Positions 1 to 36,110 of a stretch of DNA of 36,110 nt are shown one piece after another. The position numbers were made by a program, and so were the translations under genes. The notes beneath the pieces are model-generated. The model saw nothing but the letters and a program-made list of their open reading frames with translations, ran no database searches and was not told the origin of the DNA. Origin of the DNA: a virus; the IMG/VR virus record IMGVR_UViG_3300042346_000588, positions 1 through 36,110 of that record; one strand, written 5' to 3'. Positions within the stretch are counted from its first letter, which is position 1. Each line of letters starts with the position of its first letter.

Positions 1-125
1 GAGATGCCCAGCGAGTCGGCCAATATCTCCTCGGGGCTGTCGATTTCGTCGGCCATGTCGGGCCAATAAACGCCGCCGTTCTTTTCAAACAGGCGTGTGG
101 CTTCTGCGGGTGAGGCGGATATCAT
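1..125 (-). CDS. HTH protein, 5' part only (same gene as 35578-36108)
   Basis: This is the first 41 codons of the gene that is complete at 35578-36108, duplicated because the contig overlaps itself. The ATG at 125 overlaps the TGA of the zinc-ribbon gene (122-124) in an ATGA junction, so the two genes are translationally coupled across the contig junction. It should be counted once in a circularised annotation. Confidence 0.9.
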   Translation of the reverse strand, partial: MISASPAEATRLFEKNGGVYWPDMADEIDSPEEILADSLGI

Positions 126-127
126 TG
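1..127. repeat. Terminal direct repeat, left copy (circular overlap)
   Basis: Bases 1-127 are identical to 35984-36110. A 127-base exact overlap is what a circular genome assembled with k-mer 127 leaves at its ends. The gene pair at 122-125 (TGA of one gene overlapping ATG of the next) only makes sense if the ends are joined. A true physical terminal repeat is possible but less likely. Confidence 0.95.
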
Positions 128-316
128 GAGGTGTTCGCTAAGTATGGTTTTGAGGTGGTTGTATTTCTGCACTTTGTCGAATTCGTCGCCGTGGATTTCG
201 TAGGTGGTCCAGGTGTGCGGGCACTTGTTGCAGTGCCTTCGGCGGTAGGTGTGTTCGTTGTTTTGCCTACTGTCTAAGACGTGGCTCGTGCTGTGGCACT
301 TCGGGCAGGGTTTCAT
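122..316 (-). CDS. Stand-alone NrdR-type zinc ribbon protein (64 aa)
   Basis: A short protein with two CxxC knuckles (CPKC at residues 4-7, CNKC near 29-32). The spacing and flanking residues (VLDSR after the first pair; RRRHC before the second; WTTYE after it) match the N-terminal zinc ribbon of the ribonucleotide reductase repressor NrdR. The ATP-cone domain that makes NrdR a nucleotide sensor is absent, since the protein ends about 20 residues after the ribbon. A DNA-binding or transcript-regulating role is inferred. The gene is coupled by ATGA overlaps to its neighbours on both sides, at the end of the early leftward operon. Confidence 0.75.
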   Translation of the reverse strand: MKPCPKCHSTSHVLDSRQNNEHTYRRRHCNKCPHTWTTYEIHGDEFDKVQKYNHLKTILSEHLQ

Positions 317-537
317 TTAAATGCGGCCGCTTTGGCGCGGTCATAAGGTTTCCCGACAGCATCGCAAAGTTCCTCGCACCATCGGCTTTTGATAAAACTG
401 ATAGCGCTTGACCTGTTGCGCTCGGCCGCCGCGCGGTTTGTCTGCGTCTCATAGTCTGCGCGGATGTTGACATCCTCAATGGCGAGGTTGATAATATCTT
501 CAGCAAGCTCACGATACGCTTCCAGGTCATCTCTCAC
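313..537 (-). CDS. Small phage protein of unknown function (74 aa)
   Basis: Not recognised as a family. It starts with GTG at 537, overlapping the TGA of the RuvC-like gene (GTGA junction), and its own TGA overlaps the ATG of the zinc-ribbon gene. It is therefore part of the coupled early operon. The sequence is charged and predicted largely helical, with one Cys pair near residues 53-57 (CEELC). No membrane segment or signal peptide is visible. Its place beside a Holliday-junction nuclease suggests an accessory role in DNA metabolism, but this is context only. Confidence 0.7.
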   Translation of the reverse strand: MRDDLEAYRELAEDIINLAIEDVNIRADYETQTNRAAAERNRSSAISFIKSRWCEELCDAVGKPYDRAKAAAFK

Positions 538-965
538 TTGGCCGTCCTCCGGTTGTATTCAGCGATGAGGAGAGCGTCGGCGATGGCGTGCGTCACTTTG
601 ATGTCAGGGAAAAGCTCCTGAGCTTTGCGCTTGGAGACATTCTTGTCGCCCTTGGTGAGGCACTCAATGGCCTTCTGCCAAGCGGCTGGGCGAACTCGCT
701 CGTAGGGGATGCCCAGGGCGGTCAGTGCCATCTGGAGGCGTCCGTATCCCTCCCCGAACGTGAATGCCGACTTCACTCCCATTTGTGGCGATGAATGCAC
801 CAGCTCGATGAGCGCCTTGGGGCTGGATAGGTTGATGGAATCGCGGAATAGCTCCATGAGGTCTTTGTCCGTTTCGGGCATCTTGTGTGCCCATGGGGTT
901 CCGTTGTCTGGGATGAATGCGATGCCGCCGCTGAGGCCGGGGTCGATGCCGATGTGTAGTTTCAT
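534..965 (-). CDS. RuvC-like Holliday junction resolvase (143 aa)
   Basis: An RNase H-fold nuclease that would cut branched DNA intermediates during recombination or before packaging. It opens with KLHIGIDPGLSGG, the RuvC motif carrying the first catalytic Asp (residue 8). An internal acidic position (ALIELVH), a conserved FGEGYG turn, and a C-terminal HAIADALLIAEY with the last catalytic Asp follow. The start at 965 is chosen because the fold begins immediately there; an extension to 1037 would add a low-complexity tail running back into the repeat-rich non-coding block. Length fits phage RuvC-like enzymes. The product probably works with the helicases encoded upstream. Confidence 0.88.
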   Translation of the reverse strand: MKLHIGIDPGLSGGIAFIPDNGTPWAHKMPETDKDLMELFRDSINLSSPKALIELVHSSPQMGVKSAFTFGEGYGRLQMALTALGIPYERVRPAAWQKAIECLTKGDKNVSKRKAQELFPDIKVTHAIADALLIAEYNRRTAK

Positions 966-1229
966 AGGTTGTGTATTTGCAGGTTGAGGTTGAAAAAACG
1001 GGCTTGCGGGAAATGCGGGAAAAGAGGGGGGGTGCAACCCAGCTGCTGGGAAGAAGAGATAAGAGAAATACCTTTCCTAACATTTAATATGAAACATCCC
1101 TCCAATCCCGCATTTCCCGCAGTTTTTACCGCCAAAAGGCTCTTTTTGAGGACTTCAAGAAAAACGATGCTTATGAAACCCCGCATTCCCCGCGCGGGAT
1201 TCGCGGGGAGTTGGAGGATTCCTTTCGAT
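966..1229. other. Gene-free block with long inverted repeats; candidate replication origin
   Basis: 264 bp without a supportable gene between the primase-helicase and RuvC genes. A 15-bp element (1006-1020, GCGGGAAATGCGGGA) recurs as its exact reverse complement at 1106-1120, with an A+T-rich stretch (about 1055-1100) between them. A third, variant pair of the same C/G-rich element sits at 1179-1208, centred on the palindrome CCCGCGCGGG (1189-1198). Repeats around an AT-rich core, next to a P4-type primase-helicase, suggest the replication origin. A regulatory hairpin is the alternative. Confidence 0.5.
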
Positions 1230-3662
1230 TCAAGCGGATAGTCCGAACGCATCTTTTCTTTCCTCCAGTTTGAGTTTGATCCCGTGAATGGTCGGGTGGT
1301 CGTTCCTGTCCGGCTCGATGTGGTAGCCTCGTTCTGACATCACTTTTCGGAGTTGACGGGTTCCTCGGTAGCGTGGCTGTTCGTTGTTTTGGTCGCACCA
1401 GATCGCGTAGGTCTTCGCCAGCGATCCGATACCGCAGCGCCCGGTGATGTCCTTCTCCGTGCATTCGATGAGGAACGAGCCGAATTGGTCGCTTTCCTCA
1501 CGGTAGTTCTTTGTCGCCTCTACCACTTGGGGTGGCGGCTTGAGGCCTATGTCTCGGCTTTCGAGGAGTCCACGGATTGCCCAGTTGAGGATGCCGGCCG
1601 CTTCAGCTTCAAACTCAGCAAGGATTTCGTGGCGTTCGCGCCGTTCGTTCTCTGGGATCGTGACGGTGAACGGGATCATGTGGACGCGCCGCCATATTCC
1701 CTCGTCTGTGCCTTGGACATCCGGCTTGTGGTTGCCCATAAGCCAGAGCTTGTGAGTGGGGAAAAAGGCGTAGGGTTGTTCAAATGGCCGGCGAGCATTG
1801 ATGGCATCGCCGCCGGTGATCGCCTTCACCTGGCTGTCGGCCAGCTTCCGCCCCTCGGGGATTTCGTCGGTGAGAACGACCCGCTTTCCTTCCATCGATG
1901 CCTTGTAGTAATCGAAGTTATTGTCCGACTTGGCAGCGAGGAGGGCGGCAATCGGGACCGTGGTCATCAGGTCGCCAAGGAGGATTTTGAGCACGCCGAA
2001 GAGGGTGGATTTTCCATTGGCTCCCTTGCCGTAAGCAAAAAAGAGGGCGTCCTTATCCACACGGCCGGTCAGTGAATAGCCAAAGGCTCGCGCCAGATAG
2101 ACGCGCGTCTCGACATCCGGGATGAATCGGTTGAGAAAAGCATCCCATTTCGGACACTCCACGGCCCCGTCGAAATTGATTGGCGAGCGTGTGGTCGCGT
2201 AGTCCGATGCGCGATGTTCGCGAAAAATGCCCTCGGCAAAATCCAGAGTTCCATTGAGCACCACGAGGATTTCGGGGTTGGAGTCAAAGGCGGTCGCCGG
2301 GAGGTTCATCTCGCTCTTGGATATGCGTTCGACTGAGGCCAGATATTCCGAGTGGCAGAGTTTGTGGCAGCGGTCCTCGAGGCCCTTGATCTCCTTGATG
2401 CGCGGGTCCTTCTTCTCATCGTCGCAGGGGTTTGCCTTCATTTCGGCCCGCACCGAGTCAGCCACCCGCTGATAAACCTCCGTGAGCGTGTCGGATATAT
2501 CGAGGAGCGTCGTGTTCCCCGTGTCGCGCCTCCATAGGCCATCCTCGTAGGTCATCCAGACCTTGGCGTGGATATTCCAAACGCGCAGGCCCTTTCGGAG
2601 TTCAGCCCATAGGCGGGCGTCTCCCTTGTGGGCCTGCGCGTAGGCCACCATAATGCGTTCGCGGGAAATCTCGGTGCCGATAGCTGCGACATCGGCGCCG
2701 GCCAGCGGGTCTTCCCCTTGTCCTGGTCCGAGGGTCGAGTCAGCAAAGCGGATGCGGCCAGCCCAGCGTTTCCGCCTCCATGCTTCGCGGGCGTCGAATC
2801 CGTGCTCACTGGCAATGTGTGCCAGCGTTCCAACTCCCACCTGCTTGAGGCGTGCCTTGTGCTTGGATGCGTATTCGCCATCCTTCTCTTCTGGGGACCA
2901 TTGGTGCAGGATGCGCGCACCGTCGAGCATCGGGAGGACGCTCCACACTGCGGAGGCAATCTTCAGCCATGTATCGTAGTCCGGGCGCGGCGGGATGTAG
3001 CGCAGCATCTCGGCAATGTCTGCCGCTGTCGTCTCGACGGGTGGACGCCATACCTCAGGCTCTGGCATCTTGTCCGGCACGGGGATGGGCTGGTAAATGT
3101 CCGCTGTCTCCATGTCGGGATCGTAGGAGACAAAGCACAGGCGCATCGGGTCTTTGGTCGCCTTGTCGAGACTCAGCCGGTGCTTCTCACGGAAATGGAG
3201 TTCAGCGGCAAACCATGAATCCTTGTGCTTCTCGGTATCGATTGATACAACGGCCTTGAGTCCTTGCCCGGATGGTCCAACAAAAACCGCACCCACATAA
3301 GGATCAGCGAGGAGTTCCGCCCGCTTGGCTCGCACCACCGAGTCATCGGCAAGCATCGGGTTATCCTTCAGATCAAAATCCGCTTGGAGCCATCCGCTGT
3401 GAGTGATCGCCTTCGCCTCGGGTGAAAGGTCCCGCTCACGGGAGAGGCAATGGCAGGAAATGGTGACTGCCGGCAGGTCGCGCTTCTTGGCCGTGTAGCG
3501 CGGCTCGTCTCCGCGCTTGAGGTGTTCGCGGAGGATGTCCACCTGCCGCTGCCACCGCCCATCCTTCACGCCTTGAAAAAATGCTTCCAGCGTGATCGCC
3601 TCGTCCGGTTCGTCGGCAAAAGCGTTGGAGAAAATTGAGATATTCGTCTTGAGTGTATTCAT
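1230..3662 (-). CDS. Primase-helicase, BT4734/VirE-N + PriCT + D5/P4-type SF3 helicase (810 aa)
   Basis: Likely the main replication enzyme: it primes and unwinds the phage origin. N-terminal residues 1-210 resemble the BT4734/VirE-N primase-like domain, with QADFDLKD (residues 93-100) as a candidate metal site, then SGQGLKAVV and LCFVSYDPD. A PriCT-type linker follows (YIPPRPDYDTWLKIASAVWS). The D5-type C-terminal half contains the SF3 helicase: Walker A GANGKST around residue 550, Walker B VVLTDEIPEG, and a sensor region LWLMGNHKP followed by an Arg-rich segment. Its start overlaps the stop of the Pif1-like helicase (ATGA, 3659-3662). Length is normal for the fused family. No separate DNA polymerase is encoded, so host polymerase is presumably used. 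Confidence 0.92.
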   Translation of the reverse strand: MNTLKTNISIFSNAFADEPDEAITLEAFFQGVKDGRWQRQVDILREHLKRGDEPRYTAKKRDLPAVTISCHCLSRERDLSPEAKAITHSGWLQADFDLKDNPMLADDSVVRAKRAELLADPYVGAVFVGPSGQGLKAVVSIDTEKHKDSWFAAELHFREKHRLSLDKATKDPMRLCFVSYDPDMETADIYQPIPVPDKMPEPEVWRPPVETTAADIAEMLRYIPPRPDYDTWLKIASAVWSVLPMLDGARILHQWSPEEKDGEYASKHKARLKQVGVGTLAHIASEHGFDAREAWRRKRWAGRIRFADSTLGPGQGEDPLAGADVAAIGTEISRERIMVAYAQAHKGDARLWAELRKGLRVWNIHAKVWMTYEDGLWRRDTGNTTLLDISDTLTEVYQRVADSVRAEMKANPCDDEKKDPRIKEIKGLEDRCHKLCHSEYLASVERISKSEMNLPATAFDSNPEILVVLNGTLDFAEGIFREHRASDYATTRSPINFDGAVECPKWDAFLNRFIPDVETRVYLARAFGYSLTGRVDKDALFFAYGKGANGKSTLFGVLKILLGDLMTTVPIAALLAAKSDNNFDYYKASMEGKRVVLTDEIPEGRKLADSQVKAITGGDAINARRPFEQPYAFFPTHKLWLMGNHKPDVQGTDEGIWRRVHMIPFTVTIPENERRERHEILAEFEAEAAGILNWAIRGLLESRDIGLKPPPQVVEATKNYREESDQFGSFLIECTEKDITGRCGIGSLAKTYAIWCDQNNEQPRYRGTRQLRKVMSERGYHIEPDRNDHPTIHGIKLKLEERKDAFGLSA

Positions 3663-5113
3663 TTAAGATTCTTGTAAAAATTGATTGCCGCCTCGCTCAC
3701 ATGAACGCCTTTGATCCAGTCCTTGAGGTAGAGGCCACTGAGTGAACGCAGACGGGAAAGCGCCACATACGCTTGCCCCGGCTCACGAGCGGCGCGGATG
3801 TCAATATGGGCGCTGTTGAGCGTGAGGCCCTGTGACTTGTGGATGGTCAGCGCATAGGCAGGGCGAAGAGGGATTTGTGTCATGGTCGCCGAGTCCTCGC
3901 GTTGCGGGTCGAATTGGGATGACCGCTTGGGGATATTCACCGTCTCGCCATTGTCAAAGGCCACCCATACCGAGTCCGGCTCCATGTCCTGCACGGTCCC
4001 GCAGAGGCCATTGACCACCGTATGCTTTTGGGTTTTGTCCTCTTCGTCTGGCACTTCCATGTTACAAGTCGCCATGACGCGCGCCCCGCGCTTGATCGTG
4101 AGGTGTGTCGGGGTGATCGAGTTCTTGGCAAGGAAGTCTGCCTCGTGCTCGGCTCCGGTGAAGTCGGCTTCATAGCTCACCTCGGGCGATTCGATCTCCC
4201 CGATCTGGTAGGCATTCCACTTGTCCACCTGGGCGTTGTGAGTCATCAGGCGCACCACGCGCCGGTCGACAAACATCCGCACCCGGCTTGAGAGCGTATC
4301 CGCTACCGCTTTGGAGATGCGCCCCTCGCGAAAGTTGTTCAGCGCCTCGGTGAAGAGGGGTTCCTTTTGGCGGTGAATCTGCGTGAGGTAGGCATTACGG
4401 AATCCCGCCCCGCGCCATGCCTTGGAGGCAAAAGCCCAGTCGTATTTCCCATCCTTCGCCACGGGCGGGAGTTGGAGGAAATCCCCCACGGCCACGAGTT
4501 GGATGCCGCCGAAGGGTCGGTCAGTCTTGCGGATTGCGCGGCAATGGAAATCGAGGTAGTCGATAATCCGCCCCGGCAACATGGAAATCTCGTCAATGAC
4601 AAGGCATTCTGCCGCCTTCACCCGAGCAAATGCCGAATGGCGAGAGAACGGCATCGGCTTCTTTTGAAGGAATGCTAAGTAGTCCTCGAACCTCTGCCCC
4701 GGCGCAGGCCCCAGCGCCATGCCTGCCCAGCGGTAAATCGTATGAGCAGCAATCCCCACACCCGCATTCTTTCGGAATTGGTCTTGGAGGTTCAGCGCAG
4801 CGATCCCCGTGGTCGCACAGACATCCACCCGACGGAAAGCCTGCCCGATGTATTGCAGGAGCGCCGTGGATTTCCCCGTCCCTGCCATACCGGAGAGGAA
4901 CACGTTTTCACCGGATTGGATAAGATCGACCGCTGCCGCTTGTCCTGGCGAAAGGGTTATCGGCGGCTCAGTATTCACTGACTCGCCCCCGAAAGAGTTG
5001 GATTGCCTTGGCGAGGAATCGCGCCTCGGGGTCGTCCGGCCCGTCGAGGTATCCCATGCGGACGGCTGCGCAGAGTTCGCCCGCGATTCGATGAGGTTCA
5101 TGGTCATCATCAC
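3659..5113 (-). CDS. Pif1/RecD-like SF1B DNA helicase (484 aa)
   Basis: An ATP-dependent DNA helicase of the Pif1/RecD2 type. Motifs in order: Walker A GMAGTGKST (residues 75-83), motif Ia CATTGIAALN, Walker B LVIDEISML (about 172-180), a GDFLQLPPV motif typical of Pif1, and the C-terminal UvrD-like end with YALTIHKSQG and YVALSRLRS. It presumably unwinds recombination or replication intermediates. The annotated start is GTG at 5113, directly after the previous stop; ATG codons at 5110, 5107 and 5101 are equally possible. The first 45 residues are polar and probably disordered. The ATGA overlap with the primase-helicase suggests coordinated production. Confidence 0.92.
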   Translation of the reverse strand: MMMTMNLIESRANSAQPSAWDTSTGRTTPRRDSSPRQSNSFGGESVNTEPPITLSPGQAAAVDLIQSGENVFLSGMAGTGKSTALLQYIGQAFRRVDVCATTGIAALNLQDQFRKNAGVGIAAHTIYRWAGMALGPAPGQRFEDYLAFLQKKPMPFSRHSAFARVKAAECLVIDEISMLPGRIIDYLDFHCRAIRKTDRPFGGIQLVAVGDFLQLPPVAKDGKYDWAFASKAWRGAGFRNAYLTQIHRQKEPLFTEALNNFREGRISKAVADTLSSRVRMFVDRRVVRLMTHNAQVDKWNAYQIGEIESPEVSYEADFTGAEHEADFLAKNSITPTHLTIKRGARVMATCNMEVPDEEDKTQKHTVVNGLCGTVQDMEPDSVWVAFDNGETVNIPKRSSQFDPQREDSATMTQIPLRPAYALTIHKSQGLTLNSAHIDIRAAREPGQAYVALSRLRSLSGLYLKDWIKGVHVSEAAINFYKNLK

Positions 5114-5527
5114 TTAAAATGGGTCCGCTTCGCTGCGTTTCCGGTTCAGGAGTGGCAGGCGGTGGAGTAGGGTCGGCGGCTTGCTTTGGAACGCTTGCAC
5201 CGCGATCCATGCCTGCTCCCCGTTCGGGTCCATCACAATCCCGAGTTCTGACTCGAAGGAGTGAAGCGAGTCGAACCACTCCCACTCCGCTGCTGGTGCT
5301 CCCTCCTTTGGTTGATCCATTGGAACGCGCTCCCCGAGGGTCAATGCCCCCAACTCGCGTGGAGCCGGGGGTTTGACTTTTGGGGCGCAGGCGTCGAGAC
5401 CTTCCTTGATACTGGCGGCAAGGTCTGCCTTTTCGCTGTCCGGCGTGATCTTGAGGCCGCTGGCTGCTGGTTGAGAATCAGCGGTTTTGGCCGCTTTCTT
5501 GGCGAGGATTTCGGCGAGGGTTGGCAT
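5114..5527 (-). CDS. Early operon protein of unknown function (137 aa)
   Basis: Not recognised. The first 60 residues are Ala/Lys-rich with low complexity and probably flexible; the second half (from about residue 75) contains WEWFDSLHSFESELGIVMDP and looks like a small folded domain, ending in a basic tail. No catalytic motif, zinc knuckle or membrane segment is seen. It lies immediately between the coiled-coil gene and the Pif1-like helicase with no intergenic space, so it is probably co-translated and belongs to the replication/recombination module. Confidence 0.75.
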   Translation of the reverse strand: MPTLAEILAKKAAKTADSQPAASGLKITPDSEKADLAASIKEGLDACAPKVKPPAPRELGALTLGERVPMDQPKEGAPAAEWEWFDSLHSFESELGIVMDPNGEQAWIAVQAFQSKPPTLLHRLPLLNRKRSEADPF

Positions 5528-5528
5528 A

Positions 5529-6272
5529 TCAGTAATCGTATTCCTCCACTTTCACCGGAGCGGATACCCGCACGATGGCCGCTGCCTCTTGCCAAACGCG
5601 AAGACCGGGGATTTTCGCCCCCATCTTCACCACGGCACGGATCGCAGCGTTGTTTGGGGTGGTGACGCAGAGTTCCGGGCGAGCGGCATAGAGTTCGGCG
5701 ATGTCCACCACCTCAAATTTCCAGCTTGTCCGGCTCGTGATCCCCTCTGGCCTTGGCCCCTCGGAATTGATTGCAGCCAGTTGGCTTGCGGCAATTTTAT
5801 CCGCTGCCTCGGCACGGGCGGCATCTGCTGCCTCTTCATCGCCATTGGCCACGGCTTCCGCCTGCTTGGCGTTCATCTCCGCGATGGCATCTGCCTGTGC
5901 CTTGGCCGCTTCCTCGCGTTCCTTTTCAGCCTTCCGGCGTTGGGCTTCTTGGTAGGAGCCAACAATCACCGAGAGGCGCTTGGCCTCCGACTCCAGCGAT
6001 GTAAGGTAATCCTTCGCCACCGCATCAATCCGCCGGCCAATCTCAAGCACGGGCGCCTTTACCTCCTTGCGGCTATCCTCCACCGAGCGGGTCAGCGCCT
6101 TGAGTTTCGTCAAGGCAGATGCCGCTGCGTCGAGGTCAGCCACCGAGGCAATCGCCTTAATGCGCCCGCTCGCCTCCAACGCCAATGTTCTGGCGTTGAA
6201 GGCCGCAGGCGACAGCTCGATCTGAGGGCTGGGAAGACTCCCAGACACAACGATTTCAAGCGTGTCGCTCAT
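5529..6272 (-). CDS. Coiled-coil protein of the recombination/replication module (247 aa)
   Basis: Residues about 40-165 are strongly helical: a run with SRKEVKAPVLEIGRRID, then a heptad-like, Glu/Lys/Ala-rich segment (RRKAEKEREEAAKAQADAIA region). The C-terminal 60 residues (ISRTSWKFEVVDIAELYAA onward) form a compact domain seen next to ssDNA-annealing or ssDNA-binding genes in many phages, similar in layout to DUF1351 proteins. Function is not established; a structural role with the ssDNA-binding-like neighbour (6275-7012) is the best guess. No RecT, Erf or Red-beta homologue is recognisable here, which leaves this pair as the only annealing candidates. Confidence 0.75.
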   Translation of the reverse strand: MSDTLEIVVSGSLPSPQIELSPAAFNARTLALEASGRIKAIASVADLDAAASALTKLKALTRSVEDSRKEVKAPVLEIGRRIDAVAKDYLTSLESEAKRLSVIVGSYQEAQRRKAEKEREEAAKAQADAIAEMNAKQAEAVANGDEEAADAARAEAADKIAASQLAAINSEGPRPEGITSRTSWKFEVVDIAELYAARPELCVTTPNNAAIRAVVKMGAKIPGLRVWQEAAAIVRVSAPVKVEEYDY

Positions 6273-6274
6273 GG

Positions 6275-7012
6275 TTAGAATTCCTCCCCGGCAGTCGCTG
6301 CGGCGAGTTCCTCTTGGGCGCGCTTGAGCGCCTTCACCAACCGCTGATCGGCGGCTGTGGTTCCGGCATTCGGCACCCAGTTCTTGTTCAGCTTCTCGAT
6401 GGCATCTGCATCGAGGTCGCGGATCTCATTTCCGCTGTATTTGCCGACATGCACCTTCACCGTTGCCCAGTCATCACCGGCCTGCGTTGCGTCAACCGCC
6501 TCGGCTTCGCGCACCGGCTCCGTGGGATTTGCTGCCCCGCGATAGCTGGCTTCTTCGCCCTTGGCTTCCTTGTCCTTCTTGCGGGTAAATTTGCCCGAGG
6601 GCTTGAGGGGTTCCGTTCCCTTGTATGGGGTGCAGGCAATGATATTCGCGTAAGTGTTCCCGTTGTCCGAATGGTCATGCGTCACAACCACCTGCGCCGT
6701 CTTGCCAAGAAGAAGCGCCTCGGTATCAAACTCCGCTTCCTCTGCGGCTGTCAGATCACGCCCGAACCACTGGCGCAAAAACTTACGAAAGTTCGCCTTC
6801 TCGTTGAGCGAAGGCGTAAAGCCCCGGCTCCATACGCATTGGCGACCACCGTCACGCTCTGGCGCATCCGTCTCGAAAACAAGGCGAAAAACCTCGCTCT
6901 CGCCAAACTTGCTCACCTGCTTCACCAATGGAGTCACATCCACGCACACCGCGCGAAATGTTCCCTCGTCATGCGGGTTAAAGGACCCGGCACCTTTCTT
7001 TGTCAGTTTCAT
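6275..7012 (-). CDS. ssDNA-binding-like phage protein (245 aa)
   Basis: The first 130 residues have the layout of phage OB-fold ssDNA-binding proteins: FRAVCVDVTPL, VFRLVFETD, a tryptophan/phenylalanine-rich WSRGFTPSL, then NFRKFLRQWFGRDL, and a strand AQVVVTHDHSD followed by YANIIACTPY. A charged, flexible linker (about 140-185) leads to a C-terminal segment, VHVGKYSGNEIRDLD..AIEKLNKNW, which resembles the small GKY-type module (DUF3820-like) fused to some exonucleases. The protein ends acidic (AGEEF), as ssDNA-binding proteins often do. It would coat single strands during phage replication. A 99-bp gap separates it from the upstream tiny genes, so it may have its own promoter. Confidence 0.7.
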   Translation of the reverse strand: MKLTKKGAGSFNPHDEGTFRAVCVDVTPLVKQVSKFGESEVFRLVFETDAPERDGGRQCVWSRGFTPSLNEKANFRKFLRQWFGRDLTAAEEAEFDTEALLLGKTAQVVVTHDHSDNGNTYANIIACTPYKGTEPLKPSGKFTRKKDKEAKGEEASYRGAANPTEPVREAEAVDATQAGDDWATVKVHVGKYSGNEIRDLDADAIEKLNKNWVPNAGTTAADQRLVKALKRAQEELAAATAGEEF

Positions 7013-7111
7013 GTTATAGTAATAAAATGCGGCTGTTTGTGTTGTCCCTGTTCCGGCCGCCGCAGTCCGGTGAGGGAAAATTGGTTCGCTATTTGCGAAT
7101 GGCGAATGGTC

Positions 7112-7261
7112 TCAGTCCTCATCGTCGAATTCCTCCCAGCGCCTTTTGCGCTCTTGGTAGTCGCGTATTTCCTGCCGCATGGAGTCGCGCCCAAGGTGGT
7201 AGGATGCGAAGCACGAGCCGAGGGATAGAACTGCCAGGCAGATAGCGAAAGATGCCGTCAT
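7112..7261 (-). CDS. Small single-pass membrane protein (49 aa)
   Basis: The start at 7261 is chosen because ATG overlaps the TGA of the preceding gene (ATGA, 7258-7261); a longer reading to 7321 would overlap that gene heavily. Residues 1-22 (TASFAICLAVLSLGSCFASY region) form one hydrophobic helix, followed by a charged tail rich in Arg, Glu and Asp. Expected topology is an inner-membrane anchor with a cytoplasmic or periplasmic helical tail. The function is unknown; small membrane proteins of early operons sometimes alter host physiology or block superinfection. Confidence 0.65.
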   Translation of the reverse strand: MTASFAICLAVLSLGSCFASYHLGRDSMRQEIRDYQERKRRWEEFDDED

Positions 7262-7443
7262 AATTGTCCATCCGCCTCCCGTGTTTTCCAATTGGCGTAA
7301 CGCTCCCAGAGTTCCGGCCAAGTCGCCTTGATCTTAGCAAGGTTCTCAGGGTCAGCCGCCGCCGCAGCGTGTGCCAACGCCCGCGCAAAGTTCCCACCCC
7401 GCTGGTGCATGTTCTCGATGGTCTGGAGGTCTGCAAGGGTCAT
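7258..7443 (-). CDS. Small early protein of unknown function (61 aa)
   Basis: Not recognised. It is helical and Ala-rich in the middle (FARALAHAAAAADPENLAK), ending with a Trp-containing segment (WPELWERYANWK). It is linked at both ends by four-base overlaps (ATGA) to the DUF551-like gene and to the membrane-protein gene, which is the main argument that it is real. Confidence 0.65.
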   Translation of the reverse strand: MTLADLQTIENMHQRGGNFARALAHAAAAADPENLAKIKATWPELWERYANWKTREADGQL

Positions 7444-7640
7444 TCGGAGTCCTCCTCTGGTGGGAACGGAAAGTCCGCCCAGTGCAGCACCGGCACGTTG
7501 ACCGCTCCGCCGGAGCAGAACCTCCAGCCGGTCTCGTCAATAAATCCTGTCTCTACCATGCCGTCGCCATGGTGCATCAGCACCGTCTGGTCAGCGTCTG
7601 GCGGGGCGGATGCGTCCACCCATGTCACGGTCGCGCTCAT
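7440..7640 (-). CDS. DUF551-like protein (66 aa)
   Basis: The pattern of this short protein fits DUF551, a domain common in phage early regions: VTWVDASAPPDADQTVLMHH at the start (W, then P..D..VL), a central GWRFCSGG, and the typical ending VLHWADFPFPP (HW..lP.PP). No biochemical function is known for the family. A good ribosome-binding sequence (AGGAGG) lies just before the ATG at 7640, and the start overlaps the preceding stop as ATGA. Confidence 0.75.
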   Translation of the reverse strand: MSATVTWVDASAPPDADQTVLMHHGDGMVETGFIDETGWRFCSGGAVNVPVLHWADFPFPPEEDSE

Positions 7641-8092
7641 AGTCCGACCTCCTTAGACATTTTAATTCCCCCGGTCGCCCCGCCCGTGCTTACATGGCCG
7701 AGTGAAACGTGATCTCGATTTGTGTAAATCGATGCTGGAGGAATTGGAAAAAGGCTCTCCCATTCTGTGTTTTCCGGATCGGCCAGAAGCTGAAGTCCTC
7801 GATCACTTCGCAATGCTCTGCGAAGCCGACCTTCTAAAAGGCCAAGTGATCCGAGGATCGTCAGGCGAGATTCTTGCAGCCAGTTTTGAAAGGCTATCGT
7901 GGGACGGGCATAACTTTCTCGCAGTTGCCCGCAATGCGAGCACATGGGCGCAGGCGAAGAATCGCATTCTTGCGACTGGTGGGGCGTGGACGCTTGATCT
8001 GGTGAAGTCCCTGCTTGCAGAGTTGGCGAAGCGTTCACTTTTAGGTTAACCGCCTCCGTGTTCTCCGTGTCCTCTGTGGTTAGTCTGCTCAT
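7637..8092 (-). CDS. Coupled ORF of doubtful coding status (151 aa), antisense to the DUF2513 gene
   Basis: This frame has the marks of an operon gene: GGAGG 8 bases before the ATG at 8092, an ATGA overlap with the preceding 39-aa gene, and an ATGA overlap with the DUF551-like gene at its end. Its middle, however, lies entirely opposite the DUF2513 gene on the plus strand (7702-8049), which has clear family similarity. Residues 4-12 (LTTEDTENT) come from a repeat element (8050-8083). Likely explanation: a DUF2513 cassette inserted into or replaced a small gene and by chance left the frame open. The product resembles nothing I know; both strands being functional is possible. Confidence 0.4.
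   Translation of the reverse strand: MSRLTTEDTENTEAVNLKVNASPTLQAGTSPDQASTPHQSQECDSSPAPMCSHCGQLRESYARPTIAFQNWLQESRLTILGSLGLLEGRLRRALRSDRGLQLLADPENTEWESLFPIPPASIYTNRDHVSLGHVSTGGATGGIKMSKEVGL
7702..8049 (+). CDS. DUF2513 family protein (115 aa)
   Basis: The start KRDLDLCKSMLEELEKG, the middle HFAMLCEADLLKG, the LSWDGHNFLAVARN motif (family: LTW.GHEFL..iR) and a helical end (WTLDLVKSLLAELAK) match DUF2513, a small protein found in phages, plasmids and genomic islands. The function is unknown. The start is GTG at 7702; no clear Shine-Dalgarno sequence precedes it. It is transcribed against the surrounding early operon, unlike all nearby genes, and is immediately followed by a chromosome-type repeat (8050-8083). 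This suggests recent acquisition as an accessory gene, perhaps expressed from the prophage. Confidence 0.85.
   Translation: MKRDLDLCKSMLEELEKGSPILCFPDRPEAEVLDHFAMLCEADLLKGQVIRGSSGEILAASFERLSWDGHNFLAVARNASTWAQAKNRILATGGAWTLDLVKSLLAELAKRSLLG
8050..8083. repeat. Chromosome-type short repeat (ACAGAGGACACGGAG family)
   Basis: On the minus strand this block reads ACCACAGAGGACACGGAG followed by AACACGGAGG. I associate this sequence family with the dispersed repeats seen in large numbers in Verrucomicrobia, Planctomycetes and relatives, where it is often mistranslated as TTEDTENTE. One unit is present, directly after the DUF2513 stop. The assignment is from memory of the motif, not from a search. 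Confidence 0.5.
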
Positions 8093-8208
8093 CGGGAGAT
8101 CCTCCATGTTGCCCAAGCCAGACCGACGAGCGGGGCCACGGTGCCGAGGTAGGTTAAGAAGTAGCCGAGCGAGCGGCAGACGGATGCGGGGTCGTTTAGA
8201 TCAATCAT
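8089..8208 (-). CDS. Tiny membrane protein (39 aa)
   Basis: The reading frame encodes MIDLNDPASVCRSLGYFL followed by a hydrophobic helix (about residues 14-34, ending GLAWATW) and a short basic end (RISR). Start and stop each overlap a neighbour by four bases (ATGA at 8205-8208 and 8089-8092), and this is the reason for calling so short a gene. One transmembrane segment is expected. The function is unknown. Confidence 0.6.
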   Translation of the reverse strand: MIDLNDPASVCRSLGYFLTYLGTVAPLVGLAWATWRISR

Positions 8209-8351
8209 AGGATTTCTGGTTTGGTGTGGAGTGAGGGGATGCCGTGCAGGCTCAAAAACTTGGCGTTCGCCTCGGTGAGGCAGGTGGCGCGGACGAGATC
8301 GCGGATCGGTCCAAAGAGCGGGTCATAGCCTTCGCAGAGGTAGAGTTTCAT
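8205..8351 (-). CDS. Small early protein of unknown function (48 aa)
   Basis: It encodes a 48-residue protein beginning MKLYLCEGYDPLFGPIRDL and ending HTKPEIL, with two Cys residues (6 and 24). It is coupled by ATGA overlaps to the HTH gene upstream (8348-8351) and to the 39-aa membrane protein downstream. It is not recognised; the coupling on both sides supports it. Confidence 0.6.
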   Translation of the reverse strand: MKLYLCEGYDPLFGPIRDLVRATCLTEANAKFLSLHGIPSLHTKPEIL

Positions 8352-8521
8352 TCCTGCACTCCCTTCTCGACGGCTTCGTCGAGTTCGCTGACCTTGACCA
8401 AGATCGAGCCGCCGAGTTTGTAAAATTTAATGATCCCCTGCCCTTTCAGGGCGTAGAGGGTAGGCTTGCTGATGCTGAGGTATTCAGCGGCCTCTCTCGG
8501 CTTCAGATAGGCAGGCTTCAT
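8348..8521 (-). CDS. Excisionase-like / AlpA-type helix-turn-helix protein (57 aa)
   Basis: A compact winged-HTH of the MerR/AlpA/excisionase superfamily (HTH_17): YLKPREAAEYLSISKPTLYA forms the HTH (residues 5-24), followed by the wing IIKFYKLGGSILVKVSELD. Such proteins bend DNA at attachment sites as recombination directionality factors, or act as small activators. It is the second gene of the early leftward operon, which fits an excisionase made at induction. ATGA overlaps join it to the RHH gene and to the 48-aa gene. Confidence 0.78.
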   Translation of the reverse strand: MKPAYLKPREAAEYLSISKPTLYALKGQGIIKFYKLGGSILVKVSELDEAVEKGVQE

Positions 8522-8685
8522 TTCGCGGCCTCCGTTTTTTCAACATCCCGGCGAAGCAGGTCTCGGAGGTATTCGCTGAATGTTGAGTATTTCCCCTGCA
8601 TCCTTTGGGTTGCCGCTTCCCTCAAATCGGCAGGGATTCTGAACCCGATGTGGGCTTCTTGTGCTGTTGTCTCTTCCGTTTGCAT
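8518..8685 (-). CDS. Ribbon-helix-helix regulator, first gene of leftward operon (55 aa)
   Basis: A CopG/Arc-type protein: an acidic start, a beta strand (AHIGFRIPADL), and two helices (LREAATQRM and TFSEYLRDLLRRDV). RHH dimers bind short palindromes through the strand. Its ATG (8685) is fused to the first of four TGTGCACA palindromes (8685-8692), so a protein bound there would block its own initiation region. No Shine-Dalgarno sequence is visible. A Cro-like or autoregulatory role in the switch is inferred. Confidence 0.78.
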   Translation of the reverse strand: MQTEETTAQEAHIGFRIPADLREAATQRMQGKYSTFSEYLRDLLRRDVEKTEAAK

Positions 8686-8873
8686 GTGCACAAATGTTTA
8701 ATTTTTGTGCACAAAAAGAAAAGAAAAAAAATCAGCGAGGTAGGGGGAATACCCCATATTTTTTTCTTGACACCCGCTTGCAGTCTACGTTTGCGGGTCA
8801 ATAAAAATTTTTATGTGCACAAAAGTTTTTTTAGAAATTGCAAAATGTTCACCTCCGTGCAAAAGGTGTGCAC
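8686..8873. promoter_or_regulatory. Divergent switch region with four TGTGCACA operators
   Basis: Between the two divergent RHH genes lie four perfect copies of the palindrome TGTGCACA: 8685-8692, 8706-8713 (inside the 14-bp palindrome 8703-8716), 8814-8821 and 8867-8874. The outer copies abut the two start codons, each reading TGTGCACATG in its own direction. A rightward TTGACA lies at 8767-8772, within an imperfect inverted repeat (8767-8799). The middle is A/T-rich. This layout is that of a lysogeny switch controlled by RHH proteins. Confidence 0.75.
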
Positions 8874-9137
8874 ATGGAAGAAACCAAATTTATTTCATTT
8901 CGGGTTCCGCTTGAATTAGCCGAACAGGCAAAGCACCGCGCCAAAACGCAACACCGCAGCCTTCAGGGGCACATGCTTCACTTAATCGAAAACGATCTTG
9001 CAAAATCTCCGCAAATTTCTTCAAGCAAACCGTCCAATCTCTCCCCAGATGTCGATGCCAATGTAGTGAAACCACAGAAGCGTTCCGCTGGTGGGTCATC
9101 AACAGCTACGACGGACCGTTCCCGCCGGACTGGATAG
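8874..9137 (+). CDS. Ribbon-helix-helix regulator, rightward (87 aa; C-terminus probably frameshifted)
   Basis: Residues 1-45 are a clear RHH domain: METKFISFRVPLELAEQ-like strand and helix, then HRSLQGHMLHLIENDL. It is the likely prophage repressor, divergent from the leftward operon. ATG at 8874 is chosen over 8838 because the RHH strand starts there, AAGG precedes it, and it adjoins an operator (8867-8874). After about residue 68 the encoded tail (SAGGSSTATTDRSRRTG) looks like out-of-frame translation, while the -1 frame (9080-9190) looks genuinely coding, so the gene may carry a frameshift or recode. Confidence 0.72.
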   Translation: MEETKFISFRVPLELAEQAKHRAKTQHRSLQGHMLHLIENDLAKSPQISSSKPSNLSPDVDANVVKPQKRSAGGSSTATTDRSRRTG

Positions 9138-9190
9138 CCGAGATTCACGACCTCACCACCCACGCGGAATTCGGGGGGGGGGGGGGGTAA
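9080..9190 (+). pseudogene. Out-of-frame coding-like tail of the rightward RHH gene
   Basis: The -1 frame relative to the RHH gene encodes AFRWWVINSYDGPFPPDW then IAEIHDLTTHAEF and five Gly, ending TAA at 9188-9190. Its aromatic-rich composition looks like a real protein domain, unlike the in-frame tail. I see no strong slippery heptamer in the right phase, so a one-base indel (mutation or assembly error) is more likely than programmed recoding. It could also be a remnant of a different gene. Confidence 0.5.
9173..9187 (+). repeat. Run of 15 G
   Basis: An uninterrupted G15 tract encodes five Gly just before the TAA of the alternative frame. Such tracts slip in replication and in sequencing, so both phase variation and a technical poly-G artefact are possible. 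Confidence 0.9.
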
Positions 9191-9241
9191 ATCCTTGTTT
9201 TTTATGTATTTACAACGCAGTTCAACAAACACATTAATGAT

Positions 9242-9544
9242 ATGAACGAACAAAAAGAACTCTACTTAGACAGAATCCGCTCCCAGAGCGCGTATCCATG
9301 GATTCGTCGACTCGCCAATTTAGTTGCGCTTGGGCTTTACACCTTAGCTTTCATGCTATCAGCTTTGTCTATTGTAGTGGGCGCACTCACCGCAAAAGGA
9401 GTCTTATTCTTGCCGATTGTGCTTTCGACTTTGGTTATTTCGATTTTTTTGATCGTAGCCGGGCGAGTTTACAGAGAAGTATCCATCATGGTCGCCGACA
9501 TCGCTGACTCCGTCACAGACCTCAACTGCCGATACGAGCAATAG
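9242..9544 (+). CDS. Two-pass membrane protein of the lysogeny region (100 aa)
   Basis: After a charged start (NEQKELYLDRIRSQS), two hydrophobic helices follow at about residues 24-48 and 52-76 with a short linker (TAKGVL), and a C-terminal amphipathic end. There is no signal peptide cleavage site. It lies on the plus strand between the rightward RHH gene and the integrase, so it is probably expressed from the prophage. Superinfection exclusion or another lysogenic-conversion role is a contextual guess; the family is not recognised. It ends three bases before the convergent integrase stop. Confidence 0.72.
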   Translation: MNEQKELYLDRIRSQSAYPWIRRLANLVALGLYTLAFMLSALSIVVGALTAKGVLFLPIVLSTLVISIFLIVAGRVYREVSIMVADIADSVTDLNCRYEQ

Positions 9545-9547
9545 CGC

Positions 9548-10588
9548 CTAAAGCTCCCACCATTTCGCCGCATCGCGGCGGGATACCTGATTGGCATAGG
9601 TCTCGTAAAGCAAGCGCGGCGAGGTGCCCATGAGGAACGCCGTCGTCACCGTGTCCTTGAAGTGCGCGAGGTGGTAGGAAGCGAAAGAGTGGCGTAGGCA
9701 GTTGTGAGGCCACTTCAGCGTCATCACGCCAGAAGGCGATGGGCTTGGCTCCACGCCGATCACTCGGCAGGCTTCGCGGATCACCGGCTTCCACCGCTTC
9801 TTGCTCCATCCATCCACCAGAGCCTTGTCGGCGTCCCTGCGCGGCATGTGACGCTTCAGCGGCTCGTAGATCGTCGCGCTGCGAGGCCGTGCCGCCTCGC
9901 CTTGCTTGGCGTCCTCTTTGCGAATCACGATCTCGTCGTATTCCCAATCAATGGCAGAGTTCGACACTGCAAAAATCTCCCTTGTCCGAAGGCCACTAAA
10001 CGCGCCGGCAACGAGCCACGACTTGAACCAATCAGGCCACTCGTGATCGAGTAGCGCCCGCATCTCTGGCACGGTCAGGATTCGCAGCCTTGCGCCCTTG
10101 TCCTTCTTCGGTGGCGCGTCTGAAAATGGATTGTCGCGCACGATGGCCCGCATGGCAGGCGAGCTAAAAAAATCACGGCACACGGCAAACACATTGAACC
10201 TTCCGCGCGTCGTAAGCGGCAGCTTGTCCACCCACCGGCGCATGGCCACCGCCTGCAAATCCTGCGGGCGCTTCGTGCCGTGTGCCTCCGAGAATTTTAG
10301 CAGCCCCCATTTGAGCTGACGCAAGGTCTCCTTCTCAACCTCCACCGACTTCTTGGCGAGGAACGCCGCAACAAAATGAGCCGAGGTCTCACCAGTCTGC
10401 GCCTTGGACGGAATCGCACCCGTGTGAGCCAGCGAAAAAACAAGCTCCGCATGCGCTTTATTTGCGTCTGCGGCCTCCTTAAAAAACATTCTTTTCCGTT
10501 TCCCCTCATTGAGAGCCTTGGGAACATCGATCACCCACCGCGCCAGCTTGCGATCAAACCGAGGAATAAGAGCCTTCAGATTAGCCAT
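9548..10588 (-). CDS. Tyrosine-family integrase (346 aa)
   Basis: A site-specific recombinase for integration and excision. Residues 1-60 resemble an arm-binding region, about 65-150 a SAM-like core-binding domain, and the rest the catalytic domain: first catalytic Arg in FSGLRTREI, HNCLRHSFASYH carrying the His and second Arg, and the nucleophile Tyr in LLYETYAN near the C-terminus. Where most relatives have LGH before the Tyr this protein has MGT, so the usual third-motif His is Thr. The start at 10588 is followed upstream by the attachment region, the usual int-attP layout. Confidence 0.93.
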   Translation of the reverse strand: MANLKALIPRFDRKLARWVIDVPKALNEGKRKRMFFKEAADANKAHAELVFSLAHTGAIPSKAQTGETSAHFVAAFLAKKSVEVEKETLRQLKWGLLKFSEAHGTKRPQDLQAVAMRRWVDKLPLTTRGRFNVFAVCRDFFSSPAMRAIVRDNPFSDAPPKKDKGARLRILTVPEMRALLDHEWPDWFKSWLVAGAFSGLRTREIFAVSNSAIDWEYDEIVIRKEDAKQGEAARPRSATIYEPLKRHMPRRDADKALVDGWSKKRWKPVIREACRVIGVEPSPSPSGVMTLKWPHNCLRHSFASYHLAHFKDTVTTAFLMGTSPRLLYETYANQVSRRDAAKWWEL

Positions 10589-10799
10589 GGCAATACATTG
10601 ACATGCATTGACACTTTAGCAAATTCGGAAGGTTTGGGAAAATCCAGTCAAACCCAATCAAACCCGCTCCGGCTCTACGTCTGCGGCCATTGTTCCAATC
10701 GGTTAAAAAAAGGCAAAAATGGCGGAGGAGGTGGGATTCGAACCCACTTTACTTCCCAATGAAAATGTCAATGATTTCCGATTTATTGGAAAAGTGACA
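10589..10799. other. Phage attachment region attP with tRNA 3'-end core and arm-site repeats
   Basis: The block at 10720-10747 is, on the minus strand, the 3' end of a tRNA gene: GTGGGTTCGAATCCCACC (T arm) followed by CTCCTCCGCCA, best fitting tRNA-Ser. No anticodon or D arm is present, so this is the att core, not a tRNA gene. CATTGACA occurs twice in tandem (10596-10603, 10606-10613) and once inverted beyond the core (10766-10773); TCAAACCC occurs at 10648-10655 and 10658-10665. These are candidate integrase or excisionase arm sites. Confidence 0.82.
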
Positions 10800-11072
10800 C
10801 TATTTCGGCCTGTAAAAATTAACATTCCACCGCCTGCCCTTGACCATGACCTTGGCGACTTTCTTTTCCAATTTGCCCTCGCGCACGGCGGAATCTGCGA
10901 GTTGTCGCCCTGCGCCTGATTTGAGTTTTGAGAGTTCCGCGATCTCTGCGTTGGTCATCCAGCCTTCTCGTTTGAGTTCGTCGGCGTCGCATACGGCAGC
11001 GGACTCGAAGAATGCGCTCCAGGCTTTTGTTAGAGTGGTAGGAGCCACGGGTGGCCGTTCTTTCTTTCGCAT
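10800..11072 (-). CDS. Winged-helix-like small protein (90 aa)
   Basis: The C-terminal 55 residues have a winged-HTH pattern: GWMTNAEIAELSKLKSGAGR (helices 2-3), a further helix ADSAVREGKLEKK, and a basic wing (VMVKGRRWNVNFYRPK). A DNA-binding regulator or a DNA-end protein is possible. The start at 11072 is preferred; the reading frame continues upstream but only into the phosphoesterase gene, which this gene overlaps by 43 bases. It is the last gene before attP in the leftward direction, a place where accessory genes often accumulate. Confidence 0.65.
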   Translation of the reverse strand: MRKKERPPVAPTTLTKAWSAFFESAAVCDADELKREGWMTNAEIAELSKLKSGAGRQLADSAVREGKLEKKVAKVMVKGRRWNVNFYRPK

Positions 11073-11761
11073 AAATTGACGGTGAGGGAGGTGTCGGTGT
11101 AGTGGCCATACGCGAAGCCCTGCGACCATGCGAGCGTCGCGCGGCGTGTGCTTGCGTATTCCATATCGAATCGGGCGAGCATGCCGGTGCAGTGGCCGGT
11201 GGCTCCGTCGAGCGTGCGGGCGCGTTCGCTGCCGACTCGGTGGAGGTGTGCGAGAACACAGCTGCCGTAGGTCTCTGCATGGTCGCGTATGGCTTGCACG
11301 TTAAACATGTATCCGTGCAGGAATTTCGTGCCTCCGAGTTCGGCATAGGATCGAATGTGGTAGGGATACAATCGCGCTTTGAGCTTCTTGGCGGTCTGCT
11401 CGATGGCTTGGATGGTGAGCGTGCTGGCGTGTGCTGCAAGGGCGTTTGGCGAGGCGGCGAGTTTGTAGAGGCGGGCTTCGTGATTTCCAAAAAGGATGTG
11501 ATGCGGGCGTAGCTCTTCGAGAAAATCAATGCCCGCGCTCAGGTCGTCGCTCACGCTGGCGGCGCGGTCGCTGGAGTTCGGATCGTTGACGGCACCGGCG
11601 CGGAAGGCTGCGAGGTCGAGGAAGTCGCCAAGGTGAAAGGTGGTGTCGGGCTTCCAGCGTTCTTTGAATGTCAGGACGGCTTTGTGCGCGGCGGGGTCCA
11701 TCTGGTCACCGTGCGAGCACCCGACTGCCATCCACTTTTTCCATTTCTTGATTGGTGTCAT
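11030..11761 (-). CDS. Calcineurin-like metallophosphoesterase (243 aa)
   Basis: A dimetal phosphoesterase fold: motif I region VGCSHGDQ (residues 13-20), motif II HLGDFLDL (Asp46, Asp49), motif III FGNHEARL (Asn93, His94), then LHGY (His149) and AHLHR (His172, His174). The first metal-binding Asp of motif I appears to be Cys15. The substrate is unknown; relatives act on nucleotides, nucleic acids or phospho-proteins. The start at 11761 overlaps the preceding stop (ATGA). It lies in the accessory block between lysis genes and attP, which suggests a cargo gene rather than a core phage function. Confidence 0.85.
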   Translation of the reverse strand: MTPIKKWKKWMAVGCSHGDQMDPAAHKAVLTFKERWKPDTTFHLGDFLDLAAFRAGAVNDPNSSDRAASVSDDLSAGIDFLEELRPHHILFGNHEARLYKLAASPNALAAHASTLTIQAIEQTAKKLKARLYPYHIRSYAELGGTKFLHGYMFNVQAIRDHAETYGSCVLAHLHRVGSERARTLDGATGHCTGMLARFDMEYASTRRATLAWSQGFAYGHYTDTSLTVNLCERKNGHPWLLPL

Positions 11762-12015
11762 GGGAGGTCGGGAATCTCGTTGTCTTTTCTCAACTCCCAA
11801 ATGTATGAGCGGACCTTTTCGAGAGTGGCTTCGCACGCTGTGCGGGTCTCACCTTCTTCGTCGCGCCATTGTTTGAATTCGCCAGCGCCGTGTTTAAGGA
11901 ACGAGCGGATTTCGTTAATTAGGTCGTCGAGTATTAAAATCGTATCCATTCCTTTCACCGCGCAGATGTGTTCGGTGCGTTCTTCTGGGAGGGTGAATTC
12001 GAGAGTGGCTTTCAT
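11758..12015 (-). CDS. Small phage protein of unknown function (85 aa)
   Basis: The start MKATLEFTLPEERTEHICAV and a helical core (LDDLINEIRSFLKHG) are typical of a small acidic protein seen in many siphophages, usually of unknown role. ATGA overlaps link it to the gene upstream (12012-12015) and to the phosphoesterase (11758-11761), so these three are probably translated together. Confidence 0.7.
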   Translation of the reverse strand: MKATLEFTLPEERTEHICAVKGMDTILILDDLINEIRSFLKHGAGEFKQWRDEEGETRTACEATLEKVRSYIWELRKDNEIPDLP

Positions 12016-12251
12016 GCTTCGGCTTCGTCTTCTTCTTCCTCAAAGGGGAACAGGAGTTCGGTGGTTTTTTCGGAGAGGGATTCCACGGCGTAGCGGTTTC
12101 CAAAATGTGTTTCCATGTGGAATGTTTCGCCGCCTTCCTCCCATGAGAAAACAACAAGACCGCAATCGAAATGGTCTGCCGCGAGTTGCCGTATCTGGTT
12201 GATGATCGCCGCGCGGTCTGGCGGCGGAGTGGCTTTGGGCTTGCGGCTCAC
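12012..12251 (-). CDS. Small acidic protein of unknown function (79 aa)
   Basis: Begins with a basic, Pro-rich stretch (RKPKATPPPDR), then a helix and strands (CGLVVFSWEEGGETFHMETH), and ends in a run of Glu/Asp (FEEEEDEAEA). Not recognised. The start is GTG at 12251, exactly 13 bases after a TTTTGACA element (12265-12272), the same spacing as in several head genes. No Shine-Dalgarno sequence is present. It is coupled by ATGA to the 85-aa gene. Confidence 0.68.
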   Translation of the reverse strand: MSRKPKATPPPDRAAIINQIRQLAADHFDCGLVVFSWEEGGETFHMETHFGNRYAVESLSEKTTELLFPFEEEEDEAEA

Positions 12252-12386
12252 GACATTGGTGTGCTGTCAAAATGGGATGCCTCGGGAGGCGCTGCTTCTA
12301 TGCGGTTCCAGCGCTGGGGACTTGTTTGACCAGGCGTGTTCAGACGATCCGCCGCATTCCCACTTTATTGCTCCCGAGGATAATTA
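12252..12386. other. 135-bp gap with open frame lacking a start codon and an inverted repeat
   Basis: On the minus strand the frame after the endolysin stop stays open for about 40 codons (IKWECGGSSEHAW..., ending GIPF) and stops in the TTTTGA of the motif at 12265-12272, but has no ATG, GTG or TTG. CCTCGGGAG (12280-12288) is repeated inverted as CTCCCGAGG (12371-12379). It may hold a structured RNA or the remnant of a gene; I cannot assign it. Confidence 0.35.
12265..12272 (-). promoter_or_regulatory. TTTTGACA element, 13 nt before GTG start at 12251
   Basis: One of a set of TTTGACA elements placed 13-15 bases before start codons. No -10 hexamer fits between it and the start. Confidence 0.5.
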
Positions 12387-12866
12387 TTAGGCGAGGATAT
12401 CGATGCGGTCCGCTACGCGCTGGCGGAGGCTGGCGAGGATTTCACGTTCTGTCATGTTGTTGCCCCATGCTGGCCGGAATTGGTAATGCGGTTCGTCATT
12501 AAACTTCCACCTACCGCCCCACTCAAAGCCGAGCGATTCGCCGAGGGGGCCGAGTTCGCGGTAGAGTGCGTGGTCGCCGTGGTAGGTTTTGCCGTCCTTT
12601 GAAAACACGGCGATGTCGAGGGCCAGACCGTAGTTGTGCATACTGTGCCCTGGCGGTGCTTTGGTGACGATCTTGCCGGGTGCGGTCCGGCCTTTTGCGT
12701 AGAGTGCGGCTTGCTCTGCCCATGTGCGCAGACCGCAAATGCACTTCACATCAAGATTGCGCTGTGCGGCGAGGCTCTTGGCGGCGGTGATGAAGGTGGC
12801 CGCGCGCGGGTGGATGTCGGGATGTAGCGTTGCCAAGTTGCGCTCGCTTCGTTCGTCGAGCGTCAT
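12387..12866 (-). CDS. Endolysin, M15-type L-Ala-D-Glu peptidase (159 aa)
   Basis: A zinc peptidase that cleaves peptidoglycan stem peptides at the end of the lytic cycle. VanY/M15C motifs are complete: GLRTW with Arg47, SMHNYGLALD with zinc ligands His77 and Asp84, and NDEPHYQF with catalytic Asp124 and zinc ligand His127. It is of similar size to T5-type endopeptidase lysins. There is no signal peptide or cell-wall-binding domain, so a holin is needed for release. Its ATG overlaps the TGA of the cationic gene upstream (12863-12866), placing it last in a four-gene lysis cassette. Confidence 0.93.
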   Translation of the reverse strand: MTLDERSERNLATLHPDIHPRAATFITAAKSLAAQRNLDVKCICGLRTWAEQAALYAKGRTAPGKIVTKAPPGHSMHNYGLALDIAVFSKDGKTYHGDHALYRELGPLGESLGFEWGGRWKFNDEPHYQFRPAWGNNMTEREILASLRQRVADRIDILA

Positions 12867-13060
12867 TTTTTTTTACGAGGTTTCTGAGCCGGGGCGTTAG
12901 TCCCGGTCACGGTTTTAGTCGCGGCCCCGTGTTTTGCCGCTCGGCGCTTTTTGCCAGTTTGACGAGGCCGTTTTGACGCTGCGGCGCGCTGCCTGACGAC
13001 TTCAGGCTTCTCAGAAAATCGAGACAGAATGCTGCGGAAGAAGTCGAAGAGGTGCATCAT
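12863..13060 (-). CDS. Small, strongly cationic lysis-cassette protein (65 aa)
   Basis: An N-terminal amphipathic or weakly hydrophobic stretch (MMHLFDFFRSILSRF) is followed by about 45 residues dominated by Lys, Arg, Ala and Pro, ending KPRKKK. A longer start (13258) would duplicate the lipoprotein region out of frame, so 13060 is chosen; its ATG overlaps the lipoprotein stop (TGATG). Position between the lipoprotein and endolysin genes suggests a role in lysis. A cationic membrane-disrupting protein (disruptin-like) is one possibility, a DNA- or RNA-binding protein another. Confidence 0.6.
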   Translation of the reverse strand: MMHLFDFFRSILSRFSEKPEVVRQRAAASKRPRQTGKKRRAAKHGAATKTVTGTNAPAQKPRKKK

Positions 13061-13224
13061 CACTTCGATGAGGTTGGCGCAGGCAACTCGTAGCAGAATG
13101 TGCCGTAATCGGTCTTCACGCAGACCTGCGGCGTGCCGAGGCTCTGGCAGCCTGTCAGGAAGGCCATGGCGGCAAAGGCGAAGGAGAGGAGGATTAATGC
13201 GATGGCGATTTGTTTGGGGTTCAT
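13060..13224 (-). CDS. Small lipoprotein, candidate outer-membrane spanin (54 aa)
   Basis: The frame encodes a signal peptide (NPKQ, then IAIALILLSFAFAAM) and a lipobox LTGC with the lipidated Cys at residue 26. Only 28 residues would remain after processing, with two more Cys (CVKTDYGTFC). This is the size and form of an o-spanin subunit, which connects the outer membrane to an inner-membrane partner and fuses the membranes at lysis. It is coupled by ATGA to the preceding membrane/coiled-coil gene and overlaps the next start. It implies a Gram-negative-type envelope in the host. Confidence 0.75.
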   Translation of the reverse strand: MNPKQIAIALILLSFAFAAMAFLTGCQSLGTPQVCVKTDYGTFCYELPAPTSSK

Positions 13225-13493
13225 GTGTTTTTTTCGAGTTTGCGCTCAACGCGCTCAATTACGCTTTTGGCGCTGGCGATAACGGAGAGCATTTCTTGAT
13301 TTGCGGTTTTGAGGTGGCTCACAAACTCGGCTGTCTGGCTGTCCATGCGGGTCTGGAGGCTGTCGAGGCGTCCGGTGAAATACCGGAATAGCACGCCGAT
13401 TGCGGCGAGGCCGATGACGAGGAGTGCGACGAAGAGCCAGCGGTCCGACTGACCGCTGGCATAGTTCGTGAGTTCGAGGAGTTGCTTTTCCAT
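13221..13493 (-). CDS. Membrane protein with coiled-coil tail; i-spanin or holin candidate (90 aa)
   Basis: One transmembrane helix (residues about 19-40, WLFVALLVIGLAAIGVLF) is followed by a 45-residue helical, coiled-coil-like domain (GRLDSLQTRMDSQTAEFVSH ...). This topology fits an i-spanin whose periplasmic coil meets the small lipoprotein encoded next; a single-pass class III holin or pinholin is the alternative. The ATGA overlap with the lipoprotein gene (13221-13224) supports the pair working together. If it is the i-spanin, no separate holin is recognisable in the cassette. Confidence 0.7.
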   Translation of the reverse strand: MEKQLLELTNYASGQSDRWLFVALLVIGLAAIGVLFRYFTGRLDSLQTRMDSQTAEFVSHLKTANQEMLSVIASAKSVIERVERKLEKNT

Positions 13494-13494
13494 C

Positions 13495-15495
13495 TTAGCT
13501 GTTCGCCTGGGCGATTAGATTCCCCACAATCGCTGTCGTGGCGCAGTTTTGGAGGCGTTCTATTGGCAAGGCGTCTGTCTTGGCCTTGATCGCGGCGACA
13601 TCCGAATTCGCTGGCGCTGTGTAGGAGCTGGCGGCCATGCGGCTGCTCACGGAGGCGTCCACTCGTGCCAGTTCAACGGCCAGCTCGGTGCGTGTGGCTG
13701 CGGCGATGCTTGCGGCACTCGGCACTGATGGCGAATTCGTGAGGGTGTCCACGGTCCCGCCGGTGATTTGCTTGCTGGCGGTGCCCCAAACGGCGCTGGC
13801 GTTGGCGGCTGCTGTCGGAACGGCGTCAAGTTTCCCGCCGGCGCGTTCGATGTCGGTTCGGATGGCTGCGACAAGGGCGACTTCCGAGAGGTTCGTGTTG
13901 CCGATCGCTCCCACGATCGCGTTGAGGACTGCTTGGCCGTCGCCTTCGTTGAGGAGACTGCCTTCGACTGCCGTTGCGATTTGCGCGGTGGTCGGCGCTG
14001 CGGTGTAGGCGCTGCTCGCGAGGCGGCTTGAAACGGTTGCGTCGAGCTTCGTTGAGTTCGCGTCGATCTCTTGCCTGATCTCTACGGCTGTCGGGCCGCT
14101 TGAGGTTGTGAGCGTGCGGCTGTTGTATGCCCACACATCCGAGGCGCTGATGCCTGCGCCTGCTGTGAGCGTGCGTGATGCGTGGCCCCACACGGCTTCT
14201 GGCGTGAGGACTGCTGTGCCTGTGGTCGCATCGACTGGCACGCCCAGCGCGACCGACCCTGCGGCTGGGACTGCACATGTGCCGGTAAGGTTACCTCCTC
14301 CGTAAGCGATACCGCTGCGGACGTTGGCGGCGATGGGGTTTCCGAATGAGCCGTTGTCTGCGCCATACATGGTGAAATACGAGTCGGTTGTGCCTGCGAG
14401 GGCAAAGCGTGTCTGGCCGAGAGTCGGGGCTGTGCCGAGACGCCACTTGGTTCCACTGACGGCTTTCCACCCCCCCCAGTGGTCGAGGAAGTCGCCACTC
14501 AAGCGGACATCGGCTCCGGTGTTCGTGGCCGAGACGGCGTTTGAGAAGGCCGATGCGGTAAATGTGCTTTGCGTAACGATGACCGTTCCGGTCGAAGCGT
14601 TGTTAAGTGCGAAGGCGCTGCCCGCGCTGCCGCCTGTGAAGGTGCAGCTTGCACTGACATTGACCGTGCCGGTTGAGGCGTTGTTGAAGCCGTAGACCGC
14701 GCTGCCGCTGCCGCCTGTGAAGGTGCAGCTTGCACTGACATTGACCGTGCCGGTTGAGGCGTTGTTGAAGGCGCTGCCGCTGCCGCCTGTGAAGGTGCAG
14801 CTTGCACTGACATTGACCGTGCCGGTTGAGGCGTTGTTGAAGGCGCTGGCGCCGTTGCCTGTGAATGTGCAGCTTGAACTCACATTGACCGTGCCGGTCG
14901 AGCCGTTGTTTACGGCATGTGCGCTGGAGTTGGTGCCACCCGTGAAAGCGGAATTGGCCAGCGTGCAGGTCGAGGTGCCATTGTAGTTGCACCCATGCGC
15001 TGCTGCCGCCGATCCTCCTACGACGCGCAAGCCGTCCAGAGTAAGTGCGGTTGCACCTGTCACCGAGAGGCAGGCGGTCGTGCCTGCGCGGAGGTCCGTG
15101 GTGATGGCGAAGGGCGAGGATATGGCAAACGATCCGCCTCCGCCAGTAGCTCCTGCTGGCGTGTTGGCGGCAGTGGTGATCGTGGCGAGAGCGCGGGCAT
15201 TGCCGGTGCCGGTGCCGACACCGGTGGCGAGGAATATCGTGCCTGCGGTGTTAGAGGCTGCGCCGATGCCGGTCCATGAGGTCGTGCCGACGAACAGGAC
15301 TTCATACCATTGACCGGAGACGAACGATCCGGCGTTGACGGTGGGGTTGTTGGCTCCGCCGATCAGGATGTCTTGGTTGATCGTGACATTGAATCCATTG
15401 GCGTAAACGGTGTCGCCGTCCGTTGGAACCACACCGCCGTTCCATGTTCCGGTGGCGGACCAGTTGCCGTTTGCTACTGCGCGTCTTGTAGCCAT
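13495..15495 (-). CDS. Tail fibre / adhesin with tandem beta repeats (666 aa)
   Basis: A probable receptor-binding structure. Residues 1-60 (GNWSATGTWNGG, PTDGDTVYANGFNVTI) look like a G8-type beta domain. Residues about 195-300 consist of consecutive repeats built on ASTGTVNVSASCTFTGG, expected to form a beta-helix; the repeats are almost identical at DNA level. The C-terminal part (ASDVWAYNSRTLT, TAVEIRQEID, SKLDATVSSRLA) is Ala-rich and helical, a pattern common in phage tail proteins. It is the last structural gene before lysis. Its composition is extremely rich in Ala, Thr, Gly and Ser. Confidence 0.75.
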   Translation of the reverse strand: MATRRAVANGNWSATGTWNGGVVPTDGDTVYANGFNVTINQDILIGGANNPTVNAGSFVSGQWYEVLFVGTTSWTGIGAASNTAGTIFLATGVGTGTGNARALATITTAANTPAGATGGGGSFAISSPFAITTDLRAGTTACLSVTGATALTLDGLRVVGGSAAAAHGCNYNGTSTCTLANSAFTGGTNSSAHAVNNGSTGTVNVSSSCTFTGNGASAFNNASTGTVNVSASCTFTGGSGSAFNNASTGTVNVSASCTFTGGSGSAVYGFNNASTGTVNVSASCTFTGGSAGSAFALNNASTGTVIVTQSTFTASAFSNAVSATNTGADVRLSGDFLDHWGGWKAVSGTKWRLGTAPTLGQTRFALAGTTDSYFTMYGADNGSFGNPIAANVRSGIAYGGGNLTGTCAVPAAGSVALGVPVDATTGTAVLTPEAVWGHASRTLTAGAGISASDVWAYNSRTLTTSSGPTAVEIRQEIDANSTKLDATVSSRLASSAYTAAPTTAQIATAVEGSLLNEGDGQAVLNAIVGAIGNTNLSEVALVAAIRTDIERAGGKLDAVPTAAANASAVWGTASKQITGGTVDTLTNSPSVPSAASIAAATRTELAVELARVDASVSSRMAASSYTAPANSDVAAIKAKTDALPIERLQNCATTAIVGNLIAQANS
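14630..14850. repeat. Tandem near-identical ~60-bp repeats within fibre gene
   Basis: Three copies of a 60-bp unit begin at 14630, 14711 and 14783 (plus-strand start CCGCCTGTGAAGGTGCAG); two more diverged copies flank them (to about 14905 and 14570). Spacers differ by 9-12 bases, always keeping the frame. The high identity allows copy-number change by recombination. Confidence 0.85.
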
Positions 15496-15498
15496 GGC

Positions 15499-15780
15499 TC
15501 AGAGTCCTTTCTCAACGATGAATTGTTGGAGGGCGGCTTGGATCGCGCCCACGGTGGCGAGGGTGGCTTCGTCGGCATGAGCGAGCGATCCGAGGCGGAT
15601 GGATTTCGCGTGGGCGGGCTGGGTCTCGACCATGCCGTCGTCGATGCGGAGCGGGGTGAGGTTCATCACTACCGATGCCTCTGGCTTGCCCTCTCCGTCA
15701 TAGCTGCCGGAGATGATGAGGTTGAGGGCGTAGCGGTCGTATTGCTTTGAGTCGATGCTGGATGGTGCGGATGCGTTCAT
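15499..15780 (-). CDS. Structural-region protein of unknown function (93 aa)
   Basis: A strand-rich middle (YDRYALNLIISGSYDGEG, ASVVMNLTPLRIDDG) is followed by a helical end (ATVGAIQAALQQFIVEKG). It probably belongs to the distal tail or fibre assembly, lying between two fibre-type genes. ATG at 15780 is preceded by an A/C-rich leader (ATCCAACACC) like that of the capsid gene, without Shine-Dalgarno; a GTG at 15831 overlapping the upstream gene is also possible. It ends one codon before the fibre start. Confidence 0.62.
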   Translation of the reverse strand: MNASAPSSIDSKQYDRYALNLIISGSYDGEGKPEASVVMNLTPLRIDDGMVETQPAHAKSIRLGSLAHADEATLATVGAIQAALQQFIVEKGL

Positions 15781-15797
15781 GGTGTTGGATTTTGGGT

Positions 15798-16163
15798 TTA
15801 AGAAAATTGGAGGTTGGTTTTGTTCGACCACGCGCCGATTGCCGAGGCTTCGGCTGTGACATTGCCGTTGGCGTCTGTGGTGGTGCGGGCTATGTCCCAG
15901 AGTGGGGAGTCGTAGATTGAGCCGCTGTTTGGGAAGTCGGAGTAGGCGAGTTTGCCGTAAAAGAGATGGTTGCCGATGATGTCGAAAACTTCGACTTTAT
16001 CGGGCACGGGACGAGTGCCGATGCGGTAGACATTACCGGCGGCGTCTTTGGAGTAGAGGCATCGGTCGGCCAGATTTTGGACGAGTTCACCGACGGCGAT
16101 ATCGCTGGTCGGAATGCGGCCGGCGATGGAGGACTTTTTGGGAATTATTGCTGGGTTTGGCAT
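15798..16163 (-). CDS. Tail-associated protein, fibre-accessory type (121 aa)
   Basis: The N-terminal segment (IPTSDIAVGELVQNLADRCLYSKDAAGNVYRIG) has the pattern often found at the start of tail spike or fibre proteins: a GE..xN.AD..LY.KD..G motif that forms a short beta hairpin. The rest is strand-rich (VEVFDIIGNHLFYGKLAYSD). A minor tail or adhesin role is inferred. It starts downstream of a stable hairpin (16193-16238). Confidence 0.6.
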   Translation of the reverse strand: MPNPAIIPKKSSIAGRIPTSDIAVGELVQNLADRCLYSKDAAGNVYRIGTRPVPDKVEVFDIIGNHLFYGKLAYSDFPNSGSIYDSPLWDIARTTTDANGNVTAEASAIGAWSNKTNLQFS

Positions 16164-16192
16164 GGGCCTTTTTTATTCGGCGGATTTTTTAG

Positions 16193-16238
16193 ACTCCCCC
16201 CGCTTGGCGAGGCGCTATGGAGCGCCCCGCCGGGGAGT
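16193..16238. other. Nested hairpin in 86-bp gap between fibre genes
   Basis: ACTCCCC (16193-16199) pairs with GGGGAGT (16232-16238) and encloses GGCGCT-ATGG-AGCGCC (16211-16226). On the transcribed (minus) strand no U-run follows, so it is not a classical terminator. It may act as an RNA stability or processing element between the two genes. Confidence 0.5.
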
Positions 16239-16249
16239 GGTTGCGGTGC

Positions 16250-17167
16250 TTAGTAGGTGCCGCCGTCGATGACTGTCTCGAGCGCGCTGATGCGGCTCTC
16301 GTGGTCAGCCACGTCTGCCTCGAGGGATGTGAGGCGGCTGTCGCTGGATACGCCTTCCAAGCTCGTGATTCTGTTCGAGAGCGAGGTGTCGGCAGTCGCC
16401 CGTGTGGAGGCTTCGCTTGTGACCAGACCGGTGACGGTCACGATCGCGGCGGCTCTTGTGCTGGCCTCGGAATCGACATTTGCCTGCACGCCGGTGATGG
16501 CTGCCGCTCTGTCTGAAACCTCGTCGAGAATGTCTTGCTCGGCTGCGGAAACGCGAGTTGTGAGCGCGCTCAGGTCGCTGGCGACATCATCGATGTTGCC
16601 TTGCAATGTGGCGTCGCCGGATTGGCGGTTCGTGACTTCGGAAGCCAGAGCGGCGTTGTTGCTGGTTACATAACCGGCAAAGGCTTGATCGTTCGCTGTG
16701 TCGATGCCTTGGATCAGGTCGACCAGTTCTTTCAGACTGTCTTTATCGGTGTCCGAAAGAGCGAGGATCGCATTGATGCGGCCCTTCTCAGTCTCGATTT
16801 TTGCGTCTAAAGCGGAGTCACCAGACACACGAGCGGAGGCTTCTCCTGATACGGCTGCGGCACGATCCAGAAGCTCTTGGGCGAGACCGGCGGCGATCAC
16901 GCCTTCGGCACCTTGTGCCCGCGAAATTTCCGAATTCAGATTTGTGGTGATGCTGGAATCCGAGTTCGAACGCAAAAGTGCCTCGGCTGCTACTGCGTCA
17001 GAAACGAAGGTCTTCTTAGCGAAGATGTGCTCGCCAGCGATCGCAAGAACGCCTTCGGCTGTTCCGATAAAAAGCGACTTGTTTTGCAGATCCATTCCCA
17101 ACTCTCCTGTCTGGAGATTTATAGGAGATCCGCTGCCGCGCTTGATTTTCAAAATAGGGTTGCTCAT
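16250..17167 (-). CDS. Coiled-coil tail fibre protein (305 aa)
   Basis: Residues 1-48 (ILKIKRGSGSPINLQTGELG, LFIGTAEGVLAI) are the usual particle-attachment segment of phage fibres. From residue 55 to the end, degenerate 11-15-residue helical repeats run throughout (EASARVSGDSALDAKI, EASTRAAAIVTVTG, EASTRATADTSLSNRI), predicting a long trimeric coiled coil. No enzyme domain is seen. It most likely forms a side or central fibre shaft; the following small genes may supply tips. The leader (CCAACACCC, then A-rich) has no Shine-Dalgarno sequence. Confidence 0.75.
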   Translation of the reverse strand: MSNPILKIKRGSGSPINLQTGELGMDLQNKSLFIGTAEGVLAIAGEHIFAKKTFVSDAVAAEALLRSNSDSSITTNLNSEISRAQGAEGVIAAGLAQELLDRAAAVSGEASARVSGDSALDAKIETEKGRINAILALSDTDKDSLKELVDLIQGIDTANDQAFAGYVTSNNAALASEVTNRQSGDATLQGNIDDVASDLSALTTRVSAAEQDILDEVSDRAAAITGVQANVDSEASTRAAAIVTVTGLVTSEASTRATADTSLSNRITSLEGVSSDSRLTSLEADVADHESRISALETVIDGGTY

Positions 17168-17227
17168 TTGAATTTTTTAGGTGTGTTTTTGGGTGTTGGT
17201 GGTTTGGGTTACGTGCTGGGGTGAATG

Positions 17228-17464
17228 TCAAAAAGTTCCGGCATCGATGACGGGGATGAGGAGCGAGTAGGCACTTGCCGCTTCGCTCCATCGCCAGGGG
17301 AGGCCGGTATCGAGCGCGACGTAGAGACGCTTAGTGCGGCCGGTGCTCGGAAAGGCGGAGCGGTCGGGATATTCGACAATCGCGTTCGTCTCTTCTGGCA
17401 GGACGAGCGTGAAGCTGGAGAGGTCGAGACTTTGGCTGAGGTTGCTCTCGGTGATTGTTGTCAT
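17228..17464 (-). CDS. Small fibre-associated protein (78 aa)
   Basis: The core FPSTGRTKRLYVALDTGLPW followed by RWSEAASAYSLL matches a short module common at the tips or collars of fibres (FP.tG..g.lYv...tg..y.W....Y). The start at 17464 overlaps the TGA of the large fibre gene (ATGA). Its own stop lies inside a TTTTTGACA element (17226-17234). Probably a fibre accessory or chaperone. Confidence 0.62.
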   Translation of the reverse strand: MTTITESNLSQSLDLSSFTLVLPEETNAIVEYPDRSAFPSTGRTKRLYVALDTGLPWRWSEAASAYSLLIPVIDAGTF

Positions 17465-19092
17465 GCGAATGCGAGAGTCTCCCTGTTGAGCCATGAGCCT
17501 GTGGCGGTGGCAGTGGCGAGCACGCGGCCGGCGGCTGAGAGCGTGCTGCGTTTAATCGTCCATGTGTTGGCGGTCTCAGGCAGGGCTGGCGCGGCAGGGC
17601 GGTCGGCATTGAGGAGGCGCCCGCTGTATGTGGTGAGGCCGTTGGCGCTCAGGTCGAATGCGTAGAGGTAGAGCGTGGGATCGAGGGGCGGCTGGACGCT
17701 GCGGAGACCGAGGGCGGTGAAAACGATTTGCTGGCCGGCAACAGGATAGCCGTCGAAAATGATGGTGCCGCTGGCGAGGTTGACGGTGTAGTCGGTCGCT
17801 GGGTTTTGCGTGACGCCGTTGAGTGAGACCAGAACGGCAGAGGGATCGGAGCTGGCGAGGCCACCGACTGAGTAGGTGTCTGTCAGGCCGTCCGCTGTGT
17901 GCGTGGTCGTTGTGATGCTGAGGCCGGGGGCGGAGGCTACGATGAAGTCCGAGAGGCCGGTGATGCTTGTCGCCGGGTGCGTGTGGGCGGATGGCGCAAA
18001 GGTCGCTGGTTTGCCGGTGAGACTCGACCAATCGACAGGCGGCGAGACTGCCACGACTGCGCTGGCAAAGTCGGTGATGTCCGCAGCGGCGTGCGTGTGG
18101 ATCGTGTCGGCTTTGGAGAGTTCAACCCAAAGTTTGAACGCGGGCGAGGCGGCGGGATCGAATGCAGCCCAATAGCTGGTGCCGGGTGGGTAGCCTGGAT
18201 TAGGTTCGCCGATGCGGAGGTAGAGCGCGCCGTTGTAGCTTACGACTTGGCCAGGGTAGTAGTCGCCGCCGTTGTCGTAGGCTCCGAGATAGTTGACGGA
18301 CTCTGGCTGGAGGGCGGTATCGGCCTTGGCGCCTTGCGCGGCGGTGGCCTTGCCGTTGATCTGGGTCTGGAGACTGCCGATGGATGCGGCTGCTTCGGCA
18401 ATACTGTCGAGCGCGGCGGGGTCGAGATTCGCGGCGAGGTGGTCTATGCGAAGACCGAGGGCGGTGTCTGCGGAGGTAAGAGCGGCGAGGTCGGCATTGA
18501 GGCCGGTGATCTCGCTCTTAAGGTGCGTGTGTGCAGTGGCCGGGAATGTGGCAGGCTTGTCCAGCACGCTGGCCCAAGTGGGTGGAGGCGCGAGTTGCGC
18601 GATGGCTTGCGCGGTCCGCAGCGGCGTCATCCACTTCGTGTTGTCCGTTCCGGTCGTGGCTTCGGTTTGCGTCGCCTTGCCGTCTGGCAGTGCTTCTGGC
18701 GTCTGCTCGGTGCCGAGGATAACGCTGTTCTGGATTTCGACGGTGAGCGTGGCTGTGCGCGTGGTTTCGCCTGGCACGCTCCAGCGGATCTCAAGGAGCG
18801 CGGAGACGCTGGTGGGGTTGGCGGAAAAAGCGGCCTCGAGGGGGACTGTGTTAAGGTTTAGGGTGTTTGGTTCCCCTGAGGCCAAGGCGAGAAAATTCGA
18901 GTCGGCAAAGGTCTTCTTTAGCGCAACCGTGGTCGTGGTGCCTGCGGGCATGGATGCCACCGCACCACGGGCGACAAAGGCGACCTCGACGGCGAGCGAG
19001 TCGCGGCGTTTGAGCACAAGCCGGTCGAGCGCGACATTGCTTGCCGCAGACTTGACGAGCTGCTTTTTTGTGGTGTCTAAGAAAAACTTCAT
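17461..19092 (-). CDS. Large tail fibre with carbohydrate-binding-like and HxH segments (543 aa)
   Basis: The N-terminal 130 residues form an attachment domain (KFFLDTTKKQLVKSAASNV). ADT-type helical stretches (ALTSADTALGLRIDHLAANL) follow, then a segment resembling a chitin/carbohydrate-binding module (VVSYNGALYLRIGEPNPGYP plus a Trp), and repeated HTH/HTHP tripeptides (TAHTHLKSEITGL, TIHTHAAADITDF, SAHTHPATSITGL), the metal-chelating His pattern of long tail fibres. The C-terminus is beta-rich. It is a probable host-recognition fibre. The start ATG (19092) is buried in a hairpin and preceded by a 7-codon leader frame. Confidence 0.8.
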   Translation of the reverse strand: MKFFLDTTKKQLVKSAASNVALDRLVLKRRDSLAVEVAFVARGAVASMPAGTTTTVALKKTFADSNFLALASGEPNTLNLNTVPLEAAFSANPTSVSALLEIRWSVPGETTRTATLTVEIQNSVILGTEQTPEALPDGKATQTEATTGTDNTKWMTPLRTAQAIAQLAPPPTWASVLDKPATFPATAHTHLKSEITGLNADLAALTSADTALGLRIDHLAANLDPAALDSIAEAAASIGSLQTQINGKATAAQGAKADTALQPESVNYLGAYDNGGDYYPGQVVSYNGALYLRIGEPNPGYPPGTSYWAAFDPAASPAFKLWVELSKADTIHTHAAADITDFASAVVAVSPPVDWSSLTGKPATFAPSAHTHPATSITGLSDFIVASAPGLSITTTTHTADGLTDTYSVGGLASSDPSAVLVSLNGVTQNPATDYTVNLASGTIIFDGYPVAGQQIVFTALGLRSVQPPLDPTLYLYAFDLSANGLTTYSGRLLNADRPAAPALPETANTWTIKRSTLSAAGRVLATATATGSWLNRETLAFA

Positions 19093-19120
19093 GCCGCTTC
19101 TCGCGGCGGCATGTCAAAAA
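19090..19120 (-). promoter_or_regulatory. Start-codon hairpin, 7-codon leader and TTTTTGACA before the large fibre gene
   Basis: CATGCCGC (19090-19097) and GCGGCATG (19106-19113) form an 8-bp stem with an 8-nt loop, and the ATG of the fibre gene lies in the stem. A second ATG in the other arm opens a leader frame, MPPREAA, whose TGA overlaps the fibre ATG (ATGA). TTTTTGACA lies at 19112-19120. Coupled or structure-controlled translation is suggested. Confidence 0.55.
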
Positions 19121-19133
19121 CTCTCCGAGCTTT

Positions 19134-19394
19134 TTAGGGAGTGGCTGCGACGGCTTCCCACTTGCCGAGCGGGCATCGCTCGGTTGCCATGCGGAGTTTG
19201 GCCCATGTGGAGCATCCGCACTTGCGGCAGCGGCCGGTGCCGTTCAGCGCGGCGGCGTCCCATTCTGGGCAGGTGCGGCAGGTGGCTTCGCGGGCGGCGA
19301 GGGCTTCGGGTGGCGTGGTCGCAAAGCCTGCGCGAGCGAAGCGGTGCGCGGCGTTGCCGAAGCGTGCGAGCATTTCGGAAGCATTACGAGTCAT
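19134..19394 (-). CDS. Zinc-binding tail-region protein (86 aa)
   Basis: Four Cys in a ribbon-like array: CRTCPEWD, then GRCRKCGCSTWAK and ERCPLGKW. This Cys pattern with the closing RCPLGKW is common in small phage proteins of the tail/fibre region of unknown role; zinc binding is expected. The start at 19394 overlaps the stop of the upstream gene (ATGA). It directly precedes the large fibre gene. Confidence 0.72.
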   Translation of the reverse strand: MTRNASEMLARFGNAAHRFARAGFATTPPEALAAREATCRTCPEWDAAALNGTGRCRKCGCSTWAKLRMATERCPLGKWEAVAATP

Positions 19395-19954
19395 GGCGGT
19401 GGCTGTGATGGGCCAGCTGCCATGAGCCAGAGATACAATTCCGGACCGCAATATGCAGCTGATAAATAAATATCATTGTATTTTGGAAAATAAGGATCTT
19501 CGCCGCACGCATAGTCCTCACTAACCCCAGCCACAGCCTCATAGGCATTTAATTCATAAATTGCCTCTCTTGCAGGATCGTTGTATACGGTTGATTTTGT
19601 ATCTATCCGAACAATGACTAACTCTCTATGATAAAGATCGACATCTATATCTTCGCAGGTTATGTTTCCAATTTTAGTTTGTTTGTATTTATAGCCAACT
19701 ACATAGCCCTCAGTTATAACACTGTCGTCAGTTGTATAGCTGTAACTATATTCTTGAATAAACGGAACATTTTTAAATATCGCCGATAGCGGCCCTGCTA
19801 AATCAGCTGTTCCTCCATATGCCACTGCATTGTATTGCTCAAGAGTAACAGGTTTACACCCTCCACAACACCCACACTCGACAGCGCGGAGGCCGCCGCC
19901 TTCGGTGTCGGTTTTGATCTTGAGGGCTCCGGAGGATGTGCGGCCGAGGGTCAT
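19391..19954 (-). CDS. Minor tail-region protein, low-GC (187 aa)
   Basis: A short N-terminal segment with clustered Cys (ECGCCGGCKP, residues 27-36) precedes a strand-rich, Tyr-rich domain (IQEYSYSYTTDDSVITEGYV, GYKYKQTKIG). It is clearly richer in A+T than the genes around it (about 19430-19860), which points to separate acquisition. Not recognised. The ATGA overlap with the zinc protein places it in the distal-tail operon. Confidence 0.65.
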   Translation of the reverse strand: MTLGRTSSGALKIKTDTEGGGLRAVECGCCGGCKPVTLEQYNAVAYGGTADLAGPLSAIFKNVPFIQEYSYSYTTDDSVITEGYVVGYKYKQTKIGNITCEDIDVDLYHRELVIVRIDTKSTVYNDPAREAIYELNAYEAVAGVSEDYACGEDPYFPKYNDIYLSAAYCGPELYLWLMAAGPSQPPP

Positions 19955-19955
19955 G

Positions 19956-20306
19956 TTAGCATTCCTCTGTTGAGATCCATGTCAGTGCGCCGTTCACCGA
20001 GCCGAGGACATGGGTGCCGCCTGGCGGGGCAATACTTGGGGACCAGCTTGAACCGTCCCACACGGCGATCTGTCCATTGGCCGTGCCTGCTTCTATGGAG
20101 ACCTTCAGAGCGACCTTGCGCGATTGGTGCCCGCCTGCGCCGAGGCCGGTGGTTACAACAAAATCGTCCTCGTCAAAATCCTCGGTGGCGAAGGTGAAAT
20201 TTTTATCAAGGTCGCTGCCTTTGAGCGAGTAGGGGTAGCCGCCAGAACCCGGGTTTGCGGCGGTCTTCGATAATGCGTCAAAGGAGATGGGAGGGGTGGA
20301 GTTCAT
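19956..20306 (-). CDS. Distal tail-region protein (116 aa)
   Basis: Strand-rich and Gly-rich, with GQIAVWDGSSWSPSIAPPGG near the C-terminus, a segment frequently found in fibre or receptor-binding proteins where it packs as a beta hairpin with a Trp core. The remainder is not recognised. It overlaps the preceding gene stop by one base and ends one base before the next start. Confidence 0.6.
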   Translation of the reverse strand: MNSTPPISFDALSKTAANPGSGGYPYSLKGSDLDKNFTFATEDFDEDDFVVTTGLGAGGHQSRKVALKVSIEAGTANGQIAVWDGSSWSPSIAPPGGTHVLGSVNGALTWISTEEC

Positions 20307-21058
20307 TATTCGTCACAAATCACATTGACCACAGCTTCATAAATCGATCCAAAATTAATGAAACAATTTGAAATCTCATATGTTGCCGAGGTTTCTACGA
20401 TGTTTCCATAAGCGACTTGGGAAATCTGGCTTAGAATAGTGCTGTATTGAATTGTCCCGGGGGGGATTGGATCGAATATTGCCACAGGGGTGCCACGGAT
20501 ATGGGATAAGAAACTTGGAGCGAAGTCTGAAATGTCAATTGGCGTAGTTGTTATGTCGATGCCAGCTAAGTCGTAGATTTTTAAGGATGCTGGAGGAGTA
20601 GGGACACCGGAGCCGATTTTCTTGATGAAAACAGTATCGAATAAACATTTTTTCGGGGTCGATCTCATAGGGATCGGGAAGCTGTAGTGCGACCCGCAGG
20701 GAAATTGGACAATACCATACCCGCAGCCGCCACTACTTGAGCAAAAGGGGAAAAAATCAAATGCGGGATTAACCACACCTAATTGGCGACCGATGACAAC
20801 CTCCTTAGCATTGGCATCCCACACACCGTATCCGGTAGCGTTGATGCGCTCGAATCCTGATGTGTCTTTTGAAATTGTTGGTTCCGGAAAAATTTCAATC
20901 TCTCCGATGCTGGTCTCGATAACGTCGGGGAGGTCGGTATTGCCGACAGGGCGTATAAATTCGGCCGATGCAGTGAAAAGGCCGCTCTTGAATTTTTGCT
21001 CGGTCTTACTTTGCAGGAGAGGCCATTGAGTGCCGGTGGAGGAATAAACGGTGGACAT
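20306..21058 (-). CDS. Minor tail protein, distal (250 aa)
   Basis: Directly follows the tape measure, the usual position of the distal tail protein. The start TQWPLLQSKTEQKFKSGLFT and the mixed strand-rich body fit a tail-tip component, but no family is recognised. A Cys/Gly-rich loop (CSSSGGCGYG) is present. It is lower in GC than the tape measure. It could be a hub or tip adhesin. Confidence 0.62.
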   Translation of the reverse strand: MSTVYSSTGTQWPLLQSKTEQKFKSGLFTASAEFIRPVGNTDLPDVIETSIGEIEIFPEPTISKDTSGFERINATGYGVWDANAKEVVIGRQLGVVNPAFDFFPFCSSSGGCGYGIVQFPCGSHYSFPIPMRSTPKKCLFDTVFIKKIGSGVPTPPASLKIYDLAGIDITTTPIDISDFAPSFLSHIRGTPVAIFDPIPPGTIQYSTILSQISQVAYGNIVETSATYEISNCFINFGSIYEAVVNVICDE

Positions 21059-21060
21059 GG

Positions 21061-24000
21061 TTAAGCGAGTGCGCGCTGCGGCAGCTTGGGTTCGATTTTT
21101 TCGACGGCGGTTTTGATTGACTCCACGAAGCCTTTGATCGTTTCGAGGATGCCGCTCGTTCCGCTCTTGGCGGAGATGTCGAGTTCGATGCCTTCCTTTA
21201 GCGACTGGCGGATGGCGGCGATGGAGGTGTCGGCGTTGAGGTTTAGGGTCAGGTCGGTGCCGATTGCGGCGATGGCAGCCTGTGCGGCGGTCGTGTCGGC
21301 GGATGTTGGAAGGGTGATCTCCTGACCAATACTTGCAATGGATTGCTCTGCCGAAGTGGTGTCGGCGTTAATTGTGGCCGTCTGAGCGCTGCCAAGGGTG
21401 GCGACTTGAGACTGTGCCTCTGCGCTGTCTGCGCTGATGGTGGCAGTCTGCGAGGCTCCGAGGCTGGCGACTTGCGTCTGTGCCTCGGTCGTATCGGCAT
21501 TGATAGATACTGTCTGAGCATTTCCAAGGCTGGCAACCTGTGTTCCTGCGGCAGCGGTATCGGCAGAGAGTGTAAATGTCTGGGGTCCGCCGAGGCTGGC
21601 CACTTGCGTCTGAGCATCAGTCGTGTCGGCGGAGAGTGTGAATGTCTGGGGGCCGCCGAGGCCGGCCACCTGAGACTGTGCGCTGGTCGTGTCGGCGGAG
21701 AGGGTCACTGTCTGCGGGTTGGCGAGAGAGGCGACATCCGTTTGCGCGGTGGAGGTGTCGGCGTTGACGCCAAGCTCTACGGGCGTGGCGAAGGCGCTGT
21801 TGACGGTGCTGTAGACATCGTTGGCCGCTTGCGAGCCGCTCATGCTCAGCGTGATCGGGTTTGAAAAGTTCGCTTCAGCCGCGCTGCGCACGTCTTGGAT
21901 GGTGCGGTCGCCGTCGAGGTTCAGCGGTATAGGCCCGGCAAAGTTGCTCTCTGCCGAAGTGCGCACGGCGGCAATGCTCTGGTCGCCTGTGAGGTTGAGG
22001 GAGAGCGGGGTTGCGAAGGTGGTGTTCGCGGAGTCGTAGAGGCTCGTGATCGAGGCCATTGCGGCTGTCGAGTCCACATTGGCAGTGACACTTACGCTCT
22101 TGCCGTTTTTCTCCATGAGCGTGTCGAGCACGTTGTTCAACAGGCTCACGTCCTCGAGGCCAAAGGATTCGGCAGCGATTTTAGCCGTCTTTGTGTCTGG
22201 CACCCCATTGATCTGGTTGCTCAGTTCAGTGAGGTTCTCGAATCCGTATTTTTCAAGAATGAGCTTTGTTTGTGTCGTGCCGCCAAAGCGCTGAAGGTTT
22301 CCAAGCGCCGTATCGAGGTCTTCCTCGCCTGTGATCTCCATCGCTGCTGTGACCGATTTTTGATTTGGGATTCCGTTGATTTTATTTGAAAGCTCTTCAA
22401 GCGAAGAGACCCCCGTGGCGTCAAACGCGGCCGTGACATTTTTACTCTCGCACGCATCGAGCACGTTGCGGGCGTCTACCAGGTTGTCCGTGCCGGTTAC
22501 CTCGAGCGAGACAGCGATGGTCTTCTCGTTCGGAGTGGCGTCGAGACTGGCGAGAAGATCCCTCCAAGGTTTGTCGCTCACGGTCGTGGTGACAGAGATA
22601 TTCACCACCTTGCCAGCAATGCCATCGGCTGCGGCCTTGGCATTCAGCATTGCTTGCGCGAATGCCTTGGCTTCTGGCTCTCCCATGCCGGCGTCGATGG
22701 CTTTTTTGAGTTCGGCGTTGAATTCCTTCTGGCTTTCCAGCGATGCCGCAAGCTCGGTGTTCCCGCTGGCTTTGGCTTGATTGATTTGAAGATCAAAGTC
22801 CAGTCCTGCTTGGAGAAACTCTTTGCGGGCGGATTCTTTTGCGTTGATCTCGTCTTGCTTGGTGGCGATTTGGGCGGCTTTCTCTGCGTGCTTTCCGTAG
22901 GTGTCTTCTATGGTCTTCGCAAACTGTTTTTGGATGTCCAGCTGTTCATTGATGCCGCCAAGAGACTGCTTTTGCTCATCCGTTTTACCCACGAGCGATT
23001 CGCCCAGCGTGAGGTTGCTGGTAAGGAGTTCTTTGTTGCCTGTGACTTCATCGTTGATGCCTCCCCAGGCGGAAGCCACGGAATCCAACTGCGGGACGAA
23101 ATCAGAGTTGAGAGAAAAAGATGACGCAATGCTTTCCCCGGTGGCGCTGGCTTGCGTGCCGAGTGCGCCGACTTTGCCGGTGGCGGCATCGGAGGCTGTG
23201 CCTACTTCACCGATTTTGCCTGAGGCATCTCCTGCGGCATCTCCTGCGTTGGCGATGCCTTGGGCTGCGGAGTCTTGGCTTTCACGCAAATCCTTGCCAC
23301 GGCCAACAAGGGTTTCCATGACATATCCAAACGGCGTAAATTTAGTAAACGCATCGGCCATCATTTGGTTAAAGCCGTCAAGTGATGTTGTGACTCCGCG
23401 ATACGCCGTGCCAAGGATGCCTGTGTCGTTTGCTGCCTTGGTATTGGCCGCCCCAAGATCGCCAATCATGGCGATAGCCCCACGCGTTGCGTCTGTGAGG
23501 TCTGTCAGAATTGGAGTCAGGTATTGCCCAACGCGCTCACCTAAGCCTGCGGCATCTACTTTTCCCATGCTATCGCCCAAGTCATCCACCGCCGGAATAA
23601 CTTCGCTCAGCACGCCTGCCGCAAACGCGGCCATCTTCCCTTTCACAGCGTCAATGGTCTCGCCTGCTGCGTCAAAGGTAGCTGCGTTCTCATCCATGAC
23701 CTGTTCCATGGAACCGACTTTCTCCCTGGCATCGTCAAGCGCAGGGGAGAAATCATTGAGGAGCGGCAGGAGCTTGCCGCCGAGCTTGTCGCCAAAGACA
23801 TCCGAGGAAGCTGCAGCGCGCTGCGTGGGGTCATCGATTGCCGCGATCTTATCGGCGAAAATCTGCATCTGCTCGGTGGGAGTCTTGCCCTGAAGCTCGG
23901 CAAGCGAAATGCCGAGACGGTTCATGGTGGCCACCTGCTTGTCGCCGCCGTTCGTCGCATCCTGCATGAAGTTTTGCAGTTTATTTATGGCGGTGCCGAC

Positions 24001-24525
24001 CGTCTCAGCACCGAGGCCGGAATTTTTGAATGCTGTTTCAAGGACCAGCAACTTGCCGGCCGATTCTCCTGTGCGTGCGCTGAGTTCGCTCAGGCGTCCG
24101 CCAAGATCAAGCGCATCGCCAAATCCCTGAACCACGGACTGCGCGGCGGTAAATGCCAGGTCAACGGCTTTGTTGAATCCGGCGGCGGCGATGTTGCCGA
24201 GGGAGACTGCCCCGGCAATTTTATTGAAAGACGTATCGAAGAAACCACCCATGCCGGTTGTCTTCTCGCCGACATCCTGCAAATCACGGGTAAGTCGCTC
24301 GATTTTGGGTGATGCGTCGGCAGCTTCACCACCCATGGCTTTGAGCTTCTGCTCGAGACCTTCCACCTGCCCGATGCGCCTCATAGTCTTTTCCAACTCG
24401 CCCATGGAAAGGTCGCCGCTCTTGACCTTGGCTTCCATGTTGGAAAGTTCGGCCTGCACCGTCTTAAGCGTGGCTTCCAGTCCGGCGTCGGATGCGCCGA
24501 TTTTTACTTCGAGGGTGTCGCTCAT
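21061..24525 (-). CDS. Tail tape measure protein (1154 aa)
   Basis: The longest gene, placed after the G/GT chaperones as in lambda-like phages. The N-terminus SDTLEVKIGASDAGLEATLK and heptad-rich segments are typical; an internal hydrophobic stretch (GAVSLGNIAAAGFNKAVDLA) fits the membrane-active part. The C-terminal third holds nine consecutive 22-residue repeats (SADTTxAQTQVASLGxPQT). The start at 24525 is set by the ATGA overlap with the upstream gene; the frame stays open to 24891 only as an out-of-frame reading of that gene. By the usual 0.15 nm per residue the tail would be about 170 nm long. Confidence 0.92.
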   Translation of the reverse strand: MSDTLEVKIGASDAGLEATLKTVQAELSNMEAKVKSGDLSMGELEKTMRRIGQVEGLEQKLKAMGGEAADASPKIERLTRDLQDVGEKTTGMGGFFDTSFNKIAGAVSLGNIAAAGFNKAVDLAFTAAQSVVQGFGDALDLGGRLSELSARTGESAGKLLVLETAFKNSGLGAETVGTAINKLQNFMQDATNGGDKQVATMNRLGISLAELQGKTPTEQMQIFADKIAAIDDPTQRAAASSDVFGDKLGGKLLPLLNDFSPALDDAREKVGSMEQVMDENAATFDAAGETIDAVKGKMAAFAAGVLSEVIPAVDDLGDSMGKVDAAGLGERVGQYLTPILTDLTDATRGAIAMIGDLGAANTKAANDTGILGTAYRGVTTSLDGFNQMMADAFTKFTPFGYVMETLVGRGKDLRESQDSAAQGIANAGDAAGDASGKIGEVGTASDAATGKVGALGTQASATGESIASSFSLNSDFVPQLDSVASAWGGINDEVTGNKELLTSNLTLGESLVGKTDEQKQSLGGINEQLDIQKQFAKTIEDTYGKHAEKAAQIATKQDEINAKESARKEFLQAGLDFDLQINQAKASGNTELAASLESQKEFNAELKKAIDAGMGEPEAKAFAQAMLNAKAAADGIAGKVVNISVTTTVSDKPWRDLLASLDATPNEKTIAVSLEVTGTDNLVDARNVLDACESKNVTAAFDATGVSSLEELSNKINGIPNQKSVTAAMEITGEEDLDTALGNLQRFGGTTQTKLILEKYGFENLTELSNQINGVPDTKTAKIAAESFGLEDVSLLNNVLDTLMEKNGKSVSVTANVDSTAAMASITSLYDSANTTFATPLSLNLTGDQSIAAVRTSAESNFAGPIPLNLDGDRTIQDVRSAAEANFSNPITLSMSGSQAANDVYSTVNSAFATPVELGVNADTSTAQTDVASLANPQTVTLSADTTSAQSQVAGLGGPQTFTLSADTTDAQTQVASLGGPQTFTLSADTAAAGTQVASLGNAQTVSINADTTEAQTQVASLGASQTATISADSAEAQSQVATLGSAQTATINADTTSAEQSIASIGQEITLPTSADTTAAQAAIAAIGTDLTLNLNADTSIAAIRQSLKEGIELDISAKSGTSGILETIKGFVESIKTAVEKIEPKLPQRALA
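21190..21783. repeat. Nine 66-bp coding repeats in tape measure gene
   Basis: Nine in-frame 22-codon units, each with an ADT core (for example LSADTTDAQTQVASLG). The units differ at DNA level, so they are older than the fibre repeats. Three related 25-residue units (LNLTGDQSIAAVRTSAESNF type) lie just upstream in the protein. Confidence 0.85.
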
Positions 24526-25193
24526 TTGAGATTCAGGCCGGGGTATTTGGCGGCGATGGTGGAGATATTTTTGAAGACGCCGGCCTTCATGTTTTCGCGG
24601 AAAAACTTCTCGCGGCCGTTCATGGCCTTGCGGATCGCATCGAAGACGCTGGATGAGTAGGTGCGCGAGTTGCTGAGATTGATGGCAAAGTCGCTCCCGT
24701 TGCGTTCTTCCCGAGCCTGTGCGTTCTCTGGGTAGTCGCCGCCGCGCGTGGTTGCGGAAGCGACATAGCTGGGCACAGAAATGTCGAATCCAAGGCGCTC
24801 TGCAATCTGCTTCCAGCTTTTTTTGGAGAGTCCACGCGCTTCTTTGCGGCGTTTGATCGATGCAGAGATTTGAGACAATGCCGCTGCCCATACTCCATCC
24901 GGCAATCGCCAGCCTTTGGGTGTGGGTTTATTCCATCCAGAAGGTGCTGACCAATCGGCGGAGGCTTTGACCAGATACTTATTGGCACCAATAGTCCGCA
25001 CCGGCTTGCTGCGCACGTTTTTTTCGATGCTTTTGACCTGTGCGGCCGCCGTATTTTTTGATGCTGCTTCCAGAATCTTCTGCGTCTCGCTCTTGACGAC
25101 TTCCTCATATGTCACGCCAGCGGTGCGCGCGATCTCATCGAAGGCGCGCATAAGCCCGAGGTTGGCGACAGACATGGAAAGTGATCGGCTCAT
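24522..25193 (-). CDS. Tail-assembly region protein (223 aa)
   Basis: Helical N-terminal half (MRAFDEIARTAGVTYEEVVK), a central basic region with RRKEARGLSKKSWKQIAERL, and a C-terminal segment with RNGSDFAINLSNSRTYSS. Not recognised as a known tail family, though proteins of this size commonly lie between chaperones and tape measure. The start at 25193 overlaps the stop of the T frame (ATGA). Confidence 0.65.
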   Translation of the reverse strand: MSRSLSMSVANLGLMRAFDEIARTAGVTYEEVVKSETQKILEAASKNTAAAQVKSIEKNVRSKPVRTIGANKYLVKASADWSAPSGWNKPTPKGWRLPDGVWAAALSQISASIKRRKEARGLSKKSWKQIAERLGFDISVPSYVASATTRGGDYPENAQAREERNGSDFAINLSNSRTYSSSVFDAIRKAMNGREKFFRENMKAGVFKNISTIAAKYPGLNLK

Positions 25194-25411
25194 AGTTTGG
25201 CAAAGGCGGCTTCTATCTCAGTGATGGAGTCAAAAACGGCGGCGGTGTTGTTGCGCGTCCAGTATTTCTGCTGCCCGTGCGCCCAGCTGTCGGCGTGGAG
25301 TAGCTGGAGGCCGGCGGAAAAGGGAAGCTCCTCGAGGATTTCGCGGAAGCCCCAACCAGTAACTTTTGCGAGTCTGTAAACATACCCGGCGAGCCAGTTG
25401 GGGCCATTTAG
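25190..25411 (-). CDS. T-domain of tail assembly chaperone, made by -1 frameshift (73 codons)
   Basis: This frame (LNGPNWLAGYVYRLAK ... EIEAAFAKL) has no ATG, GTG or TTG near its beginning and continues the preceding gene through a -1 slip at GGGAAAC. The fusion product covers 25818-25190 with 209 residues (136 + 73), equivalent to gpGT of lambda. In that family gpG coats the tape measure and the T domain recruits tail tube subunits. Upstream of the slip site this frame runs inside the G gene and encodes an Arg/His-rich, noncoding-looking sequence, which supports frameshift rather than independent start. Confidence 0.85.
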   Translation of the reverse strand, partial: LNGPNWLAGYVYRLAKVTGWGFREILEELPFSAGLQLLHADSWAHGQQKYWTRNNTAAVFDSITEIEAAFAKL

Positions 25412-25818
25412 TTTCCCGACTCTGTGCCTTCGCTGTGGCTTGTCGCGGCCATGTAGAGGTTGAACGCCTGCTCCATGTCGGTGGCCATGGCGCGCACGGT
25501 GTGCTGGTCGGGAATGTTCTTCTCGATCCACACGTCCACGGCGTCGAGGAAGGCCGAGCGGTCATTCACCACGCCGCGAATCTTCGGGAATGGCTCCGAG
25601 TGAAGGAACATGAAAGCGGCGGCTTTCCAGATATTGTCTTTGTCGGGATCGAAGAATTTGTTGCGCTGCATCCATGAGATCGTGAGCGCGGTGATCGGTC
25701 GCAGGTCACGGCCTGCAACGTGCTTCGGCCCATCGGTGATGCCTTGGATGCGGAGGGCTTCATCGTCGGAGAGGAGGTCGGTGTTTTGGGTGTCTGTGTT
25801 TTGGTTTTTTTGTTTCAT
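25408..25818 (-). CDS. Tail assembly chaperone, G-like (136 aa)
   Basis: A soluble assembly factor for the tail, placed before the tape measure. Polar N-terminus (KQKNQNTDTQNTD), then a conserved-looking domain ALRIQGITDGPKHVAGRDLR with ALTISWMQRN and a C-terminal helical part (EQAFNLYMAATSHSEGT). It ends with SGN at the slippery sequence. Most ribosomes should stop here; a minor fraction should shift to make the GT fusion. The start overlaps the upstream stop (ATGA, 25815-25818). Confidence 0.82.
   Translation of the reverse strand: MKQKNQNTDTQNTDLLSDDEALRIQGITDGPKHVAGRDLRPITALTISWMQRNKFFDPDKDNIWKAAAFMFLHSEPFPKIRGVVNDRSAFLDAVDVWIEKNIPDQHTVRAMATDMEQAFNLYMAATSHSEGTESGN
25411..25417 (-). promoter_or_regulatory. 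Slippery heptamer GGGAAAC for programmed -1 frameshift
   Basis: On the coding strand the zero-frame codons are TCG GGA AAC TAA, so G GGA AAC is in exact X XXY YYZ phase and is followed at once by the stop. Slip by -1 gives GGG AAA CTA AAT and enters the T frame. The lambda G/T site is GGGAAAG. I see no strong downstream stem-loop. Confidence 0.85.
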
Positions 25819-26207
25819 AAAAGTCGGGCGAATTTCTTGCGCGTTTCGTCGTCAGCGTTCTCCGAGAGGAAAAGCTGTTTGCCATTGCGGCGGATCTCGA
25901 CCATGCGCGGCGTGCGCTTGTGCATGTCTATGGCCGTCTCCCGATTGGCAAACGCCGCGCGGATGTAGTTCACAGGGTGCTCTGGGTCGGAGTCTTCAAG
26001 CTCCTTGTGGCCCTTCGTCATCCAGTGGATGACCTTGCTGGCCTTCAGCCCATTTGGGCCGTCCTCCTCGAACCAGTAGCTCGAGCTTTCCTTGCCATCC
26101 TCCCGCGCGATGCGGACGCACGGGGAGTTTTCTTTAAGCGCAAAGCCGAGCGACATGAGGCACGCGGCGGCTTTGATATTCGACGTAAATGTGAAGGTTT
26201 CTTTCAT
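25815..26207 (-). CDS. Tail-region protein of unknown function (130 aa)
   Basis: A small alpha/beta protein: strand KETFTFTSNIKAAACLMSLG, then VRIAREDGKESSSYWFEED, and a C-terminal helical half (YIRAAFANRETAIDMHKR). It lies between the tube-type genes and the chaperones and could be an extra chaperone or regulator. The start at 26207 has an A-rich leader and follows a transcription terminator (26215-26254), so it may be made at lower level than the tube proteins. Confidence 0.65.
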   Translation of the reverse strand: MKETFTFTSNIKAAACLMSLGFALKENSPCVRIAREDGKESSSYWFEEDGPNGLKASKVIHWMTKGHKELEDSDPEHPVNYIRAAFANRETAIDMHKRTPRMVEIRRNGKQLFLSENADDETRKKFARLL

Positions 26208-26212
26208 TTTAT

Positions 26213-26254
26213 TTTTTCAAAAAGGTGACGGCCCCCGTTTTACCGGGGAGCCGT
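26213..26254 (-). terminator. Intrinsic terminator after tube-like gene
   Basis: Transcribed strand: ACGGCTCCCCG (26254-26244), loop, CGGGGGCCGT (26237-26228), then CACCTTTTTG. The stem has one bulged base and is followed by five U. It directly follows the stop of the tube-like gene at 26262. Confidence 0.75.
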
Positions 26255-26261
26255 TTAGGAG

Positions 26262-26636
26262 TTAGGAGGTGGATAAGCTCAGCGCTTGATCATACTGCGT
26301 GGCCGCGATTTGGGTTTTTTGGAAATCGCTCGAGGTCGATGTTTTGGTGACCGAATCAACCAGGATCGTGCCTTCCAGCGGGGAGCCGACTGTATTAGCC
26401 AGGCTGCTCAAAATTCCGCCCACTTCCATGGTCGTGGTGCCGATTCCGCTGATCGAAATGCTGGCTTTTTTGTTGTAGCGGTGGGAGTAAACAAGCTCAC
26501 CGGACTCGTCAAAAACTTCGGCTTTGTCCGCGCTCACGTCGTAGGAGAGCGACTCGAGCAAAAAGCCCACGGCGGTTTCTTCTTCCAGTCCGAATGTGGG
26601 TGAGATTCCTGAGGCAGCGTAAAATTTTGCAGGCAT
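26262..26636 (-). CDS. Tail tube-like protein B (124 aa)
   Basis: A beta-sandwich-type protein with the same plan as its upstream neighbour: a start of PAKFYAASGI, then SGELVYSHRYNKKASISISG, GTTTMEVGGILSSLA, and a closing strand (GTILVDSVTKTSTSSDF). Shared features with protein A are a G-E followed by YNK, a central isG motif, and a VD-V-T/S-xS strand. It is one of two candidate tail tube subunits. A strong terminator follows, as expected for a highly expressed structural protein. Confidence 0.68.
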   Translation of the reverse strand: MPAKFYAASGISPTFGLEEETAVGFLLESLSYDVSADKAEVFDESGELVYSHRYNKKASISISGIGTTTMEVGGILSSLANTVGSPLEGTILVDSVTKTSTSSDFQKTQIAATQYDQALSLSTS

Positions 26637-26645
26637 AATATTCGA

Positions 26646-26957
26646 TTAGTCTTTGGTTGCGGTGATGGAGAATTCGGCGAACCCGTCGATGCTCTTGGAG
26701 GTGGATACCTGATCGACTGTGAAGCTGCCGCTCACGCCAGGCATGGTGGGAAGCGCGGCGCCCACGGTGAGGGTGGAAGGATCGCCGACGGCAGAAATTT
26801 GAACCTCTGTTTTAAATTTGTTGTAACCAACGGCGGCGACTTCGCCGTTTGCGCCTTGGAGTTCCTGCTTGGCGCTGGTCTGTGTTTCCGTCACCGAGGT
26901 GACGATGAACGATCCAGCGTTTCCGCCGGTGATTCCGAATGTATAGGATGCGGGCAT
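26646..26957 (-). CDS. Tail tube-like protein A (103 aa)
   Basis: Starts PASYTFGITGGNAGSFIVTS; contains KQELQGANGEVAAVGYNKFK and GSFTVDQVSTSKSIDGF. Its strand order matches that of protein B, so the two look like a tandem duplication of the tube subunit, or a tube plus a specialised terminal subunit. The ATG at 26957 lies 15 bases after TTTGACA (26973-26979), with no Shine-Dalgarno; longer readings would run into the tail terminator gene. Confidence 0.68.
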   Translation of the reverse strand: MPASYTFGITGGNAGSFIVTSVTETQTSAKQELQGANGEVAAVGYNKFKTEVQISAVGDPSTLTVGAALPTMPGVSGSFTVDQVSTSKSIDGFAEFSITATKD

Positions 26958-26972
26958 ATGGTGTGGGTGGCT

Positions 26973-26979
26973 TGTCAAA
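26973..26979 (-). promoter_or_regulatory. TTTGACA element, 15 nt before ATG at 26957
   Basis: A member of the recurrent TTTGACA set. A second copy (26990-26996) contains the stop codon of the upstream gene. Confidence 0.45.
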
Positions 26980-26991
26980 TGTGGTGGAGTG

Positions 26992-27396
26992 TCAAATCGC
27001 AGTAACCACACCGAGGGTGATGGCAGCGGTGTTGATCCAGCGATCCGACTGGCGGGATTCACTGAGAGAGGAGAGCACGGCGCCGGCCAGAGTCATGCCA
27101 GCGGGAAAGGCGGCTCCGAGCGCGGTGGCGGATATCAGGCAGGAGCGGAGCGAGGAGGAGAGGCCGCTGTGCAGCTCGAGCGAACCTTCCACAAGGCTCG
27201 GCGTAACGAGCACGACCGAGGCTGTGATTTTGTAAAGCGAGAGGCCGATGACCTCCGTAGTGTCCACTCCCACGATGATGACCGGTTGGTCGTTGGGTAT
27301 CTCGTCGCTGCTCTGCCCTGTGTGGATGGCGATGCCGTCGAACTCCGGCAGGGAGCGGAGCCAGGAGGAGATCGCGGTTTCGATTTCGAGGTTCAT
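26992..27396 (-). CDS. Tail terminator/completion-like protein (134 aa)
   Basis: Alpha/beta plan of tail terminator proteins: helix LEIETAISSWLRSLPEF, strands IAIHTGQSSDEIPNDQPVII, a central strand pair (YKITASVVLVTPS), a helix region (LSSSLRSCLISATALG) and a closing strand (TAAITLGVVTAI). In lambda-like phages this gene lies between head-tail connector and tube genes, as here. Assignment rests on position and secondary-structure pattern; no sequence motif is decisive. Confidence 0.65.
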   Translation of the reverse strand: MNLEIETAISSWLRSLPEFDGIAIHTGQSSDEIPNDQPVIIVGVDTTEVIGLSLYKITASVVLVTPSLVEGSLELHSGLSSSLRSCLISATALGAAFPAGMTLAGAVLSSLSESRQSDRWINTAAITLGVVTAI

Positions 27397-27398
27397 GT

Positions 27399-27722
27399 TT
27401 AATGAGCCGATCCCGGCGTGACAGTGCAGGTGATTTCGGCGGGGTTGTTCAGCGCTTCGCCGACTTGGGTGACCATGTAGCTGCGACCGTGGAAGGCGAC
27501 CGGCTCGCCACGGCGGGGCGGGGCGGTGAGGTCGCTGGATTGGAAGCGGACCGTGAACTCGCCGCCTTGGCGGAGTCCGCCGCTCTCAAGGTCGAACGAG
27601 ACGGCCACGGGGGAGACGCAGGCGCGGATCTCTGCCTGCCGGAATTTTACAGGGATGCCGAAGAGTTGGTTGCGGCCGGCGGCGGCAAGGCTCTCGAGGC
27701 GGGATTTTTGTTCAGGCGACAC
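27399..27722 (-). CDS. Head-tail connector / head closure-like protein (107 aa)
   Basis: A small beta-barrel-type protein: strands AEIRACVSPVAVSFDL, LRQGGEFTVRFQSSDL, and a characteristic PRRGEPVAFHGRSYMVTQVG (P..G..v.f.g..y.V..V), common in head-tail joining or head-closure proteins. The start is GTG at 27722, exactly 13 bases after TTTTGACA (27736-27743), and follows the capsid terminator. A four-base-scale gap separates it from the tail terminator gene. Confidence 0.68.
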   Translation of the reverse strand: MSPEQKSRLESLAAAGRNQLFGIPVKFRQAEIRACVSPVAVSFDLESGGLRQGGEFTVRFQSSDLTAPPRRGEPVAFHGRSYMVTQVGEALNNPAEITCTVTPGSAH

Positions 27723-27735
27723 GACACTGGGCGCG

Positions 27736-27743
27736 TGTCAAAA
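27736..27743 (-). promoter_or_regulatory. TTTTGACA element, 13 nt before GTG at 27722
   Basis: It lies just beyond the capsid terminator hairpin. Same spacing and GTG start as at 12265, 29802 and 31857. Confidence 0.5.
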
Positions 27744-27777
27744 GCAAAACGCCCACCGGATAAGGTCCGGCGGGCGT
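27742..27777 (-). terminator. Strong intrinsic terminator after the major capsid gene
   Basis: Transcribed strand: ACGCCCGCCGGA (27777-27766), loop CCTTA, TCCGGTGGGCGT (27760-27749), then TTTGCTTTTG. Twelve-base arms with one mismatch. It separates capsid transcription from the tail genes. Confidence 0.85.
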
Positions 27778-27815
27778 CTGCGGGCTGGCGCGGGGAATCG
27801 CGCTGTTAGGGATTC

Positions 27816-28664
27816 TTAGTCTGGGATGATCATGGCCATGGTGCCATCGACCAATCCTGTGGAGGCGCCAAACATGACTTCAAGCGAGGCGATGAGTGAG
27901 CGGGTGCTCTTGTCGCTGTAGACGTTGTAAGCAATCGTGAGGCCGATCTGATCGAGCGTCACAGAGTCGCTGACCATGTAGTCGTTATCCGCGAGGGCTG
28001 GCACTGCTGCGGCCATCACGAGTGCCTCGGGGCTGCATGCAAAACCTTTGAGGCCTGCTTGACCGCCGAACGCTGTGGCGTAGTGGACTCCGTTCTCGAA
28101 TCCATAGGCTCCATCACCGAGGTTAAGCGATGTTGTGCTGGTCGGGATGAGTTGGCTGTAGATGACGGGCGAAACAACGAGACCCTTGCGTGGGCTCTTG
28201 TGGACGGCTGCCCAGAGTTTGGGAAGGTCGCCAGAAGCGGCATTCACTGCACTCTCAGCGGACTCGACAACAGCGGCGCCGAAGTTGGCGACGGTGACAG
28301 GTGCCGTAGCGAGGTTCCAGATTTTGTCGGCAATAGCGTCAACATTGACCTGGATGAGGCGCTCCAAGCGGTGTGCGCTCTGGAGGTCGCTGTAGCTCAG
28401 GCCGAAAGGCTGATACACGTGATCGAGCACGACGGATGTCTTGCCGATAGTTGTGCCGCCGATGCTGTTGAAGCTGGACGGATTTACCACTGTCGAGGCT
28501 GTCGCGGAAGCGATGGGGACGTGGATGGTGTCTTTTGGCTTCTTGACTTCGGAAGAGAAATCCGAGGCGAAGAGGTTGAGCGCTGCGAGGCGCTTGCTGA
28601 GGACGTTCTTGGTCTGCTGAGCGATGGAGTCAGCAACCAGTGAGCTGTCGAATGTGTTAGGCAT
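27816..28664 (-). CDS. Major capsid protein (282 aa)
   Basis: Assigned from gene order (portal, protease/scaffold, then this) and sequence plan: the start NTFDSSLVADSIAQQTKNVL, a TIHVPIASATASTVV strand as in the E-loop region, QPFGLSYSDLQSAHRLERL, a spine-helix region (VDAIADKIWNLATAPV), and a C-terminal domain with KGLVVSPVIYSQLIPT and VTLDQIGLTIAYNVY. This is consistent with an HK97-fold capsid protein of somewhat small size. The leader (AACCAACACCACC before ATG) has no Shine-Dalgarno sequence although expression must be very high. A strong terminator follows. Confidence 0.85.
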   Translation of the reverse strand: MPNTFDSSLVADSIAQQTKNVLSKRLAALNLFASDFSSEVKKPKDTIHVPIASATASTVVNPSSFNSIGGTTIGKTSVVLDHVYQPFGLSYSDLQSAHRLERLIQVNVDAIADKIWNLATAPVTVANFGAAVVESAESAVNAASGDLPKLWAAVHKSPRKGLVVSPVIYSQLIPTSTTSLNLGDGAYGFENGVHYATAFGGQAGLKGFACSPEALVMAAAVPALADNDYMVSDSVTLDQIGLTIAYNVYSDKSTRSLIASLEVMFGASTGLVDGTMAMIIPD

Positions 28665-28699
28665 GGTGGTGTTGGTTTGTTGGTTGGGTTCTCCTTGGC

Positions 28700-29173
28700 T
28701 CAGGCCTTGGAAATTTTATTGCGGTGGGCCCAGATGAGGGCTTTGTGCTTTTCAAAAAGGATGGATGCGGCCTTGCGGTCTCCGGATTCCACAGCGGCGA
28801 GATATTCGGCGACGGGGTCAGAGGATTCGGATGCTGCATTCTCGATGAGCGGGACCACACGGGCGGGGGCGAGACCGAGGCTGGACTCAAGGCGGGCAAG
28901 GGCGGTGCGCTCGTTGTTGAGTTGCTCGCGGATGGCGACCATTTCGGCGCGGATGGTGTCGCGCTCAGCCACAAGGGCGTTGTATTTTGAGAGGATGGAG
29001 TCGGCAGCGGCGAGGGCGACGGGCAAGGATGGCTCTTGGATCTCAGGCTGTTCAGGCTCAGCTTCTGGCTCTGGCTGCTCTTCAGGGGCGGATTCGCTCA
29101 CGACGGTGGCCTCAATGGGCTCTACAGCCTCGGGCTCTTCGGCGATGATTTCGGGTGTGGATGGATTTTCCAT
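28700..29173 (-). CDS. Nested scaffolding protein, in-frame internal start (157 aa)
   Basis: Inside the protease gene and in frame, ATG codons at 29179 and 29173 lie after a TTTGACA element (29189-29195; 15 bases before the ATG at 29173), matching the pattern found before independent genes. The product (ENPSTPEIIAEEPEAVEPIE ... RNKISKA) would be pure scaffold, as Nu3 within lambda gene C. The nested start is inferred from analogy and the motif. Confidence 0.55.
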   Translation of the reverse strand: MENPSTPEIIAEEPEAVEPIEATVVSESAPEEQPEPEAEPEQPEIQEPSLPVALAAADSILSKYNALVAERDTIRAEMVAIREQLNNERTALARLESSLGLAPARVVPLIENAASESSDPVAEYLAAVESGDRKAASILFEKHKALIWAHRNKISKA

Positions 29174-29788
29174 TTGCATTGATGGCTGTGTCAAATCAGC
29201 CGGGGCGTTGCGGAATTTTGCCAAGCGGGAGAATCGGGACGCGCTGGCAGCGATGGCCATGCCCTCGGTGATTTCGTCTACGAACCCGGCGGCTTGCGCC
29301 TGCTCGGCTGTGAACCATGTTTCGGCATCCATCCATGCCTCGATCTGGTCGGGCTCTTGGCCGGACTTGGCGGCATAGGCTTTGACCATGTTCAGCCGGA
29401 TCATGTCCAGAAGCTCGGCTTGCTTGCGGAGTTCGTAGGAGTCGCCGAGCGCGGAGCCCCAAGGGTTATGGATCATGTAAAATCCATTGCTGGCCATTTT
29501 CACCGGTTCGCCTGCCAGGCTGATAACGGTGGCCATGCTGGCCGCAATGCCCTCGATCTGGACTTCCACATTTCCGCGACGGCTTAACGCGGTGAAGATG
29601 GCATTCCCGTCGAAGACTTCTCCGCCTGGGGAGTGGATGCGGAGGATGATTTTGTCTTCTGCCGGGATGCTGGAAAGGTCTCGGATGAAAGACTCGGCTG
29701 AGATGCCATGCATACCGATCTCATCGAAAATGGATATTTCGGTTTGCTTGAGCGCAGGCTTGGGAGAAAGGGCATACCAGGAGTTCAC
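28700..29788 (-). CDS. ClpP/S49-type capsid maturation protease with scaffold domain (362 aa)
   Basis: Residues 1-190 form a ClpP-like serine protease: LRIHSPGGEVFDG, nucleophile Ser84 in EGIAASMATVIS, His107 in YMIHNPWGSA, and a candidate Asp in WMDAETWFT. Residues 200-362 are acidic and Pro/Glu-rich, then coiled-coil (KYNALVAERDTIRAEMVAIR), i.e. a scaffold. This is the lambda gpC/Nu3 arrangement. The start is GTG at 29788, 13 bases after TTTGACA (29802-29808). The protease would remove scaffold during prohead maturation. Confidence 0.88.
   Translation of the reverse strand: MNSWYALSPKPALKQTEISIFDEIGMHGISAESFIRDLSSIPAEDKIILRIHSPGGEVFDGNAIFTALSRRGNVEVQIEGIAASMATVISLAGEPVKMASNGFYMIHNPWGSALGDSYELRKQAELLDMIRLNMVKAYAAKSGQEPDQIEAWMDAETWFTAEQAQAAGFVDEITEGMAIAASASRFSRLAKFRNAPADLTQPSMQMENPSTPEIIAEEPEAVEPIEATVVSESAPEEQPEPEAEPEQPEIQEPSLPVALAAADSILSKYNALVAERDTIRAEMVAIREQLNNERTALARLESSLGLAPARVVPLIENAASESSDPVAEYLAAVESGDRKAASILFEKHKALIWAHRNKISKA
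29189..29195 (-). promoter_or_regulatory. TTTGACA element inside the protease gene
   Basis: Coding for part of ADLTQ in the protease frame, yet placed as a start-associated element 9 and 15 bases before two in-frame ATG codons. Confidence 0.4.
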
Positions 29789-29801
29789 GGCATTGGCGGC
29801 A

Positions 29802-29808
29802 TGTCAAA
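29802..29808 (-). promoter_or_regulatory. TTTGACA element, 13 nt before GTG at 29788
   Basis: The TGA in the element is the stop of an 8-codon frame (29804-29830, MNAHLPVV) whose ATG overlaps the portal stop (ATGA). This may couple portal to protease translation. Confidence 0.5.
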
Positions 29809-29830
29809 CGACAGGCAGGTGGGCGTTCAT
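29804..29830 (-). other. Eight-codon micro-ORF between portal and protease
   Basis: ATG overlaps the portal TGA; the frame MNAHLPVV ends in the TGA of TTTGACA, 16 bases before the protease GTG. It is probably a ribosome relay rather than a functional peptide. Confidence 0.35.
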
Positions 29831-31545
29831 TGTTCTTGGGGGTCTTCTGGATCGGGTTGTGCCGTCGCTTCAGGTGCGGCGAGCTTGTTGGTGAGGGTGA
29901 TCGGCGAGCGGATCGGATTTTTCTGCCACTCGCTCAGGACGGATTCGCCCATCTCTGGGAGCGCCAGCATTGCGCGAATGGATTGCTCCACTTCGTTTGA
30001 TGGGGTGATGACCCCGGCGCGGACTGCTGCGCCAAGTGCGTCGAGTTTTTCCTTAGACTGCATATCGAACCCTTCGGAATTTGCTTTCTCTGAATTTGTC
30101 GCAACAGAAACCTCATTGCTTTTTTGGTTCGGGAAAACTTGAGAGACATCGATCCCAAGAGCTTCGCATTTTTGTTTTCTGCGAATGTATGCAGATAGTA
30201 TGTCGTCCTCTTCGGCCTCGGCATCGAGGCCATGCAAATTCGCGTATCGCTCCCAAGACATATAGCCGGAGTCGAGAAGTTGAGCGTAGAGACGCCCATC
30301 GCGGCCGTTGTCGACAGTGATCTTGCGTGGTGTAACCCACTCGACTCGCCACCAATCATCCCCAGGGTAAGGCAGGCGCCCTGCTTGGATCTCTTGCCAC
30401 ACCCAGAATTTCCACGCGGGAAAACAAAACTGGTCGATTACCATCTGTTGGATTCGGTCCAAAAAGTTCTGCGCAACTTCGAGGAGTGCGCGCGTCTCAG
30501 TGCCTGCGAGGCCGACGAGGAGCATGAGAGCCTCGGGAGGAACGCCGATGGCGCGGGCGATGTCGCTGGTGTAATCGCGCATGAGCGGCTCGAAGGCAGC
30601 CCCGGGGGCTTCGTTTTTGAAGGATTGGATGCTCTCTCCGGGCTTCAGGCGGGGGATCAGGGTTCCGTTGTAAAGCGTATCTGTCGTGATCTCATCGCCT
30701 GCGGCATTGGTGATTTTCCCTGCGCCAAGGCCGATCTTCATGGCCTCGTTGCTGGTAATCATGTAGCCGATTTGCGACTGAGCTTTGTAGCTGCCTTTGA
30801 GGTAGCTCTTTGTTTCGCTCTTGTCCTGCGCTGGGATGATCGCGGAGTGCAGCCAGGACACGCCACGTGGCTGGCCGATGCGGCGGACATGGCGGATGTG
30901 CATCATGTCGTCTGCGGAAACGTCCATGTATTTGCCGGCCGCCCGATCCATGATAACTCGGTATTTGCGCGGAGCACCAAAGGAATCGAGTAGGAGGCCA
31001 TCAAATGATCCTTCCCCGGAGTCGGCAGTGTTCCCCACGGATTCGCCGCCGATGAAACGAAAGCGCGCGCCGTCTGTGCCTGTAACGAGCTTCTGGGCGA
31101 AGACATCGCCATCGAGGGCCACATGGCGAACAAGAAGCGATTGCGCGCTGTAGAAATTCACGGAGTCGCTGGCGTCGAATGCCCACGCCTCACCGCATGC
31201 CCTGTCTTCGAAATGCCGCTCTGCGATGCGGTTCCATGCGGCGTCAGTGGTGCGGGCCTTGGCGACGATGCCGGTGCCGATGGCACGCTGCGCAATGTGC
31301 TCGATGACGTAGGTGACATCTGGGAAATTATTGTAGAGCCACCGAGCCTTGCGAATAAGTTGCTCACGTGTCTGCGGGGTGACCTCGCGCCGTGGGTCAA
31401 CCGTATTGAGGAAAATCAACCCTCGGTTTTGATTTTGCTCGGCAGCCTCGAAGGCGGCGGCTCTGGCGTCTGGCTTGCGCGGGCGGCCTGCACCGGGACG
31501 ATTACCGCCCCATCCGCCGCTTGATTTTTTGATTTTCGAGGACAT
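29827..31545 (-). CDS. Portal protein, lambda gpB family (572 aa)
   Basis: Forms the dodecameric DNA entry ring. Family traits: a basic N-terminus with GGNRPGAGRPRKPDARAA, RKARWLYNNFPDVTYVIEHI, FRFIGGESVGN, a stem and crown region, LKPGESIQSFKNEAPGAAFE followed by YTSDIARAIGVPPEALM (typical for this family), and a C-terminal ALLEVAQNFLDRIQQ/QFCFPAWKFWV segment. Length fits lambda gpB (about 530). ATG 31545 lies 14 bases after TTTGACA (31560-31566); an in-frame ATG at 31560 would add five residues. The ~80-residue C-terminal extension is polar. Confidence 0.92.
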   Translation of the reverse strand: MSSKIKKSSGGWGGNRPGAGRPRKPDARAAAFEAAEQNQNRGLIFLNTVDPRREVTPQTREQLIRKARWLYNNFPDVTYVIEHIAQRAIGTGIVAKARTTDAAWNRIAERHFEDRACGEAWAFDASDSVNFYSAQSLLVRHVALDGDVFAQKLVTGTDGARFRFIGGESVGNTADSGEGSFDGLLLDSFGAPRKYRVIMDRAAGKYMDVSADDMMHIRHVRRIGQPRGVSWLHSAIIPAQDKSETKSYLKGSYKAQSQIGYMITSNEAMKIGLGAGKITNAAGDEITTDTLYNGTLIPRLKPGESIQSFKNEAPGAAFEPLMRDYTSDIARAIGVPPEALMLLVGLAGTETRALLEVAQNFLDRIQQMVIDQFCFPAWKFWVWQEIQAGRLPYPGDDWWRVEWVTPRKITVDNGRDGRLYAQLLDSGYMSWERYANLHGLDAEAEEDDILSAYIRRKQKCEALGIDVSQVFPNQKSNEVSVATNSEKANSEGFDMQSKEKLDALGAAVRAGVITPSNEVEQSIRAMLALPEMGESVLSEWQKNPIRSPITLTNKLAAPEATAQPDPEDPQEQ

Positions 31546-31559
31546 CGTCCTCGGCGGCA

Positions 31560-31566
31560 TGTCAAA
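31560..31566 (-). promoter_or_regulatory. TTTGACA element before portal start
   Basis: Fourteen bases before ATG 31545. Its TGA (31562-31564) is the stop codon of the preceding 93-aa gene. Confidence 0.5.
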
Positions 31567-31843
31567 CGGGCGAGTTGAAAGCGCCGAAGTTGACGAAGGT
31601 GCCAAGTTGGCGTCCGCCGTTGCCTTCAGCGTAAACTTCCATAATGACGGCGAGTCGGTCGGTCTTGGTGAGAGCGCTGAGTTGCGCGGATGAAGAAGCT
31701 CCTTCACTGCCGAGGCTTGTGATGATGGTTTCCTCGATGCCGCTCTCGACGCCTGTGGCCATGGTGAGGAGTTCGGCCTTTGTTTTGCCGAGAGCCTGGA
31801 GATAAGCCTTGTAGCCTGAGCGTGCGATGTCTGAAGCGGTCAC
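31562..31843 (-). CDS. Small head protein in the gpW position (93 aa)
   Basis: It lies between terminase and portal, where lambda has the head-tail joining protein W. A helical protein: DIARSGYKAYLQALGKTKAE, then SSSAQLSALTKTDRLAVIME and a Gly/Asn-rich end. The sequence itself is not recognised, so the W-like role is positional. The start is GTG at 31843, 13 bases after TTTTGACA (31857-31864). Confidence 0.6.
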   Translation of the reverse strand: MTASDIARSGYKAYLQALGKTKAELLTMATGVESGIEETIITSLGSEGASSSAQLSALTKTDRLAVIMEVYAEGNGGRQLGTFVNFGAFNSPV

Positions 31844-31856
31844 GACCGAGGGGGTG

Positions 31857-31864
31857 TGTCAAAA
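31857..31864 (-). promoter_or_regulatory. TTTTGACA element, 13 nt before GTG at 31843
   Basis: First element of the head operon, at the downstream end of the 251-bp gene-free block. Confidence 0.5.
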
Positions 31865-32115
31865 GGGAAAAGCAGGGACGGTGTGCACGGAGGGATTAGA
31901 AATTGCGCGGCAGTTCAAGTGTGGCTTGGTTTTGCACCATGTTTTCTAAACACGTTGAAAATATAGGGCTGTTTTTTCAACAAGCCCGATGAGGTATAAC
32001 TCAAAAGGTTATACTTTGTTTATGACGGATGAGGTATAAGTCATAAAAATTGACTCAGAAAAATGTGGTCGTTTTTCTGACAAAACAATCATATCGGTGC
32101 GCTCACCGAAATTGC
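31865..32115. promoter_or_regulatory. 251-bp A/T-rich control region before the head genes
   Basis: No gene is supportable. GATGAGGTATAA occurs twice as a perfect 12-bp direct repeat (31988-31999 and 32028-32039), exactly 40 bp apart. TTTATGAC (32019-32026) and GTCATAAA (32040-32047) form an inverted repeat around the second copy. GTTGAAAA/TTTTCAAC (31954-31961/31974-31981) and GGGCT/AGCCC (31966-31970/31983-31987) are overlapping, mutually exclusive stems. A late promoter with activator sites or an attenuator is likely. Confidence 0.6.
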
Positions 32116-32328
32116 TCAGAACATGCCGAAGATTTTGCGAAGATCGTCCACGCTTTTCGAGTCGTTAACCGGCGCTTGTTCGTTCTCCTCTTCGCCTTCG
32201 TGAAAGGCGTAGTCCCATGTCTGGTCGAACAACTTCCGCAGGCCGCGAGTTGACAAAGTAACATTTCCATCTCGCTCGAAAGCGGGGTTCTTTGCGCAGT
32301 AGATTTTCCAGAGTTGGGATTTTTTCAT
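32116..32328 (-). CDS. Small protein following large terminase (70 aa)
   Basis: KSQLWKIYCAKNPAFERDGN at the start, then LSTRGLRKLFDQTWDYAFHE and an acidic linker before DLRKIFGMF. The first part resembles small phage proteins found beside terminases (NP.F...g.v..s..glrklfdq.w). Function unknown. The ATG overlaps the terminase stop (ATGA, 32325-32328), so it is co-translated with terminase. The long control region lies downstream of it. Confidence 0.7.
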   Translation of the reverse strand: MKKSQLWKIYCAKNPAFERDGNVTLSTRGLRKLFDQTWDYAFHEGEEENEQAPVNDSKSVDDLRKIFGMF

Positions 32329-34004
32329 TTGAATTCAATGGCTCCAGTTTTGCGCAGTTGTTGAGCGCAGGCGTAGTTAAGGCGCACAGCGTCGGCAAAG
32401 TGGTCACCTGCTACCGAGCGCCATTCTTTGCGGCCTTTTTTGCTGACGATGATTTTCTGCCCCATGAAGGCGGAAAGGAATTCTTCTCCTGAGTCCTTCG
32501 GGAAAAATAGAAACGGGGATTTTCGCTTTGCGATTCGGTCGATGAATAGCGAGACCTTCGAGGCGAATTCGTTCACCGTGTAGAGCGGCATCGTTGGGTA
32601 TTCCTTCAGAACGCTTTCGCTGATGCTGCCGAAGTTTGCGCCTGATCCCTTGGCCGGGAAAAAGAAATTACCCGAGAGATAGCATGCGCGGTATACGGCG
32701 TTTGCGTTGAAGCCTGAATCGAGCAGGCCGCCGATCGGTGTGACTTCCCTGCCTTCGGCGGTCTTGTATTTCTGCGACTGCGCGACCTCGAGCATGTCGT
32801 CGATGCCGGTCACGGTGCCGTAGTCGATGACATAGGCGTCTCCATTTTCTGCAAATGCCATCGTCGTCCAGTGCGATGTATCTTGGCCAACGTCCGCCGA
32901 GAGCGTAATAGCCACCGGATCGATGGGGCAGGCTCCGCGAAGGTAGTCTTTGCGGCAGGCGAGCACTTCGGCGCTGGTGGCTCCGGTGCCTTGGATGGTC
33001 CACCGGCGGGCGTTGCGCTTTTGGATAAATTGCTTCATCGCTTCTGTGTCGCCTGCCTTGCGGTCGAGATCCGCCTTCACCCACTCGACAGCGAGCGATC
33101 CCCAAGGAATCCACCACACGGCGGCGGCATCGTAGTGGAAGGCGATCCGCCCAGGCGCGCCGTGCGATTTCACGATGTAGCGAGAGCCAGATGACAAGGC
33201 GCGGCGAATGCGCGGGTCGTCCATGTATTCGTGCGAGCATGTGGGGCACACGAGCCGGGCGCTCTTCGCCACTCGGTCCCAGAGCATGGCGCCATTCCCG
33301 TCGGTCTCACGGTCGAAGGCTATGTTTTTAAAGTCCCACGGATGCGCTTCACCGCATAAGCACTGCCAAGAGAATTCGCGCTTTTCGCATAAGTCTTCTG
33401 CGTCATGAAAATCGTCGCCTTCCTCGCCACCTTGCGACACCAGAATGCGGCGGGCATTCCATCGGTCGTGAGTTCGCCGGCGGAATTCCTCCAGCATGCC
33501 GCGCTTCCAACGCCACACTTCGTCGGCTATAGCCCACCGGATAGATTTCTCCTGAAGGCTGGTGAGGTTTGCGCCTCCGATGAAGAGCGGCATGTGTGGA
33601 AAAAGGATCTCCGTCTTGCGCTTTTGGTGCCTGTCTTTTGGGAAGAGCTTGGCGACCGATGGGATAGCTTCGAGCATCGGCCCGAGGCGCGACTCTGCCC
33701 ACTGCTTCGCCGTCTTGTCTGTCTGCCCGGTGACGAGTGTCGGGCCGGGGTTCTCCGAGATGATCCATGCCAATAGCGCCTCGAACAGCGTTGTCTTCCC
33801 ACTGCCGACAGGTGCGCAGATGATGATCTCATCGTTAGTGTCTTTGGCGATTTCTTCAATCGGTTCGTTCATCCATTGCGCTGTCGTGGAATCAAATTGC
33901 GTATTCCGTGCCGAGTGAGGAACGACCACATGCCGAGACATCCATTGGACCGGACTAAGCCGCTCGCCGGGGTTCACTCCGAGTTTGAAGAATTCTGCGA
34001 TCAT
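32325..34004 (-). CDS. Terminase large subunit, GpA family (559 aa)
   Basis: Packaging motor and nuclease. Walker A APVGSGKTT (residues 64-72), Walker B WAIADEVWRW, and a zinc-finger-like pair CLCG ... CPTC in the middle, then the nuclease with SADVGQD and a later GDHFADAVRLNYACAQ carrying acidic residues. The N-terminus (LSPVQWMSRHVVVPHSARN) is typical of GpA proteins. Lambda-type terminases usually cut at cos sites. The start overlaps the small terminase stop (ATGA, 34001-34004). Confidence 0.93.
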   Translation of the reverse strand: MIAEFFKLGVNPGERLSPVQWMSRHVVVPHSARNTQFDSTTAQWMNEPIEEIAKDTNDEIIICAPVGSGKTTLFEALLAWIISENPGPTLVTGQTDKTAKQWAESRLGPMLEAIPSVAKLFPKDRHQKRKTEILFPHMPLFIGGANLTSLQEKSIRWAIADEVWRWKRGMLEEFRRRTHDRWNARRILVSQGGEEGDDFHDAEDLCEKREFSWQCLCGEAHPWDFKNIAFDRETDGNGAMLWDRVAKSARLVCPTCSHEYMDDPRIRRALSSGSRYIVKSHGAPGRIAFHYDAAAVWWIPWGSLAVEWVKADLDRKAGDTEAMKQFIQKRNARRWTIQGTGATSAEVLACRKDYLRGACPIDPVAITLSADVGQDTSHWTTMAFAENGDAYVIDYGTVTGIDDMLEVAQSQKYKTAEGREVTPIGGLLDSGFNANAVYRACYLSGNFFFPAKGSGANFGSISESVLKEYPTMPLYTVNEFASKVSLFIDRIAKRKSPFLFFPKDSGEEFLSAFMGQKIIVSKKGRKEWRSVAGDHFADAVRLNYACAQQLRKTGAIEFK

Positions 34005-34405
34005 TCGTCGGAGAGTGTTTTCAGAACGCGGTTTATTTCGTCTTCAAGGATCGGCACCATCTGAGCCGCCGATAGCCCTTCGAGCCGCCCAGGCAATGCG
34101 CCCACCCATGAAAGGAGTTGCGCTTTCACGGCCATGCCAAGCGCGATCATTTCTTCCTCTACTTTCTCCTTCGCAATATGCTTCCCCTTGGTGACCTCGA
34201 GCAGATACTCGATGCGGTCTCCCTCAAGCTTGAGCTTCCGCAGCCTCGCCGCCTTCATGTCCTCCACCGGCATTCCGGTTGTCTCGGATTCGGCGACAAG
34301 GTTCCGAGCCTGCCGTTTCGTCACAGCAAGCTCTTGTGCAATGTGATCCGTCACTGGGTCACGTGGTCGGCCCTTGCCTCTTTTCGGGGTGGTCTTTGGT
34401 TTCAT
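34001..34405 (-). CDS. Terminase small subunit-like DNA-binding protein (134 aa)
   Basis: Basic N-terminus (KPKTTPKRGKGRPRDPVTD) and a helix-turn-helix (HIAQELAVTKRQARNLVAES), then a helical oligomerisation region (KLKLEGDRIEYLLEVTKGKH, EEEMIALGMAVKAQLLSWVG) as in Nu1/DUF1441-type small terminases. It recognises the packaging site and brings in the large subunit. It lies immediately upstream of the large terminase gene with an ATGA overlap. A 62-bp gap precedes it, a possible promoter or packaging-site location. Confidence 0.82.
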   Translation of the reverse strand: MKPKTTPKRGKGRPRDPVTDHIAQELAVTKRQARNLVAESETTGMPVEDMKAARLRKLKLEGDRIEYLLEVTKGKHIAKEKVEEEMIALGMAVKAQLLSWVGALPGRLEGLSAAQMVPILEDEINRVLKTLSDE

Positions 34406-34467
34406 TATGCGGAAATGCGAATTTTATTGCTCACACAGAACTATCGAGCGACTGGCAAACTGCTTGC

Positions 34468-34920
34468 TCAGAGCGGATTGGTAGGGTTCCCAATTTGTTT
34501 TAATAAATTTTGCAGCTCGTCGCGCTCTCGTTCCAAGCGTTCAATCTTTTCTCGCGCCTCCCCCAGCGATTTGATCCACATTTCGCAACTTTCACCCGCC
34601 TCTTTTAATTGTGCTTCAATATCTTGGGTTCGGTGAATCCTTGCTTGCTGCCCTTTGATGAATTGGTGGATGTATTCTGGCGTTCCTCCCCAAAGGCACA
34701 GCGGCCTCCATTCCATCAATTCCTCATGCAGCTTGTCGCGCTCTTGTGTTATGTCCATTAACTTGCATTGAGTCTCAACTAATTCTTGGTGAGTTCGATG
34801 GTGCCACCTCATCTCCTCGTCGCGCTCACGCTCCAACCTCTGCGCCACCGCACGCAGGACCGGCGACCAATCGCCGCCGGCGGCGACAATAGCAGCGTCT
34901 GTCTCAGGCGTGTCGCTCAT
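34468..34920 (-). CDS. Coiled-coil early protein, Ea22-like (150 aa)
   Basis: The start SDTPETDAAIVAAGGDWSPV then RAVAQRLERERDE is the form of a widespread phage protein (SDTPETDA...LERERDE) of unknown role, often annotated Ea22-like. Residues about 60-140 are heptad-rich (MDITQERDKLHEELMEW, EKIERLERERDELQNLL). The start at 34920 overlaps the upstream stop (ATGA). Confidence 0.75.
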   Translation of the reverse strand: MSDTPETDAAIVAAGGDWSPVLRAVAQRLERERDEEMRWHHRTHQELVETQCKLMDITQERDKLHEELMEWRPLCLWGGTPEYIHQFIKGQQARIHRTQDIEAQLKEAGESCEMWIKSLGEAREKIERLERERDELQNLLKQIGNPTNPL

Positions 34921-35156
34921 TTGAACTCCTCCAGGCTCCTGCAACGTCCCAGCATATCGTCGATAGCCTTGCGGATTGTTGGCCATTCCTCCACGGTGAT
35001 GCCGATCTTTCCGTCATATGCGTCACTGCATTGGCGGACCTCCACGAATTCCCCGGCGGCCTCGTCCACGATCTCGATCTCCGTGGCCTCTTGGTTGAAT
35101 AGCGGCTCGCCCTTGGGAACAATGACGACCTTGGTTGTGCGTGTCTCGTATGTCAT
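34917..35156 (-). CDS. Small early protein of unknown function (79 aa)
   Basis: TYETRTTKVVIVPKGEPLFN, then EIEIVDEAAGEFVEVRQCSD and WPTIRKAIDDMLGRCRSLEE: a small alpha/beta protein. The start at 35156 is fixed by the ATGA overlap with the preceding gene; longer readings would lie in that gene. Not recognised beyond resemblance to small phage early proteins. Confidence 0.68.
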   Translation of the reverse strand: MTYETRTTKVVIVPKGEPLFNQEATEIEIVDEAAGEFVEVRQCSDAYDGKIGITVEEWPTIRKAIDDMLGRCRSLEEFK

Positions 35157-35587
35157 CGCGTTGCCTCCAGTAGTTCCCTCACTCGCTTGGCCTCGCGCTC
35201 CATTGGCTCGAGGAGATCCAGAGCACGGGTCAGTTTGTCCTTGTCCCATTGCTGTATCTCGTCCGACATCTTCCTTTGCCACAGGATGAACGACTGGCTC
35301 AGTCCTTCGATGGTCACGATGGCCTTGGTCTTGTCCGCAGGGTTAAGCGCGGGCTTGGCTTCGGGTAGGGTAAGACCAAGGTCAAGCTCCAGTTGTGCTT
35401 CCGTGTCTGCTGTGAACTCCATGCCCCACCGTCCATTGCTGTAGTCGCGTGATTGCTGTAGCCACTTGGATGCAGCGCGCTTGCAGGTCAGGATGTCTTT
35501 ATGGATGTCTGCCCATTCACCTGTGGTGAGGTTGCTTGGTAGGTTCAGCCCAGCGAGGGTGAACATGGCTTGGTCGATTAGTTGCAT
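35153..35587 (-). CDS. Phage protein of unknown function (144 aa)
   Basis: Helical protein: QLIDQAMFTLAGLNLPSNLT, WADIHKDILTCKRAASKWLQ, then an acidic segment (TEAQLELDLGLTLPE) and a long C-terminal helix (RALDLLEPMEREAKRVRELL). Not recognised. The start at 35587 is preferred because longer readings run into the HTH gene; the two overlap by ten bases. Confidence 0.68.
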   Translation of the reverse strand: MQLIDQAMFTLAGLNLPSNLTTGEWADIHKDILTCKRAASKWLQQSRDYSNGRWGMEFTADTEAQLELDLGLTLPEAKPALNPADKTKAIVTIEGLSQSFILWQRKMSDEIQQWDKDKLTRALDLLEPMEREAKRVRELLEATR

Positions 35588-36108
35588 GATGTTTTCGTTG
35601 TTTGTGTTTTCAGTTTTGCGATTGCCGCCGCTTTCGCGGCAGTAAATGGGTCTGTCGCCTTGGCGCGGAATGTCTCGCGACTGGCTTGGGATTTGCGGAA
35701 TTTGGTGCATTCAAACGAACTATCCTTGCCGCTCAGGACATCGCGCACGCCGAGCGTGTAGTGGCTGAGTAGCGCACGGGTCACGCCCAGCTCGCGGGCG
35801 ACTTCAGCCTGGGAGCGTGCGCCGTTGAGTTGGTCAAGGCCGGAGGCGAATGCCAGAGCGTGCGCCATGGCCGGCAGGTTGCTCGCCTTGAGCAGAAGGC
35901 CGATGACCTTGCCAAGGATAAGCGCTTGGTTCTTTCGCACTTCATTCTCCACATGGAGCAGAACAAGGCGCGCGGCTTTGATCGAGATGCCCAGCGAGTC
36001 GGCCAATATCTCCTCGGGGCTGTCGATTTCGTCGGCCATGTCGGGCCAATAAACGCCGCCGTTCTTTTCAAACAGGCGTGTGGCTTCTGCGGGTGAGGCG
36101 GATATCAT
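35578..36108 (-). CDS. HTH-containing protein of unknown function (176 aa)
   Basis: N-terminal helical domain (SPEEILADSLGISIKAARLV; KNQALILGKVIGLLLKASNL), then a clear helix-turn-helix at about residues 97-122: ARSQAEVARELGVTRALLSH, followed by YTLGVRDVL. C-terminal tail basic. It may regulate late transcription or bind the packaging region; it sits between the early operon and terminase. Its ATG (36108, equal to 125) overlaps the stop of the zinc-ribbon gene across the circle junction. Confidence 0.75.
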   Translation of the reverse strand: MISASPAEATRLFEKNGGVYWPDMADEIDSPEEILADSLGISIKAARLVLLHVENEVRKNQALILGKVIGLLLKASNLPAMAHALAFASGLDQLNGARSQAEVARELGVTRALLSHYTLGVRDVLSGKDSSFECTKFRKSQASRETFRAKATDPFTAAKAAAIAKLKTQTTKTSCN

Positions 36109-36110
36109 TG
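35984..36110. repeat. Terminal direct repeat, right copy (circular overlap)
   Basis: Identical to 1-127; see left copy. Confidence 0.95.

Follow-up and report, generated by a model that had tools for sequence, protein, structure and literature searches.

The minus strand of the window, by which we mean the whole 36,110-nt stretch analysed here (IMG/VR virus record IMGVR_UViG_3300042346_000588, positions 1–36,110), very probably carries a G/GT-type tail assembly chaperone gene that is expressed through programmed −1 ribosomal frameshifting. Most ribosomes would stop at the TAA of the G-like gene and release a 136-aa G product. A minority would pause at a stem-loop about 5 nt past the slippery heptamer, with Gly-tRNA and Asn-tRNA on GGA AAC; both tRNAs would shift back onto GGG AAA, and reading would resume at CTA AAT GGC to yield a 209-aa GT protein. 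As in phage lambda, G would cover the tape measure protein, while the T portion present in the scarce GT copies would bring in subunits of the tail tube. In E. coli, heptamers of the GGGAAAC and XXXAAAC type slip with low efficiency (PMC4066793). This agrees with the low proportion of GT required in lambda (gpG:gpGT of 30:1; PMC5009743), and the efficiency here would probably be a few per cent. The prevailing view places slippage after the second zero-frame codon has been decoded (PMC4066793), so the main junction peptide would be ESGN-LNGPNW. The original prediction had named SGK-LNGPNW; because AAC would be read in frame 0 ahead of the slip, SGN-LNGPNW is mainly to be expected, and the SGK form would arise only if the slip preceded AAC decoding.

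Layout and conservation of the G/T junction

The 3′ end of G reads TCG GGA AAC TAA, with the stop codon at 25408–25410 on the minus strand (Table 1). These coordinates bear out the proposal that GGGAAAC stands in exact slippery phase directly before the stop, and the TGA closing T agrees with the proposed −1 frame of 73 open codons, which together with the 136 residues of G gives the fusion of 209 aa. This TGA overlaps the ATG of the following 223-aa gene in a shared ATGA. An alignment of 39 members reveals a conserved core in G, which is predicted to be largely helical, with block mean pLDDT values of 84–96 over residues 41–120; the structure model of T is of low confidence. A second in-phase heptamer, A_AAA_AAC, occurs at G codons 3–5 (25804–25810, minus strand) and also in loci L002–L006, probably owing to a Lys/Asn-rich start of the protein.

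Table 1 Features of the frameshift locus and adjoining tail genes in the window
Feature	Positions	Strand	Basis or remark
G-like gene, zero-frame product, putative tail assembly chaperone	25408–25818	−	136 codons; ORF and translation
Slippery heptamer G_GGA_AAC	25411–25417	−	X_XXY_YYZ phase; touches G stop TAA
Spacer UAAAU, 5 nt, containing the stop	25406–25410	−	Between heptamer and stem
Stimulatory stem, 5′ arm GGCCCCAACUGG	25394–25405	−	RNAalifold consensus; pair counts
Stimulatory stem, 3′ arm CUGGUUGGGGCU	25348–25359	−	RNAalifold consensus; pair counts; window fold
T region, −1 frame, 73 codons starting CTA	25190–25411	−	Ends with TGA at 25190–25192
223-aa gene between chaperone and tape measure	24522–25193	−	ORF
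Tape measure protein gene	21061–24525	−	Pfam PhageMin_Tail, E 3.6e-7; phrog_8462 tape measure, E 3e-11

Related loci were collected by scanning viral contigs with G and T, together with one scan of bacterial genomes. Removal of identical junctions left 94 complete distinct junctions, the window counted in; the junction and codon counts given for this set come from related sequences and do not represent independent events. In all 94, XXXAAAC is followed at once by a zero-frame stop, T sits at a constant −1 offset, and the heptamer keeps the X_XXY_YYZ phase that defines programmed −1 frameshift sites. The predicted architecture is therefore the same throughout, namely a short product and a frameshift-extended product from one start. 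Conservation of the heptamer and both frames among relatives, which had been suggested as a check, is thus found without exception, and the stop is conserved with them. The patterns used for the G scan lay inside G only, so that conservation of the heptamer is not a product of searching for slip sites, and retention of the arrangement in 94/94 distinct junctions is far beyond chance.

The first triplet of the heptamer varies as a unit (GGG, CCC or AAA), giving GGGAAAC in 72 junctions, CCCAAAC in 15 and AAAAAAC in 7; the following stop is TAA in 81, TAG in 10 and TGA in 3. Across the 94 junctions the length of T ranges from 73 to 83 codons. A G-profile search of 388 genomes from the phylum of the metagenome-assembled genome (MAG) carrying locus L160 recovered a more distant relative, L163, from another bacterial genome, in which GGGAAAG is followed by TAG and the same stem arms are present. 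With L163 added, the heptamer-adjacent stop is invariant in 95/95. Three loci (L007, L010 and L011) bear an extra in-phase GGGAAAT 12 nt upstream of GGGAAAC, where a slip would lead into the same −1 frame. The sole named bacterial record among the loci is a Verrucomicrobiaceae MAG, and the terminase of the window is nearest to Akkermansia phage Moulinsart (25% identity); together these make Verrucomicrobiota the likely host of the window phage.

Downstream stem-loop and adjacent stop codon

The junction was analysed further in 40 representatives, comprising 39 sequences mutually less than 90% identical plus the window. RNAalifold applied to representatives returned one helix, an 8-pair consensus whose 5′ arm lies a few nucleotides past the heptamer. 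Over the 12-pair stem, 92.9% of cells are paired, compared with 24–61% when the partner is slid by 1–3 columns. Both-sided changes occur at three stem pairs, and the covariation score exceeds that of all 500 shuffles, which is weak evidence alone, the sequences being related. A stronger test used synonymous shuffles that leave the amino acid sequence and codon usage of T unchanged: the local fold is more stable than the shuffle mean in all 40 representatives (mean z −2.4), and this excess is limited to the segment beginning right after the heptamer, appearing nowhere else nearby. Of the 94 junctions, 73 have a 5-nt spacer and the others one of 4–8 nt, placing the structure at about the 5–8 nt from the heptamer expected of a frameshift stimulator. 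The Pro codon within the stem is CCC in 90 junctions and CCT in 4, both of which can pair with G, whereas the other Pro codons of T in the representatives are CCA (22), CCG (18), CCT (11) and CCC (6). The RNA stem after the heptamer is therefore selected.

In the window itself, the hairpin (25405–25348) has a folding energy of −24.1 kcal/mol, with a z of −1.9 relative to dinucleotide shuffles. The original prediction had seen no strong downstream stem-loop, and on this point it is overturned; the stem is hard to spot by eye because of a 34-nt loop with a variable upper part. An Rfam search gave no meaningful match.

Codon choice at the junction is likewise constrained. The −1 frame Leu codon after AAA is CTA in 91 junctions and CTG in 3, the next base always completing a stop, whereas CTA makes up about 9% of Leu codons in the rest of T. 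The slip-site Asn codon is AAC in 94/94, compared with 66% AAC in the rest of G. A change of its C to T is silent in both frames when Leu is CTA or CTG, and it is never seen among the 94 junctions. Judged from these codon patterns, the stop after the heptamer seems to be selected, and it may contribute to slippage.

A variant of the frameshifting mechanism would assign the stop a leading part: a stop in the A site would chiefly drive the slip of Gly- and Asn-tRNAs in the E and P sites during slow termination, with help from the stem. The invariant adjacency, kept though T could use other Leu codons, and the preference for CTA favour this variant, as does the weakness of AAC for A-site slippage in E. 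coli (PMC4066793). However, a stem set off from the heptamer by mostly 5 nt agrees with classical P/A-site slippage, and a stop right after the slip also has the plain effect of fixing where G ends; we regard the variant as possible but doubtful. Equally tentative is the idea that the stop is an obligate part of the signal, with release factor competing with tRNA slippage at XXXAAAC-stop in this lineage, in which case the G:GT ratio would track host termination efficiency. A literature search on stop-adjacent slippage returned no direct precedent.

AAGG/AGGG words, rich in purines and located about 9 nt before the heptamer, resemble a Shine–Dalgarno stimulator, an optional component of −1 frameshift signals. 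Such a role is not supported here: pairing with the anti-Shine–Dalgarno sequence is weak, and synonymous shuffles pair at least as well. The words thus show no sign of being selected and can be put down to the Gly-rich stretch of protein encoded there.

Selection on the −1 frame and the origin of T

In all 40 representatives the −1 frame of T is open across 54 codons, with a median pN/pS of about 0.37, and in none is the zero frame open beyond the G stop; T evolves under purifying selection. On the upstream side of the slip, 39 of the 40 have a −1 frame that does not stay open for 54 codons, in accordance with the earlier impression that its pre-slip part is non-coding. The −1 frame is thus coding and selected downstream of the slip, not upstream.

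T might instead be an independent gene with its own start, for example through reinitiation past the G stop. An ATG does directly follow that stop in the window, yet it lies in frame 0 and not in the frame of T. T itself contains no ATG, GTG or TTG in the window, and the only start codon in the window's open −1 frame, a GTG 38 codons upstream, is not kept by relatives, which upholds the view that T has no start of its own. Across the 94 junctions, 71 have no ATG, GTG or TTG from the preceding −1 stop through T codon 20. Since most relatives offer no start for T, independent initiation is not a general explanation; it also faces the closed upstream frame and leaves the conserved heptamer and stem unexplained, and we consider it highly improbable.

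The direct adjacency of G and T in different frames, resembling the outcome of a 1-nt indel, could also suggest one gene broken by sequencing error, assembly error or pseudogenization. The relatives refute this, as the same layout recurs in 94 distinct junctions from many metagenomes and one MAG, with three stop types, a T under purifying selection and a conserved G, leaving such a break next to no credence. Slippage of RNA polymerase on a homopolymer, suggested by AAAAAAC in a minority of relatives, can practically be dismissed, because GGGAAAC and CCCAAAC contain runs of at most 3, too short for transcriptional slippage, and the stem would likewise go unexplained. Ribosomal frameshifting at the heptamer is the best account of the junction, and the comparative evidence for it, drawn from sequence alignments, is unusually complete.

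Tail module and comparison with known systems

Within the tail module the chaperone locus precedes the tape measure gene, with one gene between them, and the tape measure ATG at 24525 overlaps the stop of that 223-aa gene. The lambda-like order of tube, chaperone and tape measure assigned by the original prediction therefore stands in part: the chaperone does precede the tape measure, but the 223-aa gene intervenes and no homology match identifies a tube gene. Neither G nor T has a convincing match in Pfam or PHROGs. Against annotated phages, tblastn gave no match for T and only a chance match for G (26% coverage, E 0.7). Fold searches with the G model against the PDB (Foldseek, VIA-align) and BFVD yielded nothing significant, the best BFVD row being an uncharacterised Caudovirales protein at E 0.012. 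A literature search on chaperones of Verrucomicrobiota phages produced no direct precedent. A G/GT-type tail chaperone is nevertheless by far the likeliest identity, on the basis of the place before the tape measure and the G/GT architecture, not of homology. The proposal of a frameshifted chaperone of this type is sustained accordingly, through comparative evidence for the frameshift and through position and architecture for the identity.

Lambda gpG/gpGT (PMC5009743) resembles the present case in having a G-like gene before the tape measure, a −1 slip near its end and a T domain without its own start. Its heptamer, GGGAAAG, is found in the distant relative L163, whereas the AAAC ending occurs in 94/94 junctions here. 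Unlike lambda, the present locus has a zero-frame stop directly after the heptamer, a strong downstream stem-loop and an extra gene before the tape measure, with no detectable homology to a named family. A closer parallel is gp18/gp19 of Burkholderia phage KL1 (PMC3483164, JF939047), in which GGGAAAC directly precedes the gp18 stop (TGA), a downstream stem-loop is predicted and a gene lies between the chaperone pair and the tape measure. KL1 is a prediction for a single phage; its gp19, at 264 aa, has a longer T part than here, and KL1 was not returned by tblastn with G or T. Several other phages also carry a gene between the chaperone pair and the tape measure (PMC3483164). The g-t frameshifts of haloarchaeal siphoviruses HCTV-1/2/5 (PMC5009743) differ in having archaeal hosts. 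The −1 frameshifts of bacterial IS elements (PMC4066793) share the heptamer, short spacer and stem-loop, but their genes encode transposases. As stop-adjacent GGGAAAC was already predicted in KL1, the present case is ordinary in kind. It adds to the G/GT chaperones a protein family that neither Pfam nor PHROGs contains, carried by phages that likely infect Verrucomicrobiota, and it provides a deep natural alignment in which selection is visible separately on heptamer, stop and stem. It is also well suited to asking whether −1 slippage on XXXAAAC, a heptamer that is weak in E. coli, gains from an adjacent stop.

Several further features were observed in the window and its relatives. Two adjacent genes upstream of the chaperone (26262–26636 and 26646–26957, minus strand) are paralogues with 28% identity (E 1e-7); a family match was found for neither, and they are perhaps tandem tail tube or tube-like proteins. 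In L004, L006, L007, L010 and L011 the gene after T begins with MAK-KFEN and not with MSRSLSMSV or a near form, and judging by these sequences the gene content between the chaperone and the tape measure gene seems to vary. Several copies of a repeat about 20 aa long (SADTT-AQ-QVASLG--QT) occur in the C-terminal region of the tape measure protein (about 21250–21700, minus strand). Near-identical repeats, NNASTGTVNVSASCTFTGGSGSAF, are present in a 666-aa protein encoded at 13495–15495 (minus strand), which probably forms a tail fibre or serves another structural role.
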